DNA of 64,000 nt, from positions 895,283-959,282 of the forward strand of contig NZ_CP072800.1 of the NCBI RefSeq assembly GCF_017901155.1, written 5' to 3'. The DNA comes from Candidatus Thiothrix anitrata (GTDB lineage Bacteria; Pseudomonadota; Gammaproteobacteria; Thiotrichales; Thiotrichaceae). The position numbers and the translations under genes were made by a program. Positions 1 through 64,000 of this stretch are shown here, piece by piece (the stretch's first letter is position 1; each line of letters opens with the position of its first letter). The notes beneath the pieces are model-generated. The model was not told the DNA's origin and made no database searches. It worked only from the letters and a program-made list of their open reading frames with translations.

Positions 1-177
1 TCAGAAGGCATTGCGAAAGCGAAAGCCGAAGGCGTTTATACTGGACGCAAGCCAACCGCCAAAGCGAAGAAAGCGCAAATAGAAGCATTGTTGGCGCAAG
101 GCATGAGCAAGCCCAAGGTTGCCAAAGAGCTAGGCATCTGTGTGGCAAGCGTCTACAACGCACTGAAAGAGGCATAG
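1..177 (+). CDS. Site-specific serine recombinase (resolvase/invertase), C-terminal fragment
   Basis: The open frame enters from the left edge and stops at a TAG at 175-177, leaving 58 residues. The visible part reads EGIAKAKAEGVYTGRKP, the linker typical of small serine resolvases and DNA invertases after the catalytic domain. A compact helix-turn-helix follows (GMSKPKVAKELGICVASVY) that in this family binds the recombination site. The catalytic serine domain lies outside the window, so activity cannot be judged. This gene marks the right side of a mobile or formerly mobile segment. The following small ORF starts 3 bases after its stop and may be co-transcribed. Confidence 0.8.
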   Translation, partial: SEGIAKAKAEGVYTGRKPTAKAKKAQIEALLAQGMSKPKVAKELGICVASVYNALKEA

Positions 178-180
178 AGC

Positions 181-318
181 ATGGACATTAACGAAATGGC
201 TGATAAGGTCATGGGTATACTTCGCAAGCTGGAAGAAGACACCAAAGAAGCAGCGAAGGAGGGGGCGCAATCGCCCCCGGAACAACCGAAAGAGTCAGAA
301 AAGCCGGAAAATGCTTGA
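181..318 (+). CDS. Small hypothetical protein, 45 aa
   Basis: A short frame starts with ATG 3 bases after the recombinase stop and ends at TGA 316-318. The product starts MDINEMADKVMGILRKLEED and ends in a hydrophilic Glu/Lys/Pro-rich tail, so it looks like a short amphipathic helix with a disordered end. There is no clear Shine-Dalgarno beyond a GAG just upstream; tight spacing suggests translational coupling with the recombinase. I do not recognise a family. Small accessory ORFs of this kind are common behind plasmid or transposon resolvases. It could also be non-coding. Confidence 0.45.
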   Translation: MDINEMADKVMGILRKLEEDTKEAAKEGAQSPPEQPKESEKPENA

Positions 319-336
319 AAGTGACTTTAAGCTATT

Positions 337-358
337 GGCATACAAGATGGCATACAAG
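337..358. repeat. Tandem direct repeat GGCATACAAG, 12-bp period
   Basis: GGCATACAAG occurs at 337-346 and again at 349-358, separated by AT. It lies in the non-coding stretch between the recombinase/small ORF and the nadV operon. Paired short direct repeats with about one helical turn of spacing resemble arm-type integrase or accessory recombinase binding sites. The rest of 319-440 is AT-rich and holds no gene I can support. Confidence 0.5.
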
Positions 359-440
359 CCACGTAAGCTTTATTCAAGTAATTGTTATATATGTTATTAA
401 TTTATAATTCTAGCTTTTGTATCGGAAAGTAAACGCTTTT

Positions 441-722
441 TCATTCCCTTGAACGCCGATATTCCATGGGAACATGCGGTTCACAAATGCGCCATGCCTG
501 TTGAATATCATGCGCGGCGCGTTCCAAGTGCAGGCTACATTCTTGCAAATGTCCACCCAGTTTGAAGCGTTGCCGCGCAAGGTCAGCATTCGCATCCCGC
601 TGGAGTTTCTCACTCAGTAGGTGCAATAAATCCGCGAGTGAATCGTAAAACAAATCACCGATTTCCTCAGCTAATTGTTCCGGGCTGCCTTGGTAGTTTT
701 TGAGGGTATGGGTATGTTTCAT
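441..722 (-). CDS. Small hypothetical protein in the NAD salvage operon, 93 aa
   Basis: The ATG overlaps the nadV stop codon in an ATGA arrangement (719-722), so it is the last gene of the nadM-nadV operon and probably translationally coupled. The product is hydrophilic and predicted largely helical, with regular acidic and leucine positions (EQLAEEIGDLFYDSLADLL, then LSEKLQRDANADLARQRF) and no signal peptide or membrane segment. I do not recognise a named family. Its fixed position behind nadV suggests a role connected with nicotinamide salvage, but that is inference from context only. Confidence 0.65.
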   Translation of the reverse strand: MKHTHTLKNYQGSPEQLAEEIGDLFYDSLADLLHLLSEKLQRDANADLARQRFKLGGHLQECSLHLERAAHDIQQAWRICEPHVPMEYRRSRE

Positions 723-2101
723 GCTTGATTACTCCTTGTGCGAATCACGTCAAAACCATCATCCACCAACAATTCACCATTACGGAACACGGGGCGCAGC
801 AAATTACTTTCCCACGACAGTGCATCCTCGCGGACAGTCTTGATTACGCCCGCATCCCGGATCACCGCCAGTCGTCCGCGTTTGGAATGCTTGCCGGAAT
901 CTGTGACCGGCTGCTTATACACATCGCGCCACGCGCCATTGATTTGCATCGCCGAAGCCTTCATAGCAAAGCGCAAGGTATCGCGATTAACCTTCTGCAA
1001 TAGCCCGCCGCCCATGCCAAACGCCACGTTTTCGGTGGAAAAGCCCGCCTGTTGAATGCGTTGCAAAATCACGCCGATGGAATCCACATCCACCCCATCG
1101 CCCTGAATCACGCGCACGCAATCGCTCAACACTTTGTAGCCCTTGCTGTTTACGCGACCACCGAATTCGGCATACAAACGCTCCAGCACTTCCGGCACGA
1201 TCTCTTCCGGCACGCCGGAATCGGGGCGAATCACCACGGTTGCGCCGCTGTTTTCGACTTGCGCCCGCAATTGCTTGCCCCAAATCTCGGAAACGGCCTG
1301 GTAAATGTCGTAGGAATCGGAGACGACCGCGAGCAATTTTCCTGCTTGCCCGAATTGTTGCAGCATATTGGCGTAAGCATCCGCTTCGCCTTCGCGTCCC
1401 CATGCGGTAATGGTGGAATGTTCTGCCGCCGGGATCGAAAAGCCTGCCATATCCGCGCCGTAGTATTTACGCGCCGCCAGCAATGCCACGACCGTATCGC
1501 CACCCATGAAATTGACTAAATGCGCCATACCGCCGAGGGCGGCGGATTCGTGCGAAGACACCCCACGTGCGCCGAAGTCATGCAGCTTGAACGGCAACTC
1601 TGCCGCCGGATTGTCGCAAGTCGTTTCGAGGGATTGGCGAATGGCTTGCTTGACCTGCCATGACAGCGTGGCAACCGTGGTGGGATACCATACCGCCCGC
1701 AGCAACGCCGTTTCCAGATAAGAGGTTAGCCAAAACGCTTGCGGGTCAGTATTGCGGATTTGCACCAACGCATTGCCGGTAGGAACTATCATGCCTTCGG
1801 GCAATGCTTGGATTTCAATCGGCAAAAAACCACCGTGTTGCTGCACAATTTGTTCCCAGCCTTCACGGAAAAATGGCACGCCGTGCGCGGCAAACAACGC
1901 CTCCGCCTCATCAATATCCGCCGTAGTGACAGGCTTGAGCAGGTATTCTTTGATGAACGCCTGCAAACCAAAAAACAGCGTTTGCGGAAATTCCCCGCCG
2001 CGTGACTCGATGTAGGACGACACCATTTGCGTCCCCGCAGGGTATTGCAAAAAGTGGCTGGCTTTGTAGCTGTCAGTGTTGAGAATCAAGTTAGTGAACA
2101 T
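719..2101 (-). CDS. nadV: Nicotinamide phosphoribosyltransferase NadV
   Basis: Joins nicotinamide and PRPP to make nicotinamide mononucleotide (NMN), the first step of the two-step NAD salvage route that avoids deamidation. At 460 residues it is the usual length of the NAMPT/NadV family. Recognisable motifs are the N-terminal LNTDSYKASHFLQYP, the HDFGARGVSS segment, IRPDSG in the phosphoribosyl-binding region and GMGGGLLQKVNRDT near the C-terminus. It lies 57 bases downstream of the NMN adenylyltransferase gene and overlaps the next small gene by 4 bases, so the product of one enzyme is the substrate of its operon partner. This pairing is patchily distributed in bacteria and also carried by some phages, so transfer is possible. 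Confidence 0.95.
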   Translation of the reverse strand: MFTNLILNTDSYKASHFLQYPAGTQMVSSYIESRGGEFPQTLFFGLQAFIKEYLLKPVTTADIDEAEALFAAHGVPFFREGWEQIVQQHGGFLPIEIQALPEGMIVPTGNALVQIRNTDPQAFWLTSYLETALLRAVWYPTTVATLSWQVKQAIRQSLETTCDNPAAELPFKLHDFGARGVSSHESAALGGMAHLVNFMGGDTVVALLAARKYYGADMAGFSIPAAEHSTITAWGREGEADAYANMLQQFGQAGKLLAVVSDSYDIYQAVSEIWGKQLRAQVENSGATVVIRPDSGVPEEIVPEVLERLYAEFGGRVNSKGYKVLSDCVRVIQGDGVDVDSIGVILQRIQQAGFSTENVAFGMGGGLLQKVNRDTLRFAMKASAMQINGAWRDVYKQPVTDSGKHSKRGRLAVIRDAGVIKTVREDALSWESNLLRPVFRNGELLVDDGFDVIRTRSNQA

Positions 2102-2158
2102 AGGAAATCCTCCTGTGTTGAGTTAAACGCCGGTCTATCCAGCGTCGGGAGAGAAGTT

Positions 2159-3190
2159 TTACCCAATCATCGTTTTGATGATCTGAAAATGGTCTTCAAA
2201 CAGCCGTTCGGGATCAAGGTCGCCCAACGGCATCCAGAAAGCATGTTGCGCATCATCGCCGCCTTTTACCTTCGGCAAGCCGTGCGCATCGGCTTTGAGT
2301 TCAATCAGAAACGCATGGGTAATGGTGCGCCCTCGCGCCGAACGGTACGGATCGTCGAACACTTGCTCTTTTACAATCGACCCCGCCAACACGGGTGCAG
2401 GTACTTTGATGCGGGTTTCTTCACGCAATTCGCGGATTACCGCATCGCGCAGCTTTTCGTGTGGGTCAAGAAAACCACCGGGTAATGCCCATTGCCCTTT
2501 GCCGGGGCGAGCTTTGCGCTCAATCAGCAGGATGTGTCCGGCTTGCACCACCACCGCATCCACGGTAACAAACGTCGGGGCGTAGGGCGCGGCTTCCCAC
2601 CCCTTACGGTACTGGTTAACAAATTCCCACTCGCTGGCAATGTGCGTAAAAGTGTCAGATTCGCGGAAGGTTTCCAGCCAAGTTTGCACCGCTGGCGGCA
2701 TCTCGCCATTCGCAGCACCCCGTTGGAAATACTGTTCGCGCAAAGGCGTAGATGACACTCCGCGCACGTTTTCCACCGCGACCGATTGCCATTGCGGAAA
2801 CATCGACAGGTAATAAGAACTGTGGTCTTTGCTATGCCCAATCAAGCCAATGCGCGGCGCAGCACTGCCGACTTTGGGCGGAAAACGGCAAGTAATGCCG
2901 TGCACAGTTTGTTGCACACGGGTAATCCAGCCTTGTTCGTTGTAGGTGTCATCCAACAACGGCGCGAGAATTAAACGTTCGCCCGTCTCAGGAAACGCGG
3001 CGCGGATAAAGGTTTCACGCTCGGCAAATGTCCAAGGATTGCGCAAGGTACGCGGTTGGCAACTCGAACCGACCAGCACAATCACGCGCTCGGCACGTTG
3101 CAACGCGGTTTCCACCACGGCTTGATGACCCGCATGAAATGGCTGGAAACGACCAATGAAGACCAGAAAGTCAAAATCAGGTTTGAACAT
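2159..3190 (-). CDS. nadM: Bifunctional NMN adenylyltransferase / Nudix hydrolase (NadM-Nudix)
   Basis: Adenylates NMN to NAD; the fused Nudix domain in characterised homologues acts on ADP-ribose or similar nucleotides. The first ~170 residues form the nucleotidyltransferase fold, with GRFQPFHAGHQ near the N-terminus (the HxGH ATP-binding motif) and SSTPLREQY as the second signature. From about residue 205 comes a Nudix domain with the box GGFLDPHE followed by RELREET, so all metal-binding glutamates are present. Length 343 matches the fusion family. It is the first gene of the leftward operon with nadV. It could be annotated as the Francisella-type NadM; functional assignment is strong from motifs and neighbours. 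Confidence 0.94.
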   Translation of the reverse strand: MFKPDFDFLVFIGRFQPFHAGHQAVVETALQRAERVIVLVGSSCQPRTLRNPWTFAERETFIRAAFPETGERLILAPLLDDTYNEQGWITRVQQTVHGITCRFPPKVGSAAPRIGLIGHSKDHSSYYLSMFPQWQSVAVENVRGVSSTPLREQYFQRGAANGEMPPAVQTWLETFRESDTFTHIASEWEFVNQYRKGWEAAPYAPTFVTVDAVVVQAGHILLIERKARPGKGQWALPGGFLDPHEKLRDAVIRELREETRIKVPAPVLAGSIVKEQVFDDPYRSARGRTITHAFLIELKADAHGLPKVKGGDDAQHAFWMPLGDLDPERLFEDHFQIIKTMIG

Positions 3191-3303
3191 GTCAGTAAGC
3201 TCCTTACCGCAAATGTTGTTCCCAGTCTATCCGGGAATGAACTCAAGTAAACGCCGCATTAGCCCATGTGTCAAGCCTGATTATTAATCTCTGGTTGCTG
3301 TTA

Positions 3304-3762
3304 TTAATCAACTAACCGAATAGCCATGACATCACAAAGTACACCCTTGAGGGTCGCTTCTGCGGTTGATCCCATAAAACCCAGCACACTTTGCTTGCCG
3401 CTATTGGCGACAATGACAAGGTCAATGTGGTTTTCTTTGGCAAATTGAATGATGGCTTCACTAGGCTTACCCGTGGTGTGGGTGACTTGCAGGCTTACTT
3501 GATCATTGAGCCCAACATCGGCTGCTAAACGTTGAAGTTTTTCTGTCGCCAGTTGTATCTGATTTTGCTTAAGGGCTGGAGGCATACCGAGTTTATCCGT
3601 ACCCCCGAAAGTGACACTACCTAAGGTTGCATCAGTTAGTATGTGAAGCAGATGCACATGGGCATTATAAAAATTTGCTAGCTCCTCTGCCCGTGCCACG
3701 ATGCTGTGGCTGGCACGGGTAAAATCAATGGGAACCAATAATTGCTGGTAGGGTTGCATCAT
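3304..3762 (-). CDS. Universal stress protein, UspA family
   Basis: A single-domain 152-residue Usp starting MMQPYQQLLVPIDFTRAS. The aspartate in VPID and the C-terminal GSTAEATLKGV segment match the ATP-binding signature (G-x2-G-x9-G-S/T) of the UspA superfamily in a shortened form. IDLVIVANSGKQS occupies the usual position of the fourth strand. Such proteins are made during starvation, respiratory stress or anaerobiosis; the exact ligand cannot be told from sequence. It is monocistronic: the nadM operon starts over 100 bases downstream, and an FNR-type half palindrome lies about 60 bases upstream, which fits low-oxygen induction. Confidence 0.9.
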   Translation of the reverse strand: MMQPYQQLLVPIDFTRASHSIVARAEELANFYNAHVHLLHILTDATLGSVTFGGTDKLGMPPALKQNQIQLATEKLQRLAADVGLNDQVSLQVTHTTGKPSEAIIQFAKENHIDLVIVANSGKQSVLGFMGSTAEATLKGVLCDVMAIRLVD

Positions 3763-3819
3763 GTACTCCTTATGCTGTGTGGTGTAGCTGAATCATGGTA
3801 TGGATTGTTTACTGCGCAA

Positions 3820-3833
3820 ATGACGTAGATCAA
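3820..3833 (-). promoter_or_regulatory. FNR/ANR-type box upstream of the universal stress gene
   Basis: On the minus strand the sequence is TTGAT-CTAC-GTCAT, eight of ten positions of the TTGAT-N4-ATCAA consensus, and close to the TTGAT-N4-GTCAA variant seen before usp genes in other proteobacteria. Its centre lies about 65 bases before the usp ATG. A weak -10 (TACCAT, 3795-3800) gives the roughly -40 spacing of a class II activator site. Assignment is by pattern only. Confidence 0.45.
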
Positions 3834-3878
3834 TTTTATGGGGGTTGCTTGGGTATTAACGGTAAAAAGTGAATGGGC

Positions 3879-3908
3879 AAAAAAAAAGCCCGATTAAAAA
3901 ATCGAGCT
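3879..3908 (-). terminator. Rho-independent terminator on the minus strand without an upstream protein gene
   Basis: Reading leftward, AGCTCGATT (3908-3900), a TTTT loop and AATCGGGCT (3895-3887, one mismatch) are followed by nine T residues. No minus-strand protein gene lies between this point and rnd, so it would end an RNA starting somewhere in 3910-4110. The interval 3763-4204 holds no protein gene; it contains this terminator, the hairpin at 3921-3948 and the FNR-type box. Confidence 0.6.
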
Positions 3909-3920
3909 TACCGCTATAAC

Positions 3921-3948
3921 CTATAACAAACCTAGCAATTTGTTATAG
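3921..3948. other. 10-bp perfect inverted repeat (hairpin)
   Basis: CTATAACAAA (3921-3930) and TTTGTTATAG (3939-3948) form a perfect stem with an 8-base loop. A second copy of the left arm, CGCTATAAC at 3912-3920, can pair with GTTATAGCG at 3942-3950, so two mutually exclusive stems exist, as in attenuators or regulatory RNAs. The hairpin lies inside the possible leftward small RNA that would end at 3879. Confidence 0.5.
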
Positions 3949-4165
3949 CGACTACCCTCTACTAGCGGCTTCAAAGTAAACGTTCAATTTCAGGAGAGAT
4001 TACAGATTTGATAAATCGCAATATGCAGAAAAATTTCTGATGCGTCAACAACTAGTTGATTTAAGTAATATTATAATTAGCTAATGCTGCATTGCAGTAA
4101 ATTAGTTATGTAGTGGTCAATTGCAGGAAACTTGCATAAGTATCAATAAATCTCCATGCTCTAGC

Positions 4166-4180
4166 GGAATAACATATTCC
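4166..4180. promoter_or_regulatory. Palindrome GGAATA-ACA-TATTCC upstream of rnd
   Basis: A perfect 6-bp inverted repeat with a 3-base spacer sits 24 bases before the RNase D ATG, where a repressor or a leader hairpin could affect initiation. I cannot name a cognate protein, and the palindrome may be chance. Confidence 0.3.
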
Positions 4181-4204
4181 CTACTTTTTACCGACAGACG
4201 CACC

Positions 4205-5347
4205 ATGTTTGAATACATCAATACTCCACAACAACTTAATGATTTGATGACCCGTTTGGATAACGCTGAATGGGTGACGCTGGATACCGAGTTTATTCGT
4301 GAAAAAACCTATTTTCCGCGCCTTTGCCTGATTCAGATTGGCAGTACCGATACGCTGGCGTGCATTGATCCGTTAGCAATTACGGATTTGCGTCCGTTTT
4401 TGACTTGGCTACAAGACCCTAAACGCCTGAAAGTGTTACACGCCGCTTGGCAGGATATGGAAATCTTCCACCATTTGGGGCAAGGGGAATTGCCCAGCCC
4501 GTTGTTTGATACCCAAATTGCAGCAGCGGTGTTGGGCATGGGTGATCAAATGGGTTACGCCCGTTTGGTGGAAGGCGTTCTGGGCATTACCTTGGATAAA
4601 TCGCAATCACGCACCGATTGGTCACGCCGCCCCTTGAGCAAAGCCCAACTGGAATACGCGATTGATGACGTGCGCCATTTACGTGATGTCTACCTTGCCT
4701 TGCGTGAACAACTGCAACAATTAGGGCGGATGAAGTGGCTGGATAAACCGTTTCAGAAGTTGGCGGATGCCAATACTTACAACATTGATCCGCAAACGTG
4801 TTGGGAGCGCATCCGGGGCTTGCAGGTGTTGAAACCGCATCAACTCGCGGTATTGCGTGAATTAGCCGCATGGCGTGAACAACGGGCGTTGCAGAAAGAT
4901 TTACCACGTCGCTGGTTATTATCGGACGAAATTCTGCTGGATATGGCACGGATGCAACCGAATAGCGCGGAAGGTTTGCGCCATATTCGTGGCTTAAGTG
5001 ATGAGCAAATCGATCGTGGTGCGGCGGAATGGCTAGGCTGTATTGCGCGGGGTAAAGCGGTGCCGAAGAGCGAGTGGCCGAATCTGCCGCGTCGCCGTAA
5101 GCTCGATGAAAACATGAGTGTGGTTGCGGATTTGCTGACGGCGGTCTTGAATCAGATTGCCAATGAAAACGGCATTTCCGCACAAATGATTGCCACCCGT
5201 CAGCAACTGGAAAAAATGCTGGAAGAAGGCCGCACCACCCTATCTGATGATTGGCGCGGCGCGTTGGTCAATGATGCGTTTACCGCGCTGCTGTCCGGTA
5301 AAGCGCAAGTCAGCGTGCAGCAACAGCGCGTAGTGATTGCCGCTTAA
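4205..5347 (+). CDS. rnd: Ribonuclease D
   Basis: A 3'-5' exoribonuclease that trims tRNA and other small stable RNAs in the cytoplasm. The DEDD exonuclease signature is present: DTEFIRE near the N-terminus (DxE), the HAAWQDME segment, and YAIDDVRHLRDVY with the final aspartate. Two HRDC-type helical domains follow. I chose the ATG at 4205 (MFEYINTPQQL), giving 380 residues, because family members begin at this YIDTP-like segment; the frame stays open upstream to 4121 but that extension is not family-like. The stop overlaps the trhP stop by 4 bases in convergent orientation. Confidence 0.93.
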   Translation: MFEYINTPQQLNDLMTRLDNAEWVTLDTEFIREKTYFPRLCLIQIGSTDTLACIDPLAITDLRPFLTWLQDPKRLKVLHAAWQDMEIFHHLGQGELPSPLFDTQIAAAVLGMGDQMGYARLVEGVLGITLDKSQSRTDWSRRPLSKAQLEYAIDDVRHLRDVYLALREQLQQLGRMKWLDKPFQKLADANTYNIDPQTCWERIRGLQVLKPHQLAVLRELAAWREQRALQKDLPRRWLLSDEILLDMARMQPNSAEGLRHIRGLSDEQIDRGAAEWLGCIARGKAVPKSEWPNLPRRRKLDENMSVVADLLTAVLNQIANENGISAQMIATRQQLEKMLEEGRTTLSDDWRGALVNDAFTALLSGKAQVSVQQQRVVIAA

Positions 5348-6699
5348 AGAAAACGGCTGATTAAAATCATGTCGTCGTTGATACCTTCCGGGAGCGGAAT
5401 TCGCATTTTGTGACCGCTGCCGGGGGCAACACTTACGGTTTCACCGTTGAGGTTTTCCATGTGTTCCAGCACGATTTCGCGATTGCCACTCGGTAGCACC
5501 CATTCCAAACGGTCGCCAACACTGAAACGGTTTTTCACGTCCAGCTCTACCCAGCCTTGTTCACGGTCAACACGCATGGCTTCGGCAACGAATTGTTGCT
5601 GATGCCCCATTGACGCACCTTGCATATAATTTTGGTATTCGTGGGTGTGATGCCGCTCGTAAAAACCATCGGTATAACCCCGATTCGCCAGATTTTCCAA
5701 CACACCCAGCAAGCGTGGATCAAACGGACGACCCGCCAAGGTATCATCAATCGCTTGTTTATAAGCCTGCGCAGTCCGCGCCACGTAGTAATGGGATTTG
5801 GTACGGCCTTCAATTTTGAGGCAATCCACCCCGATTTCGGTGAGCTTTTGGACGTGTTCAATCGCCCGTAAGTCTTTGGAATTCATAATATACGTGCCAT
5901 GCTCATCTTCCATGACAGGCATTAATTCACCGGGGCGATTGGTTTCTTCGAGGAAATACACCTTGTCGGCGAGCGGGTGGCGTTCTTGATTGCCGCAACT
6001 GCCCATGCTTTGCGCTTGATTAAACACATCCATCGACAATACAGCTTCTTTGGGCACAAATTTGCCTTCTGCCGCTTCAACCGCTTCGGAAGCTTTGTAT
6101 TCCCAACGACACGCATTGGTACAAGTGCCTTGATTCGGATCACGATGGTTGAAATAACCGGACAATAAACAACGCCCTGAATACGCAATGCACAGCGCAC
6201 CGTGGACGAACACCTCCAGTTCCATGTCGGGGCATTGCTGGCGAATTTCGGCAATTTCATCCAGCGATAATTCCCGCGACAAAATCACGCGGGTTAAACC
6301 CAACGCCTGCCAGAATTTGACCGTCGCGTAGTTCACCGTATTGGCTTGCACCGATAAATGCACTGGCATCTGTGGCCAGCGTTCGCGCACCAGCATGATT
6401 AAACCGGGGTCAGCCATGATCAAGGCATCAGGGTTCATCGCAATGACCGGCTCAAGATCCGCTAAAAACGTTTTGATTTTACTGTTGTGCGGGGAAATAT
6501 TTACCGCCACGAAAAACTGCTTACCTAAGGCGTGCGCTTCTGCAATGCCTTGCGCGAGATTTTCATTTTTGAACTCGTTATTGCGCACCCGCAAACTGTA
6601 GCGCGGTTGTCCGGCATACACGGCATCCGCACCGTAGGCAAACGCATGGCGCATGGATTTAAGCGTTCCCGCAGGCGCGAGCAGTTCAGGGCGTTTCAT
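5344..6699 (-). CDS. trhP: tRNA hydroxylation protein TrhP (peptidase U32 family, YegQ)
   Basis: A U32-family protein nearly collinear with E. coli YegQ/TrhP, which acts with prephenate to hydroxylate U34 of certain tRNAs toward 5-carboxymethoxyuridine. The start MKRPELLAPAGTLKSMRHAF and the AFAYGADAVYAGQPRYSLR segment are diagnostic. The cysteine clusters (GALCIAYSGRCLLSG and CTNACRW) that in this family are proposed to bind iron-sulfur are intact. The C-terminal beta domain ends near residue 451, slightly shorter than YegQ. It was formerly called a collagenase-like protease, but protease activity is unlikely. It is transcribed toward rnd with overlapping stops. Confidence 0.92.
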   Translation of the reverse strand: MKRPELLAPAGTLKSMRHAFAYGADAVYAGQPRYSLRVRNNEFKNENLAQGIAEAHALGKQFFVAVNISPHNSKIKTFLADLEPVIAMNPDALIMADPGLIMLVRERWPQMPVHLSVQANTVNYATVKFWQALGLTRVILSRELSLDEIAEIRQQCPDMELEVFVHGALCIAYSGRCLLSGYFNHRDPNQGTCTNACRWEYKASEAVEAAEGKFVPKEAVLSMDVFNQAQSMGSCGNQERHPLADKVYFLEETNRPGELMPVMEDEHGTYIMNSKDLRAIEHVQKLTEIGVDCLKIEGRTKSHYYVARTAQAYKQAIDDTLAGRPFDPRLLGVLENLANRGYTDGFYERHHTHEYQNYMQGASMGHQQQFVAEAMRVDREQGWVELDVKNRFSVGDRLEWVLPSGNREIVLEHMENLNGETVSVAPGSGHKMRIPLPEGINDDMILISRFL

Positions 6700-6838
6700 G
6701 GCAAAGTCCGGTTCGTTACATCAAGGCCGCGATTATACGTGAAATCTGGGCGTAAGCGCAGAAACCATGAGATTGGCAAGCTCGGTGTTCATGCTCTACA
6801 ATCTATACAATAACTTTTTTAAAGTGTGGATTTGTATA

Positions 6839-8011
6839 ATGTTAGCGCGTTATTTGACCTCTACTGTACAGCGTTTGGCTGCATCTTTCCCTATTGTCAC
6901 CATTACCGGCCCGCGCCAATCGGGAAAGACAACCTTAGCCCGCACGGTGTTTGCGGATAAACCTTACGTTACGTTGGAGGATCCGCTTGAGCGTGAGTTT
7001 GCGCAGGAAGATCCACGGGGATTTTTAGCACGTTTTGCTAACGGGGCGATTTTTGACGAGGCGCAACGCTGGCCTGCCTTGTTTTCTCACCTGCAAAGTC
7101 GGGTGGATGAGGATCGCCGGGCGGGGCGTTTTATCCTGACGGGTTCGCAACAGTTTGGGTTGTTGGTAGGTGTTTCTCAGTCCTTAGCGGGACGGGCGGG
7201 AATCACTCGGTTGTTGCCACTGATGGCGGGAGAAATCCCGGCGGTGGCAGAGAAGCGTTTGGGCATCAATCAGTTGATGTTAACTGGCGGCTATCCTGCA
7301 TTGCATACCCAAGCGATATTGCCACAAGATTGGTTCGCAAGTTACGTGGCGACTTACGTTGAACGTGATGTGCGCCAGGTGATGAATGTCCAAGATTTGA
7401 CGACATTTCAGCGTTTTTTGCGCTTGTGTGCGGGGCGCACGGGGCAATTACTGAATTTTACTGGTTTAGCATCGGAAGCGGGGATTTCCCAAACGACGGC
7501 ACGTGCTTGGATGTCGGTACTGGAATCCAGTGGTTTGGTGCATTTACTCCCGCCTTATCATCGTAATTTTGGTAAGCGTTTGGTTAAAACCCCGAAGTTA
7601 TATTTTCTGGATACGGGGTTAGCTTGTTGGTTGTTGGGCATTCGCTCCGAAGAGGTGCTGGCATTGCATCCCTTGCGTGGGGAGTTATTTGAAACATGGG
7701 TAGTGAGCGAGTTTTTAAAATCCCGTTATAACCTTGGACATTCTCCTGATCTTTATTTCTGGCGGGATAATAATGGCGTAGAAGCTGACATTGTGTTTGA
7801 AGTTGATACGCGCTTGCAGGTGGTTGAAATTAAGTCGGGTCAGACTGTCACCAGTGATTATATTAAAGCGGGGAAACGTGCCGCCGCTTTTGCCGGGGAA
7901 GTTGCATTAATGCCTTGGTTGGTACACGGCGGTGACGATAATTATCAGCGCAGTGGGGTTGATGTCATTGGTTGGCGGGCATTGGGTGAAAAATTGCTGA
8001 GCAGCAAATGA
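6839..8011 (+). CDS. AAA ATPase with DUF4143 domain
   Basis: P-loop ATPase of the AAA_14/DUF4143 type. Walker A is at residues 24-32 (GPRQSGKTT), Walker B-like IFDEAQRW and sensor LTGSQQF follow, and the C-terminal DUF4143 portion contains FWRDNNGVEADIVFE, a PD-(D/E)xK nuclease-like core also seen in related archaeal ATPases. The family is widespread, mobile between genomes, and of unsettled function. I chose the ATG at 6839 (MLARYLTSTVQRL), matching the usual family start and giving 390 residues; a longer frame opens at 6767 but is atypical. No Shine-Dalgarno precedes this ATG. TATACAA/TTGTATA inverted repeats flank the leader, so self-regulation is possible. Confidence 0.85.
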   Translation: MLARYLTSTVQRLAASFPIVTITGPRQSGKTTLARTVFADKPYVTLEDPLEREFAQEDPRGFLARFANGAIFDEAQRWPALFSHLQSRVDEDRRAGRFILTGSQQFGLLVGVSQSLAGRAGITRLLPLMAGEIPAVAEKRLGINQLMLTGGYPALHTQAILPQDWFASYVATYVERDVRQVMNVQDLTTFQRFLRLCAGRTGQLLNFTGLASEAGISQTTARAWMSVLESSGLVHLLPPYHRNFGKRLVKTPKLYFLDTGLACWLLGIRSEEVLALHPLRGELFETWVVSEFLKSRYNLGHSPDLYFWRDNNGVEADIVFEVDTRLQVVEIKSGQTVTSDYIKAGKRAAAFAGEVALMPWLVHGGDDNYQRSGVDVIGWRALGEKLLSSK

Positions 8012-8030
8012 TAGCTGATTGCTTGTTTCA

Positions 8031-8564
8031 TTAGCGTTGCAACACGTCCCAATGAACCTCGACCTCACCCTTATCACCCGCGATATAAGCAGAATCGCCG
8101 GTAATTGTGATCGACAAATCCATCGTGCGGCTCACCAATGCCGCCAGTGCTTCAATCTCTTCTGCGGGGAAGCGGTAAAACGCCGCATCCAACTGGCTAA
8201 ACTTTTTCACATTTTGTGACCACCAGACATCCGACTTGCTGTTAAAGCTGTAAACACGCACCGCTCGCGCCCGATGCGTCGCCTTTTTGACGCGCTCTGG
8301 CGTGGGTTCGCCCAAATCAATCCACAGGGCGATTTGTTCATCCATTGTGCGAACCCAGATGGCGGGTTCTTCCACGTCTTCCAGCCCTTTGGTCAGCTCA
8401 ATTCCTTCCTGAGCATTGAGGCAATACGCCAGAATCCGCACCATCATGCGCTCCAGCGTTTCGGAGGGGTGTTGGGCAATGGTCAGATTCAGGGAATCGT
8501 AGTAATTGCGTTCCATATCCGATAACGAAATTCTGGCTTTGTAAATGGTTGGTTTGATTGCCAC
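8031..8564 (-). CDS. yaeQ: YaeQ family protein
   Basis: Homologue of E. coli YaeQ, a small protein with a PD-(D/E)xK nuclease-like fold whose role is unresolved; E. coli YaeQ was once proposed to compensate for RfaH loss. Family segments visible are KPTIYKARISLSDMERN, HPSETLERMMVRIL and the IALWIDLGEPTPERVKKA stretch. I use the GTG at 8564 as start because an AAGG Shine-Dalgarno lies 6 bases upstream and the product (177 residues) then begins exactly where YaeQ proteins do; the frame extends to an ATG at 8606. It is convergent with the ATPase gene, 19 bases away. Confidence 0.9.
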   Translation of the reverse strand: MAIKPTIYKARISLSDMERNYYDSLNLTIAQHPSETLERMMVRILAYCLNAQEGIELTKGLEDVEEPAIWVRTMDEQIALWIDLGEPTPERVKKATHRARAVRVYSFNSKSDVWWSQNVKKFSQLDAAFYRFPAEEIEALAALVSRTMDLSITITGDSAYIAGDKGEVEVHWDVLQR

Positions 8565-8697
8565 GGTGAACCTTGTCTGTTGGGTTGCGGTGAAGGATGC
8601 GTGCACATACTAACATTACAGCGGAAAAACATCTGAAGGTTGCATCAATTTTCCTGAACTCAAATAACGAACTAAAAACGAACCACTGATTGCTAAA

Positions 8698-8733
8698 GGG
8701 AAATCATAAGCATAAAATGCAAAAAAGTTTCCC
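8698..8733. promoter_or_regulatory. Nested inverted repeats before the methyltransferase gene
   Basis: GGGAAA (8698-8703) and TTTCCC (8728-8733) flank a second palindrome GCAT-AAA-ATGC (8710-8720), all within the 50 bases before the methyltransferase start. In the M.EcoRII/M.SsoII group the N-terminal helix-turn-helix of the methyltransferase represses its own operon by binding such a site. That this is the operator is inference. Confidence 0.4.
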
Positions 8734-8745
8734 GTGGAGTCAATC

Positions 8746-10080
8746 ATGTACGAAGTCAGAGCGTCAACGGTGTTGCAGTGTCTTGAAGAGGCTGCGCACT
8801 ACTACAACCATTCCGAGATTGCTGAAAAGCTGGGAGTTAACCCCAGCACCGTCGGACGCTGGCTAAAACATGAAACAGAGCCGAAACATGGCATTCTGTA
8901 TGGTCTGCAACAGATGTTAATGCCGTTTGGCAAACCGGCGGACAGTGCCGATTTCACCTTCATCGACCTGTTTGCGGGAATTGGCGGCATTCGCAAGGCA
9001 TTTGAGCTGAACGGGGGACGCTGCGTATTTACCAGTGAATGGGATGCTTACGCCCAACGTACCTACCACGCCAACTTTGCCGATGGGCAACCCATTGCCG
9101 GGGATATTACCGCGATACCCGAAGCGAACATTCCGGCACATGACGTACTATTAGCCGGTTTTCCCTGCCAGCCGTTTTCGATTGCGGGAGTCTCGAAGAA
9201 AAATGCCCTTGGACGGGCGCACGGTTTTGAGGATGAAACTCAAGGCACGCTGTTTTTCGATGTGGCACGTATTATCAAAGCCAAACGCCCCGGTGCATTC
9301 CTGCTGGAAAACGTCAAGAATCTGCAATCCCATGACAAGGGCAATACGTTCCGTATCATCCTGCACACCTTGCGGGAAGAACTTGGCTATCAGGTTCACT
9401 GGACAACCATTGATGGGCAGCACTGGACACCCCAGCACCGTGAACGCACGGTCATTGTCGGTTTCCGCGAACCAACCGCATTTAGCTGGGATGCACTGCA
9501 ACTGCCGGGCAAGGGGCGTATCACGCTAGGTAATATCCTACACAAGACCGATGGTAGCGAACCTGTACTGGAACACGACGAAGGCCGCTATTTCGATCAT
9601 GCCAACCGCAAGATTCATGACAAATACACCCTAACCAACAATCTCTGGAAATACCTGCAAGATTACTCTGACAAACACAAGGCTAAGGGTAACGGCTTTG
9701 GTTTTGGGCTGGCGTATGCCAATAGCGTGACCCGTACCCTTTCCGCCCGTTATTACAAAGATGGCTCGGAAATACTGGTCTGGCAAGGCGAAAACAAAAA
9801 CCCGCGCCGCCTCACTCCGCGAGAATGTGCGCGGCTGATGGGCTACCCAGACACTTTCCGTATTCCGGTGTCAGATACACGGGCGTACAAGCAGTTCGGC
9901 AACTCAGTGGTGATGCCTGTCTTCCGCGAAGTTGCCCGCGTGATGAAACCTTGGATAATGCAACAAACTTACAAACCCCTGATGGCTGATATCTGGATCA
10001 ATCAGAATGACTCAACCCCTTTATTTGTAATGGAGACAGACTATGTTGTCAGTAGAAATGATTCCCGCACTTACGGATAA
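8746..10080 (+). CDS. DNA (cytosine-5)-methyltransferase, Dcm/EcoRII-like
   Basis: Methylates cytosine at C5 in a type II restriction-modification pair. Residues 1-60 form a helix-turn-helix (SEIAEKLGVNPSTVGRWLK) as in M.EcoRII-type enzymes that also act as regulators. Catalytic motifs follow in order: FIDLFAGIGGIRKAF (I), GFPCQPFSIAG with the nucleophilic Cys (IV), LLENVKNL (VI), the QHRER region (VIII), then the target region and RQFGNS-like YKQFGNSVVMPVF (X). GVSKKNALGRAHGF and RTLSARYYKDGSEIL are very close to E. coli Dcm, which suggests CCWGG or related CCNGG specificity. The ATG at 8746 has GGAG 6 bases upstream; a GTG at 8734 is in frame. Confidence 0.93.
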   Translation: MYEVRASTVLQCLEEAAHYYNHSEIAEKLGVNPSTVGRWLKHETEPKHGILYGLQQMLMPFGKPADSADFTFIDLFAGIGGIRKAFELNGGRCVFTSEWDAYAQRTYHANFADGQPIAGDITAIPEANIPAHDVLLAGFPCQPFSIAGVSKKNALGRAHGFEDETQGTLFFDVARIIKAKRPGAFLLENVKNLQSHDKGNTFRIILHTLREELGYQVHWTTIDGQHWTPQHRERTVIVGFREPTAFSWDALQLPGKGRITLGNILHKTDGSEPVLEHDEGRYFDHANRKIHDKYTLTNNLWKYLQDYSDKHKAKGNGFGFGLAYANSVTRTLSARYYKDGSEILVWQGENKNPRRLTPRECARLMGYPDTFRIPVSDTRAYKQFGNSVVMPVFREVARVMKPWIMQQTYKPLMADIWINQNDSTPLFVMETDYVVSRNDSRTYG

Positions 10081-10108
10081 AACAGCGGCTGGCACAGGGG
10101 TATAGCTT

Positions 10109-11470
10109 ATGGCGCAAGACGAAAATACCAGAACTGAAACATCTATGGAATCAATCAACTCGCTCTTACAACTCATGGAATCACATGGAGCAATCCGTTT
10201 CTATGCGAAAAAGTTAGCGCCTAACGATAACTCAAAAAATCAGTTCTACCTTGGAGGTGGCTTTTCTGCCTTGCACACCATTCCTCATGGTTCCCTCTAC
10301 GTAGACGATAGCAATATAGCTAAAGGCAAAACGTCACGCACAAAAGCCGATGTTACCTTCTATTGGGTCGATCAGAACGGACGTTATCTTGCCCCGAATG
10401 CTCAACTTATTCTGTATCCCGAATACCCAGAAGTACGCATGTCTGGGCTTCTAAAAGGTTGCCGTCATGCCCCCTCAAACGTGATCGCTTCCCGCGATGA
10501 AGGCAGGACATTGTTCCTTGGTATCACCCCAAACGGCGATGTATTGGGTTACGCTGCTACCCCGGATGACCCGTTGAGCAAGGAGCTTTATGCGCTTACC
10601 AGCAATAACATCAACGTCAGCAGTGTTCTTATTGAGCTATTCACGCCTGATAAAAAGCAAAATACCCGCGTTCTGCTATTAGAAGCCTTGAAGGAAATTT
10701 GTGAGAAAAACTGGATAGCTTCACAGAAACTGGGGAAAGATGGGGTGATCACACCTTACAGTGCCAGAAATGGCGGCGGTTATACATTGGAGGCAGAATT
10801 GGGCATTTCCCCGAATGGTAACTCAGAACCAGACTACCTTGGATGGGAAATCAAACAGTATGGTGTCAACGATTTCCGCTCTTTTAAGCCCAAAAGCCCA
10901 GTAACACTGATGACACCAGAACCAACAGGTGGATTTTATTGTGATAACGGCGTACCTGATTTCCTGCGTCGGTTCGGCTATCCCGACAAAAGTGGCAAGG
11001 TTGACCGCATCAATTTTGGCGGGATTTACACAATCGGTCGCACATACCACGCCGACACAGGCTTACGTTTGATCTTAGATGGTTACGACCAGCAATCGGG
11101 GAAAATCACCGATATGGCAGGCTGTATTGGCCTTGAAACCCAAGCAGGAGAAATAGCTGCATCGTGGAGCTTTAACGGTATGCTGGATCATTGGAACCGC
11201 AAACACGCGCAAGCCGCTTATATTCCGTCGCTATTTCGGACTCCGCCGCCAGAATATGCCTTTGGCTGCCAAGTATTACTGTGCGAAGAAACCGACTTCT
11301 TGCTGTTCCTGAAAGCGATAGCAAACGGAACCATTTCCTATGACCCCGCGATCAAGATGGAAAAAGCTTCATCCCCAAAACCTGTCACCAAGCGGCGTAG
11401 TCAGTTTCGGATTAAACACGACAACCTCATCAACCTTTATTACAAACATGAGACTGTCGATCTTAAATAG
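10109..11470 (+). CDS. Type II restriction endonuclease, MvaI/BcnI family
   Basis: A 453-residue protein whose middle-to-C-terminal part carries the MvaI/BcnI nuclease core: GGYTLEAELGI, then EPDYLGWEIKQYG, supplying the D...ExK metal site. Characterised members cut CCWGG (MvaI) or CCSGG (BcnI), consistent with the Dcm-like neighbour. The N-terminal ~220 residues are not in the short MvaI/BcnI enzymes and may be a DNA-recognition or regulatory domain. It starts 28 bases after the methyltransferase stop, with AGGGG upstream of the ATG, so both are probably one transcript ending at the hairpin 11511-11532. Recognition site is inferred, not shown. Confidence 0.85.
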   Translation: MAQDENTRTETSMESINSLLQLMESHGAIRFYAKKLAPNDNSKNQFYLGGGFSALHTIPHGSLYVDDSNIAKGKTSRTKADVTFYWVDQNGRYLAPNAQLILYPEYPEVRMSGLLKGCRHAPSNVIASRDEGRTLFLGITPNGDVLGYAATPDDPLSKELYALTSNNINVSSVLIELFTPDKKQNTRVLLLEALKEICEKNWIASQKLGKDGVITPYSARNGGGYTLEAELGISPNGNSEPDYLGWEIKQYGVNDFRSFKPKSPVTLMTPEPTGGFYCDNGVPDFLRRFGYPDKSGKVDRINFGGIYTIGRTYHADTGLRLILDGYDQQSGKITDMAGCIGLETQAGEIAASWSFNGMLDHWNRKHAQAAYIPSLFRTPPPEYAFGCQVLLCEETDFLLFLKAIANGTISYDPAIKMEKASSPKPVTKRRSQFRIKHDNLINLYYKHETVDLK

Positions 11471-11510
11471 AGAACAATCAAGAGGGATAGCTTGATTTGC
11501 TTTAAACAAA

Positions 11511-11532
11511 AACGCCCGCATCAGCGGGCGTT
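11511..11532. terminator. Bidirectional terminator between restriction gene and soeC
   Basis: AACGCCCGC (11511-11519), loop ATCA, GCGGGCGTT (11524-11532) is a perfect 9-bp GC-rich stem. TTTC follows on the plus strand; on the minus strand the stem is followed by TTTTTGTTT. It can end both the rightward restriction operon and the leftward soeABC operon. Confidence 0.85.
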
Positions 11533-11558
11533 TTCACGATCACTCACCACCAGCCAAC

Positions 11559-12542
11559 TTACGTCGCCGCGTAGTAAATGTTCTGTGGATGCCATGCCTG
11601 CGCGAAGAAGAACCAGCGTTCCAGCAACAAGCCAAGGTATTGCACTACAAACGCTATGCTCAACAACATCACGCTGTCATTGCTCCAGCCAAGCACCAGC
11701 AGCGTAACCGGAATCACAAACACTGCAATCGGGAATGCCAGTTTAATCGCTTTAATGACCTGCGGGCTTTGGTGATGGAAAAACTCACGTGTATTGAATG
11801 ACCCACCCATAGCCCCTTGGCTGATTTGGGTAATTTTCGGATGGCGGATGCCAATCGCACTGCACGCAGTGGTTTTACGCTTGATGCGGGCATTACGACG
11901 CAAGGAATACATGCGAGTTGTAAAACCGACCAAGGTAATGATGATCGCCCACATGACGAAGAACATAACCAAATTGCTTTGTTGGGAAGCTGCCAATGCC
12001 GCAGCCAAGGTGAACCCTGATGCGCTGCCCAGCAGCAGATAATTCACCACGGTTAACGGGCTTGCCCATTCTTGGATGAATTTCACCGCCGCGTAAATCA
12101 TGCCGGTACATAGATAGAGTAAGAACGCTAGGACAGTGGCGATAAAACCAACTAATAGTGATAGGTGAATATTTACTGTCCCTGCTGACACTAGCACCGG
12201 ATCAATACCGAAGTAGTACAACGCGCCCCACAAGAAAGCAGCACCACTGAACGCCGGTAGCACAATCACTTCGCGAGCCAGCCAAGACGTGCGCCACATG
12301 GTAGCAGCACGCCATGCCCGCTCAGGTCGTCCCAAGTGAAAGAATGACGCAAACAGTCCCAGTCCCATGAGCAGCATCACCAGTAGTGTGCCGTTCACGT
12401 ATAAATCAACCGGTGGCAATTGCCCACCCAAAATTCCGAACGTACCGTAAACTTGCCCAGTGTACAGTGCCAGAAACAAACCCTGACCTGCGCCAATCAG
12501 CGTGGTCAGAAAAATAACCGAAAATGCCGGATTCATAAGCAA
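11559..12542 (-). CDS. soeC: Sulfite dehydrogenase membrane anchor SoeC (DmsC/NrfD-like)
   Basis: Integral membrane subunit that anchors the cytoplasmic SoeAB enzyme and passes electrons from sulfite oxidation to the quinone pool. The 327 residues contain about eight hydrophobic segments, beginning MLMNPAFSVIFLTTLIGAG, with the GLGLFASFFHLGRPERAWRA motif typical of DmsC-type anchors. It is the last gene of the operon, 8 bases after soeB. DMSO or polysulfide reductase anchors look similar; the SoeA sequence beside it, which lacks a Tat signal, favours sulfite dehydrogenase. Confidence 0.88.
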   Translation of the reverse strand: MLMNPAFSVIFLTTLIGAGQGLFLALYTGQVYGTFGILGGQLPPVDLYVNGTLLVMLLMGLGLFASFFHLGRPERAWRAATMWRTSWLAREVIVLPAFSGAAFLWGALYYFGIDPVLVSAGTVNIHLSLLVGFIATVLAFLLYLCTGMIYAAVKFIQEWASPLTVVNYLLLGSASGFTLAAALAASQQSNLVMFFVMWAIIITLVGFTTRMYSLRRNARIKRKTTACSAIGIRHPKITQISQGAMGGSFNTREFFHHQSPQVIKAIKLAFPIAVFVIPVTLLVLGWSNDSVMLLSIAFVVQYLGLLLERWFFFAQAWHPQNIYYAAT

Positions 12543-12550
12543 TAATCTCC

Positions 12551-13282
12551 TTAGAACAAGAAGTCATCCAGCGATGGCAGGTCGGAATTGACCGCAGGAC
12601 GCTGTTCTTCTTTCTTCAATGGGTTGTCAACACGGTGCAGTGCTTCCTCATCCACATTCGCATGGTTTTTGCGACGTGGCAGGTAATGGTTTGCTGGGCG
12701 CGTACCCCATTCCGGCTGCAACTGATAGCCGCCGCGTTCTGCAATGGCTACGGATACATTGGAATCCGGGTCATGCACATCACCAAACAAGCGTGCACTG
12801 GTGGGGCAAGCCAGCACACACGCGGGTTTGCGGCGTTCTTCCGGCAAGCTGTAGTCGTAAATACGGTCAACGCACAAGGTGCATTTCTTCATTACCTTTT
12901 GCTTGGCATCCAGTTCCCGCGCACCATAAGGACAGGCCCACGAGCAATATTTGCAGCCAATACATTTGTCGTAATCGACCAGTACAATGCCGTCTTCCTT
13001 GCGCTTGTAGCTTGCCCCCGTCGGGCAAACCGGCACGCACGGCGGGTCTTCGCAATGCAGACAGCTTTTCGGGAAATGCACTGTCTCGGTTTTTGGGTAC
13101 TCGCCTACTTCAAAGGTTTGCACACGGTTGAAGAAGGTTCCCGTCGGGTCTTTGCCATACGGGTTCATGTCCACCATGCCACCGCCGCCTTCGCTGGAAG
13201 TGTTCCATTCTTTACATGAGGTGACGCAGGCACTACAGCCGACGCACACATTCAGGTCAATGACTAACGCTAATTGGGTCAT
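12551..13282 (-). CDS. soeB: Sulfite dehydrogenase iron-sulfur subunit SoeB
   Basis: Electron-transfer subunit carrying four [4Fe-4S] clusters between SoeA and SoeC. Cysteine groups visible in order are CVGCSACVTSC, CLHCEDPPCVPVCPTGA, CIGCKYCSWACPYGAR and CTLCVDRIYD followed later by CVLACPTSA. Length 243 fits DmsB-like subunits. There is no signal peptide, so it is cytoplasmic. It starts 2 bases after the soeA stop and ends 8 bases before soeC, so the three are one operon. Confidence 0.93.
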   Translation of the reverse strand: MTQLALVIDLNVCVGCSACVTSCKEWNTSSEGGGGMVDMNPYGKDPTGTFFNRVQTFEVGEYPKTETVHFPKSCLHCEDPPCVPVCPTGASYKRKEDGIVLVDYDKCIGCKYCSWACPYGARELDAKQKVMKKCTLCVDRIYDYSLPEERRKPACVLACPTSARLFGDVHDPDSNVSVAIAERGGYQLQPEWGTRPANHYLPRRKNHANVDEEALHRVDNPLKKEEQRPAVNSDLPSLDDFLF

Positions 13283-13284
13283 GT

Positions 13285-16182
13285 TTATTTCCCCTTAAAC
13301 CGATTTTTGAACAGGCCAGAACCACCAATGAAGGTTTGCCATTTACCGACAGGTTTGGCCATGCCAGGGTAGCGCGGCATGGTTTCAAATTGTGGGAAGG
13401 TGGAGCCTTGTTCAGCATCACTGGCTTTGTATACTTTCACGCGTACATCGAACCATGCCGCTTGGCCGGTAATCGGGTCGGAGTTGGAATAGTGCTGGCC
13501 TTCGGGTTGGTTTGGCAGCTCTTCACCGATAATGTGGTTGAGCAAGAAACCGCGCTGGCATTCGTTGGCATCTTTTTCCAATGCCCACGCGCCAGAGGCT
13601 TTACCAATCGCATTCCAAGTCCACACTGTGTTCGGTTCGACCGATTGGGAGAAGCGGGCTTGGCAGCGTATCCGACCGTGCACAGACTCAACCCATATCC
13701 AGTCGTTATCTTCAAAGCCATTCTTTTCGCCCACGCTGGGGTGCATGTGCAAGTAGTTATGCGCATGAATTTGGCGCAACCACGCATTCTGTGAATCCCA
13801 CGAGTGATACATTGCCATCGGACGCTGGGTCAACGCACTCAGTGGGAATTCCTGTTTATTGATCATCTCGTTTTCGAGCGGCTCGTGGTAGAACGGCAGC
13901 GCATCGAAGAAACGTTCCACCCGTTTACGCAAACGATCCGGCGGCTGCTTGCCGTGCGAAATGCCTTGCGCAGCGCGACGGAATTTATGCAGCACCTCGG
14001 AATACAGGTGAATATTGATTGGTTCGGCGTGACGGGTCATACCGTTGGCTTGCGCCCACTGCAAATAACCCGCGTTCCAGTTACGCATGTACTGGTACGA
14101 CTTCGGCATCACATGGTGGTGCATACAGTTGTTCTTGGCGTACTGTTCCCACTGGTTGGGGTTAGGTTCGCCACGCATGGTTTTCTGCCCGTTTTGCCCG
14201 CGCCAGCCACTTAAGAAACCAATGCCCGAACCGGGGGCGGTTTCAAAATTGACAATGAAATCAGGGTAATCACGGTATTTGCGCTTGCCTTCCTTGTCGG
14301 TAAACGCAGGGAAACCAAGGCGTGAACCCAATTCAATCAGCACTTCTTGGAACGGTTTGCAGTCGCCTGTCACTGGCAAAATCGGAATTCGTACCGAATC
14401 CACCGGGCCGTCGAATTCGGAAATCGGGCGATCCAACATCGACATTACGTCATAGCGTTCCAGATAGGTGGTATCCGGCAGAATCAGGTCGGCAAATGCA
14501 GTCATTTCCGAGTGGAACGCATCGCACACCACCAAAAACGGGATTTTGTACTCGCCGTTTTCGTTTTTGTCCTTGAGCATGTCACGCACATCGGAGGTAT
14601 TCATTGACGAGTTCCATGCCATATTCGCCATGAAAATCAGTAAAGTGTCGAGAGTGTACGGGTCGCCGCGCCAAGCGTTGGTAATTACGTTGTGCATCAA
14701 ACCGTGGACGGACAGCGGGTATTCCCACGAGAAACCTTTATCAATCCGTACCGGTTCACCCTTGTCATCCACGAATAAATCATCCGGGTCAGCAGGCCAG
14801 CCGAGCGGTACGCCTTCCAACGGGGTATTGGGTTTGACATCTTCCGGTTTATTTGGGGTTTTCGGGCACGGTGGAATTGGGCGCGGGTACGGTGCTTTGT
14901 GGCGGAAACCACCGGGGCGGTCAATCGTCCCTAACAACGACATTAGCACACTTAAAGCGCGGATAGTTTGGAAACCGTTGGAATGCGCCGCCAAGCCGCG
15001 CATCGCATGGAATGCCACAGGGTTACCCACTACATGGTCGTGTTCATTGCCCCACACGTCAGTCCAAGCAATCGGTAATTCGATTTTCTGGTCACGCGCT
15101 GTAATCCCCATTTCGTGCGCCAACCGTTTAATGGTTGCCGCCGGGATACCGGTAACGCCTTCCGCCCATTCTGCGGTATAACTTTCCACGCGTTCACGCA
15201 ACAACTGGAACGACGGTTTCACAGGTGTGCCGTCTTTGAGCTTGAATTCGCCAGTCAGGAACGGGTCAGCACCGGGGGTATGGGTGGAAATCGGCTTGTT
15301 GAGGTCACGATCCCACCACAGTTTATTTTGCGGGTCGAAACAGCCTTCTTCAGGCGGCACTTCAAAACGCAGGAACATGCCGTATTCGCTGTTGTTCGGG
15401 TCAAGGTTTACCAGTTCCGGGCCGTTGGTGTAATTCACCACGAAATCGCGGTCGTACAAGCCTTGCTCAATGATTTCGCGGGTAATTGCCAGCAGCAACG
15501 CGCCATCTGTACCGGGGCGGATCGGAATCCATTCATCTGCTACCGCCGCGTAACCAGTGCGCACCGGATTGATCGCAATCATGCGCCCGCCGTTGCGTTT
15601 GAATTCGCCTAGCTCAATTTTCAGCGGGTTGGAATGGTGGTCTTCCGCAGTGCCAATCATTACGAACAATTTTGCGTGATGCAGATCCGGGCCACCGAAT
15701 TCCCAGAAGGAACCACCGATGGTGTAAATCATCCCCGCTGCCATGTTCACGGAACAGAAACCGCCGTGTGCTGCGTAGTTGGGTGTGCCGAATTGCTTGG
15801 CGAATAAACCGGTGAGGGCTTGCATTTGGTCACGTCCGGTGAATAGTCCGAATCTTTTCGGATCAGTTTCACGGATGTGCTTGAGGCGAGTCGCCAGTGT
15901 GTCGAATGCTTCATCCCAAGTAATCGGCTCAAACTGGCCTTCGCCACGGGTGGCATTGGCCTTGCGTTTGAGTGGCTGGGTCAGGCGTGCGGGGGAATAC
16001 TGCTTCATGATGCCGGAGGAACCCTTGGCACAAATCACACCCTTGTTGAGCGGATGGTCAGGATTGCCCTCAATGTATTTCACCTCGCCATTTTTGATGT
16101 GAACATTGATACCGCAGCGGCAGGCACACATGTAGCATGTGGTGCTTTTGATTTCGGTTGCTTGGTTTGTTTGGGTAGTCAT
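13285..16182 (-). CDS. soeA: Sulfite dehydrogenase molybdopterin subunit SoeA
   Basis: Catalytic subunit of the cytoplasmic membrane-bound sulfite-oxidising enzyme SoeABC, which oxidises sulfite directly to sulfate in sulfur oxidisers. It is a 965-residue molybdopterin oxidoreductase of the DMSO reductase/Psr family. The [4Fe-4S] site is C16-x2-C19-x3-C23 with C51. Molybdopterin-binding segments follow (GLFTGRDQMQALTGLF; AAHSNGFQTIRALS), and the C-terminal MGD-binding domain carries the usual NDWIWVES-type strand. No Tat signal is present, matching SoeA rather than periplasmic polysulfide reductases. The closest characterised match from memory is Allochromatium SoeA. An FNR/CRP-like box lies in the 140-base upstream gap. 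Confidence 0.92.
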   Translation of the reverse strand: MTTQTNQATEIKSTTCYMCACRCGINVHIKNGEVKYIEGNPDHPLNKGVICAKGSSGIMKQYSPARLTQPLKRKANATRGEGQFEPITWDEAFDTLATRLKHIRETDPKRFGLFTGRDQMQALTGLFAKQFGTPNYAAHGGFCSVNMAAGMIYTIGGSFWEFGGPDLHHAKLFVMIGTAEDHHSNPLKIELGEFKRNGGRMIAINPVRTGYAAVADEWIPIRPGTDGALLLAITREIIEQGLYDRDFVVNYTNGPELVNLDPNNSEYGMFLRFEVPPEEGCFDPQNKLWWDRDLNKPISTHTPGADPFLTGEFKLKDGTPVKPSFQLLRERVESYTAEWAEGVTGIPAATIKRLAHEMGITARDQKIELPIAWTDVWGNEHDHVVGNPVAFHAMRGLAAHSNGFQTIRALSVLMSLLGTIDRPGGFRHKAPYPRPIPPCPKTPNKPEDVKPNTPLEGVPLGWPADPDDLFVDDKGEPVRIDKGFSWEYPLSVHGLMHNVITNAWRGDPYTLDTLLIFMANMAWNSSMNTSDVRDMLKDKNENGEYKIPFLVVCDAFHSEMTAFADLILPDTTYLERYDVMSMLDRPISEFDGPVDSVRIPILPVTGDCKPFQEVLIELGSRLGFPAFTDKEGKRKYRDYPDFIVNFETAPGSGIGFLSGWRGQNGQKTMRGEPNPNQWEQYAKNNCMHHHVMPKSYQYMRNWNAGYLQWAQANGMTRHAEPINIHLYSEVLHKFRRAAQGISHGKQPPDRLRKRVERFFDALPFYHEPLENEMINKQEFPLSALTQRPMAMYHSWDSQNAWLRQIHAHNYLHMHPSVGEKNGFEDNDWIWVESVHGRIRCQARFSQSVEPNTVWTWNAIGKASGAWALEKDANECQRGFLLNHIIGEELPNQPEGQHYSNSDPITGQAAWFDVRVKVYKASDAEQGSTFPQFETMPRYPGMAKPVGKWQTFIGGSGLFKNRFKGK

Positions 16183-16236
16183 ATCAGTAGGTAACTAAAT
16201 AATAAATTACTGAAATACAGTGTTACCCGATAGTGC

Positions 16237-16250
16237 TTGATGTAAGTCAA
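16237..16250 (-). promoter_or_regulatory. FNR/CRP-family box before soeA
   Basis: On the minus strand: TTGAC-TTAC-ATCAA, nine of ten positions of TTGAT-N4-ATCAA. It sits 55-68 bases before the soeA ATG; TTGACT could also serve as a -35 with a TAACAC-like -10 about 19 bases on. This suggests oxygen- or redox-dependent control of sulfite oxidation. Confidence 0.55.
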
Positions 16251-16322
16251 GTAATCAATAACCCATTTTATCTATATTAATAGAATTTATTTATTGATGG
16301 ATTAGCCATGCCGTTGCCTGAG

Positions 16323-19300
16323 TCACGCTTTTCTACACCCTGGCCCGGTGATAATACTGCGTCCTCCGGTCTGTAATCTGATCTGTATCTGGGTATTAAT
16401 TCGCTCTTTCATGGCTTGGACATGCGAAATCACCCCGATCAGCTTGCCGTCTTGTTGTAAACCGGCTAGGGTTTCTAGTGCTGTATCCAGCGCATCTTCA
16501 TCCAGCGTGCCAAAACCTTCGTCCAGAAACAGTGAGTCTACCCTGACGTTTTGGCTTGCCATATGCGACAAGCCTAGTGCTAGTGCCAAGCTGACGATGA
16601 AGCTTTCGCCACCGGAGAGGTTGCGGGTGGAGCGGACTTCACCTGCCTGATAGGTATCAATCACATTCAGTTCCAGCGGCTGCTGACGGTTGCGTGTCAG
16701 CAAGTAACGATCACTCATTTTCTGTAGCTGTTGGTTGGCATGGGTGATCATCACGTCAAACGTCAGACCTTGGGCAAAATTGCGGTACTTTTTTCCGTCT
16801 GCGGAGCCAATCAGCTCATGCAGATTATCCCAGCGGTTGCATTCGCGTTGTTGCACCGCAATAGTTCTGAGTTGTGCGTCCTGCTCGTGTTTCAGGCGTT
16901 CATTTTCCGCCAGCTTGTGCTGAATGCCACCAATATTCTGCTGGATGCCGCTCAGCTCGGCCTTGAATACATCACGCGCCTGCATTAGCTGCTCAGGGGA
17001 TTGCCCGGTTAGCTGTTTGCCCCGTTCGTTTGCCAATTGCACCGTTTTGTCCTTGGCCTTGGTTTCCAGTTCTGCCCATTCAGTGGCAAGTTTCTGTGCT
17101 TGTTGAGCCAGTTGCTGGCGTTCGGTTTCGGGGAGGCAGGCGGCAAGATAGTCCACCTCATCGCTAAAGCCGATTTTAAGCAGCAGTGTCAGAAAGGCGT
17201 CTTCCTGTGTTTGTAATAGCTTGCTCCTGCCATCCATGGTGGTCTCAAGGGCGTGTTTTTCCGTCTGTAGCCTATGCAGTTCACGATTGGCAGCATTGGA
17301 TGTCTGACGCTGCACTTCAAGTTGTGACTCCGCCTCTTCAACAGCTTTGAGCAAGCGGGATTCTTCCTCATCCGCTTGCTTGTTCCCGAACAAGGATAGC
17401 CGCTCTTCAAGACCCTCTGCCTGAACTTGCTTTAACGTTTGGAGTGCATCCTGCTGTCGGGTCACTTCCGTTTGTTGCTGGCGGTGCTGTTCACCCAGAT
17501 GTTGTAGCTGTTGTTGCAGTGTTGTCAGTGATTTTTCAAGCTGGTTATGGTACTCGTTCCGCTCAATCCATTGCTGGCGACGGTAAGAGAGTTTGTGCTC
17601 AACTTGCTCAAGCTCATCGACAGAGAACGCTGGTATGCCATAGGGAATGATGGTGCTGGATACTACTGCCAGCTCTGCTTTGAGATGAGTATCAAGCTCC
17701 ACCGCCTCTTGCTGGATGCGCTGGCATGTTTCAGCCGCTGAATCACTGGCATGAACCGCCTGCTGCATCTCCCGATCCAATTGGTGTAACGTCTCCTGCT
17801 GGTGCTGAAGGGATACCTTCAGTGCGCCGATAGCCTTTTCGTGTTGTTCGGCTGTTTGCACAAGCATGGTCGTTTCCGCCAGACGGGTAGCATTTTCCTG
17901 TTGCAGGGTTTGCAGCAGTGGTTTCCAGTCATCTTCAGTAGTCTCTATCGCCAGTGCTGAAAATTCTTGCTGGATGAGAGGAATTTCCGTTGCCATTTTT
18001 TGGGTGCATTCGCGTTGTTGAGCTGCATTGTTTTCTAGGTCTTTCTGGACAGTTACTTGTTGTGCATTCAGGTCGATAAGCTGTTTGGCGAATGCTTTGA
18101 GATCGGTTTTGGCTGATTTAAGCGCGTTGGCAGTTTCATCCAGCGGGGGAATATTGCCGGTGGCATAAGGATGATCGGGGGAGCCACACAGCGGGCAAGC
18201 TTCCCCATCCTTCAACTGGTGGCGGTGTTCTGTGAGGGACTGGATGGTTTTTAATAGTGTTTGACGTTCCTCCAGCCGTTGTACTTTGTCTTCCAGTGCA
18301 GTGTGTTTGGCTTGTTGTAGTTCACTCTGGTGATTCAGGGCAGTGCATTTAAGTTGATGCTGTTCCCGTTCGGTGTGGAGTGTGGCCTGTTTGTGTCTTG
18401 TTTCCCCAACAGACTGGATGGAACGGGACAGTCTTTCCAGTAGCCCTTTTTTGTCTTTTAGATCCGCCAAGGTTTGCCGCCATACACCCGTATCCTTGTC
18501 TTGCAGCAATTGTCTGAATTCCTCCTCTTGTTGGGCAAGGGTATGGCGGGTGTTTCCAATCTGTTGGGCGTGTGTTTCCAATGCAGCCGTTTTTGCCGTG
18601 CGTGCCGCCAGTGTTTGCTGTTGGAGGATGGTAGCGGATGCTTGTTCGGCAAGCTTGCCAGACAATTGTTGATTCAGACCGCGCAGCAAGATGAATTGTT
18701 GCTGGATACCAGCAAAATGTTCCACAAGGTTTTGATCAGTACGATGCTCAGCCAGAAATTGACGGGTTTCAGCCGCAGCCTTTTCTTTATCCGCCAACTC
18801 ACCTTGTGCCGTTAGCTGCTGGGTTTTGAGCGTATCCAACTTGTCCTGTTGCGCCTTGAGTAGCTGTTCTGCCTGCTGAATTGTACTTGCCCGGTCTTTG
18901 ATTCTGGCATCAAGCGCCCTGACCTGAGTGAAAATAGGCCGTAAGGTATTTTGTTGCTGTTTGGTTGTTTGCAAGTTACCAGTAGCCGCAGCCAGCACCT
19001 GTTCTGCCAGTCGGTAAGCACTTTCCTGCTGGGGAATGGACTCCAGCAAGTGGGTGTATTTTTGCTGGTCGGCGGTTTGTTGTTCGCGCATGGTGGATAG
19101 GCGAGTGTAATTCCCTGCCAGTTCCAATGCCTTGTGGGCATTGTCCAGTCGTAATTGTTCTGGCTGGAAAGCTTCATGACGGTCTCGCAGCGTTTCCCGG
19201 CGCGTACCCAGCAGAGCGAATTCCTGCTCAAGCACGGCTATGTTTTCCAGCCATGCGATGAACTGTTCATGCTGGTTAATTTGTTGTTCCAGTTGTTGGG

Positions 19301-19994
19301 TGACAAGGTGTTTTTGTTGTAGTTCTAGCCGGTACTGCTGTTCTTCCACCGCATTCAGTGCACGTAAACCCTTTAGCCCCGCTTGCAGGGTTTCCAGCTT
19401 TTTACGTTCGGTACTACGGCGTTCATGCACTTTGATGGAAATCTGGCTGTAAATGCCAGTTCCGGTAATTTGTTCCAGAATCGGCGCACGTTTATCTGGG
19501 TCTGCATTCAGAAATACGGCAAAACTTCCCTGTGCCAACAGGATGGAGCGGGTAAAACGCTCGAAATCCAACCCGGTAATGCGCTCAATTTGGTCAGCAA
19601 CTTCACGCAATGCCGTGGCTATGGGCTTGTTAGCTTGTGCATCGACAATTTCGTGTTTGGGGTTTTGTAGCTCGCCTCCTGCCTTCTTTCTGGCACGATG
19701 CTGGCTCCAGTGACTACGGAACAGGCCAGTCTGGGTTTCAAAGGTGACTTCGGCATGACATTCGCCCGTATGCCGGGACATGATCTCGTTGCCGCCTTTG
19801 GTAATTTTCCCTAGTCGCGGGGTACACCCATAAAGTGCCAGGCAAATAGCGTCAAGAATGGTGCTTTTGCCAGCCCCTGTCGGGCCAGTAATAGCAAAAA
19901 TCCCGTCGGATGTGAAAGCAGGTTGGGTAAGGTCGATGATCCATTCACCTGCCAGTGAATTCAGGTTTTTGAAGCGTATTTGCAGAATCCGCAT
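16323..19994 (-). CDS. sbcC: Exonuclease subunit SbcC
   Basis: Rad50-like SMC ATPase of the SbcCD nuclease that cleaves hairpins and protein-blocked DNA ends. At 1223 residues it begins MRILQIRFKNLNSLAGEW with Walker A GPTGAGKSTILDAICLALYG. Two long coiled coils flank the zinc hook CPLCGSPDHP in the middle, and the C-terminal lobe has the signature RNLSGGESFIVSLALALG and Walker B SLFLDEGFGTLD. It follows sbcD by 3 bases, so ATPase and nuclease are co-expressed. The coiled-coil arms are Gln-rich. No internal disruption is visible. Confidence 0.95.
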   Translation of the reverse strand: MRILQIRFKNLNSLAGEWIIDLTQPAFTSDGIFAITGPTGAGKSTILDAICLALYGCTPRLGKITKGGNEIMSRHTGECHAEVTFETQTGLFRSHWSQHRARKKAGGELQNPKHEIVDAQANKPIATALREVADQIERITGLDFERFTRSILLAQGSFAVFLNADPDKRAPILEQITGTGIYSQISIKVHERRSTERKKLETLQAGLKGLRALNAVEEQQYRLELQQKHLVTQQLEQQINQHEQFIAWLENIAVLEQEFALLGTRRETLRDRHEAFQPEQLRLDNAHKALELAGNYTRLSTMREQQTADQQKYTHLLESIPQQESAYRLAEQVLAAATGNLQTTKQQQNTLRPIFTQVRALDARIKDRASTIQQAEQLLKAQQDKLDTLKTQQLTAQGELADKEKAAAETRQFLAEHRTDQNLVEHFAGIQQQFILLRGLNQQLSGKLAEQASATILQQQTLAARTAKTAALETHAQQIGNTRHTLAQQEEEFRQLLQDKDTGVWRQTLADLKDKKGLLERLSRSIQSVGETRHKQATLHTEREQHQLKCTALNHQSELQQAKHTALEDKVQRLEERQTLLKTIQSLTEHRHQLKDGEACPLCGSPDHPYATGNIPPLDETANALKSAKTDLKAFAKQLIDLNAQQVTVQKDLENNAAQQRECTQKMATEIPLIQQEFSALAIETTEDDWKPLLQTLQQENATRLAETTMLVQTAEQHEKAIGALKVSLQHQQETLHQLDREMQQAVHASDSAAETCQRIQQEAVELDTHLKAELAVVSSTIIPYGIPAFSVDELEQVEHKLSYRRQQWIERNEYHNQLEKSLTTLQQQLQHLGEQHRQQQTEVTRQQDALQTLKQVQAEGLEERLSLFGNKQADEEESRLLKAVEEAESQLEVQRQTSNAANRELHRLQTEKHALETTMDGRSKLLQTQEDAFLTLLLKIGFSDEVDYLAACLPETERQQLAQQAQKLATEWAELETKAKDKTVQLANERGKQLTGQSPEQLMQARDVFKAELSGIQQNIGGIQHKLAENERLKHEQDAQLRTIAVQQRECNRWDNLHELIGSADGKKYRNFAQGLTFDVMITHANQQLQKMSDRYLLTRNRQQPLELNVIDTYQAGEVRSTRNLSGGESFIVSLALALGLSHMASQNVRVDSLFLDEGFGTLDEDALDTALETLAGLQQDGKLIGVISHVQAMKERINTQIQIRLQTGGRSIITGPGCRKA

Positions 19995-19997
19995 GGT

Positions 19998-21245
19998 TTA
20001 TCCCTGTCCTTTGCCTGATGGTTCTACTGGCACGTCTTCATGAAGTGAGTGCAGCACTTCTTGGTAGGTGTGTAACAGATCCGGCCATTGTGCTTCTGGT
20101 ACAGCATGGACACTCAAGCAACGTTTAAACACATCCGTTACATCCAGATCATCCAGTGATTCACCCTCATTAGTTGGTTGCAACCCACAATCCGTGACCC
20201 GATTGTTCTTGATGCGCAGAATTTCCATGCTGGTTCCCGCCAGTAGGGATTCCAAGTGTTCACGCAGGTTACTGATCACTTCTTCTCCGGTATAGATGAT
20301 TTCCAACCATGCTTGACTATGTGCTGCAACCAGTTCCGCAAGTCGGGTTTCGATGGCTATCAGGTTGCCGCGAATCTGTTCTAATGCTTGGAAAATGGGA
20401 ACATCCAATGGCAAAACGCTTGCCGCTCTACCCCTGAATTCCACCAGACAGACAGTTTTGCGCTGGCGGGATTCGCCAAAACCCATCGGTAAGGGCGAAC
20501 CGCTGTAACGCCTAGTTTCTGAACCACCCACCTTTTGCGGAACGTGCAGATGCCCAAGCGCAAGGTAGTCAATGCAGGCGGGAAAAACACTTGCACCAAC
20601 ATGGGCAAGCGAGCCAATGTAGAGTTCGCGCACCCCATCGCCGTCAATGGTTTGACCGCCTGCCGTAAACAGGTGTCCGGTAGCAACAATAGGTAGATCA
20701 GGATGGTTGGCATTGCGCTGCTGTTCTGCCAATTCACCCACTAGCGCATAATGGGAGCGGATACCATCCAGCAGTTTAGACTCCTTGTCTGCGATACTTT
20801 CCCCAGCTTCTGCTAGCCGGATGTCACGATCCCGTAAATAAGGCACGGCGCAAACTACCAGTTCTGGTGTGCCAGTTTGACTACTCAGCAGCAAAACTTC
20901 TTCTTCGGGCGAGCCGCTGGTTGCTCCGATGACGTGAATATTCAAGGTACGCAACAAATCTTTGGGAGCATTGAGGAAGGAAGGGGAATCGTGGTTCCCA
21001 GCAGTGATCACGACGTGGCGACAAGATGACTTGCCCACATTGCGCAGGAAACGGTAGTACAGTTCTTGGGCGCGGTTGCTGGGTGTGCCGGTATCGAACA
21101 CATCCCCTGCTACCAGCAACACATCAACTTGATGCTGGTTGATGGTGTCTGTTAGCCAGTGTAGGAAAGCCGCGAATTCCTCATAACGTTTTTTGCCATA
21201 GAGAGTACGACCCAAGTGCCAATCAGAAGTGTGAAGAATTTTCAA
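19998..21245 (-). CDS. sbcD: Exonuclease subunit SbcD
   Basis: Mre11-like metallophosphoesterase partner of SbcC. The start MKILHTSDWHLGRTLYGK and the motifs VLLVAGDVFDTGTPS, ITAGNHDSPSF and DYLALGHLHVPQKV supply the metal-binding Asp, His and Asn residues. Length 415 is normal. The SbcD start overlaps the preceding AlbA_2 gene by 4 bases (ATGA, 21242-21245) and sbcC starts 3 bases after its stop. The capping and SbcC-binding C-terminus is present. Confidence 0.95.
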   Translation of the reverse strand: MKILHTSDWHLGRTLYGKKRYEEFAAFLHWLTDTINQHQVDVLLVAGDVFDTGTPSNRAQELYYRFLRNVGKSSCRHVVITAGNHDSPSFLNAPKDLLRTLNIHVIGATSGSPEEEVLLLSSQTGTPELVVCAVPYLRDRDIRLAEAGESIADKESKLLDGIRSHYALVGELAEQQRNANHPDLPIVATGHLFTAGGQTIDGDGVRELYIGSLAHVGASVFPACIDYLALGHLHVPQKVGGSETRRYSGSPLPMGFGESRQRKTVCLVEFRGRAASVLPLDVPIFQALEQIRGNLIAIETRLAELVAAHSQAWLEIIYTGEEVISNLREHLESLLAGTSMEILRIKNNRVTDCGLQPTNEGESLDDLDVTDVFKRCLSVHAVPEAQWPDLLHTYQEVLHSLHEDVPVEPSGKGQG

Positions 21246-22477
21246 GCTGACTTCCTGTACAGTGTCGTTTTCAAGAAATCCTCGGTATGTATAAAGTCAG
21301 GTTCGGAGTGGTTGATCTGACGCATTAGCGGTATGACCTTGGTTCGGACACCCATTCCTCGTGAATCGACATAGGCATAATCGCGTAAAATTTCCATAAT
21401 CAACGGATTGCGGGGAGAACGTTGCCCTGCAATCATTTTTGTGACAGTCATAGAGTTTTGCATTTTACCGGGGCTGATTACCTCCAGACGATCTGCATAG
21501 CAGGTAACTTCTATATCGACAGCCCTTGTCCAATCACGATGAGCAAGCGCATTGATAACGGTTTCCCTCACTGCCTCCCAAGGATACAACCAAATTTTTT
21601 CCCTGCGCATGTGCTGGTCAATGTGAGCTGATTCCTCGGTAACGAATGGCTCAATGGCTGCGGCAAATTTCTCAATCAAGCCGTCATCGATCAATTGCTT
21701 TCTGCCATTTCCATCGACTTGCCATCGCCCCACTAAGGGAGCATCTAACACAATATCCAGTTGCGCCTGATATTCTTTGTCTGTTCCTGCGAATGCCATC
21801 ACACGCAAACCTGATTGCCTTAGAAAACGACGCGGTTTAATGCCAAAACACAATAAACCGGCAATAGAGCAGACAGTATTCCCCAATCCATCCGAAGCCA
21901 TCAGACCAAGCCCTAGTAAGCGTTCCATCCATTCAGCATTGGTTACGGGAATTTCGGAATCTCTAATAATACCCGCCAGATAACTATTCAGACGAACCAA
22001 ATCAAGGTTTTCCAACGAAGTTCCCGCGACTGGAAGTACTTCGACATGCAATAAGCCACCACTTTCAAACAGGCGTAATTGCTGCTCACGGGAAGCCAGC
22101 TCCGAACGATCACCCATGCGGATGTACACTTCTTCACGGTTGTTATGTTTCAGCATGTAGGGCTTGGAAATACCGGGGGCAATGGTGATGACTGCTATCC
22201 GTTGTTGCTCCGCTATTTTTAACTCCTCATAAAACGGGATAATTTGCGGGAAAACTTTGTCGCGGAATACGTTCAGTACCCACTCCTGAGTGTTGGGCTG
22301 TTGCAGGCCAGAGACAGTGCCATCATCCTCGACTCCGAGGAGTATCCTGCCACCCTGAAAATTAGCCAGTGCCACAATCTCCTTGGCCAATTGCTCAGGG
22401 CGAATATCATCCCGTTTGAACTCAAGCCCTGAGTTCTCACCGTTAGCAATAATCTCCAATAACTCTGACTTAAGCAT
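21242..22477 (-). CDS. AlbA_2 (Schlafen-type) domain ATP-binding transcriptional regulator-like protein
   Basis: A 411-residue protein starting MLKSELLEIIANGENSGLEFKRDDI, the classic entry to an AlbA_2/Schlafen nucleic-acid-binding domain (about residues 1-130: ALANFQGGRILLGVEDDGTVSG, then YIRMGDRSELASREQ). The C-terminal half has a GHKL-like ATP-binding module (WEAVRETVINALAHRDW). Family members are annotated as putative regulators or helicase-like proteins; function is not settled. It is the first gene of an operon whose stop overlaps the sbcD start, an unusual partner for SbcCD that hints at a link to DNA-end processing or phage defence. That link is inference. Confidence 0.85.
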   Translation of the reverse strand: MLKSELLEIIANGENSGLEFKRDDIRPEQLAKEIVALANFQGGRILLGVEDDGTVSGLQQPNTQEWVLNVFRDKVFPQIIPFYEELKIAEQQRIAVITIAPGISKPYMLKHNNREEVYIRMGDRSELASREQQLRLFESGGLLHVEVLPVAGTSLENLDLVRLNSYLAGIIRDSEIPVTNAEWMERLLGLGLMASDGLGNTVCSIAGLLCFGIKPRRFLRQSGLRVMAFAGTDKEYQAQLDIVLDAPLVGRWQVDGNGRKQLIDDGLIEKFAAAIEPFVTEESAHIDQHMRREKIWLYPWEAVRETVINALAHRDWTRAVDIEVTCYADRLEVISPGKMQNSMTVTKMIAGQRSPRNPLIMEILRDYAYVDSRGMGVRTKVIPLMRQINHSEPDFIHTEDFLKTTLYRKSA

Positions 22478-22693
22478 GACTAACCTCAGTTTAGCGTTGT
22501 GGGTGCAAACAAAAACTGCCGGGCAACTTTGGTTGACCTTAGTTCGGCGATGAAGGCATTATCCAGAGTTAATTTTCTCACCTACAGGCGCAGGATACCA
22601 TAAGCGGATTTCACCTCTTTGTCGCGCTTGTTTTCCAATGACCGCGCACAAGCTAGCATTGCAGCAGTTATATTTGCGGTCATGCGTATCCAT

Positions 22694-23806
22694 TTACTGA
22701 AGTTCCAGCCGATACAATGCCCCTTGCGTTTCGTCGGTCAATACATACAGATAACCGTCAGGGGCTTGTTGAATATCACGGATGCGCCCGACGACATCTT
22801 CCAGCAAGCGTTCTTCACTCACATAGCGGTCGCCATCCAGCGTAATCCGTGAAATCAGTTTGTCTTTGAGCGCACCTACCAGCAAACTGCCCTGCCAGCC
22901 GGGGTATGTGTCACCCGTGTAAAAGGTCATTCCAGAAGGTGCAATCGAGGGTGTCCAGTACAGCACGGGCTTTTTCATATCCGGTTGTTCGGTGATGCCT
23001 GCACCGATAACACCACCGCCGTATTCCTCACCATAACTGATCACAGGCCAGCCGTAGTTGGCACCTGCGCGTTCGATATTGACCTCATCACCCCCTTGTG
23101 GGCCGTGTTCGTGTGTCCACACCGAGCCGGTTTGCGGGTGAATGGCGATACCCTGCATATTGCGATGCCCGTAATTCCAGATTTCCGGCAAGGCATTCGG
23201 GGTGTTAACAAAGGGGTTATCTGCCGGAATCCGACCATCATCATGCAAGCGGATCAGGCTGCCGTGATGCGATGCAAGGTTTTGAGCTTCATCCTGATCG
23301 CCGCGATCTCCCAAGGTGAGGTAAAGGTCTCCGGCACGATCAAAGGCAATGCGCCCACCAAAATGCCGTTCACCGAACGATTTGGGTTTGGCAGCGAACA
23401 ATGCCTGTACATCGCTGAGCACGCCGTCTTGATAGTGCCCGCGTGCTAAATGGGTACTGAAACCCGTTTCCTCATCCTGACCGGCGTAGGCAAAGTACAC
23501 CCAACGGTTGCTGGCAAATTGCGGGTGCAATGCCAGCCCTAATAAACCACCTTGCCCATTTTCGTTAATGTGCGGCAAACCCGTGATGGCTTTGGGGTGT
23601 AATTTACCGTGTTGGATGCGTCGTAATTGACCGCTGCGTTCGCTGACAAGGATTTCACCATCAGGTAAAAACACCATGCTCCAAGGATGTTCCAAACCAT
23701 CGACGATTTTGACAGCATTGACCTTAGCGGCAACGTTTAGCGGTATCAGCAATAAACTGAACAATAACAACCAGCAGTAGCTGGATAGCTGTGTTGGGTA
23801 AGGCAT
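22694..23806 (-). CDS. PQQ-dependent aldose sugar dehydrogenase, YliI type, exported
   Basis: A soluble six-bladed beta-propeller quinoprotein-type dehydrogenase. After a signal peptide (residues 1-27, ending NVAA) comes LEHPWSMVFLPDGEILVSERSG, then HINENGQGGLLGLALHPQF, NYGHRNMQGIAIHPQTG and HEHGPQGGDEVN, the typical family blocks with the catalytic-region histidine. I chose the ATG at 23806 because GGAGG lies 5 bases upstream and a clean signal sequence follows; the frame extends to 23869. Homologues oxidise aldoses in the periplasm with PQQ. No PQQ synthesis genes are in the window. The 216-base gap to the AlbA_2 gene holds only an ATGACCGC/GCGGTCAT inverted repeat. Confidence 0.88.
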   Translation of the reverse strand: MPYPTQLSSYCWLLLFSLLLIPLNVAAKVNAVKIVDGLEHPWSMVFLPDGEILVSERSGQLRRIQHGKLHPKAITGLPHINENGQGGLLGLALHPQFASNRWVYFAYAGQDEETGFSTHLARGHYQDGVLSDVQALFAAKPKSFGERHFGGRIAFDRAGDLYLTLGDRGDQDEAQNLASHHGSLIRLHDDGRIPADNPFVNTPNALPEIWNYGHRNMQGIAIHPQTGSVWTHEHGPQGGDEVNIERAGANYGWPVISYGEEYGGGVIGAGITEQPDMKKPVLYWTPSIAPSGMTFYTGDTYPGWQGSLLVGALKDKLISRITLDGDRYVSEERLLEDVVGRIRDIQQAPDGYLYVLTDETQGALYRLELQ

Positions 23807-23937
23807 AACAGCCTCCGTGCGGATTTGGGGTTTTGCGGATACATGCAGTATAGCCAACGCGGGAGTCATGCGGTTTTTTTCAGATTGACGGGGCTGTCTT
23901 ATGTTCTAATACAGCTAAAGCACCACGGAGAGCAGCA

Positions 23938-24408
23938 ATGCATAACATGACTACGCAGAATTTAAGTAAATACTTTGAACAAGTCGGCAATTTGGCTGTA
24001 GAGGTCTTCCATATTCTTGGTTTATTTGTCATTGGCGGCACGATTGTATGGTCAGCCATCCAAGCCTATATCCACGAAATCATGAGCAAACCGTATGCCT
24101 CGTTGGATGACATCCTGCTGTTGTTCATCTATTTAGAACTAGGGGCAATGGTGGGAATTTTCTTCCGCACTCATCGCTTACCAGTGATTTTTTTACTGTT
24201 TATTTCGATGACAGCCTTGACCCGCTATCTCGCGATTGATCTGAAGATGTTTAATAATGTGCAAATTATCACGATGGTGGTGGCAATCTTACTGCTGGCA
24301 ATCGCGGCGTTTGTGTTGCGCTACAGCGAACGGCATGTGTCAAGCCATGAGGAAATGGGCTTGCACCGCCACGACTTAAGTGACAGTGGCGGCACGAAGA
24401 TTTCGTGA
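23938..24408 (+). CDS. psiE: PsiE-like phosphate-starvation-inducible membrane protein
   Basis: A 156-residue inner-membrane protein with four hydrophobic helices: VEVFHILGLFVIGGTIVWSA, a second around DDILLLFIYLELGAMVGIFF, a third at LPVIFLLFISMTALTRYLAI and a fourth near IITMVVAILLLAIAAFVLRY. The pattern and the TRYLAID segment match the PsiE family, whose biochemical role is unknown. ATG at 23938 or at 23947 could start it; GGAG lies upstream. It is divergent from the sugar dehydrogenase and convergent with uup. No Pho box was identified with confidence. Confidence 0.75.
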   Translation: MHNMTTQNLSKYFEQVGNLAVEVFHILGLFVIGGTIVWSAIQAYIHEIMSKPYASLDDILLLFIYLELGAMVGIFFRTHRLPVIFLLFISMTALTRYLAIDLKMFNNVQIITMVVAILLLAIAAFVLRYSERHVSSHEEMGLHRHDLSDSGGTKIS

Positions 24409-24419
24409 GGTTTACTCTG

Positions 24420-26240
24420 TTAGGTTGATGCAGCTAATTGTTCCAGTTCTTCCCAACGTGCAAACGCCTGCTCGAACTCCGCTTCGCTTGCGGCTAGCTC
24501 ATCTTGCTTGACGGTAATTGCCGTGCTGCTTTGTTGGTAGAACGTTGGTGTACTCATTGCTTCTTGAAGTGCAGCAATGGCGGCTTCCAACTCTTCCAGA
24601 CGGGTGGGTAATAAATCCAACTCGCGTTGATCTTTGAAACTGAGCTTTTTGGGTTTATTGACGGGTTTGACTGCGACTGGTGGTTTTTCCGCAGCTTTTG
24701 GCGATTTTTGCGCGGATTTTTCCGTAGGTAAGGCTGGGCGTTGCAACAGCCAGTCGTCGTAACCGCCAGCGTATTCGCCAATGATGTCCTTGCCATCAAG
24801 AGAACGCTCAAACACGATGCTGCGCGTGACCACCGAATTGAGGAAGCTGCGGTCATGCGAAATCAGCAACAGCGTGCCTTGGTAATCAATCAGCAATTCT
24901 TCCAGCAATTCCAGCGTTTCGGCATCAAGGTCGTTGGTGGGTTCGTCCAGCACCAATAAATTGGAAGGTTGCGCAAATAAGCGTGCAAGCAACAAGCGAT
25001 TGCGTTCCCCGCCAGACAGCACTTTAACCGGCTTTTGGATTTGTAATGGGGTAAACAGGAAGTCTTGCAGGTAACTGATGATATGGCGTTTTTGACCGTT
25101 GACTTCCACAAAGTCAGAGCCAGAAACAATGTTATCCCGCAGGTTTTTTTCACCGTCGAACTGCGAGCGGTGTTGGTCGAAATACGCTACTTGCAGGCGC
25201 GTTCCCACGTTAACCGTGCCGGAGGTGGGTTGTAATTGCTCCAGCAACAGTTTGATCAAGGTGGTTTTACCAACCCCGTTCGGGCCGATAATGCCGATTT
25301 TGTCGCCACGTAATACCGTGGTGCTGAAATCGTTGATCAACAGGGTGTCTGCCCAACCGTAACTGAGGTGAGTGGCTTCCAGCACGATTTTACCGGAAGC
25401 GTCGGCTTGCCCGATTTGCGCTTGCACTTTGCCTTGGAGGTTGCGGCGTTGCTGGAATTCATTGCGCATCGCTTCTAAGCGGCGTACCCGGCCTTCATTA
25501 CGGGTGCGGCGGGCTTTGACACCTTGGCGAATCCAGGCTTCTTCATCCGCTAAACGTTTATCAAACAGCGCGGCTTGTTGGGCTTCGGCTTCGAGCGCGG
25601 CTTGTTTGCGTTCTTGGTATTGCTGAAAGGTGCCAGCCCAACTGGTGAGCTTGCCGCGATCCAGTTCGATAATGCGTGTCGCGAGTTTTTGCACGAAAGC
25701 GCGGTCATGCGACACAAATAACAGGGTGCTTTTGAAACTCAGCAGGAAGTTTTCCAGCCATTCAATCGCAGGAATATCCAAGTGGTTGGTTGGTTCGTCC
25801 AGCAATAACAGGTCGGGTTCGGAAACCAAGGCGCGTGCCAGTAAAGCGCGGCGTTTCCAACCACCGGAGAGGCTTTCAAAGCGCGTATCCGGGTCAAGTT
25901 GTAAGCGCGATAGCACCGTGTCAACTTTCCATTGCACCTGCCATTCGTCTTCGGGATGCAGGTCGGTTAAACCTTGCGCCACGATCTCGAAGACGCTGGC
26001 TTCCATGCCGTGCGGTACGTCTTGTTGCAGCCGTGCGATTTTGACATCGGGGGAATGCAATACGTCACCGTCGTCGGGAATCACTTCGCCGCAGAGCAAT
26101 TTCATCAGGGTGGATTTGCCCGTGCCGTTACGCCCGACCAAACATAAGCGTTCGCCCGCGTCGATTTGCAGGTCAATACTGTCGAAAAGGCGGTTATCGC
26201 CGTTTTCGAGGTGGATATTTCGTAAGTTTAAAAGTGCCAT
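24420..26240 (-). CDS. uup: ABC-F family ATPase Uup
   Basis: Soluble ABC-F protein with two ATP-binding domains and a C-terminal coiled coil; in E. coli Uup acts on ribosomes and affects precise excision of transposons. Domain 1 has Walker A GRNGTGKSTLMKLL, signature LSGGWKRRALLARAL and Walker B LLLDEPTNHLD; domain 2 has GPNGVGKTTLIKLL, LSGGERNRLLLARL and LVLDEPTNDLD. The linker between them and the C-terminal coiled coil (about 530-606, preceded by a Pro/Lys-rich segment) match Uup rather than EttA or YheS. It is convergent with psiE, 11 bases apart. Confidence 0.93.
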   Translation of the reverse strand: MALLNLRNIHLENGDNRLFDSIDLQIDAGERLCLVGRNGTGKSTLMKLLCGEVIPDDGDVLHSPDVKIARLQQDVPHGMEASVFEIVAQGLTDLHPEDEWQVQWKVDTVLSRLQLDPDTRFESLSGGWKRRALLARALVSEPDLLLLDEPTNHLDIPAIEWLENFLLSFKSTLLFVSHDRAFVQKLATRIIELDRGKLTSWAGTFQQYQERKQAALEAEAQQAALFDKRLADEEAWIRQGVKARRTRNEGRVRRLEAMRNEFQQRRNLQGKVQAQIGQADASGKIVLEATHLSYGWADTLLINDFSTTVLRGDKIGIIGPNGVGKTTLIKLLLEQLQPTSGTVNVGTRLQVAYFDQHRSQFDGEKNLRDNIVSGSDFVEVNGQKRHIISYLQDFLFTPLQIQKPVKVLSGGERNRLLLARLFAQPSNLLVLDEPTNDLDAETLELLEELLIDYQGTLLLISHDRSFLNSVVTRSIVFERSLDGKDIIGEYAGGYDDWLLQRPALPTEKSAQKSPKAAEKPPVAVKPVNKPKKLSFKDQRELDLLPTRLEELEAAIAALQEAMSTPTFYQQSSTAITVKQDELAASEAEFEQAFARWEELEQLAAST

Positions 26241-26330
26241 AGGCGCGGATTATCGCAGTCAATCGTGCAATTGACCAGAACGCTGGATGGCGGATAATGC
26301 TTTACTTTAGTTAACCCCTCGGAAAACGCA

Positions 26331-27398
26331 TTGAATAACGCCGCGCCCACGCCGGATCACTGGTTGCAGACCTTGCAAACCCTGAGTAAAAACTTAGGGT
26401 TTAATGCTGTGGGGGTGAGTGGTATTGCGTTGGAGGCAGCGGAACAGCGGTTGCTGGCTTGGTTGGATAAAGGTTATCACGGCGATATGGCGTGGATGGC
26501 AAGCCACGGCACGAAACGCAGCCGTCCGGCAGAGCTGGTGGCGGGAACGTTGAGCGTCATCAGTGTGCGCATGGATTATTTCCCGCCGGATACCGTGGAT
26601 GCGGCAATGCTGTTGAATCACCCGGAACGGGCTTACATTTCGCGTTATGCCTTGGGGCGCGATTATCACAAGCTGTTGCGGCAACGTTTAGAAAAGTTGG
26701 CGCAACAATTACAACCGCTGCTGGGGCAGTTTAATTACCGGGTGTTTACCGATAGCGCACCGGTATTGGAAAAGCCGTTAGCGGTTAACGCAGGGTTAGG
26801 GTGGATGGGGAAGCACACCAATCTGTTGAGTCGCGAGGCGGGGTCGTGGTTTTTTCTGGGGGAGATTTACACCGATTTGCCGTTGCCAGAAACTGGAGCG
26901 GTCACGGAGCATTGTGGGCAATGTCAGGCGTGCATCACGGTTTGCCCGACACAGGCGATTATTGCGCCGTATGAGCTGGATGCGCGGCGGTGCATTTCCT
27001 ATTTGACCATCGAGCATCCGGGCAGTATTCCGCTGGAGTTGCGCCCGTTATTGGGTAATCGGATTTACGGTTGTGACGATTGCCAGTTGATTTGCCCTTG
27101 GAATCGTTTTGCACAGACTTCGCCGGAAGCGGATTTTGCCGCACGCCACGGCCTAGACAGTGCGCGGTTGGGGGAATTGTTGCAGTGGACGCAAGCGGAG
27201 TTTTTACAGCGTTTTGAAGGTTCACCGATTCGGCGGATTGGTTATGCGCGTTGGTCACGCAATCTGGCGGTGGCTTTGGGTAATAGCCCTGCGAGTGTGG
27301 TAACGTTGGCGTTATTGCTGCAACGGCGGGGTGATTGCGGTGATGAGATGGTGTTGGAGCATCTGGATTGGGCGATTGCGCAACAGCAAAAGGTGTAA
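26331..27398 (+). CDS. queG: Epoxyqueuosine reductase QueG
   Basis: Catalyses the last step of queuosine synthesis in tRNA, reducing epoxyqueuosine to queuosine with cobalamin and two [4Fe-4S] clusters. Motifs are AYISRYALGRDYHKLLRQRL, VDSAPV-like FTDSAPVLEK, GWMGKHTNLL, CGQCQACITVCPTQAI and CDDCQLICPWNRF. The 355-residue length is normal. The only plausible start is the TTG at 26331, preceded by GGAAAA; the next in-frame ATG would remove the N-terminal domain. Its cobalamin need links it to the riboswitch-controlled btuB-btuM genes in the window. It is divergent from uup. Confidence 0.94.
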   Translation: MNNAAPTPDHWLQTLQTLSKNLGFNAVGVSGIALEAAEQRLLAWLDKGYHGDMAWMASHGTKRSRPAELVAGTLSVISVRMDYFPPDTVDAAMLLNHPERAYISRYALGRDYHKLLRQRLEKLAQQLQPLLGQFNYRVFTDSAPVLEKPLAVNAGLGWMGKHTNLLSREAGSWFFLGEIYTDLPLPETGAVTEHCGQCQACITVCPTQAIIAPYELDARRCISYLTIEHPGSIPLELRPLLGNRIYGCDDCQLICPWNRFAQTSPEADFAARHGLDSARLGELLQWTQAEFLQRFEGSPIRRIGYARWSRNLAVALGNSPASVVTLALLLQRRGDCGDEMVLEHLDWAIAQQQKV

Positions 27399-27529
27399 AA
27401 ATTAACCGGTCATCATTATTTTTTATCCTCTTATCCGCCTCCACCACCGTTTATCAAGCTAGTGCTGCACATGCGCCGCGTTTTCTGTAACGATACGTTC
27501 CATAGACAAACCCAAACCCGAACGACACC

Positions 27530-27799
27530 ATGAAAACGATAAAAAACAGTGTGTTACTCTGGGCTGTTGCCCTGTTTCCTTTAGCTGGTTGCACCAGTGT
27601 GCAAAGCCATCCGCTGTACAGTGCTTGGCAGGCGCAAGCCTACGGTATGTACGGAATGCAGCCTAATGCTGTGGGTGTAACTCGTGCACCACTGACATAC
27701 ATGCCACAACAAGGTTATATTAGCCCTGTTGTTACCGTATCCGCCCCGATGTCTGGAGGCGAGCGACGCTACGTTGCTGCACATTACGGTTTAAACTGA
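27530..27799 (+). CDS. Small lipoprotein, 89 aa
   Basis: Begins MKTIKNSVLLWAVALF followed by the lipobox PLAGC, so the Cys near residue 21 would be lipidated after signal peptidase II cleavage. The mature part is Tyr/Gln/Met-rich (AYGMYGMQPNAVGV) with no domain I recognise. It has its own transcription unit ended by the structured region and terminator at 27820-27913. Likely an outer-membrane or periplasmic small lipoprotein of unknown role. Confidence 0.75.
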   Translation: MKTIKNSVLLWAVALFPLAGCTSVQSHPLYSAWQAQAYGMYGMQPNAVGVTRAPLTYMPQQGYISPVVTVSAPMSGGERRYVAAHYGLN

Positions 27800-27819
27800 T
27801 TATCTGTTTGTTAGCCCCT

Positions 27820-27875
27820 GGAACCCTAAGTGGGTTCCAACAATGACACGAAGGTCTTAGCCCTTCCTTTGTGTC
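27820..27875 (+). ncRNA. Two conserved-looking stem-loops in the 3' UTR, possible small RNA
   Basis: Hairpin 1 is GGAACCC-TAAGT-GGGTTCC (27820-27838). Hairpin 2 pairs GACACGAAGG (27845-27854) with CCTTTGTGTC (27866-27875), ten pairs including one G-U. They are followed at once by the terminator stem at 27881. Three consecutive strong stems exceed what termination requires and resemble a 3'UTR-derived small RNA, or a leader attenuator of pdxH 50 bases on. No known family is recognised. Confidence 0.45.
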
Positions 27876-27880
27876 CTTTT

Positions 27881-27913
27881 AGCCAGACCCGGTTTTTGGG
27901 TCTGGCTTTTTTT
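27881..27913 (+). terminator. Strong rho-independent terminator after the lipoprotein gene
   Basis: AGCCAGACCC (27881-27890) pairs perfectly with GGGTCTGGCT (27898-27907) across a 7-base loop and is followed by a run of T. It separates the lipoprotein from pdxH. Confidence 0.88.
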
Positions 27914-27957
27914 CGTTGTACACTGCTGCGTTATTGTGACTACCAACGAGTATCTTC

Positions 27958-28593
27958 ATGGACATTGGCGCACTGCGGCGGGAATACACCCAAGCGGATT
28001 TAAGTCGGGCTACCTTAGCAGCTAACCCTTTTGAACAATTTCACCAATGGTTTCAGCAGGCGATTGCCGCCGAAGTCCTGGAGCCGAATGCTATGCAAAT
28101 AGCCACCGTGGCAGCCAATGGCAAACCCACATTACGCACCGTTCTGCTAAAATCTTACGACGAGAATGGCTTCGTGTTTTTCACCAATTACCACAGTCAA
28201 AAAGCCCAGCAGATCAGCGAAAATCCGCAGGTTGCGTTGTTGTTGTTTTGGAAAGAACTCGAACGTCAGGTGGAAATTACCGGACGCACGGAAAAAGTGT
28301 CCACACTGGAGTCGTTACGCTATTTTGTCAGTCGTCCGCGCGGCAGCCAGTTAGGGGCGTGGGTATCGGCGCAAAGTTCGATCATTACCTCGCGCACCCT
28401 GCTGGAAATAAAGCTGGATGAAATGAAGCGTAAATTCAGTGCAGGTGAAATTCCTTTGCCGGATTTTTGGGGTGGATACCGGATCGTGCCGGAAACGGTG
28501 GAATTTTGGCAGGGGCGTTCGAGTCGTTTGCATGACCGTTTTGAGTATCGGCGGCAAAAAAATGAATGGGAAATTGTACGGCTTGCACCTTAA
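27958..28593 (+). CDS. pdxH: Pyridoxamine 5'-phosphate oxidase
   Basis: FMN enzyme that oxidises pyridoxamine or pyridoxine 5'-phosphate to pyridoxal 5'-phosphate. The 211-residue protein has the family path MDIGALRREYTQADL, TLRTVLLKSYDENGFVFFTN, GSQLGAWVSAQSS, and the C-terminal WQGRSSRLHDRFEYRR that closes the active site with its Arg and His. Start ATG at 27958 follows the terminator by about 45 bases, so pdxH is a separate unit. Confidence 0.95.
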   Translation: MDIGALRREYTQADLSRATLAANPFEQFHQWFQQAIAAEVLEPNAMQIATVAANGKPTLRTVLLKSYDENGFVFFTNYHSQKAQQISENPQVALLLFWKELERQVEITGRTEKVSTLESLRYFVSRPRGSQLGAWVSAQSSIITSRTLLEIKLDEMKRKFSAGEIPLPDFWGGYRIVPETVEFWQGRSSRLHDRFEYRRQKNEWEIVRLAP

Positions 28594-28675
28594 AAAGCTG
28601 GCAGAACGCTGCGGCTACAGGTATCTTGGCGGCAAACGATAAAATGGCTACATAAGTTGCTGAAGGATGTGTGTG

Positions 28676-29503
28676 ATGAGTGTGAGTAAGTGGTTGCTGT
28701 TAGTAGGTTGTTTATTCCTGAGTGCCTGTAAATGGGAAATGCCGCTATTGGGGGGGGAAGTTCCCCTGCCCGCTGGCTTAACCGTGGAGCAGATCGAATT
28801 CCAGCGTAATGGTGGGCCACAATGCCTTGGTAATCCGGGCGTGACTGCGGAAAACATGCAGTGTGCGAGTGTTAGAGTCAGTTATCCCAAAGTCGTCAGC
28901 ACGCTGAATGCTACTGCGGTTGATGCGATTAATCAGTTTATTATGAGTCAATTAATTGAATTCAGTGATGAAGAGGGTAAGCAAGCCGCATCGCTTGAAG
29001 AATTGGCAGCCATGTTTATCGCCGATTATCAGAAAACGCCTAACCCCTTGAGTAGTTGGGAGTTAGAACGCCGTGTTGAGATGGTGTTCAGCTCAGGCAA
29101 TTTAATGACCTTGAATTTTACCGAAAATGGTTACACGGGTGGCGCACATCCGTTTAGTGGGGAACGTTATTTTGTGTTTGATATGGTCACAGGCAAGCAA
29201 GTGACCTTGGCGGGCTTGCTAACACCGGGCTATGACGGGGTGTTAAATGTTGCTGCTGAAAAAGCTTTTCGGGAAGCACGCCACATTGATTCAGACGCTA
29301 ATCTCGAAACTGAAGGCTTCTGGTTTGAGAATAATGTATTCAGTGTGAATACGAATTTTGGCGTGCTGGAGCACGGTTTGATCTTCGTTTTCAACCCTTA
29401 CGAGGTTGCGCCTTACGTGATGGGGCCTACGGAATTTACAGTGCCTTACGAAGATATTGCCGATGTGCTTGCGGTGGACAGTCCCTTGGCGGCATTGCGT
29501 TAG
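28676..29503 (+). CDS. Lipoprotein with DUF3298/RsiV-like domain
   Basis: Begins MSVSKWLLLVGCLFLSACKW with a lipobox LSAC, so it is probably an outer-membrane lipoprotein of 275 residues. The body resembles the DUF4163 plus DUF3298 arrangement: a stretch of residues about 40-130, then NGYTGGAHPFSGERYFVFD, and the C-terminal VFNPYEVAPYVMGPTEFTVPY. RsiV, which shares the domain, binds lysozyme in Bacillus; whether this one does is unknown. I prefer the ATG at 28676, with AAGGA 8 bases upstream, over the ATG at 28667 that overlaps this ribosome-binding site. Confidence 0.8.
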   Translation: MSVSKWLLLVGCLFLSACKWEMPLLGGEVPLPAGLTVEQIEFQRNGGPQCLGNPGVTAENMQCASVRVSYPKVVSTLNATAVDAINQFIMSQLIEFSDEEGKQAASLEELAAMFIADYQKTPNPLSSWELERRVEMVFSSGNLMTLNFTENGYTGGAHPFSGERYFVFDMVTGKQVTLAGLLTPGYDGVLNVAAEKAFREARHIDSDANLETEGFWFENNVFSVNTNFGVLEHGLIFVFNPYEVAPYVMGPTEFTVPYEDIADVLAVDSPLAALR

Positions 29504-29519
29504 GTGATGAGGGTGTTTC

Positions 29520-30161
29520 ATGCAATACGTGCGTGACCCGGAGCGTATTTGGGCACAAAATCTCGAAAAAATCCGTGAACTCACCGATTTATCCGGTTTC
29601 ACCGCTGAACAGCAAGAGGTGGTGATTCCGATGGTATACGCCTACGGTGAACCGCAATTGGCGCAATACATCCGTTTCAGTAGTAACCTGATTAATGCTG
29701 TTAGGAAGGCTCTCAAAAAGCGTAAAAATCTGTTGTATGACGAAGATTTAATCCGTTATGCCTTGGATGACAGCCGTTTGTGCCAAGAACCCATGAATTT
29801 TCTTCATAAAGCGTCAGTGGTATCCCACGCTAAAGCTAACCGACAAACACGCGCAATGAGCGCGGTAGATTGTTGGAAACCTTATATGGCGGAGGGTATT
29901 GTCTTGATCGGTCAATCAGCGACGGCTTTGTTCCGCCTCTTAGAACTTTTAAAGGAAGGTGTGCCGCCGCCAGCCGTGGTGATTGCTGCACCGCATGGTT
30001 TTGTACAGGCCGAGGCTGCTAAACGCTGGCTATGGGAGTTGCATCAGGAATTAGGGGTGGAATGCCTGATTGTTGATGGAATGCGTGGTGGTAGTGCCTT
30101 AGTGGCAGCAGCAATGAATGCCCTATTAGTGATGCACCAGCCGAGTCGGTTGCCTGAGTGA
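29520..30161 (+). CDS. CbiC/CobH-like (precorrin-8X methylmutase family) protein lacking the catalytic histidine
   Basis: The 213 residues follow the methylmutase fold: YVRDPERIWAQNLEKIRE at the start, a middle LLYDEDLIRYALDD region, and a C-terminal GVPPPAVVIAAPHGFVQAEAAK and MRGGSALVAAAMNAL very like CobH/CbiC. In functional enzymes a His in an I-H-A-C-G type motif moves the methyl group; here the matching segment is VYAYG with Tyr40 in that place. No other corrin-ring synthesis gene is nearby, and the cell has cobalamin uptake genes at 50 kb. It may be a repurposed or inactive homologue. It sits in a run of closely spaced genes ahead of tatD. Confidence 0.75.
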   Translation: MQYVRDPERIWAQNLEKIRELTDLSGFTAEQQEVVIPMVYAYGEPQLAQYIRFSSNLINAVRKALKKRKNLLYDEDLIRYALDDSRLCQEPMNFLHKASVVSHAKANRQTRAMSAVDCWKPYMAEGIVLIGQSATALFRLLELLKEGVPPPAVVIAAPHGFVQAEAAKRWLWELHQELGVECLIVDGMRGGSALVAAAMNALLVMHQPSRLPE

Positions 30162-30171
30162 TAGAGTGAAA

Positions 30172-30936
30172 ATGCCGCGCTTTATTGATACCCACTGCCA
30201 TTTTGATGAGCCTGATTTTGATCCAGATCGCGCTGCGCTCACTCAACAAATGCAAACACTTGGGGTAACTGACTTGATTTTTCCGGCAGTCAAAGCGGAG
30301 TTATGGGGGCGGTTACAAACCTTGTGTGCCAGCTCCTCTAGTTTTCATGCCAGTTACGGGTTACATCCTGTTTATCTTAATGAGCATCGCCCTGAACACG
30401 TGTGTAGCTTGCGGACATGGTTGCAGCAAGGTAATCCGGTAGCGGTGGGCGAATGTGGGCTGGATTTTTTCTTGCCTCATTTGGATGTGGCAGCACAGGA
30501 AGCGTTGTTTGTGGCACATTTGCGTTTAGCGCGTGAATTCGATTTGCCGTTAATTGTGCACGCACGGCATTCAGTGGATACCATCGTTAAGTGGGTACGC
30601 CGCTTTCCGGGGGTGACGGGGGTGATTCACAGCTTTGCTGGGAGTCAACAACAGGCGGATAGCCTGATTCGTCTAGGATTTTATTTAGGTGTCGGTGGCA
30701 CTTGCACCTATCCGCGTGCCCTGCGGTTACGCACAATACTTGCCAATGTTCCGTTGGAACACCTGCTGCTGGAAACCGATGCACCCGATCAACCGGACAG
30801 TGGCTGGCGTGGGCAGCGTAATGATCCGACGCGCTTGCCGGTGATTGCTGCTACCCTTGCTGAGTTACGCGATGATACCATTGCCCACATTGCCCGTGTA
30901 ACCACTGATAACGCAACCCGGCTATTCCGACTATGA
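30172..30936 (+). CDS. TatD family metal-dependent hydrolase (YjjV-like)
   Basis: Predicted DNase/hydrolase with a TIM-barrel metal site: FIDTHCHFD gives the first two His, GECGLDF the Glu, LIVHARHS and GVIHSFAG further His, and LLLETDAPDQ the final Asp. 254 residues. I use the ATG at 30172 with GAG 5 bases upstream; a GTG two codons earlier (30166) is possible. It is 10 bases after the CbiC-like gene and overlaps the next gene by 4 bases. TatD proteins are linked to DNA repair or RNA quality control; this paralogue group is not biochemically resolved. Confidence 0.9.
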   Translation: MPRFIDTHCHFDEPDFDPDRAALTQQMQTLGVTDLIFPAVKAELWGRLQTLCASSSSFHASYGLHPVYLNEHRPEHVCSLRTWLQQGNPVAVGECGLDFFLPHLDVAAQEALFVAHLRLAREFDLPLIVHARHSVDTIVKWVRRFPGVTGVIHSFAGSQQQADSLIRLGFYLGVGGTCTYPRALRLRTILANVPLEHLLLETDAPDQPDSGWRGQRNDPTRLPVIAATLAELRDDTIAHIARVTTDNATRLFRL

Positions 30937-31427
30937 AATATTTTCCTCAAATCCTCATGGCTTTGCTCATTTTGTCTGGCGTGACCTTGGTGTTAACTCC
31001 ATTTGTCGCTGAATGGTTGTTGCCTGCATCCTCCCATGGTTTTCGCCAAGCGAAATCTGACGAAGTGAAGCAAGCACTGGCAAGTTGGTTTGGTACTAAG
31101 ACTGAGGCTTTTGGGGAAAGTTATGGGGTAAATCAGGATTCTGCACAAGGCACGACGGCGTGGTTTGCTTTTAGTGTGGCGCGTGAGCCGGTTACCAATT
31201 TCATTCTCCGAAACCGTTTGCAGCAACAGGAATTAACCCCGGAGCACTTACAACGCTTGTTCTTAATGCAACCTCCGCCAGTCGCTTGGTGGCAACCTGC
31301 GACATTGCAGCGCGAGACTTATTTTGCGGGTACGGAAGCAGGTCGACAGTTGAGTTTGATTTATCATGCTGAACAACAGCGGGGGTTTTTAGTGGTGCGT
31401 ACTCAGCAAAAGATCAATGATTTTTAA
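30933..31427 (+). CDS. Hypothetical membrane-anchored protein, 164 aa
   Basis: One N-terminal hydrophobic helix (MKYFPQILMALLILSGVTLVL) followed by a soluble, presumably periplasmic domain of about 130 residues with no cysteines and no motif I recognise. The ATG overlaps the tatD stop (ATGA at 30933-30936), so it is co-translated with it. It converges on the minus-strand operon, leaving only 7 bases. Confidence 0.65.
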   Translation: MKYFPQILMALLILSGVTLVLTPFVAEWLLPASSHGFRQAKSDEVKQALASWFGTKTEAFGESYGVNQDSAQGTTAWFAFSVAREPVTNFILRNRLQQQELTPEHLQRLFLMQPPPVAWWQPATLQRETYFAGTEAGRQLSLIYHAEQQRGFLVVRTQQKINDF

Positions 31428-31434
31428 CGAGCCC

Positions 31435-32106
31435 TCACGCTTGGCGGTATTTTTGTTGGAATAACTGGTGGGCATGTTCTACCCATGCTTCACAAGGAGC
31501 GGGAGATTCAAGTCCCAATATACGCTGGGTTCGGGTAAAATCATCGCGGGTAAATTCTGCTATCTGGCGGTAAGTCATAATACCCAATGCTTGTAATTTA
31601 CTGGCTAGTGATGGGTTAATGCCTTCAATACGAGTAAGGTCATCTTTGGTTTCAGGCGTTGGTGCGGTGGCGATGGGCAAAATATCAAGGGTGAGCGGGA
31701 TGGGACGTGTTTGTTTGAGGGTGGTTAGTTCCGTTTGCCGTTGTTGCAACTGCCCGCGCACTTGTTGAATCGTTTGTTCTTGTTGGTGTAGCTTTTCCAG
31801 CAATGCTTCGTATTGACGACGGGTATTTTCCAACGCCTTGCGATTTTCCAAAAATTCACCGTAATCGGTTTCAGTCGATAGGTTACTCACTTTACGCAGG
31901 GCATTGTCCATCTGGCGTAATTGTGTGCGTAACGCCAAGTTATCACGTGTGGCATCTTCGTAGTTACGCCGCAAACCTGCTAGTTCGTTTTGGCAGTTGG
32001 TGGCAATGGTAGCGTGGATTTTCCGCGCTCCCCACCAACCTAAAGAGACTCCTGTCATGGCGGCCACTAACAGGAAGAAAGCGATTTGCATGACGAGGTA
32101 TCCCAT
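31435..32106 (-). CDS. TM-coiled-coil-helix-hairpin-helix protein, last gene of the GTPase module
   Basis: An N-terminal membrane helix (QIAFFLLVAAMTGVSLGWWGA) is followed by a long coiled coil (about residues 40-130, with repeated Gln/Leu heptads) and a C-terminal helix-hairpin-helix-like domain, DLTRIEGINPSLASKLQALG, as found in DUF4332 or L21-like tails. The N-terminus resembles the gene at 39406 on the other side of the operon, including the GWW motif and a Cys-then-charged coiled-coil start. Both M1 and M6 could be the start. It begins 3 bases after the OmpA-family gene. Function unknown; a scaffold linking membrane to cytoplasmic partners is a guess. Confidence 0.7.
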   Translation of the reverse strand: MGYLVMQIAFFLLVAAMTGVSLGWWGARKIHATIATNCQNELAGLRRNYEDATRDNLALRTQLRQMDNALRKVSNLSTETDYGEFLENRKALENTRRQYEALLEKLHQQEQTIQQVRGQLQQRQTELTTLKQTRPIPLTLDILPIATAPTPETKDDLTRIEGINPSLASKLQALGIMTYRQIAEFTRDDFTRTQRILGLESPAPCEAWVEHAHQLFQQKYRQA

Positions 32107-32109
32107 GAG

Positions 32110-32844
32110 TTATTCTCTGAAAACGGTGATTTCAATACGTCGATTTTGGGCACGACCTTCCTCGGTATCATTGTCTGCCAACGGACGTGCGGAGCCATAG
32201 CCTTGAGCCTTGACCTGTGTGGCATTAACGCCCTGTGATAGGAGATAGTTGCGCACTGCATCAGCGCGTGCTTGAGTGACCGCCATATTGCCTAGTGCGG
32301 TACTTTGTCTGTCGGTATGGGCAGAAACTTCCACCGTTAAATCAGGGCTTTTACGCAAATGTGTAACCACTTCTTGTAAGGTTTGCACTGCTGTTTCATT
32401 TAACTCAGCTTGAGCGTAAGCAAATTGAACGCCGCTGAGATCAATCTTTTCCACTTCGTGTTGTTTGCTGGGAGCGTATAACCCGTCACTAATGATGGGC
32501 GGCATTTCTAATACATTACTAGCATTGGAGATGCTATTACTGACCAATAGCTGTCCGCTAACATCACGTACTCCGTAGACTTCCCGGCTAATGGCAAGCA
32601 TTTGTTCGGCCTCAACTTCGCTGCTGACTGTGCCACTGAGCGTGCCATCGCGCCCGTTGAATTGAACGTTATTGGCAGAAAAACCTGCTTCCACCAAGGC
32701 TTGACGAGTGCGTTGCAATAAATCAGTTTCAATAGTGGCTTGTTGTGACAACACCGCCACTAACGTCAATGTTGCCACGGATAGGGTAACCATAAGGGTT
32801 AGCACGGGGGTGACGGGCTGTTTAGTTTGTGTTGTATCGACCAT
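32110..32844 (-). CDS. BON-OmpA family envelope protein
   Basis: Residues 10-35 form a single membrane helix (VLTLMVTLSVATLTLVAVLS) without a cleavage site. A BON-like repeat follows (NVQFNGRDGTLSGTVSSEVEA), then a C-terminal OmpA/MotB peptidoglycan-binding domain (VEVSAHTDRQSTALGNMAVTQARADAV and GYGSARPLADNDTEEGRAQNRRIEI). It would tether an inner-membrane machine to the cell wall. I use the ATG at 32844, preceded by GGAG with a 6-base gap; the frame extends to 32868. It is part of the ten-gene leftward operon, after a 206-base gap from the LysM protein that may hold an internal promoter. Confidence 0.85.
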   Translation of the reverse strand: MVDTTQTKQPVTPVLTLMVTLSVATLTLVAVLSQQATIETDLLQRTRQALVEAGFSANNVQFNGRDGTLSGTVSSEVEAEQMLAISREVYGVRDVSGQLLVSNSISNASNVLEMPPIISDGLYAPSKQHEVEKIDLSGVQFAYAQAELNETAVQTLQEVVTHLRKSPDLTVEVSAHTDRQSTALGNMAVTQARADAVRNYLLSQGVNATQVKAQGYGSARPLADNDTEEGRAQNRRIEITVFRE

Positions 32845-33050
32845 CTGAAACTCCATCTTTCGCTGCATAATCCATGAATATAGACCAACGATGTATTTAT
32901 GTAGATTAAGAATTGTCGATGATAACTGCGAGAGGTGCGTGGATAGAGGGACTTAATCAGCAGATGAGCAGAGTAACTCACTGCTTTTTTTAAAGAATTA
33001 GATGGTATGAGTGAGGGATGGGTCACCGAGGATGACCCATAAAAACAACC

Positions 33051-34238
33051 TTAGGCAATAAAAGAGAGGATTTCTTCAGCTTCTTGGCGTTGGCGTGAGC
33101 CACCTTCGGCGATTACTTCACGTAAAATTTCGGCCGCTGCTTCCGGTTCACGCAGGTCAAGGTAGGCACGTGCAATGTCTAGCTTGAGTTCTGCTTCTGG
33201 ATCTTCAGGAATGATTTCCACCGGTACGGTAGGTTCTTCTGTTGGTAAGGCGACACTGCTGATCGGTGGTGTGCTAGTATCAGAATAACTGACCGGATCG
33301 TTGGATTTAGGTGCAGGCATCACCGCTGCTGATTTAGGTGGGGCAACAACCGTTTTGATGCGCGGTTCTTCGCGATTACGTTTGAGTAACCACAGTAACG
33401 GTAGCATGAGGAGCGCGAGCAGACCCAGTAATGTCCAAGGTAACCAACTGCTACCGGCTGATTTCTTTTCAGTAATCGTGAGGGAGGCATGGGCGCGTTG
33501 CAGATCGCTATTCAGCAAGTTGTTTTGACGTTTGAGTTCATCCAATTGGGCTTTCAGTTCGGTGGTCGCCGTAGTGCTTTCTTCTAAGGCTTGTTTAGCA
33601 GAACTTAATTGAGACTTGAGTTCGGTATTTTCGGTTTGTAAGGCACTCATGTCTGTTTTAAGTGCCGTTAAAGTAGCCGTCTCGTTGCCGCTGGAGGTTG
33701 TGTTGCCCACACCTTCATTAGTGAGCTTGCTCTCTAGTTCTTTAACTTTTTCACTGAGCTGGGTGAGTTCGGACTCTTTAGCTTGTTTGTTGGTCTCATA
33801 ATCTTTAACCATTTCCTGCAAGTCGGCATTTTCTTCTTCCAGCAGTTTTAGGGTTTCTTCCATCTCCTTAAGTTCAGTTTCAAGGGATTGCAGCCGTTCT
33901 AGTGCGACTTTATCAGTTGTGCCTGTGGCTGGAGGTGGTGCTGGTGGTTTTAGATCAGGAATGCTACTGGCTTCGGGTAATGTCAGAATTTTGCCGACAA
34001 TCAGGCGGTTAATATTGGAGCCGATGAAAGCATCTGGATTGGCTTTGAGAATGGCCTGCATAATCGCGTTACGATTGGCGTAGCCCGGATACTGTTTGGC
34101 AACAACAAGTCCTAGGGTGTCGTTGGATTTGATTTCCCATGTTTTTTCTTCTGCACTGGCTATTCCCGGTGCAGATAAACTCAGCGCAATTAGAGAGCTG
34201 AGTAGGGCGAGTCGGATTGTGTGGCGATTTGTTTTCAT
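33051..34238 (-). CDS. FimV-like protein: LysM, coiled coil, TM and helical C-terminal domain
   Basis: Signal peptide at residues 1-29 (ending GIASA), a LysM-like FimV N-terminal domain (TWEIKSNDTLGLVVAKQYPGY to IVGKILTLP), a Pro-rich spacer, a coiled coil of about 130 residues, a membrane helix (WLPWTLLGLLALLMLPLLWLL) and a cytoplasmic tail with a FimV C-terminal type helical repeat (LDIARAYLDLREPEAAAEIL). FimV proteins bind peptidoglycan at cell poles and organise type IV pili and polar regulators. At 395 residues it is much shorter than classical FimV. It starts 2 bases after the PhnD-like gene stop in the same operon, linking the wall to the cytoplasmic GTPase module. Confidence 0.85.
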   Translation of the reverse strand: MKTNRHTIRLALLSSLIALSLSAPGIASAEEKTWEIKSNDTLGLVVAKQYPGYANRNAIMQAILKANPDAFIGSNINRLIVGKILTLPEASSIPDLKPPAPPPATGTTDKVALERLQSLETELKEMEETLKLLEEENADLQEMVKDYETNKQAKESELTQLSEKVKELESKLTNEGVGNTTSSGNETATLTALKTDMSALQTENTELKSQLSSAKQALEESTTATTELKAQLDELKRQNNLLNSDLQRAHASLTITEKKSAGSSWLPWTLLGLLALLMLPLLWLLKRNREEPRIKTVVAPPKSAAVMPAPKSNDPVSYSDTSTPPISSVALPTEEPTVPVEIIPEDPEAELKLDIARAYLDLREPEAAAEILREVIAEGGSRQRQEAEEILSFIA

Positions 34239-34240
34239 GG

Positions 34241-34987
34241 CTAGTTAACCAGTGTATCCATCAGATCAATCATAAATTCGGTGTCTTCTTGCCCCTGCAA
34301 TTCCCAACCTTGTAAGCCCATGCTGTCTAATACACCTTGGGCTTTAGGATTCGCTGTCATGGCAGGCAATAAGTCACGCAAATTCTGATAATGCGGTTGC
34401 ATTCGTGGCCCCGCCAATAAAACATGACGGATGACATAAATTTCGCTACGAATCAACTCACGTAGCTGTTTACTCACCATACCAGAAAGCCCGCTGAAGG
34501 CATCTTGCAGAAAAAAACCAACATCAGCTTTGCCGCGTAGTAATTGTCCAGCGACCAGCGCATAGGTGCTGACAGTTTGAACCTCAACATTGGCAGGAGA
34601 AAGGTCAGCCGGTTCCAACATAATCATGGAAATTAGATTGACATCGGGGTCGTCGGTAGTGGCAATGCGGATGCCTGGTTGTAAATCTTCAACCCGTTGT
34701 ACCAGAGAGCCTGCTGCAACGGCAATGATAGCTTCATCCGATTTGCTTAAGGGGGCGGAAATTGCTACAAATCCCTGTTCACGCACTAACATCGCGGCAT
34801 CGAACGGATTAGCATAAATCAAATCGATTTCTTGATTGAGTATTGCTGTGCGCTGGCTAGCAAAGTCAGGGTAGAGTTCCAAATGGATATGCTCACCCAA
34901 TTGGCGTTGTAGCCAAGTATTAAAGATATACCAACCGGCAATTTTTGCGGGTGGGAAATCTGGGCTAACGGTCATTACATAACGCAT
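34241..34987 (-). CDS. PhnD-like phosphate/phosphonate binding-protein domain without signal peptide
   Basis: The 248-residue sequence has the periplasmic binding-protein type II fold of the PhnD family (VSPDFPPAKIAGWYIFNTWL; LYANPFDAAMLVR-like IYANPFDAAM). It starts directly at the first strand with no signal peptide or lipobox, so it should stay in the cytoplasm. A cytoplasmic ligand sensor within a signalling operon is more likely than a transporter subunit; no permease or ATPase is encoded nearby. It is flanked at 2-6 bases by the LysM-TM and PAS genes. The ligand is unknown. Confidence 0.75.
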   Translation of the reverse strand: MRYVMTVSPDFPPAKIAGWYIFNTWLQRQLGEHIHLELYPDFASQRTAILNQEIDLIYANPFDAAMLVREQGFVAISAPLSKSDEAIIAVAAGSLVQRVEDLQPGIRIATTDDPDVNLISMIMLEPADLSPANVEVQTVSTYALVAGQLLRGKADVGFFLQDAFSGLSGMVSKQLRELIRSEIYVIRHVLLAGPRMQPHYQNLRDLLPAMTANPKAQGVLDSMGLQGWELQGQEDTEFMIDLMDTLVN

Positions 34988-34993
34988 TGCCGT

Positions 34994-35479
34994 TTACTCC
35001 TCAGCCTGTTTCATTTGTGCGTAAAGTGCAATACACTCTTCCACTTTAGCGCGAGAAGGTTTGCGCCGTACTGACGTTAAGCCAACGGGTTGGCCATTAC
35101 GCATATTGAGAATAATGGTGGCATACACCCAGTAATAACGTCCGTCTTTGCGTAAGTTTTTTACGTAACCATGCCATTTGATGCCTTTACCCGCAGTTTC
35201 CCACGCATCCTGAAAAGCCGCCTTCGGCATATCAGGGTGGCGCAGGATGTAGTGTGGCTGACCAATCAGTTCGGCCTCGGTGTAGCCTGACATGTCCACG
35301 AAAGCTTGATTGCAATGAGTAATCGTTCCCTGCAAATCGGTGCGGGAAACAATCAACTTGCCTTCAGGAAATGGTACTTCCTCGTCTTTAACGAGCACGT
35401 ACCGTGAAGAACCATCATAGTATCGCTGTAAGTACCGGACATAAGGCTTCTGCACCTGCTGAATGGTCATGTCTTCCAT
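34994..35479 (-). CDS. Stand-alone Aer-type PAS domain protein
   Basis: 161 residues that consist of a PAS domain like the sensory domain of the aerotaxis receptor Aer: FPEGKLIVSRTDLQGTITHC, NQAFVDMSGYTEAELIGQPH, LRHPDMPKAAFQDAW and YYWVYATIILNMRNGQPVG, ending VRRKPSR. Aer-type PAS domains bind FAD and sense redox state. No HAMP or signalling domain is attached, so it must act through partners, probably other products of this operon. The gap to the roadblock gene upstream is 62 bases. Confidence 0.88.
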   Translation of the reverse strand: MEDMTIQQVQKPYVRYLQRYYDGSSRYVLVKDEEVPFPEGKLIVSRTDLQGTITHCNQAFVDMSGYTEAELIGQPHYILRHPDMPKAAFQDAWETAGKGIKWHGYVKNLRKDGRYYWVYATIILNMRNGQPVGLTSVRRKPSRAKVEECIALYAQMKQAEE

Positions 35480-35541
35480 CGCCGTTTCCTCTCATTCCGT
35501 TATCTGCCTTGTGCCGATACGGAGTCATCTTTATGTGGTGC

Positions 35542-35904
35542 TTAGATGATTTTTCCAATGTTTTCAGCGGCGCGTTTTACATCCAAGAAAATCAGTCCGA
35601 GACGGGCATTGGGTTTAGCCAATACGGTAACTACCGCTTCTTTACCAGCGTGAGTCATTAAGATGTAGCCACGTGCACCTTTGATCAGCACTTGTTCCAA
35701 TGCACCACGTGCCAGTTCTTCAGCGGTACGATCACCGAGTGACAACATCGCGGCACTCATTGCACCTACGCGGTCTTCATCCATACCGCCGGGCAGTAAA
35801 GAAGCCATCATTAGGCCATCTGTGGATAGTACCGCAGAGGCTTCGATGTCCGCAGAGGAACCATTTAAATCACTCAGGATTGAGTTAAGCATTTCAGAGC
35901 GCAT
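35542..35904 (-). CDS. Roadblock/LC7 domain protein (MglB-like)
   Basis: A 120-residue single roadblock/LC7 domain: ASAVLSTDGLMMASLLPGGMDEDR, MSAAMLSLGDRTAEELARG, GYILMTHAGKEAVVTVLA, followed by GLIFLDVKRAAENI. MglB and CvnB proteins of this fold bind small Ras-like GTPases as activators or GAPs. AAGGAG lies 9 bases before the ATG. The GTPase is encoded two genes upstream in the same operon, which strongly suggests they are partners. Confidence 0.88.
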   Translation of the reverse strand: MRSEMLNSILSDLNGSSADIEASAVLSTDGLMMASLLPGGMDEDRVGAMSAAMLSLGDRTAEELARGALEQVLIKGARGYILMTHAGKEAVVTVLAKPNARLGLIFLDVKRAAENIGKII

Positions 35905-35928
35905 GTCGTTTATTCTCCTTTGTGTTCA

Positions 35929-36576
35929 TCAAACAGGTATTTCAGTCTTGCCGTAACGCATTTCCAACGCCCAGACCAAGCGTTTAAAGCCAGGTTGGTT
36001 GAATTGGGGAATGCCGCCAATAATTAAAGTAAAGCGATTTTGCCCAATGTACAGTGGCCAAAAGCCAACTTCGCTGTTGCCGCTTGCATCGACTAATCCC
36101 CATGCCCGCTGGCGATAGCCGAGATTACCTTGCAAGAGTTCCTTGTGGCGTGCATAAACAGCGGTCAGGTTGGCACTGAGTGCCGCCAGCTCCTCTGCGG
36201 CTTCATGGGTATAACCCGCACTACCAAGGTATAGGCCGCGACTTTCTGCAAGGATAGCCTTGCCTTCATCCGACATGGTGCGCAACAGTTGTGGTAGCAG
36301 GCGTTCCAAGGTTTCGTGCGGTGCTCTTTCACTGTGTTCTAAGCCAAGAACCAACCCGGCCTCTTGCAACCAGTGGACGAATTCGAGAGCGCGTTTCTTT
36401 TTGTAGCCACTTAATTCACAGGCAATACCAACGTTGAACAACGGGGTTTCCGCTTCTTGCATTAAGCGGTGCAAAAAATCACGCCCCGGCTCGTCAGCTT
36501 TGTCCTGTACGGCATAATACGTGCCACCCGGCGTAATGCCCAGATACAGATTTTCGGTGAGTATGTACTCGCTCAT
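35929..36576 (-). CDS. Unknown protein: winged-helix-like N-terminus plus degenerate roadblock-like C-terminus
   Basis: 215 residues. The first ~85 look like a helical/winged-helix module (FNVGIACELSGYKKKRALEF, WLQEAGLVLG). The C-terminal half resembles a roadblock fold (AILAESRGLYLGSAGYTHEAA, then WGLVDASGNSEVGFWPLY and RFTLIIGGIPQF), so it may pair with the upstream or downstream roadblock protein. The ATG overlaps the GTPase stop (TAATG, 36574-36578), indicating coupled translation. No named family is recognised. The roadblock reading is my inference and needs a structure prediction. Confidence 0.6.
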   Translation of the reverse strand: MSEYILTENLYLGITPGGTYYAVQDKADEPGRDFLHRLMQEAETPLFNVGIACELSGYKKKRALEFVHWLQEAGLVLGLEHSERAPHETLERLLPQLLRTMSDEGKAILAESRGLYLGSAGYTHEAAEELAALSANLTAVYARHKELLQGNLGYRQRAWGLVDASGNSEVGFWPLYIGQNRFTLIIGGIPQFNQPGFKRLVWALEMRYGKTEIPV

Positions 36577-37118
36577 TAGTTTGTCACTCCAGGATCCAGT
36601 GAAAACAGCAGAGCCTGAATCAACATGGTGACATCCTTGTGGCTGCGAGCATCGACTTCAAAGACGGGTGCTTGCAAAGAAAGTGACTCCAGACACTGCC
36701 GGTAATCAGCCAAACCCGGTTTACGTAACAAATCCATACGGGTTACACCGACTACCATTTGTTGCTTTTCGATAAAATCACGGAATGCGTTTGTGTAAAA
36801 ACGCATGTCTTGAAAAGGGTCTTTGCGAGTGTTATCCAGCATTAACACCAGACCAATTCCCCCTTTAGTAAGAATATCCCACATAAAGTCGAAACGTTCC
36901 TGACCGGGCGTGCCGTACAAATGTACCCGTTCGTTGTCTCCTAGGCGTATCAGGCCGTAGTCCATTGCGACTGTAGTTTGAGGCTTACGGCTCTTGGTCA
37001 TATCCGAAGCGTATTCATCCGTGGTAATCGGCTTTATATCGCTGATGGAGGAAATCGCGGTGGTCTTGCCCGCTCCGACCGGTCCGGTAAAAATAATTTT
37101 GCGATTAATTATGCTCAT
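36576..37118 (-). CDS. Small Ras-like GTPase, COG2229 / MglA-CvnD type
   Basis: 180 residues with P-loop GPVGAGKT (12-19), a Thr-rich switch I, GTPGQERF (69-76) as the G3 motif, and GVTRMD (124-129) where Ras has NKxD. This pattern is that of prokaryotic COG2229 GTPases, including the CvnD proteins of Streptomyces conservons, which act with roadblock partners. The missing Asn/Lys of NKxD suggests altered base recognition. It lies 2 bases after the receiver-like gene and overlaps the next gene, placing it at the centre of the operon. Confidence 0.9.
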   Translation of the reverse strand: MSIINRKIIFTGPVGAGKTTAISSISDIKPITTDEYASDMTKSRKPQTTVAMDYGLIRLGDNERVHLYGTPGQERFDFMWDILTKGGIGLVLMLDNTRKDPFQDMRFYTNAFRDFIEKQQMVVGVTRMDLLRKPGLADYRQCLESLSLQAPVFEVDARSHKDVTMLIQALLFSLDPGVTN

Positions 37119-37120
37119 AA

Positions 37121-38482
37121 CTATTTTGCGCCCCCTCCCAACAGACGCTTCAACAGACGTGAGAATAAGCCTCTGCTTTCCTTAGGCTTTTCCTTTTCTC
37201 GACTCTTGAGTTTTGTCTGATCCAATTCAAACAGGTTAAGTGTGTTCGCTGCCGTATAGAAAGAAAATACGTAACGTTGCGGTATATTCAATGCCTTGGC
37301 GATTTCCAAAGGCGTGCTAGGACGTTGATTCCATAAAGCGGCGATACGCGTCACTTGTGGAAACTGTTCTATGCGTGTCAGATTGGGCCAGTACTTAAGA
37401 GCAATACGTTGCTTGATGTCGACGTGACGGCTAAGCCGCCCTTGTGCGGTCAGTAGGCTGATTACCCATAGGAATGCCTCCATATCCAGTAGGCGCGAAG
37501 AATTATCATGGATTTGTGCTTCATGTGCTAAACGCTCGGTGCTACTGAGAATATGCAGAGCCACTTGTCCGGGTTGTACGGGGTTGTTACACAGCATGGC
37601 AAAGGTGTCGGAGCTGGTGTTTAGTGTGCAGTAAACTTGGTGGGTTTCTGGCATTAGTAATGCGTAATCACCGCCCGGTAATTTAAGTTCAACTTGTTGG
37701 TTGGATTGTCTTGCTAAGCGCACAGCTTCTTGCACGTTGGTCAGCAAGTAGTTTTCCGGGGTAAATAAAATGGCTTCCAGATGCCAGTCGGTCATGTCAT
37801 TTATATCTTCACGGTCACCACACAGTTCACGCCAGCGATGTTCTGCTATTTCGGGAGATATATCGTCAGTGACCGGACGCGCAACCTCCTCCATTGAGAT
37901 GTTGTGCTCAGCGGGATCAAAAACAACTTCCGGCTCTGGCGTTGCGGTTGGCGGTTGTACAACAACAGGTGGCTCATCATCCTCGTCATCATCCAAATTC
38001 AGTACCACAGTGCGCGGTTTATACACTGTGCGTTTCGCAACGCCAAAGGGTTGCGGAAACTGGGTATCCAGTGGCGAAGCGGCAGGGCTGTCAGTATTTT
38101 CCTTGGGAGTATCTGCTTGATGTAATAACGGGGTTGCCGCAGTGGATTGGGTGTTAGTAGCTAACAGTTGCTGTACGCGCTCCGCTGCATCAGTAAGTGC
38201 TCTAGAGGTCAGTGGTTTGGCAATCCAGATAGCATTTGTTAATTCGATAGGATGCACGGAAAGAATAATGCCGGGTTTTCCACTGGGAGCGTGTTGCTCC
38301 CACTCCTCACGTGCGCCAACATGATCGTAGTCAACAATTAATGCTTTGGCATCATCCAAAGTCACCGCTTTGAATAAATTGCGACCAGCAGCTGCGAAGA
38401 AAAACTCTAAAATCGCCCGGTTATGTGGGCTAATGCTCAAAAGGGCGACCTTCAGTGGGTCTGTTTTAGCATGTGTCAGCAT
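37121..38482 (-). CDS. Receiver-like / Pro-rich linker / winged-helix protein of the GTPase module
   Basis: 453 residues in three parts. Residues ~10-110 look like a response-regulator receiver fold (VALLSISPHNRAILEFFF, ALIVDYDH, GIILSVHPIELT, AIWIAKPLTSRALTDAAE); a D-x-D and the Lys of a K-P motif are present, so phosphorylation is possible. Residues ~110-215 are a Pro/Asp-rich disordered linker (LNLDDDEDDEPPVVVQPPTA). The C-terminus (about 230-430) ends in a helical DNA- or protein-binding like segment (STPLEIAKALNIPQRYVFSF) and a basic tail. The layout recalls RomR, which works with MglA/MglB, though sequence similarity is not claimed. Confidence 0.6.
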   Translation of the reverse strand: MLTHAKTDPLKVALLSISPHNRAILEFFFAAAGRNLFKAVTLDDAKALIVDYDHVGAREEWEQHAPSGKPGIILSVHPIELTNAIWIAKPLTSRALTDAAERVQQLLATNTQSTAATPLLHQADTPKENTDSPAASPLDTQFPQPFGVAKRTVYKPRTVVLNLDDDEDDEPPVVVQPPTATPEPEVVFDPAEHNISMEEVARPVTDDISPEIAEHRWRELCGDREDINDMTDWHLEAILFTPENYLLTNVQEAVRLARQSNQQVELKLPGGDYALLMPETHQVYCTLNTSSDTFAMLCNNPVQPGQVALHILSSTERLAHEAQIHDNSSRLLDMEAFLWVISLLTAQGRLSRHVDIKQRIALKYWPNLTRIEQFPQVTRIAALWNQRPSTPLEIAKALNIPQRYVFSFYTAANTLNLFELDQTKLKSREKEKPKESRGLFSRLLKRLLGGGAK

Positions 38483-38506
38483 AGATCCAGCCTGTTTCTC
38501 ATTTTT

Positions 38507-39226
38507 TTACCAACTCTCGGATTCTTGCTGTTTCTCCAACCACATGGGGGAGAGTTCGCGTCCTGCTGCCTGTAGATGTGTGATCATGGCATCCAAGCGT
38601 CCTTTGTCACGGGTGTATTGATAAATGCTCACCAACTCCTGTTCCATTGCTTCGTCTGTATTCCCTGACTGTATTTCGGTTTCGAGTAATTCGCGGGCGG
38701 TATCAATTTGTCCGTACTCAAGGCACGCGACCACTTCTGCCATGACATCAGTATACTGCGCCGTTTCTTGGCCACGTTCAATGCGTAACAGATTTGCTGT
38801 TGCTGCTTCCTGACCAGATGCCAGCAATGATCCCATACGCCACTTCATCGTTGCACCGCTGAAAGTGCTTCCCTGTTCCAGCCATTCATTGAAAAAGACA
38901 CCATCTTCACTGCTCAGTTGATCTTTGGTGAGCTCCAATAAGTGGGCGCGCAACTGCTGACCGGAATTGCCGAGTGCGATAAAAATATCTTGCAGGCTAC
39001 CCGCTAGCCGCTCTTGCAGTGATTCGCCTTGTGCCAGCAGAATACGTTGTGTATGCGCTCGCAGATCTTGAGGGTAACGCCGAATGTGGTGCGATAAAAA
39101 TCCCCACGCACGCTCTGGCGCACTACTTAGATCAATCTTTAGCCGTTTTTCATTGGCTAAGGTGAATGTAAAAGGTAATTCTGGTGGAGTTTGTGTTTCT
39201 CCCCCGCGTAGCAACTTTTCAAGCAT
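38507..39226 (-). CDS. FimV-type helical-repeat protein, first gene of the GTPase module
   Basis: 239 residues, no signal peptide or membrane segment. The C-terminal half is made of short helical pairs like TPR/FimV C-terminal repeats (SGATMKWRMGSLLASGQEAA, LEYGQIDTARELLETEI, LVSIYQYTRDKGRLDAMI). It would be a cytoplasmic adaptor. No family name is certain. It begins the leftward operon, about 180 bases from the divergent TM-coiled-coil gene; both promoters must lie in that AT-rich gap. Confidence 0.65.
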   Translation of the reverse strand: MLEKLLRGGETQTPPELPFTFTLANEKRLKIDLSSAPERAWGFLSHHIRRYPQDLRAHTQRILLAQGESLQERLAGSLQDIFIALGNSGQQLRAHLLELTKDQLSSEDGVFFNEWLEQGSTFSGATMKWRMGSLLASGQEAATANLLRIERGQETAQYTDVMAEVVACLEYGQIDTARELLETEIQSGNTDEAMEQELVSIYQYTRDKGRLDAMITHLQAAGRELSPMWLEKQQESESW

Positions 39227-39364
39227 AGTTCGGAACCGTAAAAAGTACTCGTTCTATATAGCCGAATTTTCTGTGTGTAGCAGAAGTTTTTTTGATCATA
39301 GTCTATAAATAAGTGCGGAAAATATTTTTCAGATGAAAGGTATCGCACCCTAGTTGCCTGATAC

Positions 39365-39373
39365 TGCTAGAAT
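39365..39373 (+). promoter_or_regulatory. Extended -10 promoter for the TM-coiled-coil/bactofilin genes
   Basis: TGCTAGAAT is an extended -10 element (TGn plus TAGAAT) about 33 bases before the ATG at 39406, in the AT-rich divergent intergenic region. The -35 is poor. The leftward operon promoter must lie in the same region but I could not place it with confidence. Confidence 0.4.
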
Positions 39374-39405
39374 ATTACGTTGTAAGAATGCGCAGGGAAT
39401 TGCCG

Positions 39406-39795
39406 ATGTTTTACTTAGTCTCTCAAATTGCACTAATTTTGGTCATTGCGGTATTAGCAGGCTTGGCTGTAGGTTGGTGGGTGCGTGGTTGGTTACCGAC
39501 AGGCGGGAGTTTTGCGGTCAAAACTTTGCCGGATGATCCATTTGATGCGCGTTTTCGTTTGGAACAGTGTCATCGTGATAATTCCGCATTGCGCCGTGAC
39601 CTCAAAGAAGCGGAAGCGCAAGTAGAAAAGCTGAAAGGCCGTTTGGAGAATGCGGAAACCTCTGATGGGGATGTGCAGGAACGTCTGGAAATAGCCGAGG
39701 TTCGGGTGCAGGCACTGTTGGAGGATTTGCAGTTACGCGATGATACTGTCGCAGCATTAGAACAAGAGTTGTTATTGTTGCGTTCCAAGGCATGA
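39406..39795 (+). CDS. Membrane-anchored coiled-coil protein, paralogue of the 31435-32106 product
   Basis: 129 residues: one membrane helix (SQIALILVIAVLAGLAVGWW) and then a coiled coil (NSALRRDLKEAEAQVEKL, further heptads to the end). The N-terminus and the GWW motif resemble the last gene of the operon, so the two are paralogues that flank it. I prefer the ATG at 39406 with AGGGA upstream; ATG at 39388 is in frame. The bactofilin gene follows by 70 bases. Confidence 0.7.
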   Translation: MFYLVSQIALILVIAVLAGLAVGWWVRGWLPTGGSFAVKTLPDDPFDARFRLEQCHRDNSALRRDLKEAEAQVEKLKGRLENAETSDGDVQERLEIAEVRVQALLEDLQLRDDTVAALEQELLLLRSKA

Positions 39796-39865
39796 TGTTT
39801 TGCCGGAGTCCTGCTACTATCGTTGGGACAAACGAATCCTTACTGACTTGCCAACAAGGTATACC

Positions 39866-40219
39866 ATGTCCAGCAAAAACTCTTCTTCCGCTTCCGTGCT
39901 TGAGCATAATGTTGAAATCGTTGGCGATATTTCGTTCAATGGTAACCTTTATTTGCAGGGGCGTGTGAATGGCAATGTGGTAGCCCCGGCGGATTCCACC
40001 GCAACGTTATACGTGCAAGAAGGCAGTGAAATTGTCGGTGAGTTGCGTGCGCCCACGATTGTCGTTGCCGGTAAAATTGCGGGCGATGTGTTTGTTTCTA
40101 AACATATTTCCCTTAAAGCGAGTGCTAATGTTGTCGGTAATATTCACTATGCTGAGCTACAAATTGAGGAGGGGGCAAGCGTGAATGGCACGCTCACTCG
40201 CTTGAGTGTGGCTGACTAA
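39866..40219 (+). CDS. Bactofilin (polymer-forming cytoskeletal protein)
   Basis: 117 residues with the DUF583/bactofilin right-handed beta-helix: NVEIVGDISFNGNLYLQGRV, GNVVAP, GSEIVGELRAPTIVVAGKI, GDVFVSKHISLKASANVVGN, AELQIEEGASVNG. Bactofilins polymerise without nucleotide into cell-pole or membrane scaffolds; in Myxococcus BacP positions a small GTPase (SofG) for pilus localisation. The start at 39866 has AAGG 7 bases upstream; the open frame begins earlier. Its position beside a GTPase/roadblock operon supports a shared role in polarity. Confidence 0.88.
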   Translation: MSSKNSSSASVLEHNVEIVGDISFNGNLYLQGRVNGNVVAPADSTATLYVQEGSEIVGELRAPTIVVAGKIAGDVFVSKHISLKASANVVGNIHYAELQIEEGASVNGTLTRLSVAD

Positions 40220-40428
40220 GTTTTACTCTATATTACGATTACCTAAAAAACTTATACAAAAAACATGTAAGAGTGCTAGCATTAGTAACCGTAGCGGTTG
40301 TACTTGTGGTGCTTCCGCTCGTGTCACACAGTCTGCAACCTTAAGATTGCAGATGGTGGTCTAGGCAGGCTTTTCATTGGTGAAAGTTTGTCTATCTTCT
40401 CTGTTTGAATTTTTGTGGAGATTATAAA

Positions 40429-40626
40429 ATGACTCAATATCGTCTGTTGATCGCTGCTCTGTTGGCTGCTTTCGCTCTGACTGCTTGTGGTGATAAGCCT
40501 GCTGAAGCACCTAAGGCTGATGCTGCTGCACCTGCACAAGCTGCTCCGGCTGCTCCAGCTGCTCCAGCTGCTCCAGCTGCTGATCCTGCACAAGCTGCTC
40601 CGGCTGCTCCAGCTGCGCCAAAGTGA
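40429..40626 (+). CDS. Ala/Pro-rich small lipoprotein, 65 aa
   Basis: Signal peptide and lipobox (LLAAFALTACGD) then a mature chain made of AAP/APAA repeats (PAEAPKADAAAPAQAAPAAP, continuing to the C-terminal Lys). It should be anchored in the outer membrane by lipidation; the AP-rich tail suggests an extended spacer. GGAG lies 9 bases upstream. The 200-base leader 40220-40428 holds no gene but has several short hairpins, and the gene ends at a strong terminator (40656-40686). Function unknown. Confidence 0.8.
   Translation: MTQYRLLIAALLAAFALTACGDKPAEAPKADAAAPAQAAPAAPAAPAAPAADPAQAAPAAPAAPK
40531..40616 (+). repeat. 32-bp perfect direct repeat inside the Ala/Pro-rich lipoprotein gene
   Basis: The segment at 40531-40562 recurs exactly at 40585-40616, 54 bases (18 codons) on, within a GCTGCTCCA-type codon repeat. 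Length change by slippage or unequal recombination would keep frame and vary the tail length. Confidence 0.85.
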
Positions 40627-40655
40627 TCATAAGCCGTTAGGCTAATGAGTACTGG

Positions 40656-40686
40656 ACAGGGCGGTTTTCCGCCCTGTTTTGTTTTG
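40656..40686 (+). terminator. Rho-independent terminator after the lipoprotein gene
   Basis: ACAGGGCGG (40656-40664), TTTT loop, CCGCCCTGT (40669-40677), then TTTGTTTT. A perfect 9-bp stem. Confidence 0.9.
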
Positions 40687-40744
40687 GGGTCGTCTGTGAT
40701 TCTCTGGCATAATCCCGTTATGTTTCTTAAAGCAGACCCTTTCC

Positions 40745-41062
40745 ATGAGTTATTATCAATACCACGTCTTTTTTTGCATTAATCAGCGTCAGCCCGGTGT
40801 GGCTTGTTGCGCTAACCTTGATGCTCAAGCTCTGCGCGATTACGCCAAACAACGTACCAAAGAACTCGGTTTGCACAAAGATGGCAAGTCGCGCATCAAT
40901 ACGGCGGGTTGCCTTAACCGTTGCGCTGAAGGCCCGGTGTTGGTCGTTTATCCAGAGGGCATTTGGTATACCTACGTTGATCGCGAAGATATTGACGAAA
41001 TCATTGAAAGCCATCTGCAAAATGGCAAGCCCGTTACCCGTTTGATGCTTGATCCTGTGTAA
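40745..41062 (+). CDS. Thioredoxin-like [2Fe-2S] ferredoxin
   Basis: 105 residues of the Shethna-type or NuoE-like small ferredoxin family: the first two cluster cysteines are in FFCINQRQPGVACC and the last two in GCLNRCAEGPVLVVYPEG. It starts at the family-typical MSYYQYHVFFC. An electron-transfer role is likely but its partner is not known. ubiA begins 3 bases after its stop, so the two genes may be co-transcribed. Confidence 0.85.
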   Translation: MSYYQYHVFFCINQRQPGVACCANLDAQALRDYAKQRTKELGLHKDGKSRINTAGCLNRCAEGPVLVVYPEGIWYTYVDREDIDEIIESHLQNGKPVTRLMLDPV

Positions 41063-41065
41063 CTC

Positions 41066-41923
41066 ATGATGGATAAATTGCGTCATTACGTCCGCTTAGT
41101 CCGGCTTGATCGCCCTATCGGTATTTATTTGTTGCTGTGGCCGACGCTGTGGGCATTGTGGTTCGCTGCCGAAGGTGTACCAGATTTTACGATTTTGTTG
41201 GTGTTTGTGGCGGGCGTGGTGCTGATGCGCTCGGCGGGCTGTGCGATTAACGATTACGCGGATCGTGATGTGGATCCGCATGTCGCCCGTACTAAAACCC
41301 GCCCGTTAGCTGCTGGTTTTATTACCCCGAAAGAGGCGTTGGGTGTATTTGCGGTACTGGGTTTGCTGGCGTTTTTACTGGCACTATTACTCAATGGTCT
41401 GACTATTGCGCTGTCGTTGGTGGCGGTGTTACTCGCGGCAACTTACCCGTTTATGAAACGCTTTCATCATTTGCCGCAAGTGCATCTGGGTGCGGCGTTT
41501 GCTTGGGCGATTCCGATGGCGTTTACCGCAGTCACGGGGGTAATGCCGCCGTTGGTGGCGTGGTTGTTGTTCGCGGCGACAGTGTTGTGGACGACGGCTT
41601 ACGATACCATGTATGCGATGTGTGACCGTGAAGATGATCTGAAAATCGGGGTGAAATCCACCGCTATTTTATTTGGGCAACACGACCGCGTAATCATTGG
41701 GGTGTTGCAGGTGCTTACCTTGGTGTTGTTGGCAGTGGTAGGGTGGTTAAGTGCACGTGGTAACTGGTATTGGCTGGGCTGGGCGGCGGCGGTGGGTTTT
41801 TCGCTGTACCAGCAGTGGTTGATTCGGTGGCGTGAGCCATTACCCAGTTTGCAGGCATTTTTAAACAATTATTGGCTGGGAATGTGCGTTTTCGTGGGTT
41901 TGGCAGCCGATTATGCTTTATGA
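41066..41923 (+). CDS. ubiA: 4-hydroxybenzoate octaprenyltransferase
   Basis: Integral membrane enzyme that attaches the polyprenyl tail to 4-hydroxybenzoate in ubiquinone synthesis. The two Asp-rich motifs are NDYADRDVD and [11 protein letters not shown], with about eight membrane helices and start [21 protein letters not shown]. 285 residues. The start could be ATG 41066 or the second ATG at 41069. No ubiC is adjacent. Confidence 0.94.
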
Positions 41924-41973
41924 AGCAGATTCCGTTACAATCGGTCGTTTTATGACACTCTTGAGCTTGCATT

Positions 41974-42489
41974 ATGTCTAGACAATCCAGTTTTAACCGT
42001 GAAGAACTCCTGCAATGTGGTCGTGGCGAAATGTTTGGCCCCGGTAATGCGCAGCTACCTGTACCGAACATGCTGATGATGGATCGTGTCCTTGAAATCA
42101 GTGATGATGGCGGTGCACACGGCAAAGGTCACATTTTGGCAGAATTGGATGTCACGCCGGATTTATGGTTCTTCGATTGCCATTTCCCCGGTGATCCGGT
42201 AATGCCGGGTTGTTTGGGCTTGGATGCGATGTGGCAGATGGTGGGCTTTTATCTGGCATGGCTGGGTAATCCGGGCCATGGTCGTGCGTTGGGAGTTGGT
42301 GAGGTTAAGTTCTTTGGTCAGGTATTGCCTACCGCAAAGAAGGTGACGTACAAACTCGAACTCAAGCGCGTGATTACCCGTAAGTTGGTGATGGGTATCG
42401 CTGATGGCAGTTTGGAAGTTGATGGGCGCGAAATTTATACCGCGAAAGACTTGCGGGTAGGTTTGTTTACCTCTACTGCGAATTTCTAA
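41974..42489 (+). CDS. fabA: 3-hydroxydecanoyl-ACP dehydratase/isomerase FabA
   Basis: Makes and isomerises the C10 intermediate that feeds unsaturated fatty acid synthesis. The active-site His is in [20 protein letters not shown], with the Asp 14 residues on; the hotdog core and C-terminal [10 protein letters not shown]-like ending match. 171 residues. No fabB follows; instead a terminator closes the unit. Confidence 0.95.
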
Positions 42490-42512
42490 ACGGCCTATAC
42501 TCCTGATAAAGG

Positions 42513-42557
42513 AACTTCCTGCCTTTGCCCAGTTCAAAACGGCAGGAAGTTTTCTTC
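42513..42557 (+). terminator. Rho-independent terminator after fabA
   Basis: AACTTCCTGCC (42513-42523) pairs perfectly with GGCAGGAAGTT (42541-42551) around a 17-base loop, followed by TTCTTC. Confidence 0.75.
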
Positions 42558-42582
42558 ACCCTACCGCTTCAGGAGCTATACC

Positions 42583-43275
42583 ATGAAACAACAACTCGCT
42601 GCCTTATTGCTCGGCATGGCTGCTTGGGGTGTTACCCACGCGGCTGATACTCCAGTTTATGATCGCATTGCGTTTACCGTCAGTGCTGAAAAGGAAGTCC
42701 CCAACGATGTGTTGACCGCCGTGTTGTATGCAGAGCAACAAGGGCAGGATACCGCCGCAATGGCGGATAGCGTTAATCAGGCGATTACTTGGGCGATGGG
42801 CGTTGCTAAACAAGAAACCGCTGTAGAAGCCCGCACACTTGATTACACCACCAATCCGATGTATACCGATTCACGCATTACCGGCTGGCAAGTTCGTCAA
42901 AGCATTCAGCTCAAAAGCAAAGACAGCAAGGTTTTGAGTGGTTTACTCGGTAAGTTGCAGGAAAAATTGCGCATCGAAGGCATCAATTACAGCGTTTCCC
43001 CCGAAGTGCAAGGCAGCACCGAAGAAGAGTTGATCAATACTGCATTGGCTAATTTCAAGAAGCGTGCGGAACAAATCAAAACCAGCATGGGGCGTGCAGA
43101 GTACCGTGTGGCGCGGTTGGATGTGCAAGCAGCAAACGATTTTCAACCACCGATGATGCGTATGGCAGCGATGGATGCGGTAGCGATGGCAGCTCCCGCG
43201 CCACCATCACTGGAAAGTGGCAAACAGAAACTGAAAGTGAATGTGCAAGCCGAGATTGAACTTTCAATCAATTAA
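42583..43275 (+). CDS. SIMPL domain (DUF541) periplasmic protein
   Basis: Signal peptide at 1-21 (MKQQLAALLLGMAAWGVTHAA), then a SIMPL domain of about 200 residues with VSAEKEVPNDVLTAVLYAEQ, TNPMYTDSRITGWQVRQSIQL and the C-terminal VNVQAEIELS. The family (YggE-like) is tied to oxidative stress and envelope roles, unresolved. There is a Met/Ala/Pro-rich stretch near residue 200. It starts about 30 bases after the fabA terminator. Confidence 0.85.
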   Translation: MKQQLAALLLGMAAWGVTHAADTPVYDRIAFTVSAEKEVPNDVLTAVLYAEQQGQDTAAMADSVNQAITWAMGVAKQETAVEARTLDYTTNPMYTDSRITGWQVRQSIQLKSKDSKVLSGLLGKLQEKLRIEGINYSVSPEVQGSTEEELINTALANFKKRAEQIKTSMGRAEYRVARLDVQAANDFQPPMMRMAAMDAVAMAAPAPPSLESGKQKLKVNVQAEIELSIN

Positions 43276-43326
43276 ATGTACGATACTGGCCTTTTCGCAC
43301 ATACCGAATAATTTGAGGATTTCAAC

Positions 43327-43575
43327 ATGAAGCCCGGCATTCACCCTAATTACAGAGAAGTCGTCTTTCAAGACATGACTAGCGGCTTCACGTTCTTGAC
43401 CCGCTCCACCATCAACACCAAAGAAAACGTGACATGGGAAGACGGTAAAGAATATCCACTGGTTAAAGTGGAAATTTCCAGCCATTCGCACCCGTTCTAC
43501 ACTGGTAAGCAAGCAGTTAACACCACTGCTGGCCGTGTCGAAAAATTCAAGAATCGTTACGCTCGCGGCAAGTGA
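43327..43575 (+). CDS. rpmE2: 50S ribosomal protein L31 type B
   Basis: 82 residues, type B paralogue: [19 protein letters not shown] at the start, [19 protein letters not shown], and the HPFYTGKQ motif. The zinc-binding Cys pairs of type A L31 are missing, which marks the zinc-independent form that often replaces L31 under zinc limitation. It ends just before a strong terminator. No Zur box was seen upstream. Confidence 0.95.
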
Positions 43576-43610
43576 TTGCTGGCAGACGATTGCTGAATCG
43601 GGCATGATAA

Positions 43611-43636
43611 AAAGGCATCCTACGGGATGCCTTTTT
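43611..43636 (+). terminator. Rho-independent terminator after rpmE2
   Basis: AAAGGCATCC (43611-43620), loop TACG, GGATGCCTTT (43625-43634), then T residues. A perfect 10-bp stem with a UNCG-like loop. Confidence 0.9.
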
Positions 43637-43661
43637 TGTTGATTCTTTGAGGAGTTTGACT

Positions 43662-44645
43662 ATGCGCTATGCTGCTGTGGTAATGGGCATCGTGCTGGTG
43701 GGGGCAACCCAGTTGTTGGGTTGTTCTGCCAATCCAGTGTCCGGTGAAAATCAGCTTGCTTTGATGTCCGAAGGTGAGGAAGTGAATGCGGGGCGCGAGG
43801 CTCACCGTAATGTACTGGCTCAAAATGCTCCCTATCGTGATGCACGCTTGCAAGCTTATGTGAGTCGCATTGGCAATACAATGGCTGCACAGAGCCACCG
43901 TAACCACCTGCCCTACACGTTTACTGTGCTGGATGATCCGGCAGTCAATGCTTTCGCTTTACCGGGTGGGTATATCTACATTACTAGTGGTTTATTGGCA
44001 TACCTGAATTCTGAGGCTGAGTTGGCGGGTGTGTTAGCACACGAAATCGGGCATGTGGCTGCACGGCATAATGTTAGCCAAGCGTCATGGAGTGCTGTGG
44101 GTGAAATCGCTACAAAAATTCTGAGCGAAAAGCTGGGTAATCCTGAGCTGATCAGTGCCTTGGGTGAAGTGGGCTTGCGTAAATACGGGCGTGACCACGA
44201 GTTACAGGCTGACGGCTTGGCAGCGGAGTATTTGGCGCGTGCCGGTTATGATCCGAGTGCTATGGTGAATGTCATTGCGACCTTACAGGCGTATGATCAG
44301 TTTACTGGTGGCGGTTCTGAACCTTACCGTGATTTGTTTTCCACTCACCCTGATAATGACCAGCGTCTACAGCAATTGATTGCACAAGCACGCCAATACG
44401 GTGGTGGACAGCGTGCTTGGGGGCATGAGACGTATTTGCGGCAGATTGAAGGTTTGCGTTTGCCGCTGGGTAATGGGCAAAGTGTACAGGTACGCTTGGT
44501 AACAGCACGCCCCGGTGAGAATTTTGCAAGCTTGGCGCAGACTAGCCGCTTGCGTAACAATGCCGAGATGCACTTGCGGGTGTTAAATGGTTTGTTCCCG
44601 AACGGCGAGCCGCGTCCCGGTCAATTACTCAAAACCATACAATAA
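43662..44645 (+). CDS. M48 family metalloprotease lipoprotein
   Basis: Zinc protease of the BepA/LoiP/YcaL type. The N-terminus MRYAAVVMGIVLVGATQLLGC has a lipobox with the Cys near residue 21. Active site: HEIGHVAARH, with the third ligand Glu in HELQADGLAAEYLARAGYDP. The C-terminal portion (about 240-327) has a PDZ-free LysM-like tail VRLVTARPGENFASLAQ. It probably works on outer-membrane protein quality control. Start ATG at 43662 has GAGGAG upstream; the open frame extends to 43647. Confidence 0.9.
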   Translation: MRYAAVVMGIVLVGATQLLGCSANPVSGENQLALMSEGEEVNAGREAHRNVLAQNAPYRDARLQAYVSRIGNTMAAQSHRNHLPYTFTVLDDPAVNAFALPGGYIYITSGLLAYLNSEAELAGVLAHEIGHVAARHNVSQASWSAVGEIATKILSEKLGNPELISALGEVGLRKYGRDHELQADGLAAEYLARAGYDPSAMVNVIATLQAYDQFTGGGSEPYRDLFSTHPDNDQRLQQLIAQARQYGGGQRAWGHETYLRQIEGLRLPLGNGQSVQVRLVTARPGENFASLAQTSRLRNNAEMHLRVLNGLFPNGEPRPGQLLKTIQ

Positions 44646-44703
44646 GTCAGTAGCGCACTACAGTTAGTTAATCTGTTGAGTCAAACAAAACGGCGGAGGA
44701 GCC

Positions 44704-45921
44704 ATGTCAAATTTAAAAGAAGATGCGCTGAAATATCACGCAGAACCACGTCCTGGTAAAATTGCCACGGAAATCACTAAACCTACGTTGACGCAGCGTG
44801 ACTTGTCGCTGGCTTACACGCCGGGCGTTGCTGAACCGGTGCGTGAAATACACAAAGACCCGGAAGCTGCCTACCGTTACACCGGTAAAGGTAATTTGGT
44901 CGCGGTGATTTCCGATGGTTCAGCCGTGTTGGGTTTGGGGAATGTAGGGGCATTAGCAGGTAAGCCAGTGATGGAAGGCAAGGGTGTGTTGTTCAAACGC
45001 TTTGCTGACATCGACGTGTTTGATATTGAAGTGACCACCCAAGATGTGGAGGAGTTCATCACGGTGGTGAAGAATATTGCCTGCACATTCGGCGGGATTA
45101 ATCTGGAAGACATTTCTGCGCCACGTTGTTTCGAGATCGAAAAACGGTTGCAGGCGATGCTGGATATTCCGGTATTTCACGATGACCAGCACGGCACAGC
45201 AGTGATTATTGCTGCCGGTCTGATGAATGCCTTGGAAATTCAGGGTAAAAAACTGTCTGAGGTGAATATTGTGTGTGTTGGTGCGGGTGCGGCGGGCATT
45301 GCCTCGATGAACCTGTTGGCTGCTTTGGGTGCGGACAAAAATAAACTATTGATGGTGGACAGTAAAGGGGTGTTGCACACCGGGCGCACTGACCTGAATA
45401 GCTTCAAGCTTGATTACGCGGTGACTACCGATAAGCATACGTTGGCAGATGCGTGTAACGGTGCGGATGTCTTTATCGGTTTGTCTGGCCCGGATGTGAT
45501 GAGTGTGGACATGCTCAATAGCATGGCAGTGAATCCGATTGTGTTTGCACTTTCTAACCCTGATCCAGAAATTGCACCTGCAACGGCTTTAGCGGCACGC
45601 GACGATTTGCTTATGGCTACTGGGCGTAGTGATTATCCGAACCAGATCAATAATGTACTGGGCTTTCCATTCTTGTTCCGGGGAGCATTGGATGTACGCG
45701 CCCGCTGCATCAATGTGGAAATGCTTAAAGCCGCTGTGCACGCTTTGGCGGAACTGGCACGTGAACCTGTCCCTGCTGACGTATTAGCGGCTTACAATTT
45801 GGATAGCCTGAGCTTTGGTAAGGATTATATTATCCCGAAGCCGTTTGATTTGCGTTTGCGTGAGCGTGTACCAGCGGCAGTATCCCAAGCGGCGCGTGAC
45901 AGTGGTGTCGCACGCCTTTGA
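44704..45921 (+). CDS. Malic enzyme (oxaloacetate-decarboxylating), short form
   Basis: Converts malate to pyruvate and CO2 with NAD(P) reduction. N-terminal malic domain: LAYTPGVAEPVREI, RYTGKGNLVAVISDGSAVLGLGN (catalytic region), DIEVTTQDVEEFI, FHDDQHGTAVIIAAG; then NAD-binding domain VCVGAGAAGIASMNLLAALG and FALSNPDPEI. At 405 residues it lacks the phosphotransacetylase-like C-terminus of MaeB. Co-factor preference cannot be fixed from sequence. It is convergent with hemY, 2 bases apart. Confidence 0.92.
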   Translation: MSNLKEDALKYHAEPRPGKIATEITKPTLTQRDLSLAYTPGVAEPVREIHKDPEAAYRYTGKGNLVAVISDGSAVLGLGNVGALAGKPVMEGKGVLFKRFADIDVFDIEVTTQDVEEFITVVKNIACTFGGINLEDISAPRCFEIEKRLQAMLDIPVFHDDQHGTAVIIAAGLMNALEIQGKKLSEVNIVCVGAGAAGIASMNLLAALGADKNKLLMVDSKGVLHTGRTDLNSFKLDYAVTTDKHTLADACNGADVFIGLSGPDVMSVDMLNSMAVNPIVFALSNPDPEIAPATALAARDDLLMATGRSDYPNQINNVLGFPFLFRGALDVRARCINVEMLKAAVHALAELAREPVPADVLAAYNLDSLSFGKDYIIPKPFDLRLRERVPAAVSQAARDSGVARL

Positions 45922-45923
45922 GA

Positions 45924-47201
45924 TTACAAGCCGTTATACGGTGTTAATACCGGTTGTGCCTGCGGGGTTGCCTGCGGGCGCTGTGTCGGGGTTAAACTCA
46001 GTTTTTCCCCTTCACCCCGAATGCAGTAACGCAAACCTAAACGGTAGCAGCGTTGCGCATTTTCTGGTTCTTTCATGGTGTCCAGTAATTCCGCCAATTC
46101 CAAGTATGCTTGAGTGTTGGGAGTTTGGTTGAGACTGGATTCGTAATAGCTTTTCGCCATGCCCCACAGTTTTTGTTGATTGTATAGGCGGGCTAATAGC
46201 AGCAATAATGCCGGGTTATTATCGGGACGGCTGAGTTGCCATTTTTCGGCTTGCTGAATGGCGTTGCCCAAACTGTGGTGCTGAATACGTCCGTACAAAT
46301 CCGCTAAGCCATCATCCCAGCGTTTGTTGAGGTTGTTGCTAATCAGGCTGGTGCTGCTTAAATCATCCCCAGCAGTGTGTAATGCCCGTGCATATAACAG
46401 AATCGCTTCGGGATTGTCACGAATCACTGGCGGTAACTTTTTCCATAATGCTTGCAGCTTATCAGTCTGCTTGGCTTTGGCATGTTGTTGGAACATGGCA
46501 GCCAAGGTCGCACCTTGTACTTTGCCCATATCATCGCTCTTCAATAGGTTTTGTTTGACCAGTTCCGGGAGCAATTCTAGGAGGGGATCCCATTGCTCTT
46601 GACGATATAGCACTTTGGCGAGCAGCTTTAATACGTAAGGGTGTTTGGGGGAAAGTTCGCGTAAGCGTGTCAGGGTTGCGTGCGCTTGCTCAAGTTGCCC
46701 GCTGATCATTTGCATGTCGGCTTGTGAAACACCGACTGCAATATTGGCCTTGCCATCGCTTTCAATTGCCTGTTTGAGCAATTCATCGCGGCGGGTGTAG
46801 GCTTCCTGCATGTGTGCGGCGCGTGCGGCAGCAAGGTAGTTGAGTAGCGGGGTGTCGCTGTGCGGTGCGTGTTCAGTGAGTAATTTTTCCGCCTTTTCCC
46901 AATGCCCTTCGGTTAATTGGATCAGACCTTGGCTTAGGGCACGATTAGCTTTACTGCCAAGCCGCGCTTCACGATAACGGCTGAAATTACGGCGTAGCCC
47001 TAAAACGTGGCGTAACAGCGCGATGCCAATGTAAAACACCACGCAAATTAATAACACCAGCGCAACAAGGGTGGCTGTTTTCATTTCCAAGCTCCAGACA
47101 CCCCACGTAATGGTGGTGATGCCGGGGTTGGCAAGGACGGTTTGCCCCAGCCAGAATAAACTTGCTACTAAGATCAGCAAAGCGATAAGGTAAATAATCA
47201 T
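45924..47201 (-). CDS. hemY: HemY-like TPR membrane protein of the heme operon
   Basis: Two N-terminal membrane helices (MIIYLIALLILVASLFWLGQ and TATLVALVLLICVVFYIGIA) followed by TPR repeats in the cytoplasm/periplasm side (EGHWEKAEKLLTEHAPH, LEQAHATLTRLRELSPKHPY). 425 residues. HemY_N family; in enterobacteria its role beside hemCDX is structural or regulatory, not protoporphyrinogen oxidation. It is the last gene of hemC-hemD-hemX-hemY, with a 4-base overlap with hemX. Confidence 0.9.
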   Translation of the reverse strand: MIIYLIALLILVASLFWLGQTVLANPGITTITWGVWSLEMKTATLVALVLLICVVFYIGIALLRHVLGLRRNFSRYREARLGSKANRALSQGLIQLTEGHWEKAEKLLTEHAPHSDTPLLNYLAAARAAHMQEAYTRRDELLKQAIESDGKANIAVGVSQADMQMISGQLEQAHATLTRLRELSPKHPYVLKLLAKVLYRQEQWDPLLELLPELVKQNLLKSDDMGKVQGATLAAMFQQHAKAKQTDKLQALWKKLPPVIRDNPEAILLYARALHTAGDDLSSTSLISNNLNKRWDDGLADLYGRIQHHSLGNAIQQAEKWQLSRPDNNPALLLLLARLYNQQKLWGMAKSYYESSLNQTPNTQAYLELAELLDTMKEPENAQRCYRLGLRYCIRGEGEKLSLTPTQRPQATPQAQPVLTPYNGL

Positions 47202-48448
47202 TCGTCTTTGCCTCCCTTGCTGTTGTCTTTGGTGGTGTTAGGCTTTTTCCCGTTTTCAACAGGTTTTTCCGCGTTTTCAACGGGCAAAAGCTGGGCATTA
47301 TCTGCTTGACGGGCACTTTCCAGTTGTTTCAGGCTAGCGGAAATGTCCGGCAATGTCGGTTGTAACTCCAGTTTGCCAAGCTTGTCCAAGTTTTCCAGAA
47401 GCGGTTTAGCCTGTGTTGCTGGATAATAGCTTTTAAGCGTTTCGCGTAGCAGGGCGATTTGGGCGTGGAATCCGCTGTTATCACGCTGCAATACCAGTAA
47501 ACGTAAAGTTTCTAAGCGCAGGTGCAGTAATTGGAATAAATGTTGGCGTGCATCGGCATCCAACGCGCTTTGTAATGGCTTGTCGAAACGCCGCACCACC
47601 ACGGCATCATTGAGCATTTCACCTGCTTTGCGCTTGTAGTCGGCCCACAGCGAATTGCCGTCAATTGTGTCGCTGGCGGCAATGTCTGTGGTCGGGGCAT
47701 CGCTGGTAGCAGTTTCAGTCAGGGCTGGTAGTGGTTTTAGTGCCAGTATCATGGCATGAATTTGTTGTGCTACACCGGTAATATCGGGTAACGGTGTGGC
47801 ATCCAGTGCGGAAATGTCACGGGCGATTTGTTGGCGCACGGGTAGGTAATTCACAGAACCCACGCTGGCTAATAGGGTATCGGCTTCTTTTAGGCTGGCT
47901 TTCGCGGTTTGCGGATTGTTGGCTAGGTGCAATTCACGATTAGCCATTTGTAATAAGAAAGTAACTTCAGCGATTTGCCACTCCTTAGCGGTTGCTGGAG
48001 CGGCGTTTTGCTGCATCCGTGCTTGCAGAAAGGTTACCTGTTCAACTTGTGAGGCTACAGTATCAGCAAACTGACGGGTTTGGTTTTGCATCCGCGCCAT
48101 TTCCTGCAAGGCTTCCGTATGATTAGCCAGCGACTGATTGGCTTTTTCAGTGAGTTCTTGGCGTAAGGCTTCAATCGCACTGTTGTCGGGTGCTTGTGTC
48201 ACCTGCTGTTTGAGCGTTGTAATTTCTGACATGTTGGTGCGCACTTTGTCGTGCATACGCTGCCAATGTTTATAACCTGCGGCAATGCCAACTACGGTAA
48301 AAAACAACGCCAATATCGCAATAAACAAGGCAAACCAGCCACTGACAGAGCCGTGCTTGGCAGGTTTGTTGTGGTCGTAAATATCCAGTGTTTCTAGATC
48401 ATTTGCGTTAGCGTTGCTATCAGCATCGTGTGGTGTCTTATCGATCAT
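47198..48448 (-). CDS. hemX: HemX, uroporphyrinogen-III C-methyltransferase-like membrane protein
   Basis: One N-terminal membrane helix (SGWFALFIAILALFFTVVGI), then a coiled coil (about 80-160) and a C-terminal HemX domain, ending with a Lys/Asn-rich tail. Despite the family name it lacks the methyltransferase fold of CobA/CysG. I use the ATG at 48448, which overlaps the hemD stop (ATGA); the frame extends to 48469. Second last gene of the operon. Confidence 0.88.
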   Translation of the reverse strand: MIDKTPHDADSNANANDLETLDIYDHNKPAKHGSVSGWFALFIAILALFFTVVGIAAGYKHWQRMHDKVRTNMSEITTLKQQVTQAPDNSAIEALRQELTEKANQSLANHTEALQEMARMQNQTRQFADTVASQVEQVTFLQARMQQNAAPATAKEWQIAEVTFLLQMANRELHLANNPQTAKASLKEADTLLASVGSVNYLPVRQQIARDISALDATPLPDITGVAQQIHAMILALKPLPALTETATSDAPTTDIAASDTIDGNSLWADYKRKAGEMLNDAVVVRRFDKPLQSALDADARQHLFQLLHLRLETLRLLVLQRDNSGFHAQIALLRETLKSYYPATQAKPLLENLDKLGKLELQPTLPDISASLKQLESARQADNAQLLPVENAEKPVENGKKPNTTKDNSKGGKDE

Positions 48449-49227
48449 CGTGAGAATTCCTGTGCCCATTGGCTGAGTGCAGCAAACATTGCCTCATCAC
48501 CGGGGTTGTCTGCAATGACCATCCGTCCCGTAAACCCGGCTTTGCGGGCGGTGGTTGCCATACGTTGGCTGCCTACCAATAACGGAACCGTTTTTATCCA
48601 TTCAGGATTACCCAGCAGCGTCAGTAAATTCAATAAACCCTCGCTACTGGTGATGGCAATTATATCAAGCTGTTGGTTGTCGTGGTGGTGTTTCAATTCG
48701 CTAATGTCATTTTTCGGACAAATGCGTTGATAAACATCCAGATAATCCACACTCGCCCCACGCTGGCGTAGTGTATCGGCTAACAATTCCCGGCCTCCCT
48801 CGCCCCGAAAAATTACAATGCGCCGGTTTGTCAGGTGTTGTACCGCAGGCATCGCCAAAAAATCTTCGCTGGTAAAGCCTGTCGCGGGAACCCATACAGG
48901 GCGTAATCCCGCTGCTTGTAAACTCCGTGCAGTTTTGCTGCCAATTGCCCCTAGTGTTAGCTGCTGTAGTTGAGCGCGTTGTGACGTATCCAGCAGCGCA
49001 AGACCAAATTGCACCGCGTTGCTACTAATGAAAATAGCAGCATCGTAATCAGGTAACTGCGCTAATCGTGCCGTTATTTGATGCAAGTTCGTGCAGGCTT
49101 GTACCGCAATCGCAGGGTAGGCCAATACTCGCCCGCCGTGCTGAAGCAATTGTTGCTGGAACATCACCGCCTGATGTGCAGGGCGTGTGACCACGACACT
49201 CAGCCCTTGCAACGTGTTATTGGGCAT
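48445..49227 (-). CDS. hemD: Uroporphyrinogen-III synthase
   Basis: Closes and inverts hydroxymethylbilane to uroporphyrinogen III. 260 residues with the two-lobed fold: [54 protein letters not shown], and the second lobe [18 protein letters not shown]. Low conservation is usual for HemD; operon position between hemC and hemX confirms the call. Its start overlaps the hemC stop by 11 bases. Confidence 0.92.
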
Positions 49228-50149
49228 GGATTCCTAACGACTTTAGTACCTTATCACCGCCTTGTGCCAACAGATTTTCGGCGACCAAGACACCAAGGTC
49301 TTCTGGATCAACGACACAGCCGCGCAGTTCGCAGGTATACACCTCAGAACCATCCGGGAAACCGATCAGGCCGCGCATCCGCAACCCGCCATTTTCGAGT
49401 TCCGCAAACCCTGCCACAGGAATCTGACAGCCGCCATTCAGACGTTTATTCATCGCCCGCTCAGCACGCACACAAATGGTAGTCTGCGAGTGGCGTAAAG
49501 GTTCCAACAAGTTTTCTACTCGTGAATCATTACGGCGGCATTCGATACCAATAGCACCTTGGCCGATAGCTGGCAGGCTTTGTTCAGTGGATAAGTAGGC
49601 GGTGATGCGGTGCTGAAATTCTAAGCGAATCAATCCAGCGGAAGCCAGAATAATGGCTGCATATTCCCCGTTATCCAGCTTCGATAAGCGCGTATTGACG
49701 TTGCCCCGCAAATCCCTGATCTGTAAATGCGGGTAACGGGCGCGAATCTGGGTTTGGCGACGTAGGCTGGAGGTACCGACGATGGCACCTTCCGGTAAGT
49801 CATCCAGATTGGCGTATTCGTTGGAAACAAACGCATCACGCGGGTCTTCACGTTCCATAATAATGGGTAGGTGCAAACCGTCCGGGAATTCCATTGGCAC
49901 GTCTTTCATGGAATGCACTGCAATATCCGCACTGCCTTCTAGCATACCGACTTCCAGTTCCTTCACAAACAAGCCTTTGCCGCCAATTTTGGACAATGGA
50001 CTATCGAGGATTTTATCTCCACGTGTCACCATGCCTACCATTTCGATGTGTAGGCCGGGGTGAAGCTCCTGTAAACGGCGGGCAACGTGTTCGGCCTGCC
50101 AAAGGGCGAGAGGACTAGTGCGGGTTGCGATACGGATGGTGTCAGCCAT
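49217..50149 (-). CDS. hemC: Hydroxymethylbilane synthase (porphobilinogen deaminase)
   Basis: Builds the linear tetrapyrrole from four porphobilinogens. 310 residues. [55 protein letters not shown] and the cofactor-binding Cys in [11 protein letters not shown] are present. First gene of the hemCDXY operon. Its promoter region (50150-50260) lies back to back with the cobalamin riboswitch of btuB. Confidence 0.96.
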
Positions 50150-50259
50150 AATTCTTGCGGATGCCCTGAATTAATGAAACCCATGCACTTTACGGGAAAC
50201 TGCCGCAGACTTCCATAATGTTTGACACCCTAAGCACAATCCCGTACCTTGCCGCGCTG

Positions 50260-50372
50260 TTCAGGTGCCTGCTGATCAGTGGATGGGAGCAGGATAAATG
50301 GGAAACTGGTGCAAAACCAGTGCTGCCCTCGCAACGGTGAGCGTTCACGCAAGCCCGATACCAGCCTGACAA
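50260..50372 (+). promoter_or_regulatory. Cobalamin (AdoCbl) riboswitch controlling btuB-btuM
   Basis: The leader carries the B12 aptamer elements in order: CAGGTGCC at 50262 on, ATGGGAA at 50298-50304, GGTG-CAAAA-CCAG and GTGCTGCCCTCGCAAC (the conserved core), and the closing AGCCCGATACCAGCCT near 50352-50367. Between the aptamer and the btuB ATG is a GTGCGC/GCGCAC hairpin (50421-50437), which could be part of the expression platform. High cobalamin would turn down btuB and btuM. Confidence 0.93.
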
Positions 50373-50457
50373 CGTGCGGTGTGTTTACCCTTGAAACGAA
50401 CACTACCGTTACCAGTCATGGTGCGCGATGGGCGCACAATACGGAAAACCACATACC

Positions 50458-52287
50458 ATGAAATTACGCCCTTTTGCCGCTGCGTGCGGTACTGCTTTTA
50501 TTTGCCTGTCTGTTTGCCCCAGCGTGTTGGCGGAAGAATCTACTCAACTTGAAGATGTCGTGATAACTGCTGATCGCAAAGCGCGAACGGTGGATGAAAC
50601 CCTTACGCCCGTCACTGTTATTACCCGTAAGGATATTGAAAAGTATCAGGCCACGGATGTTGCGGAAGTGTTGCGGCGTGTGCCGGGAGTCAACATCGTC
50701 AATAGTGGCGGTGTAGGTAAAGTGACCTCAGTATTTCTGCGCGGAACGAACTCTTCCCACGTTTTGGTATTGGTGGATGGCATCAAAATCGGCTCAGCTA
50801 CCGTGGGTTCGGTTGCATTTCAGCACATCCCACTTGAACAGGTCGAACGTATCGAGATTGTGCGCGGCCCCCGTTCCAGTCTCTATGGGTCAGAAGCCAT
50901 TGGTGGTGTTATCCAGATTTTTACCCGCAAGGGTAACGAAGGCTTTCAACCAAGACTGATGCTGCAAGCAGGTAGCAATAACACCCAAGCCGTTAATGCT
51001 ACGTTTGCAGGTGGCGACAAAGCTACTTGGTACAATGTGAGCATTGGCTCTGAACGTACTTCCGGCATCAATGCGCAAACAAACGATGCTACAGGAGAAC
51101 GTGATGGTTACGAACGCAAGCAAGCTGCTGTTCGGGTCGGGCATAACTTCGTTAACGGCGTTAAGGTCGAAGCCAGTGTTTTACAGGCTGATGGAAGCAG
51201 TGCCTACGACTCGCCTCCTGTCGTTAGCTACACCGATGATTTCGTGCAAGAAGTCCTTTCCGGTAAAGTTATTGCCCCTGTAGGTTCAAAAACGATAGTT
51301 ACCGCCCAAATTGGCAAATCCAAAGATGCCAGTGATAATTTCAGAGATGGCGCATTTATTTCCCGTTTTGTGACCAACCGTGAGACTGGATCTCTGCAAG
51401 CGGATGTGCAACTTGGCACAGCAGGCAACTTGACCGTTGGTGTCGATCAGCAAGAAGACAAGGTAGATGGCACGACCAATTACACTATCAAATCACGTAA
51501 AAATGATGGTTTGTTTGCCAGCTATCAACATGATTTTGGTAAAACGGATGTAGAAGTCTCTGCTCGTCGTGACGACAACGAACAGTTCGGTAAGCACAAT
51601 ACCGGTGCAATTGCCATTGGCTATGATGTTTCTGACAATTTACGACTGAAGGCCAGCCAAGGGAAAGCATTCCGCGCCCCGACCTTCAATGAGCTGTACT
51701 TCCCGAATAACGGATTTGGTGGCGGCAACCCAAATTTGAAACCTGAACAATCCAAAAACACCGAAGTTGGTCTGGATGGGAAGTGGGCGAATGGGAAGTG
51801 GTCAGTGAGTGCATTCGATAACAAAATTGACAATATGATTTCCGGCTGGCCAGCCCAAAACACTGCCAAAGCCGAAATCAAAGGTGTTGAACTTGGTGCA
51901 TCCACTCAGTTAGCAGGGTGGGATGTGAGTACGAATCTTACTGTTCAGTCACCCAAGGACAAACTTACTGGAAAGCCATTGACCTACCGCCCTAAACAAA
52001 TGGCATCCATTGATGTTGACCGTCAGTTCAACCGTGTGCGAATCGGCACAACGCTGCGTGGTGAAAGTAAGCGCGATTGGGATGATTCCAGTATGTGGCC
52101 TGCCATTGAACGGAAGCAACTCCCCGGTTACGGCACAGTAGATTTACGTGCAGATTACGCGCTTGCAAAAGACTGGACAGTAGGGGCGAAAATCGGCAAC
52201 GTGTTGGACAAGGATTACCAGACCAACTCTGGGTATAATCAAGACGGTATTAATGGTTTGGTGACGCTGAAATACGCACCGAAGTAA
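50458..52287 (+). CDS. btuB: TonB-dependent vitamin B12 receptor BtuB
   Basis: Outer-membrane barrel that imports cobalamin using TonB energy. Signal peptide at about 1-25 (ending VLA), TonB-box-like EDVVITADRK, a plug domain (VPGVNIVNSGGVGKVTSVFL, RIEIVRGPRSSLYGSEAIGG), and a 22-stranded barrel ending YAPK. 609 residues. I use ATG 50458, which gives a clean signal peptide; an ATG at 50428 falls in the riboswitch hairpin. Control by the upstream cobalamin riboswitch supports the substrate. Confidence 0.93.
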   Translation: MKLRPFAAACGTAFICLSVCPSVLAEESTQLEDVVITADRKARTVDETLTPVTVITRKDIEKYQATDVAEVLRRVPGVNIVNSGGVGKVTSVFLRGTNSSHVLVLVDGIKIGSATVGSVAFQHIPLEQVERIEIVRGPRSSLYGSEAIGGVIQIFTRKGNEGFQPRLMLQAGSNNTQAVNATFAGGDKATWYNVSIGSERTSGINAQTNDATGERDGYERKQAAVRVGHNFVNGVKVEASVLQADGSSAYDSPPVVSYTDDFVQEVLSGKVIAPVGSKTIVTAQIGKSKDASDNFRDGAFISRFVTNRETGSLQADVQLGTAGNLTVGVDQQEDKVDGTTNYTIKSRKNDGLFASYQHDFGKTDVEVSARRDDNEQFGKHNTGAIAIGYDVSDNLRLKASQGKAFRAPTFNELYFPNNGFGGGNPNLKPEQSKNTEVGLDGKWANGKWSVSAFDNKIDNMISGWPAQNTAKAEIKGVELGASTQLAGWDVSTNLTVQSPKDKLTGKPLTYRPKQMASIDVDRQFNRVRIGTTLRGESKRDWDDSSMWPAIERKQLPGYGTVDLRADYALAKDWTVGAKIGNVLDKDYQTNSGYNQDGINGLVTLKYAPK

Positions 52288-52307
52288 CACTTGTTAAGGA
52301 GATATGT

Positions 52308-52868
52308 ATGTTTGAACTTTCTCGTAAAAACCAATGGCTGGTCGGTGGTATTTTGCTGCTGGTGATGCTGGCGACTCGCGTTCATGTCAGTGATCACTTG
52401 TTGGATGCGTCGTGGGCAGTTTTTTTCTTGGCGGGTTTTTATTTGCGTAACGCCGTGAGTTTCGGGGTGTTTATGGCGACAGCGATGGCGATTGACTACG
52501 TTGCTGTTAACCAATTTGGGGTGAGTGATTTCTGCCTGTCACCTGCTTATTGGGCGTTGGTTCCGGCTTACGGTGCGTTGTTTGTGTCCGGGCGTTGGTT
52601 TGCAGGGCAATACCAAGGTGAAACTTTTGCGTCGTTGGGCAAGTTGATCATGGCGGTCATAGCGGGTTTCGCGGTATCAGAAGTGATTTCCAGCGGTAGT
52701 TTTTACGCTCTTTCTGGGACGTTTGCTGAGGTGACGTGGGGTGAGTTTGGAGCGCAATTGCTGAAATATTCCCCGCACGGTTTGTACATTATGAGCTTGT
52801 ATCTGAGTACGGCTGCGTTGTTGCATATTGCAGTGCGTCAAATTAAGCAGGTGAATACCACTGTGTAA
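52308..52868 (+). CDS. btuM: Cobalamin transporter BtuM (solitary ECF-type S component)
   Basis: 186-residue membrane protein with about six helices. BtuM of Thiobacillus is a lone S component that moves cobalamin across the inner membrane, and its essential Cys ligates the cobalt. Here GVSDFCLSPAYWALVPAYG carries Cys76 in the matching loop. It begins 20 bases after btuB, under the same riboswitch, with AAGGAG upstream. No btuCDF is in the window, consistent with BtuM replacing it. Confidence 0.85.
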   Translation: MFELSRKNQWLVGGILLLVMLATRVHVSDHLLDASWAVFFLAGFYLRNAVSFGVFMATAMAIDYVAVNQFGVSDFCLSPAYWALVPAYGALFVSGRWFAGQYQGETFASLGKLIMAVIAGFAVSEVISSGSFYALSGTFAEVTWGEFGAQLLKYSPHGLYIMSLYLSTAALLHIAVRQIKQVNTTV

Positions 52869-52994
52869 ATGATCGTGTTAAATGCAGGTAAAGGGTGTAG
52901 GTTGGCTTTTTTACTTGTGTGAATTTCTCATAACAAATACCTATTCGCTGTGTAATAATATTGATCAGTGTAGTTAGGGTATGAGTGAATAAAC

Positions 52995-54314
52995 ATGATG
53001 CAAAAAATGCAGTGCAGGGTGTGGTTATTTCCCTTGGGGCGGCAGGTTTACCGTGTTTATGATTCGGCGACGCTGGAGTTGCTGGGGCATTTTTTGGGTG
53101 CAATACTGCTGTGTGCCATCTCGGTGGGGCAAGCTCCGCTGATAACCATTGTGATGTGGGGTGCGGCGCAGGGCTTGGTGTTGGGGTTGCGCTTTATGGG
53201 GTTGCAATCTTATCGCGAAGCGCAACAGCATTTGCACTTGCGCCAAGTGGAGACGCAATTGTGCCCGTATCGTTGGGGATTTTCCTATCTGGTGGGAGTT
53301 TTCCTCAGCGGTTTGACGTGGGGCGCGAGTGTTTTTCTATTGAATTTTTCTGATGAACCAGCGTATCACGCAGTATTGGTATCGGGTATTTTTGTACTGG
53401 CAGGGTCAGCCGTTGTGACCTTGGGTTCTATTTTCTCGCTGTATTTACTGTTTGTATTGCCGATGGTGTTGCCGGTAGCGGTATGGTTATTGCTGAATAG
53501 TGACCCACTTTACAATGCAATGGCGTTGGCGGCGTTGATTTACGTGTTTTACACCTTCATGGCGGCACACAGCCTGAGCAGTTCGGTGCAAACTTTGCAC
53601 GATAAGAATCAGGAAATTCTTGCCACCCAGCGGGAAATCTTGCTGCGTTTGGGGCGTGCCGGTGAATACCGCGATAGCGAAACTGGCGAGCATATTCAGC
53701 GCATGAGTAAAAGTTGTCAGTTATTGGCATTGCAGGCCGGTCTAGGGCAAACCTTTGCGGACAAAATGCTGTACGCCAGCCCGATGCACGACGTGGGTAA
53801 AATCGGCATTGCAGATCATATTTTGCTGAAACCCGGTAAATTAAGTGAGGCAGAAAGAGCCGTAATGCAAACTCATGTGTTAATCGGGAAAAACATTCTC
53901 GATGGGCATAGTTGCGAAATCATGCAAATGGCGAGTCGCATTGCGGAAACCCACCATGAACGCTGGGATGGCACGGGTTATCCCTACGGTTTGGCGGGTA
54001 CAGAAATTCCTTTGGAAGGGCGGATTACCGCGATTTGTGATGTATTTGACGCGCTGACTTCGCAACGTCCGTATAAATCGGCATGGAGTGATGCCCGCGC
54101 TGTAGCATTCATACGCGAAGAAGCCGGACGGCATTTTGATCCGGTATTGGTGGGATATTTTCTGGAAATTATCCCGGCAATTGTGGCGTTGCGCGAAACC
54201 TGTTCCCAAGAGCGTGATAACTTGGGTTATGGAAACTTAACTACTGTCCACCCCGGCGGATTAATCGTGCCATCGGATAGTAAGATTTTCTCCACCGCCG
54301 ACGTTTGCGCGTAA
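52995..54314 (+). CDS. HD-GYP domain c-di-GMP phosphodiesterase, membrane-bound
   Basis: The first ~190 residues hold five to six membrane helices (HFLGAILLCAISVGQAPLIT and others). The C-terminal HD-GYP domain has MHDVGKIGIADHILLKPG, THVLIGKNIL, and HHERWDGTGYPYGL, with the HD and GYP residues intact. It likely hydrolyses c-di-GMP and so promotes motility or dispersal. Beyond the domain the last ~30 residues overlap the convergent gene at 54227 by 88 bases. 439 residues. Confidence 0.9.
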   Translation: MMQKMQCRVWLFPLGRQVYRVYDSATLELLGHFLGAILLCAISVGQAPLITIVMWGAAQGLVLGLRFMGLQSYREAQQHLHLRQVETQLCPYRWGFSYLVGVFLSGLTWGASVFLLNFSDEPAYHAVLVSGIFVLAGSAVVTLGSIFSLYLLFVLPMVLPVAVWLLLNSDPLYNAMALAALIYVFYTFMAAHSLSSSVQTLHDKNQEILATQREILLRLGRAGEYRDSETGEHIQRMSKSCQLLALQAGLGQTFADKMLYASPMHDVGKIGIADHILLKPGKLSEAERAVMQTHVLIGKNILDGHSCEIMQMASRIAETHHERWDGTGYPYGLAGTEIPLEGRITAICDVFDALTSQRPYKSAWSDARAVAFIREEAGRHFDPVLVGYFLEIIPAIVALRETCSQERDNLGYGNLTTVHPGGLIVPSDSKIFSTADVCA

Positions 54315-54616
54315 CGCTGCAAATTGTCCTCGCTCATCCGTCCAAAGGCAGTGCGGAATATGGCCTCTCTGGATTTCAGGGAGGCAAGTTCGCCCAGCAA
54401 CGCTTTATCCGTTCCCACCACAATCTTTTTGTAACGGGTACTCGCTTCCCGCGCCGTAATCCAGCGTTCCATCGCTGCGAATTGCGGTTTCAAGGCATAC
54501 GAGGTATCGACCACGATCAGCACATCCGGCTGGTGTTGGCTCAGGTAAACGTGCGTACCCGCCCAAGCTGCGACGTGTAGCACTAAAAATAAACCAAAGA
54601 TTTTCAAGCCTTTCAC
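54227..54616 (-). CDS. Small membrane protein with VWA-like strand, 129 aa
   Basis: One N-terminal membrane helix (MKGLKIFGLFLVLHVAAWAG) then a soluble domain starting with DVLIVVDTSYALKPQF, like the first strand of a VWA fold (D-x-S). It is the last gene of a leftward trio with the VWA lipoprotein and the two-TM protein. The 3' end overlaps the HD-GYP gene by 88 bases on the other strand; the overlap is unusual but both frames look real. No family name. Confidence 0.6.
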   Translation of the reverse strand: MKGLKIFGLFLVLHVAAWAGTHVYLSQHQPDVLIVVDTSYALKPQFAAMERWITAREASTRYKKIVVGTDKALLGELASLKSREAIFRTAFGRMSEDNLQRYAQTSAVEKILLSDGTINPPGWTVVKFP

Positions 54617-54633
54617 GCGCTGCCTCCTCTGGC

Positions 54634-56307
54634 TTACATTTCCGAATTTAGCAAGTTACCGATGCGGAATGAGGCGGAACCCGCACTCGATTCGGTATAC
54701 GCGCCTTCTGCCAGACTCGCCATTTCCTTGAGTTCGGGTGAACTCAGTTCGTAAGCAATGGTGTGAATCGGGATGCCGACCAATTCCAGCAAAGTCTTGG
54801 TTTGCTCGAAATCCACGCCCGTATTGGTTTCACCATCGGATAATACGAAGATCACGGTTTTGTAATCTGGGTGGGTCTTTTTGAATTCGCTTAGCAAATT
54901 CGCCGCCACCAAGGTGGCACTGTAAGTTGCGGTTTTGCCACCGACCGAAAGCTGTTCCACCGCGCCGTTAAACAAGGATTTTTGCTGTACGTTGAACGGG
55001 TTAATCGGTAAATCCACGTTCACGGTATCGTTGTACGACACCAAGCCAATCGCGTTATTGGCACTGATCAGGTCAGAGGATTCGATCAGGGCTTTTTTCA
55101 GATTTTTAATGCGCTGACCTTCCATTGAGCCGGAAATATCGGTAACAAACACCGCCGCAACCGGTTTGCCACCGGACTTTTTCTGTTTCCAAAGTTTTTG
55201 CGCTTGGGCGATTGTGTTGCCATCGGGAATTTTGTAGGCATCGCGGAAATCCGGGCTGGTTTCAAAGCCGTACTTGGTTAGCACTGCTTTTTGGGTAGCA
55301 ATGTAGTTGGCAAATAACTTGAGGACTTCCAACTCCGCCGGGTCAGCTTCGCTGGTGGCGTACAGCGGGTTGTCATGGCGTACCCCGAATGGCACGAATT
55401 GGTAATCATCCATACCCGTGGCACTTAACCAAGTTTGTTCGCTGCCCACAAAGCCATCCAATACGCCGCTGCCCATCGCCGCATCACGCATTTGCAGGGT
55501 GTTTTGCGCGACAAACGGCACGCCGAGCTGGAAGGCTTCAAATGCGCTGGCAACATCCGGCGACAACATTTGGCTGTGATCGCCTTTGGCAAACGCATCC
55601 AGCACCGTGATTAGGAAGTTTAACCCCGTGGCGGATTGGTAAGGGTTGGTGTAACCCATTGCAAATTCGCCGCTGCTGACATTGGTGAGTAATTTGGCAA
55701 CGTCGAGCTTGCCATCGGTGGTAATCAGGTCGATTTTGGTTTTCCGTGCAATCACCCCGCCGACGCTGGAAGCAGTTACGTCGGCAATTGTGGTGAGTTT
55801 ATTGCTGCTGCTATTCACCAAACTGCCCCACAAGGCATTCGCGGGGGAATACGCTTCGGCAATGTATTGCCCGGTCATAATGAATTGCGCCCCTAAGCCG
55901 GAATCGAGCTTGCGGATGGTAATCGCGGCTTTTTTGCCATTGCTCAGGGTTTGGCGTTGTTGGTTGAAGTTTTCCGCTAACTCCAGATACACGCCATCCA
56001 AGCCTTTGCCTGCTTTGTCGGCAGAGGTGAAAATTTCTGCGACTTCGGTGTCGTTGCTGTCGGTTACGTTCAGCAACAGCGGGTATTCGGCTAAATCCGG
56101 CAACATTGCCAGCAAATTGGTGCGGGTCAGTTGGATATTGGCGCGGTATTGATTTTCACGTTGGGTGGGCTGAATTTCGATTTGTACCAGTTCGGCGACT
56201 TTGGCTTCGGCTTTTTCTTTGGTGTCGAGAGTTTCGCCACAGCCGCTTAACGTGGCGGCGATTAACCAAGCGAGGGTGGTGAAAGTGAATGTGTTGCGTA
56301 TATTCAT
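54634..56307 (-). CDS. Lipoprotein with solute-binding-like and VWA domains
   Basis: 557 residues. Signal and lipobox (TLSGCGE) at 18-25. Residues ~60-370 form an extracellular solute-binding-like fold (ITIRKLDSGLGAQFIMTGQYI, NSSSNKLTTIADVTASS, GYTNPYQSATGLNFL). From about 385 a VWA domain begins with the MIDAS motif AVFVTDISGSMEG, with the Thr in YSATLVAANLLSEF and Asp in FVLSDGETNTG. It is a surface- or periplasm-exposed protein that could bind an adhesion or wall target. The next gene of the trio overlaps its start by 4 bases. Confidence 0.85.
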   Translation of the reverse strand: MNIRNTFTFTTLAWLIAATLSGCGETLDTKEKAEAKVAELVQIEIQPTQRENQYRANIQLTRTNLLAMLPDLAEYPLLLNVTDSNDTEVAEIFTSADKAGKGLDGVYLELAENFNQQRQTLSNGKKAAITIRKLDSGLGAQFIMTGQYIAEAYSPANALWGSLVNSSSNKLTTIADVTASSVGGVIARKTKIDLITTDGKLDVAKLLTNVSSGEFAMGYTNPYQSATGLNFLITVLDAFAKGDHSQMLSPDVASAFEAFQLGVPFVAQNTLQMRDAAMGSGVLDGFVGSEQTWLSATGMDDYQFVPFGVRHDNPLYATSEADPAELEVLKLFANYIATQKAVLTKYGFETSPDFRDAYKIPDGNTIAQAQKLWKQKKSGGKPVAAVFVTDISGSMEGQRIKNLKKALIESSDLISANNAIGLVSYNDTVNVDLPINPFNVQQKSLFNGAVEQLSVGGKTATYSATLVAANLLSEFKKTHPDYKTVIFVLSDGETNTGVDFEQTKTLLELVGIPIHTIAYELSSPELKEMASLAEGAYTESSAGSASFRIGNLLNSEM

Positions 56308-56921
56308 GACTGGGTTCCTGTGTGGCTGGCGGTTTGCGCCAAACTGACTAAACGCGCCAAGGTGTCGAGCCGCGCAAATTGGCTGACTGAGCGAATATTG
56401 GCGACTTCCACGGCGGTTTCGTTTAAGGCAGTGAAGAATTTATCGTTTTCAGCGAGTAAGGTGGTGATGCGTTGTTGTTGTTCCTGATGCAAATCCGATT
56501 GCGCGGCTTGGCGGTTTAATCCGGCAAGGCTGTGCCCAACCGCCACCATATCGGTGAGGTTTTGCACCACGTGTTCCTGCACACTACGTGCCGCATTCAG
56601 GTAGGTAATCGGCGCGAATTGTTTGCCGATAAAACGGGTTTCCACCACCGAACGGTAATCGTCGAGGATGTCGGTGAGGATATTGGCTTGTTTCACACCG
56701 GCAGTAATGTTTAATTCGGTTAAGGATTCGCGGGCATTGTCCAGACGTTGCATTAGGGTGGCGTGTTCGCGCAGGTTGCGTTCGTGCAGCCACAAAGCTT
56801 CGTCCTGCATTTTGTAACCGAACAGGCGGTACAACAGCGGCACGCTGAGCGCGATCAAAACCGCCGCTACGGTATAAATACCCAGCAGCCACCAAGGGGC
56901 TTGAAACCACCAAGCAAACAA
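56304..56921 (-). CDS. Two-TM coiled-coil protein of the VWA module; true start uncertain
   Basis: The listed frame starts at TTG 56921, but the same frame stays open upstream and a GAGGAG Shine-Dalgarno lies 7 bases before an ATT codon at 56999. Starting there adds 26 residues (ISAPNPYNTIKAYTLL and more) and a whole first membrane helix; the second helix is PWWLLGIYTVAAVLIALSV. The remaining ~150 residues are a helical/coiled-coil soluble domain. The coordinate given is the conservative one; the extended form would be 56304-56999. The stop overlaps the VWA gene start. No family recognised. Confidence 0.65.
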   Translation of the reverse strand: MFAWWFQAPWWLLGIYTVAAVLIALSVPLLYRLFGYKMQDEALWLHERNLREHATLMQRLDNARESLTELNITAGVKQANILTDILDDYRSVVETRFIGKQFAPITYLNAARSVQEHVVQNLTDMVAVGHSLAGLNRQAAQSDLHQEQQQRITTLLAENDKFFTALNETAVEVANIRSVSQFARLDTLARLVSLAQTASHTGTQS

Positions 56922-57092
56922 GCCGACTAACGCCGCCGAGAGTGCCAGCGCGAGCAGGGTGTATGCCTTGATGGTGTTATAGGGATTTGGGGCAGAAATA
57001 AGCGTTCTCCTCGCACAGTCTTACCTAAGTAGCTATTGTAGAAGCATATCGCTTCGTTGTGTTAACGATACGATAAACTGTTGCATGTAAGG

Positions 57093-57136
57093 TTTAAGAC
57101 AGTGGGAGTGAATGGATGCTTAATATTTGTCTTAAA
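57093..57136. promoter_or_regulatory. Inverted repeat TTTAAGACA / TGTCTTAAA in the divergent region
   Basis: TTTAAGACA (57093-57101) and TGTCTTAAA (57128-57136), 26 bases apart, lie between the VWA trio and the rightward 57218 gene, an interval (56922-57217) otherwise without a supported gene. It could be a looped operator or a weak terminator; no regulator is known. Confidence 0.35.
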
Positions 57137-57217
57137 ACGTAGATTCTGGTCGGAATACTCTGCAAAAAATCATGTCTTCGCATATAGTTGTGGGGTGTCT
57201 TTCCTAGGAGAGTGATA

Positions 57218-57427
57218 ATGTCATCTCAAGTAACCCCAGATTTCCTGCAACAGTTACAGCCTGAGCAATTAAAAACGGCAGCAGCCCGTCGTTTCGCAGA
57301 TTTTTGCCTGCAAGATTTTCCCGACCGCCAAAAAACCGACGGTTTTGAACCACACGTTTATGCCGATGCCGCCAGTTTAGTGGTTGCCCGCCTTGAAGCG
57401 ACACGTTATTCGGATACTCTCGTATGA
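57218..57427 (+). CDS. Small protein coupled to the membrane Rad50-like ATPase, 69 aa
   Basis: Starts MSSQVTPDFLQQLQPEQLKT, with AGGAG upstream of the ATG at 57218; no membrane segment or signal. Its TGA overlaps the ATPase start (ATGA at 57424-57427), so the two are translationally coupled. I recognise no family; its position fits an accessory subunit replacing the usual nuclease partner, which is inference. Confidence 0.65.
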   Translation: MSSQVTPDFLQQLQPEQLKTAAARRFADFCLQDFPDRQKTDGFEPHVYADAASLVVARLEATRYSDTLV

Positions 57428-59292
57428 TTATTACGGCACTTAAAGCCAGCGATTTTCGCAAATACGCTGACCTGCACTTAACCCAACTGCCTGAACGCGG
57501 TCTGATTGCGGTGATTGGTTGCAATGAATCCGGCAAAAGCAGTATCGGTGATGCGATTCAGTTCGGTTTGTTTGGTTGCACCGCGCAACTGGATGAAACC
57601 CAAGTGAGTAAGTTGATTCGTTGGGGTACTGAACAAACCACTGTGACCTTGCATTTACAGCACCGGGGTCATGCTTATCATCTGATTCGTTCGGTGAACC
57701 AAGCCGGTGACACGATGGCAACGCTGTTTTCGACCGAAGAGGGGCTAACTCTCGCGGATACTCCTGAAACGGTGGAACATCAGCTCAAAGCTTTGTTGGG
57801 CTATAACCATAAGGCATTTTCCCAAGCGTTTTACTGGAGTCAGCAAACCGCCCAACTGCCACAAGGCGATAATGAGCAATTGTTGGCATTAGCCGGTTTG
57901 AAGGAGTACGCGAATCTCAGCGGGCAATTGCAAAACGAAAATCGTGAGCGTATTCAAACCATTGCGCAAATGAATGATGCCCGCAAACAGCTTCAGGCGA
58001 ATTTAAACGGGTTACAAATTGACGAAGCGCGGTTACCGCAACTGGAAAATATTGGTGGGGTACTGGAGCAGCGGCAGCAGTCATTTCTGCAATTGGGACA
58101 GCGTATTGATAAGGAAGTGGCAACTTATCCTGATAATCGTGAGCAATTTGTAGCGTTGCAACAGCAAAGCGAGAAGCTTGGTTTTTGGACACGTACCACG
58201 TTGATGTTGTTTGCCCTGATGTTGTTAACGGGGCTGTTTTTATTGCTTTCCCCGGAGCAATGGGTATCGGGGATGAGCGAGAATTTGCGTGAAACACTCG
58301 GTAAGGCGACGATTCGCATTGCCGCTGTCATCGCTTTAGTGGGGGCTGTTTTATTAATTTATGGCTGGTTTGTTGATGCACGCCGCTTACGTCCGCTACG
58401 GTTACAGGCGAATCGGCTGGCGGATACCTTGCTGGAAGGCTTTGATGTCACTAATACCCCGGCTGATCAGCAATTGGATCAGGATCAGAATCCAGAAGTG
58501 CATGATGCTGCGCGTTATTTGCTGGAAACTCAAACCGATATTCCGGCCGTTAGCAGTGATCACCCTGATATTGCCGTATTGCCGGAATGGGCGGAATCGG
58601 TGCGGCGTTATGAGTTGAGCATGAATAATTTGCAGGGTGCTGCGGATGCTCTCAATATCAGCATGGAAACCCGCAATCGCGAATTCGGGCGTTATTTACA
58701 GGTATTAAACAGCGACAAAGCAGAGCAGGTTGCGGCACTTAACCAGCGTGAACAGTATCAAGCACAACTGGATCAACAGGAAATGGCTCTTGAACATATC
58801 CGGCGCGATCGTGTGGTGTTTGATACTGCACTGGATTTATTGCAACGTAGCGGTAGCCAATCGGTGGTGCGTTTTAACCAACTAGTGCAGCAGCGTTGTA
58901 GGGAGTTGTTGCAACGTTTTACCAATGGTCATTACCACACCCTTGAATTAATGCCTGATTTCAGCCTGAAAGTGTTATCGGAGCAGAAAGGGGCTTATCT
59001 GGATTTTATCGAAACATCTGCTGGAACCCAGCGGCAAATTGCTTTGGCGATGCGGGTGGCGGTAGCGGCGGCCTTAGCAGATAACACCCACACTACTCAT
59101 CAAGTGCTATTTTTGGATGAGCCGTTGGCATTTTTTGACCCGGAACGTAGTCTGAGTACCTTACAAAGTTTACAGTCAGTCAGCCAGTCGGCGGTGAGCC
59201 AAGTATGGTTAACCGCACAAACGGTGCCGGAGGGTGTTGATTTTGCAAGGGTGATTCATTGTCCGCAGGTTGGTTCAGAATTGCACGCTTAG
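57424..59292 (+). CDS. Membrane-embedded Rad50/YhaN-like AAA ATPase
   Basis: 622 residues. N-terminal ATPase half: MIITALKASDFRKYADLHL, Walker A CNESGKSSIGDAIQFGLFG. Residues about 255-275 and 300-320 are two membrane helices (LMLFALMLLTGLFLLL and IRIAAVIALVGAVLLIYGWF) flanked by coiled coil. C-terminal lobe: signature SAGTQRQIALAMRVAVAA, Walker B VLFLDEPLAFFDPER. The family has SMC-type ATPases such as YhaN, usually beside a metallophosphoesterase; none is adjacent here, only the 69-residue protein. Membrane insertion in the middle of an SMC-type ATPase is uncommon. Confidence 0.85.
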   Translation: MIITALKASDFRKYADLHLTQLPERGLIAVIGCNESGKSSIGDAIQFGLFGCTAQLDETQVSKLIRWGTEQTTVTLHLQHRGHAYHLIRSVNQAGDTMATLFSTEEGLTLADTPETVEHQLKALLGYNHKAFSQAFYWSQQTAQLPQGDNEQLLALAGLKEYANLSGQLQNENRERIQTIAQMNDARKQLQANLNGLQIDEARLPQLENIGGVLEQRQQSFLQLGQRIDKEVATYPDNREQFVALQQQSEKLGFWTRTTLMLFALMLLTGLFLLLSPEQWVSGMSENLRETLGKATIRIAAVIALVGAVLLIYGWFVDARRLRPLRLQANRLADTLLEGFDVTNTPADQQLDQDQNPEVHDAARYLLETQTDIPAVSSDHPDIAVLPEWAESVRRYELSMNNLQGAADALNISMETRNREFGRYLQVLNSDKAEQVAALNQREQYQAQLDQQEMALEHIRRDRVVFDTALDLLQRSGSQSVVRFNQLVQQRCRELLQRFTNGHYHTLELMPDFSLKVLSEQKGAYLDFIETSAGTQRQIALAMRVAVAAALADNTHTTHQVLFLDEPLAFFDPERSLSTLQSLQSVSQSAVSQVWLTAQTVPEGVDFARVIHCPQVGSELHA

Positions 59293-59302
59293 GGTTTATT
59301 CT

Positions 59303-59324
59303 TTGACATATCTCAAACTATAAT
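59303..59324 (+). promoter_or_regulatory. FNR-like box with nearby TATAAT before the YeeE/YedE gene
   Basis: TTGAC-ATAT-CTCAA (59303-59316) matches eight of ten positions of the FNR consensus; TATAAT at 59319-59324 lies 3 bases on, too close to treat TTGACA as the -35. A regulator bound here would overlap the promoter and could repress rather than activate. Weak evidence. Confidence 0.3.
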
Positions 59325-59359
59325 CGAGTTCGCACTACAGTAAATGAGAGGATAAATTA

Positions 59360-60625
59360 ATGACGTTTGAAGATTTTGCATCGGCACAGTCGTTTCTATT
59401 GATAGCAGGTTTTGTGATTGCCTTCGTCATGGGGGCGGTGGTGAACAAAACCCATTTTTGCACTATGGGTGCGGTTTCTGATTGGGTAAACATGGGTGAT
59501 ACCGGGCGTTTCCGTTCATGGGGGTTGGCGATTGGCGTCGCGTTGCTGGGCGTGGTATTGCTAGAAATGCTGGGTATGGTTACGGCTGACAGTTCTTATC
59601 CACCGTACCGTAACGGACAATTGATTTGGGCGGAAAACCTGATCGGCGGCATTTTATTTGGTATCGGCATGACAATCGCGGGGGGCTGCGGTAACAAGTG
59701 CTTGGTGCGTATCGGTGCTGGCAATCTGAAATCCATCGTGGTGTTTTTAATCATTGGTGTGGTGGCTTACTTCATGATTAACCCATTCCCCGGTTCGGAT
59801 AAAACCTTGTATTCCGTGCTGTTCTACCCTTGGGTAAGTCCATTGGCGATCAATATGGGTGACTCGCAAGATTTAGGTACGGTTGTGGCTGGTACAGAGA
59901 ATGCGTTGGTGGCACGTCTGGCGATTGGCGGTGTCTTGGGGTTGGCCTTGGTATGGTTGGCGTTTAAATCCAAAGATTTCCGCAGCAGCAGTGATTTTGC
60001 CTTCGGTGGTATCGTGGTGGGTTTGTGCGTACTGGCGGCTTGGTATGTTACTAGCAATATTAGCGTTAATATTGATGACCAACCGTACAACCTGAGCCAA
60101 TATTATGGCGAGTGGGATATGGTGGCAGAGTCAGAAGAAGGCAAGCCAGCAATCGGTGCAGCGTTAGCTTCACAGTCATTCACCTTCATTAACCCCATGG
60201 GACAGGCCGTTGGTTATACCATCGGTGGTTTTAACGCCAGTTTGTTGACGTTTGGCCTGATGGCCTTGTTTGGTGTTGCCGCTGGTTCATTGGCGTGGGC
60301 TTTGGTGAGCCGTACTTTCAAAATTGAATGGTTTGCTTCAGGGCGTGATTTCGCCAATCACCTCATCGGTGCGTTGTTAATGGGGATAGGTGGCGTATTG
60401 GCAATGGGTTGCACAATCGGACAGGCGGTTACCGGGATTTCTACGTTGGCGATCGGCTCGTTCATTGCATTTGCTGGCATTGTATTGGGCAGCGCGTTAA
60501 CCATGAAAGTGCAGTTCTATCAAATGATGTACGAAGAAGAGGCTTCTTTTGCTAAAGCTTTGATCACAGGCTTGGTTGATTTGAAATTATTGCCGGAATC
60601 GTTACGTAAACTTGAAAAAGTTTAA
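59360..60625 (+). CDS. YeeE/YedE family sulfur-compound transporter
   Basis: 421-residue inner-membrane protein with about ten helices and two YeeE/YedE repeats. The conserved Cys segments are AIAGGCGNKCLVRIGAGN in the first half and AMGCTIGQAVTGIST in the second, as in TsuA-type thiosulfate importers where the cysteines relay sulfur through the pore. It would feed or export sulfur compounds in a sulfite-oxidising cell, which fits soeABC. Selenium-linked homologues (YedE) also exist, so substrate is inferred. Confidence 0.88.
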   Translation: MTFEDFASAQSFLLIAGFVIAFVMGAVVNKTHFCTMGAVSDWVNMGDTGRFRSWGLAIGVALLGVVLLEMLGMVTADSSYPPYRNGQLIWAENLIGGILFGIGMTIAGGCGNKCLVRIGAGNLKSIVVFLIIGVVAYFMINPFPGSDKTLYSVLFYPWVSPLAINMGDSQDLGTVVAGTENALVARLAIGGVLGLALVWLAFKSKDFRSSSDFAFGGIVVGLCVLAAWYVTSNISVNIDDQPYNLSQYYGEWDMVAESEEGKPAIGAALASQSFTFINPMGQAVGYTIGGFNASLLTFGLMALFGVAAGSLAWALVSRTFKIEWFASGRDFANHLIGALLMGIGGVLAMGCTIGQAVTGISTLAIGSFIAFAGIVLGSALTMKVQFYQMMYEEEASFAKALITGLVDLKLLPESLRKLEKV

Positions 60626-60643
60626 CGAAGATTTAAAAAGAAC

Positions 60644-60671
60644 TTGAAAGCGAAAGGTGTTTACGTATAAT
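60644..60671 (+). promoter_or_regulatory. Sigma-70 promoter of tRNA-Lys
   Basis: TTGAAA (60644-60649), 16-base spacer, TATAAT (60666-60671), 14 bases before the tRNA. Close to consensus. Confidence 0.8.
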
Positions 60672-60685
60672 ACCGCTCTTCTCAC

Positions 60686-60761
60686 GGGACATTAGCTCAG
60701 TCGGTAGAGCATCTGACTTTTAATTAGGTGGTCGTGCGTTCGAGTCGCACATGTCCCACCA
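60686..60761 (+). tRNA. tRNA-Lys (anticodon UUU)
   Basis: 76 bases including encoded CCA. Acceptor stem GGGACAT/ATGTCCC, D arm GCTC...GAGC, anticodon loop CTTTTAA with anticodon at 60719-60721, T arm GTGCG-TTCGAGT-CGCAC. A terminator hairpin follows at 60775. Confidence 0.97.
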
Positions 60762-60774
60762 TATACGGATCAAA

Positions 60775-60810
60775 GGGTTACATTCACACGGATGTAGCCC
60801 TTTTTTCTTT
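60775..60810 (+). terminator. Rho-independent terminator after tRNA-Lys
   Basis: GGGTTACAT (60775-60783) pairs with ATGTAGCCC (60792-60800), nine pairs with one G-U, followed by TTTTTT. Confidence 0.85.
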
Positions 60811-60822
60811 GTAATTCCCGCT

Positions 60823-60845
60823 AGGTGTCCTTTCAGGTGTCCTTT
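60823..60845. repeat. Tandem direct repeat AGGTGTCCTTT, 12-bp period, beside tRNA-Lys
   Basis: AGGTGTCCTTT at 60823-60833 and 60835-60845. GGTGTCC-type repeats one helical turn apart resemble arm-type sites of P4-family integrases, which insert at tRNA 3' ends. No integrase gene is present now. Confidence 0.5.
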
Positions 60846-61290
60846 TGCTGTTTTGACTCCCTCAAACACCCCATTTTCTAATGCTTTGGCGTGACGTAAC
60901 GCCAGAAGAGTAATAGGCAATCCCGCCGCCGCTTCTAACCGAGCGATACCCGGCTTTTTCAGTTTTGGCGCGTTGCTATACAACAGGACTTGGATCAAAC
61001 GACTAGTACGTAAGGCCATCTGCTTCTCCAAGTCAGTCGTCATGCACGATACCGTTATTGGCTTGCTCATCAACAAGGTTGAGTTTGGTATCGACATCCA
61101 TGCCAAAGTTCAGATTTAACCCACTATCAGCAAGTTATCCAATCCCCTTGTGCTTGTTGGCTACGGTTAAATTTGCAGGGTAGTTTGCTGCTAGCAGCAA
61201 AACCGGTAATTTTACGCAAACTTTACGCCATTGCTTGGTCGCACTATTGTCTTTTTACGCCCCCACCCTCTAGCCTACGCCACAAGTTAA
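60846..61290. other. Gene-poor stretch after tRNA-Lys, possible scar of a lost island
   Basis: No coding frame here that I can support. A leftward open frame (60720-61106) covers it but reads through the tRNA antisense. The sequence has no long repeats beyond the pair at 60823. It may be leftover from an integrated element. Confidence 0.4.
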
Positions 61291-61305
61291 TTACCGGTGT
61301 CGTTG

Positions 61306-62343
61306 ATGCAAACCGTGTTTAAGGCGTTAGAAAAATACCATTATCTGGCTGCCTTGTTGATCATGTTATTGGCGTTACTGGTTTCCCTGTTATTGGGAAA
61401 CTGGTTTTTGCCACCCTTGGGCGTGTTGCTGATTCTGCAACTGGGCGTAGGCGTGGTGGCGTTTATTGGGCAACGTGCCTCCGCCATCCTCGCTGGGGTG
61501 TTTGGCGCAGTGGCTTTCAATTACTTTTTCACCGAACCGCATTACACCTTGCACATGAACGAAGTGGAAGACACCGTGAGTATGCTGGTATTTCTGGTGA
61601 TTGCGCTGTTGACCAGCCAACTGGCGATGTTGTACCGACGGCAACAGGCGGAATTGCAACATACCCGCCTACGTTCCAGCATTCTGCTTTCGGTTTCCCA
61701 CGATCTACGCACCCCGCTCGCCAGCATTATTGGCACATTGAGTACCTTGCAAGCCTACCGCGAGCGGCTGCCTGCCGCCGAACAGGATGAATTAATCAAC
61801 GGCGCGTTGGAAGAAAGCCATCGGCTGCACCATTACATCGAAAACGTGCTGCAAGCCACCAAGATTCAACACGGCGCAATGAATTTCACCACCACCATTC
61901 AACCGCTCATGCCGATTGTGCAACAGGTGCTGAAACGGGTGGACAACCCCAGAATCCGGTTGGAAGTATTGCCACCTCTGCCCGAAGTCAAGGTACGCGA
62001 ATCCTTGCTGGCACAAGCCCTGTATAACCTCGTCGACAACGCTCTGAAATATTCCCGTGCTGCCGTCATCCTCAAACTGCGTTTTGCTGCCCCGTGGGTA
62101 GAAATCACCGTGATGGATTACGGCGCAGGCATTCCCGAAACCTTGCGCCACAAAGTATTTGAATCGTTTTATTCCACCCGCAGCGGGGATAGCGGCGAAG
62201 GCGGTACAGGCTTGGGCTTGACGGTTGCCGCTGGGATTATTCATGCGCATCAAGGTCACATCGACCTACTGCCTGCCACCGCACCGGATGTACCGTTTGC
62301 TGTGCGTATCCGTTTACCTGCCGTCCCAGAGGAACAAGCCTAA
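61306..62343 (+). CDS. Short KdpD-type sensor histidine kinase
   Basis: 345 residues: a DUF4118-like four-helix membrane part (about 10-120: ALLIMLLALLVSLLLGNWF, AVAFNYFFTEPHYTLHMN as in KdpD), HisKA with the phospho-accepting His in SVSHDLRTPLASIIGTLS, and HATPase with NLVDNALKYS and GGTGLGLTVAAGI. It lacks the ~500-residue N-terminal KdpD/Usp domain of true KdpD. Start chosen at ATG 61306; a GTG at 61297 and TTG at 61303 are in frame and no clear Shine-Dalgarno is present. The regulator gene overlaps its stop (TAATG). Confidence 0.85.
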   Translation: MQTVFKALEKYHYLAALLIMLLALLVSLLLGNWFLPPLGVLLILQLGVGVVAFIGQRASAILAGVFGAVAFNYFFTEPHYTLHMNEVEDTVSMLVFLVIALLTSQLAMLYRRQQAELQHTRLRSSILLSVSHDLRTPLASIIGTLSTLQAYRERLPAAEQDELINGALEESHRLHHYIENVLQATKIQHGAMNFTTTIQPLMPIVQQVLKRVDNPRIRLEVLPPLPEVKVRESLLAQALYNLVDNALKYSRAAVILKLRFAAPWVEITVMDYGAGIPETLRHKVFESFYSTRSGDSGEGGTGLGLTVAAGIIHAHQGHIDLLPATAPDVPFAVRIRLPAVPEEQA

Positions 62344-63044
62344 TGCAACAGCGTATTTTGCTCATTGATGATGAAGTGCAAATCCGGCGTTTCATGCGCA
62401 TTTCGCTGCAAGCGGAAGGGTTTGTGTATCTGGAAGCCAGCACTGCCCGCCAAGGTATCGACATGATTGCGTTGGAAAGCCCTGATTTGGTGATCCTCGA
62501 TTTGGGCTTGCCGGATGAAGACGGTTTCAAGGTCTTACAAACCTTGCGTTCTTGGAGCAACTTGCCGGTATTGGTACTCACCGCCCGCGATGCCGAAGAG
62601 GAAAAGGTCAAATTGTTGGAAGGCGGCGCGAACGATTATTTGAGCAAACCGTTTGGGATTCGAGAATTGATTGCGCGAGTACGGGTGTTATTGCGCGATT
62701 TAAAAGAGAGCAGCAGCGAGGAAACCACCCCAGCACGGCTGGTTTTCAATGAATTGGAAATTGATATTCCCAACCATCAGGTGTGGCATAAAGCGCAATT
62801 GCTGACCTTATCCCGCAAGGAATTTGCCTTGCTGGTGATGTTGGCGCGGCATCCGGGGCGTTTGATTACCCAGCAACAATTGCTCACCAGCATCTGGGGT
62901 AAAAGCCATGTGGAAGATACCCATTACCTGCGCATTTTTGTCAGCCAGTTGCGGAAAAAGCTTCAGGATAATGCCGATGACCCGACTTATATTTTAACCG
63001 AGCCGGGTATTGGCTACCGGTTTATCCCCTTACCGCTATGTTAA
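62343..63044 (+). CDS. KdpE-type OmpR-family response regulator
   Basis: 233 residues. Receiver: LLIDDEVQIRRFM with the acidic pair, phospho-Asp in VILDLGLPDEDGF, and the Lys of YLSKPFGIRELI. Winged helix C-terminal LTLSRKEFALLVMLARHPGR and YLRIFVSQLRKKLQ. Partner of the upstream kinase by 1-base overlap. Its likely target is the trkH gene that overlaps its 3' end, or a kdp operon elsewhere. Confidence 0.92.
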   Translation: MQQRILLIDDEVQIRRFMRISLQAEGFVYLEASTARQGIDMIALESPDLVILDLGLPDEDGFKVLQTLRSWSNLPVLVLTARDAEEEKVKLLEGGANDYLSKPFGIRELIARVRVLLRDLKESSSEETTPARLVFNELEIDIPNHQVWHKAQLLTLSRKEFALLVMLARHPGRLITQQQLLTSIWGKSHVEDTHYLRIFVSQLRKKLQDNADDPTYILTEPGIGYRFIPLPLC

Positions 63045-64000
63045 ATCTGGCGAATACCCTGCTGCTGCTGTCCGTGCCGGTGCTGTGGATGGGCGTGGTG
63101 CAATTGTGCTTTGGGCTGTTATCCCGCTGGGTGTTTGACGATGGGGTGGCACTGTTCTTTATGGAATCGGCTATCCCCATGATGATGCTGCCGTTGTTAT
63201 TGGTAGCACTGGCATGGAAACGCCGTTTGAATACCGTGTCATACCGCGATGCTTTGTTATTTGCCACCTTGACCTGGATTATAACCGGCATTTTGGGGGC
63301 ATTGCCGATCATGTTGATTGTGGAGGTGAGCTTCACCGATGCAGTATTCGAGTCGATTAGCGCCCTGACCACGACGGGCGCGACCATTTTGGTCGGCTTG
63401 GACACTATGCCACCGAGCTTTTTACTCTATCGCCAATTCTTGCAATGGATGGGCGGCTTGGGGGTGGTGATTTTCGTGGTGGCGGTGTTACCGATGTTGA
63501 ATGTGGGGGGAATGCGTTTATTGCGGGCAGAAACTCCGGGGCCGATTAAATATGACAAGCTTACCCCGCGTATTGCGAACACCTCGCATTACTTGTGGCT
63601 GGTGTATTTACTGATCACTTTGCTGTGCATATTGGCGTATTACTGGGGCGGCATGACGTTTTACGATGCGCTGGCGCATAGCTTTACCACCGTTTCAACC
63701 GGCGGGTTTTCCACCCACGATAGCAGTATGTGGTTTTACGAAAGCCATTTGCTGCTGGGTATTAGCAATATTTTTATGATCTTGGGGGCTGTGAGCTTTG
63801 TTTTGCATTTTGGCTTTTTGCGTACCGGACGTTTCAAGGTGTATTGGCACAATGAAGAAGCGCGAGTTTTTATGCTCATGGTGGTGTTTTTATCATTAGG
63901 CTTGGCAGTCTGGTTGTTTGCGCAAGGGCGTTATGGCATGGGCGAATCCGTCAGTTTTGCGTTTTTTCATGTGGTGTCGTTTATTACCAGTACCGGATTT
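63038..64000 (+). CDS. trkH: TrkH/KtrB-type potassium transporter, 3' truncated by the window
   Basis: The frame opens with ATG at 63038, overlapping kdpE by 7 bases, and runs to the right edge (321 residues seen of an expected ~480). The selectivity-filter turns are SALTTTGATILVG, TTVSTGGFSTHDS and SFITSTGF. Membrane segments alternate regularly. It imports K+ together with a TrkA subunit. A two-component pair of the Kdp type directly ahead of a Trk gene, instead of kdpFABC, suggests osmotic or K+ control. Confidence 0.93.
   Translation, partial: MLNLANTLLLLSVPVLWMGVVQLCFGLLSRWVFDDGVALFFMESAIPMMMLPLLLVALAWKRRLNTVSYRDALLFATLTWIITGILGALPIMLIVEVSFTDAVFESISALTTTGATILVGLDTMPPSFLLYRQFLQWMGGLGVVIFVVAVLPMLNVGGMRLLRAETPGPIKYDKLTPRIANTSHYLWLVYLLITLLCILAYYWGGMTFYDALAHSFTTVSTGGFSTHDSSMWFYESHLLLGISNIFMILGAVSFVLHFGFLRTGRFKVYWHNEEARVFMLMVVFLSLGLAVWLFAQGRYGMGESVSFAFFHVVSFITSTGF

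What the first reader, a model, noticed from the sequence alone, without database searches (positions are those of the whole stretch)
31435..40219. Candidate new sensory GTPase/polarity module: GTPase, two roadblock proteins, receiver-like, PAS, PhnD-like, FimV-like, BON-OmpA, TM-coiled-coil, bactofilin
Ten tightly packed minus-strand genes plus two divergent ones combine a COG2229 GTPase with roadblock partners (as in MglA/MglB and Streptomyces conservons), a receiver/Pro-linker/C-terminal protein with a RomR-like layout, sensory inputs (Aer-type PAS, PhnD-like domain without export signal), wall-linked membrane proteins (LysM-FimV-like, OmpA) and a bactofilin scaffold. I know of no described system with this set. 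In a filament-forming glider it could set polarity or drive surface movement. Seen: gene order, motifs, overlaps. Inferred: role and partnership.
Basis: partly seen in the sequence, partly recalled or inferred. Interest (0 to 1): 0.9.

Follow-up and report, generated by a model that had tools for sequence, protein, structure and literature searches.

The report
Redox-linked MglA GTPase operon, landmark genes
This is a real, conserved bacterial switch operon built around a small Ras-like GTPase; its core type is already known, but it carries an oxygen/redox-type sensor gene and, in two unrelated groups of filament-forming bacteria, is flanked by a cell-pole landmark gene and a cytoskeleton gene, which suggests how such cells might steer by oxygen.

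Summary
In detail: ten packed minus-strand genes plus a divergent pair at 31435-40219, syntenic across the family. The core (receiver-linker protein, GTPase, two roadblock proteins) is not new: it fits the 'Group 3 MglA' systems of beta/gamma-proteobacteria described in 2014.

Two layers I did not find in print. (1) The PAS gene encodes an Aer-type PAS with FAD-contact residues kept, almost always paired with a cytoplasmic PhnD-like gene. In a class-wide sample 20 of 37 operons with the long roadblock gene ('type A') hold an Aer-PAS, protoglobin, ODP or CZB gene; related 'type B' operons hold none of these four, though a Pfam check found two globin genes there. (2) FimV-like and bactofilin genes flank the operon in most Thiotrichaceae genera and in the Sphaerotilus genus (FimV-like 13 of 13 genomes; bactofilin 12, the 13th cut off), but in 87 of 88 other type A loci neither lies in the operon. 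The two groups' cores are close in the tree while their bactofilins are not, so recruitment looks convergent.

Best reading: a redox/oxygen-gated MglA switch acting on pole- or envelope-bound machinery, probably surface motility. Output is inference; no protein contact was modelled.

The parts
38507..39226 (-). Operon gene 1, 239 aa: cytoplasmic protein with a FimV-type TPR stretch (candidate effector/adaptor)
   Evidence: Present in 33 of 37 type A loci of the class sample. Profile of its family matches this genome's long FimV at 46.1 bits in all, best stretches 31.6 and 16.1 bits (a search of 4 sequences). No Pfam model over cut-off
37121..38482 (-). Receiver + disordered linker + C-terminal domain protein of the Group 3 MglA type, with an amphipathic-looking C-terminal tail
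   Evidence: AF2 mean pLDDT 83.3, pTM 0.63; residues 8-117 match receivers, best Z 11.9, rmsd 2.1, 108 aligned. D53, K89, P90 the same in 42 of 42 sequences; the acidic pocket is not kept in the window protein
36576..37118 (-). MglA-family small GTPase (GTPGQ, TRMD, DAR motifs)
   Evidence: MglA structures among profile matches
35929..36576 (-). Long roadblock protein ('ROBLlong'): N-terminal helical domain + roadblock domain 87-210
   Evidence: AF2 mean pLDDT 94.2, pTM 0.89. VIA-align: 3kye_A Z 10.9, rmsd 3.2, 108 aligned; MglB 6hjm_A Z 10.4, rmsd 3.1, 113 aligned (Foldseek). Robl_LC7 only 14 bits by sequence
35542..35904 (-). MglB-like roadblock protein, 120 aa
   Evidence: Robl_LC7 E 5.6e-15; D29-G30 invariant in 14 aligned members
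34994..35479 (-). Aer-type PAS protein, predicted FAD redox sensor
   Evidence: PDB match to the E. coli aerotaxis receptor PAS, 8dik, E 3e-33; positions of Aer H53, R57, W70, R115 kept in 96, 100, 100, 100% of 47 members
34241..34987 (-). PhnD-like (Phosphonate-bd) protein without export signal
   Evidence: PF12974 E 1.5e-35. Peak N-terminal hydropathy in 41 members: median 0.34, maximum 2.62 (outlier not examined), FimV control 1.86. Of 48 loci with PAS or PhnD, 46 have both
33051..34238 (-). FimV/HubP-like protein: N-terminal FimV core, coiled coil, TM, C-terminal FimV TPR domain
   Evidence: TIGR03504 45.9 bits (cut-off 30.65); TIGR03505 42.2, just under 43.45. The genome also has a long FimV elsewhere
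32110..32868 (-). BON-OmpA protein with N-terminal hydrophobic stretch
   Evidence: OmpA E 5.8e-21, BON E 1.4e-6; 9 of 16 FimV-bearing family loci
31435..32106 (-). TM coiled-coil protein with helix-hairpin-helix-like C-terminus
   Evidence: HhH models under cut-off; 6 of 16 FimV-bearing family loci
39388..39795 (+). Small TM coiled-coil protein, divergent
   Evidence: 13 of 16 FimV-bearing family loci
39800..40219 (+). Bactofilin, divergent (likely start near 39866)
   Evidence: PF04519 E 1.2e-24; 15 of 16 FimV-bearing family loci, the 16th near a contig end

Best explanation
An MglA-type molecular switch of the Group 3 kind whose nucleotide state is set by the cell's oxygen/redox state. Steps: (1) the cytoplasmic Aer-type PAS protein binds FAD and reports respiration/redox [family and FAD-contact residues shown; binding inferred]; (2) with its partner PhnD-like protein it acts on the two roadblock proteins (MglB-like GAP and long roadblock) and/or the receiver-linker protein [inferred from operon conservation and from exchange of sensor genes]; (3) GTP-bound GTPase binds an effector, most likely the TPR protein of gene 1 [inferred by analogy with MglA-SgmX]; (4) in Thiotrichaceae and the Sphaerotilus genus the output is placed at poles or cell junctions by the dedicated FimV-like protein and a bactofilin [association shown, role inferred]; (5) the machine controlled is probably type IV pilus-based surface movement or pole/filament organisation [weakly supported].
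For: Group 3 motifs and partners: paper sections. Input: Aer PAS and FAD contacts. 20 of 37 type A loci (13 of 21 families) carry an Aer-PAS (15), protoglobin (5), ODP (1) or CZB (1) gene on the same strand within 6 kb; Pfam confirms protoglobin, ODP and CZB for representatives. In the named set it is 38 of 60 type A loci. Over whole genomes, 5 of 56 protoglobin hits lie within 5 kb of the GTPase, about 0.18 expected. PAS presence changes at least 9 times on the GTPase tree of type A loci. Landmark link: FimV-like gene in 16 of 16 loci of seven Thiotrichaceae genera and in 13 of 13 genomes of the Sphaerotilus genus, bactofilin in 12 of 13, the 13th cut by its contig; FimV core model over cut-off in 5 of 5 checked. 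The cores of the two groups are neighbours in a three-protein tree (SH-aLRT 91), but their bactofilins lie on different sides of a 99* branch and the FimV-like proteins match at only 23 bits. Pilus hints: pilB-, pilC- and pilD-type genes follow one operon directly (L178); PilM in 70 of 75 carriers against 205 of 295 others; a point mutation in an orphan mglB of Snodgrassella, a Group 3 carrier, changed soft-agar spreading, read there as T4P-dependent (PMC11112851, passages).
Against: 17 of 37 type A loci show none of the four sensors nearby (some sit near contig ends), among them the Thiotrichaceae locus L038. The first A-versus-B contrast (20 of 37 against 0 of 18, Fisher 4.6e-5) leaned on profiles that I had built mostly from neighbours of type A loci; a Pfam scan of 25 unassigned genes in type B operons then found two Bac_globin genes, which fits an oxygen theme but shrinks the contrast to at most 2 of 18 (p 0.003). 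Counted over whole genomes, ODP (1 of about 64 strong hits) is not enriched near the GTPase and CZB (2 of about 88) barely. The PilM contrast is confounded by small genomes without pili. The 2014 authors proposed a transcriptional output. In one Thiotrichaceae genus (8 loci) the FimV-like and bactofilin genes are absent. No interaction, GTPase activity, FAD binding or phenotype was tested.
Confidence: 0.48

Rival explanations
1. A transcription-control system: the receiver-linker protein carries a winged helix and the GTPase gates its action on genes in response to redox state; FimV-like, OmpA and bactofilin genes are only neighbours.
For: PMC4316618 section 18 predicts a winged helix in the C-terminal region and proposes gene transcription as output; that region is well ordered in the model.
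Against: The C-terminal tail consensus GLLxRLLxRL is amphipathic-looking in the window protein and several others, though not in every one of the 42 sequences, which suits membrane binding. FimV-like and bactofilin genes seem to have been recruited twice. The C-terminal fold was not searched on its own here.
Confidence: 0.2
2. A metabolic sensing branch: Aer-type PAS and PhnD-like proteins report energy state and a small ligand to control second messengers or envelope metabolism, with no motility or polarity output.
For: PhnD-like proteins are ligand binders by family and are kept with PAS in 46 of 48 loci; one GGDEF/EAL gene lies in a type B operon.
Against: None of the recurrent neighbour clusters was read as a GGDEF/EAL gene, but most clusters were not family-scanned, and receiver-bearing proteins lie scattered around 20 of 80 loci. 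The landmark and bactofilin genes do not fit.
Confidence: 0.15
3. Neighbourhood by descent only: the FimV-like, OmpA, coiled-coil and bactofilin genes sit beside the operon without functional tie.
For: The bactofilin is divergent in Thiotrichaceae, BON-OmpA follows after 182 bp, and several of these genes are missing in some genera.
Against: The FimV-like gene starts 2 bp after PhnD here, follows the core in genera without PAS/PhnD, and a bactofilin of another lineage plus a FimV-like gene flank the Sphaerotilus operon, there in the operon's own direction.
Confidence: 0.17

Closest known systems
Group 3 MglA systems of beta/gamma-proteobacteria (PMC4316618)
   Same: GTPase motifs, receiver-linker-C-terminal protein, two roadblock proteins, gene linkage, taxonomic range
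   Different: The parts that I read (abstract, Results part 1, sections 14, 15, 18) name no PAS, PhnD, TPR, globin, ODP, CZB, FimV or bactofilin partner for Group 3; the supplementary tables were not available
MglA/MglB/RomR/SgmX polarity module of Myxococcus xanthus (Group 1)
   Same: Small GTPase, roadblock GAP, receiver protein, TPR effector (SgmX: PMC7519303, passages)
   Different: Group 1 has an Arg finger and TVPGQ; I know of no Aer-PAS, PhnD or FimV partner there (recall)
Actinobacterial conservons (CvnABCD)
   Same: Operon of GTPase, roadblock and accessory signalling proteins
   Different: No histidine kinase among the twelve products; a soluble PAS sensor instead
E. coli aerotaxis receptor Aer
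   Same: PAS domain, E 3e-33, FAD-contact residues
   Different: Here free-standing and cytoplasmic, with no chemoreceptor part
HGbRL globin-roadblock fusion of Methylacidiphilum (PMC4476040, passages)
   Same: A heme sensor coupled to a roadblock domain
   Different: One fused protein, another phylum, another sensor family
FimV/HubP polar landmarks
   Same: FimV core, TM, C-terminal FimV TPR domain
   Different: Short paralogue inside a GTPase operon; a long FimV is elsewhere in the genome

Membership tests
Group 3 MglA system | GTPGQ in G3 and Thr instead of the Arg finger in G2 | tested here: met
   P71, G72 invariant and G69, T70, Q73 nearly so; T48, T49 invariant, in 14 sequences
Group 3 MglA system | DAR in G5; G4 without the usual lysine | tested here: met
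   D156, R158 invariant; the window reads TRMD and VDARS
Group 3 MglA system | One or two coupled MglB with an Asp-Gly pair | tested here: met
   D29-G30 invariant in 14; second roadblock protein by predicted structure
Group 3 MglA system | Adjacent protein with receiver-like N-terminus, variable linker, conserved C-terminus | tested here: met
Group 3 MglA system | Winged helix in that C-terminus | not tested
Group 3 MglA system | Falls in the Group 3 clade of the MglA tree | not tested
   No reference set of Groups 1-5 was on hand; named Neisseria and Snodgrassella loci of the same layout are among the matches
Group 1 MglA (M. xanthus type) | Arg finger in G2 and TVPGQ in G3 | tested here: not met
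   TT in G2, GTPGQ in G3
Actinobacterial conservon | Sensor histidine kinase CvnA in the operon | tested here: not met
   None among the twelve products
Aer-type FAD PAS | Residues that contact FAD in Aer (H53, R57, W70, R115) | tested here: met
   H76, R80, W93, R138 in 96-100% of 47; Aer M69 is A in the window and mostly L in the family
Aer-type FAD PAS | Binds FAD | not testable with these tools
   Needs purified protein
FimV/HubP landmark | FimV core and C-terminal domain models both over cut-off | tested here: inconclusive
   Window protein: C-terminal over, core 42.2 against 43.45 bits. Sphaerotilus-genus proteins: core over in 5 of 5, C-terminal over in 2 of 5
PhnD of a phosphonate ABC transporter | Export signal and linked ABC genes | tested here: not met
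   No hydrophobic N-terminus in the window protein; no ABC model among the operon products

The most novel reading that the evidence does not exclude
A bacterial 'aerotaxis without chemoreceptors': free Aer-type PAS, globin, ODP or CZB proteins plug into one MglA GTPase switch, and sheathed filamentous bacteria of two classes have independently tied that switch to a FimV-type landmark and a bactofilin, so that oxygen or redox state sets polarity, reversal or junction function in a multicellular filament.
Probability: 0.32. Interest if true: 0.88.

Novelty: new variant of a known kind. Interest (0 to 1): 0.68.

Why it matters
Group 3 MglA systems occur in many beta- and gamma-proteobacteria, yet neither their signal nor their output was named in the 2014 description that I read. 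The Aer-type PAS and the exchangeable globin, ODP and CZB genes point to a signal that can be tested on a bench. If right, an old question, how non-flagellated gliding filaments (the sulfur bacteria that sit at oxygen-sulfide boundaries) sense oxygen and turn, gains concrete genes. The repeated addition of a FimV-like protein and a bactofilin in two distant sheathed filamentous groups would be a rare case of a GTPase, a polar landmark and a cytoskeletal scaffold brought together by convergence.

Tried and rejected
Rejected readings. (a) A system new in kind: rejected after PMC4316618. (b) PAS and PhnD as additions special to this genus, my first view: rejected, since the same seven-gene row occurs from Halothiobacillus and Methylomonas to Chromatiaceae and Sphaerotilus. 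(c) FimV-like and bactofilin as a Thiotrichaceae-only layer, my view: rejected when L107 (Sphaerotilus natans) proved to carry both. (d) One horizontal transfer of a whole nine-gene cassette: not favoured, since the bactofilins of the two groups are not nearest relatives. Exchange of the core alone is possible: the Sphaerotilus-genus core is nearest to Thiotrichaceae at SH-aLRT 91, and holding it with the seven other Burkholderiales loci in one clade is rejected at p-AU 0.012. That group was named after seeing a tree, the other loci may be paralogues, long branches are present, and G+C shows no trace (70.5% operon, 69.8% flanks).

Weak or null results. Natural fusions as proof of contact: GTPases with a C-terminal domain (L058, L059, L061-L063) look roadblock-like, but profile comparison gives only 10.8% probability, E 0.0029, and Robl_LC7 is under cut-off in L058; the receiver-GTPase fusions L064, L065 reach 68%. 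Suggestive only. ODP and CZB are not convincingly enriched near the GTPase over whole genomes. PhnD-like: no PDB sequence match at E 0.001. Seventeen type A loci lack all four sensors; a FIST-domain gene follows two of these (L211, L212; L211 scanned). Type B operons are linked to ABC and phosphatase-domain proteins in several loci, and to globins in two.

Limits of the counts. The class sample of 82 loci leaves out 19 matches weaker than about 1e-45, the match of G339, a second match of G085 (L052) and those of G000 and G030; L031, from a same-genus genome outside the 370, stands for the window. Contig ends hide genes in some loci.

Search for prior print: searches returned no paper, in titles and abstract starts, that joins Group 3 MglA with Aer-PAS, PhnD, FimV or bactofilin; I opened only the papers named, and subscription papers are mostly not held.
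Full report
What is there. The twelve ORFs exist as described, with short gaps and one overlap. The GTPase has a match in 15 of 15 same-genus and 42 of 44 same-family genomes searched. The family is Thiotrichaceae by identity of several of its loci with named Thiotrichaceae and Leucothrix records. No call names the window's own organism.

The core is a known kind. Wuichet & Sogaard-Andersen 2014 (PMC4316618; abstract, part 1 of Results, sections 14, 15, 18 read) describe Group 3 MglA systems of beta/gamma-proteobacteria: an MglA with GTPGQ in G3, DAR in G5 and no G4 lysine, one or two MglB with an Asp-Gly pair, and a protein with receiver-like N-terminus, variable linker and conserved C-terminus. 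The window GTPase shows these motifs. The 35542 product is an MglB-like roadblock protein. The 35929 product, which Pfam misses, is a roadblock protein by structure: pLDDT 94.2, best matches MglB and other roadblock proteins, Z 10.9 and 10.4. The 37121 product has a receiver domain (Z 11.9), a disordered linker and an ordered C-terminal part that I could not test further. D53 and K89-P90 are the same in 42 of 42 sequences, but the window protein lacks the acidic pocket, so phosphorylation is doubtful there.

The operon is larger than described. A named scan (80 loci kept of at least 590) and a class-wide draw (75 of 370 genomes with a match) were annotated with profiles. In the class draw, 82 loci fall into type A, with the long roadblock gene (37 loci, 21 families), type B, with a different third roadblock-like gene (18 loci, 13 families), and others (27). 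Type A has the TPR gene in 33 and the receiver protein in 36. The Aer-type PAS gene occurs in 15 and the PhnD-like gene in 15; over all loci with a GTPase profile hit, 46 of the 48 loci with either have both, mostly within 50 bp. Other loci hold a protoglobin between or beside the roadblock genes, an ODP gene or a CZB gene (Pfam). In all, 20 of 37 type A loci hold at least one of the four (38 of 60 in the named set). Type B loci hold none of the four, but a later Pfam scan of 25 unassigned type B genes found two Bac_globin genes, so a globin link may extend to type B; the contrast then is at most 20 of 37 against 2 of 18 (p 0.003; related loci, so not a true probability). Whole-genome scans put 5 of 56 protoglobins within 5 kb of the GTPase, with about 0.18 expected on a rough calculation; CZB (2 of about 88) and ODP (1 of about 64) are weak on that test.

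The PAS protein is close to the PAS domain of the E. coli aerotaxis receptor (8dik, E 3e-33). In that structure H53 stacks under the flavin, R57 salt-bridges the FAD phosphates, W70 stacks on the adenine and R115 faces N5 (PMC9668731, passages). The matching residues H76, R80, W93 and R138 are kept in 96-100% of 47 family members. The PhnD-like protein lacks an export signal. PAS presence needs at least 9 changes on the GTPase tree of type A loci, protoglobin 4, so sensors come and go while the core stays.

The first gene. Its family profile matches TPR stretches in the cytoplasmic part of this genome's long FimV. In M. xanthus the TPR protein SgmX is an effector that binds MglA-GTP and promotes pilus formation (PMC7519303, passages). 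By analogy gene 1 is my candidate effector; this is inference.

The landmark layer. In Thiotrichaceae the FimV-like gene follows the operon in 16 of 16 loci of seven genera, bactofilin flanks it in 15 of 16, and both are absent in 8 of 8 loci of one genus, some of them cut by contig ends. Outside Thiotrichaceae, 88 type A loci (53 named, 33 class, 2 others; partly the same genomes) were screened with FimV and bactofilin queries: only L107, Sphaerotilus natans, has both in its operon; two others have a weak bactofilin match 5-7 kb away on the other strand. In the genus of S. natans 13 of 13 genomes carry the GTPase at E below 1e-84, 13 of 13 the PAS, PhnD and FimV-like genes, and 12 of 13 the bactofilin, the 13th being cut. 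Seven other loci with a long roadblock gene from the same family (L292-L298) have another gene order and neither gene. One genome of the genus, G728, has a contig of the length that I recall for Leptothrix cholodnii SP-6; Sphaerotilus, Leptothrix and Thiothrix are sheathed filamentous bacteria (recall, no call).

Convergence. A tree of three core proteins (78 loci) puts the Sphaerotilus genus beside Thiotrichaceae (SH-aLRT 91, not starred). The Sphaerotilus operon bactofilin, however, groups with the non-operon bactofilins of both lineages, across a 99* branch from the Thiotrichaceae operon bactofilins, and the FimV-like proteins match at 23 bits, no better than each matches a canonical FimV. 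The bactofilin also lies in the operon's own direction in Sphaerotilus but is divergent in Thiotrichaceae. The simplest reading is that related cores recruited a landmark and a scaffold twice. The proteins are short, long branches are flagged, and faster evolution of one operon copy is not excluded.

Output. None is proof.

Judgement. Membership in the Group 3 kind is well supported (about 0.9). Redox/oxygen input through the PAS protein is likely (about 0.6). Output at poles, junctions or surface motility is plausible (about 0.4). The whole chain stands at about 0.48. It is a new variant of a known kind, with a convergent link that I judge the most surprising part.

Noticed in passing
L107 7088-14153; L289-L291, L305, L320-L328: Sphaerotilus natans and its genus carry bactofilin, TPR, receiver, GTPase, two roadblock, PAS, PhnD and FimV-like genes in one co-directional row.
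   Followed up: yes
L290 4589-6391: In G487 (Sphaerotilus genus) the PhnD-like match is split in two pieces about 1 kb apart, as if interrupted.
   Followed up: no
L178 8067-14454: In G222 the operon, with a protoglobin gene, runs straight into pilB-, pilC- and pilD-type genes.
   Followed up: partly
L058, L059, L061-L063: Paralogous GTPases of 327-383 aa in Thiotrichaceae with a weakly roadblock-like C-terminal domain.
   Followed up: partly
L055, L189, L226: Loci with two adjacent GTPase genes around one receiver protein.
   Followed up: no
L197, L210, L216, L227, L237: In type B operons a gene of about 440-465 aa stands by the GTPase; Pfam finds ABC_tran and dual-specificity phosphatase domains in 5 of 25 type B neighbours, L197 shown in full. 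L227 also has a Bac_globin gene.
   Followed up: partly
G000:C1:2424719-2424964 and G000:C1:2450419-2450871: The window's genome has an orphan roadblock gene and, about 25 kb away, a lone protoglobin gene, both far from this operon.
   Followed up: no
L211 9663-10889, L212: A FIST-domain gene (Pfam for L211; L212 similar by its first residues) follows the short roadblock gene where the four sensors are missing.
   Followed up: partly
L034: In same-genus genome G004 the GTPase frame is joined to the receiver frame with a stop inside: sequencing error or damage.
   Followed up: no
window 50245-50383: Cobalamin riboswitch, 71 bits, plus strand.
   Followed up: no
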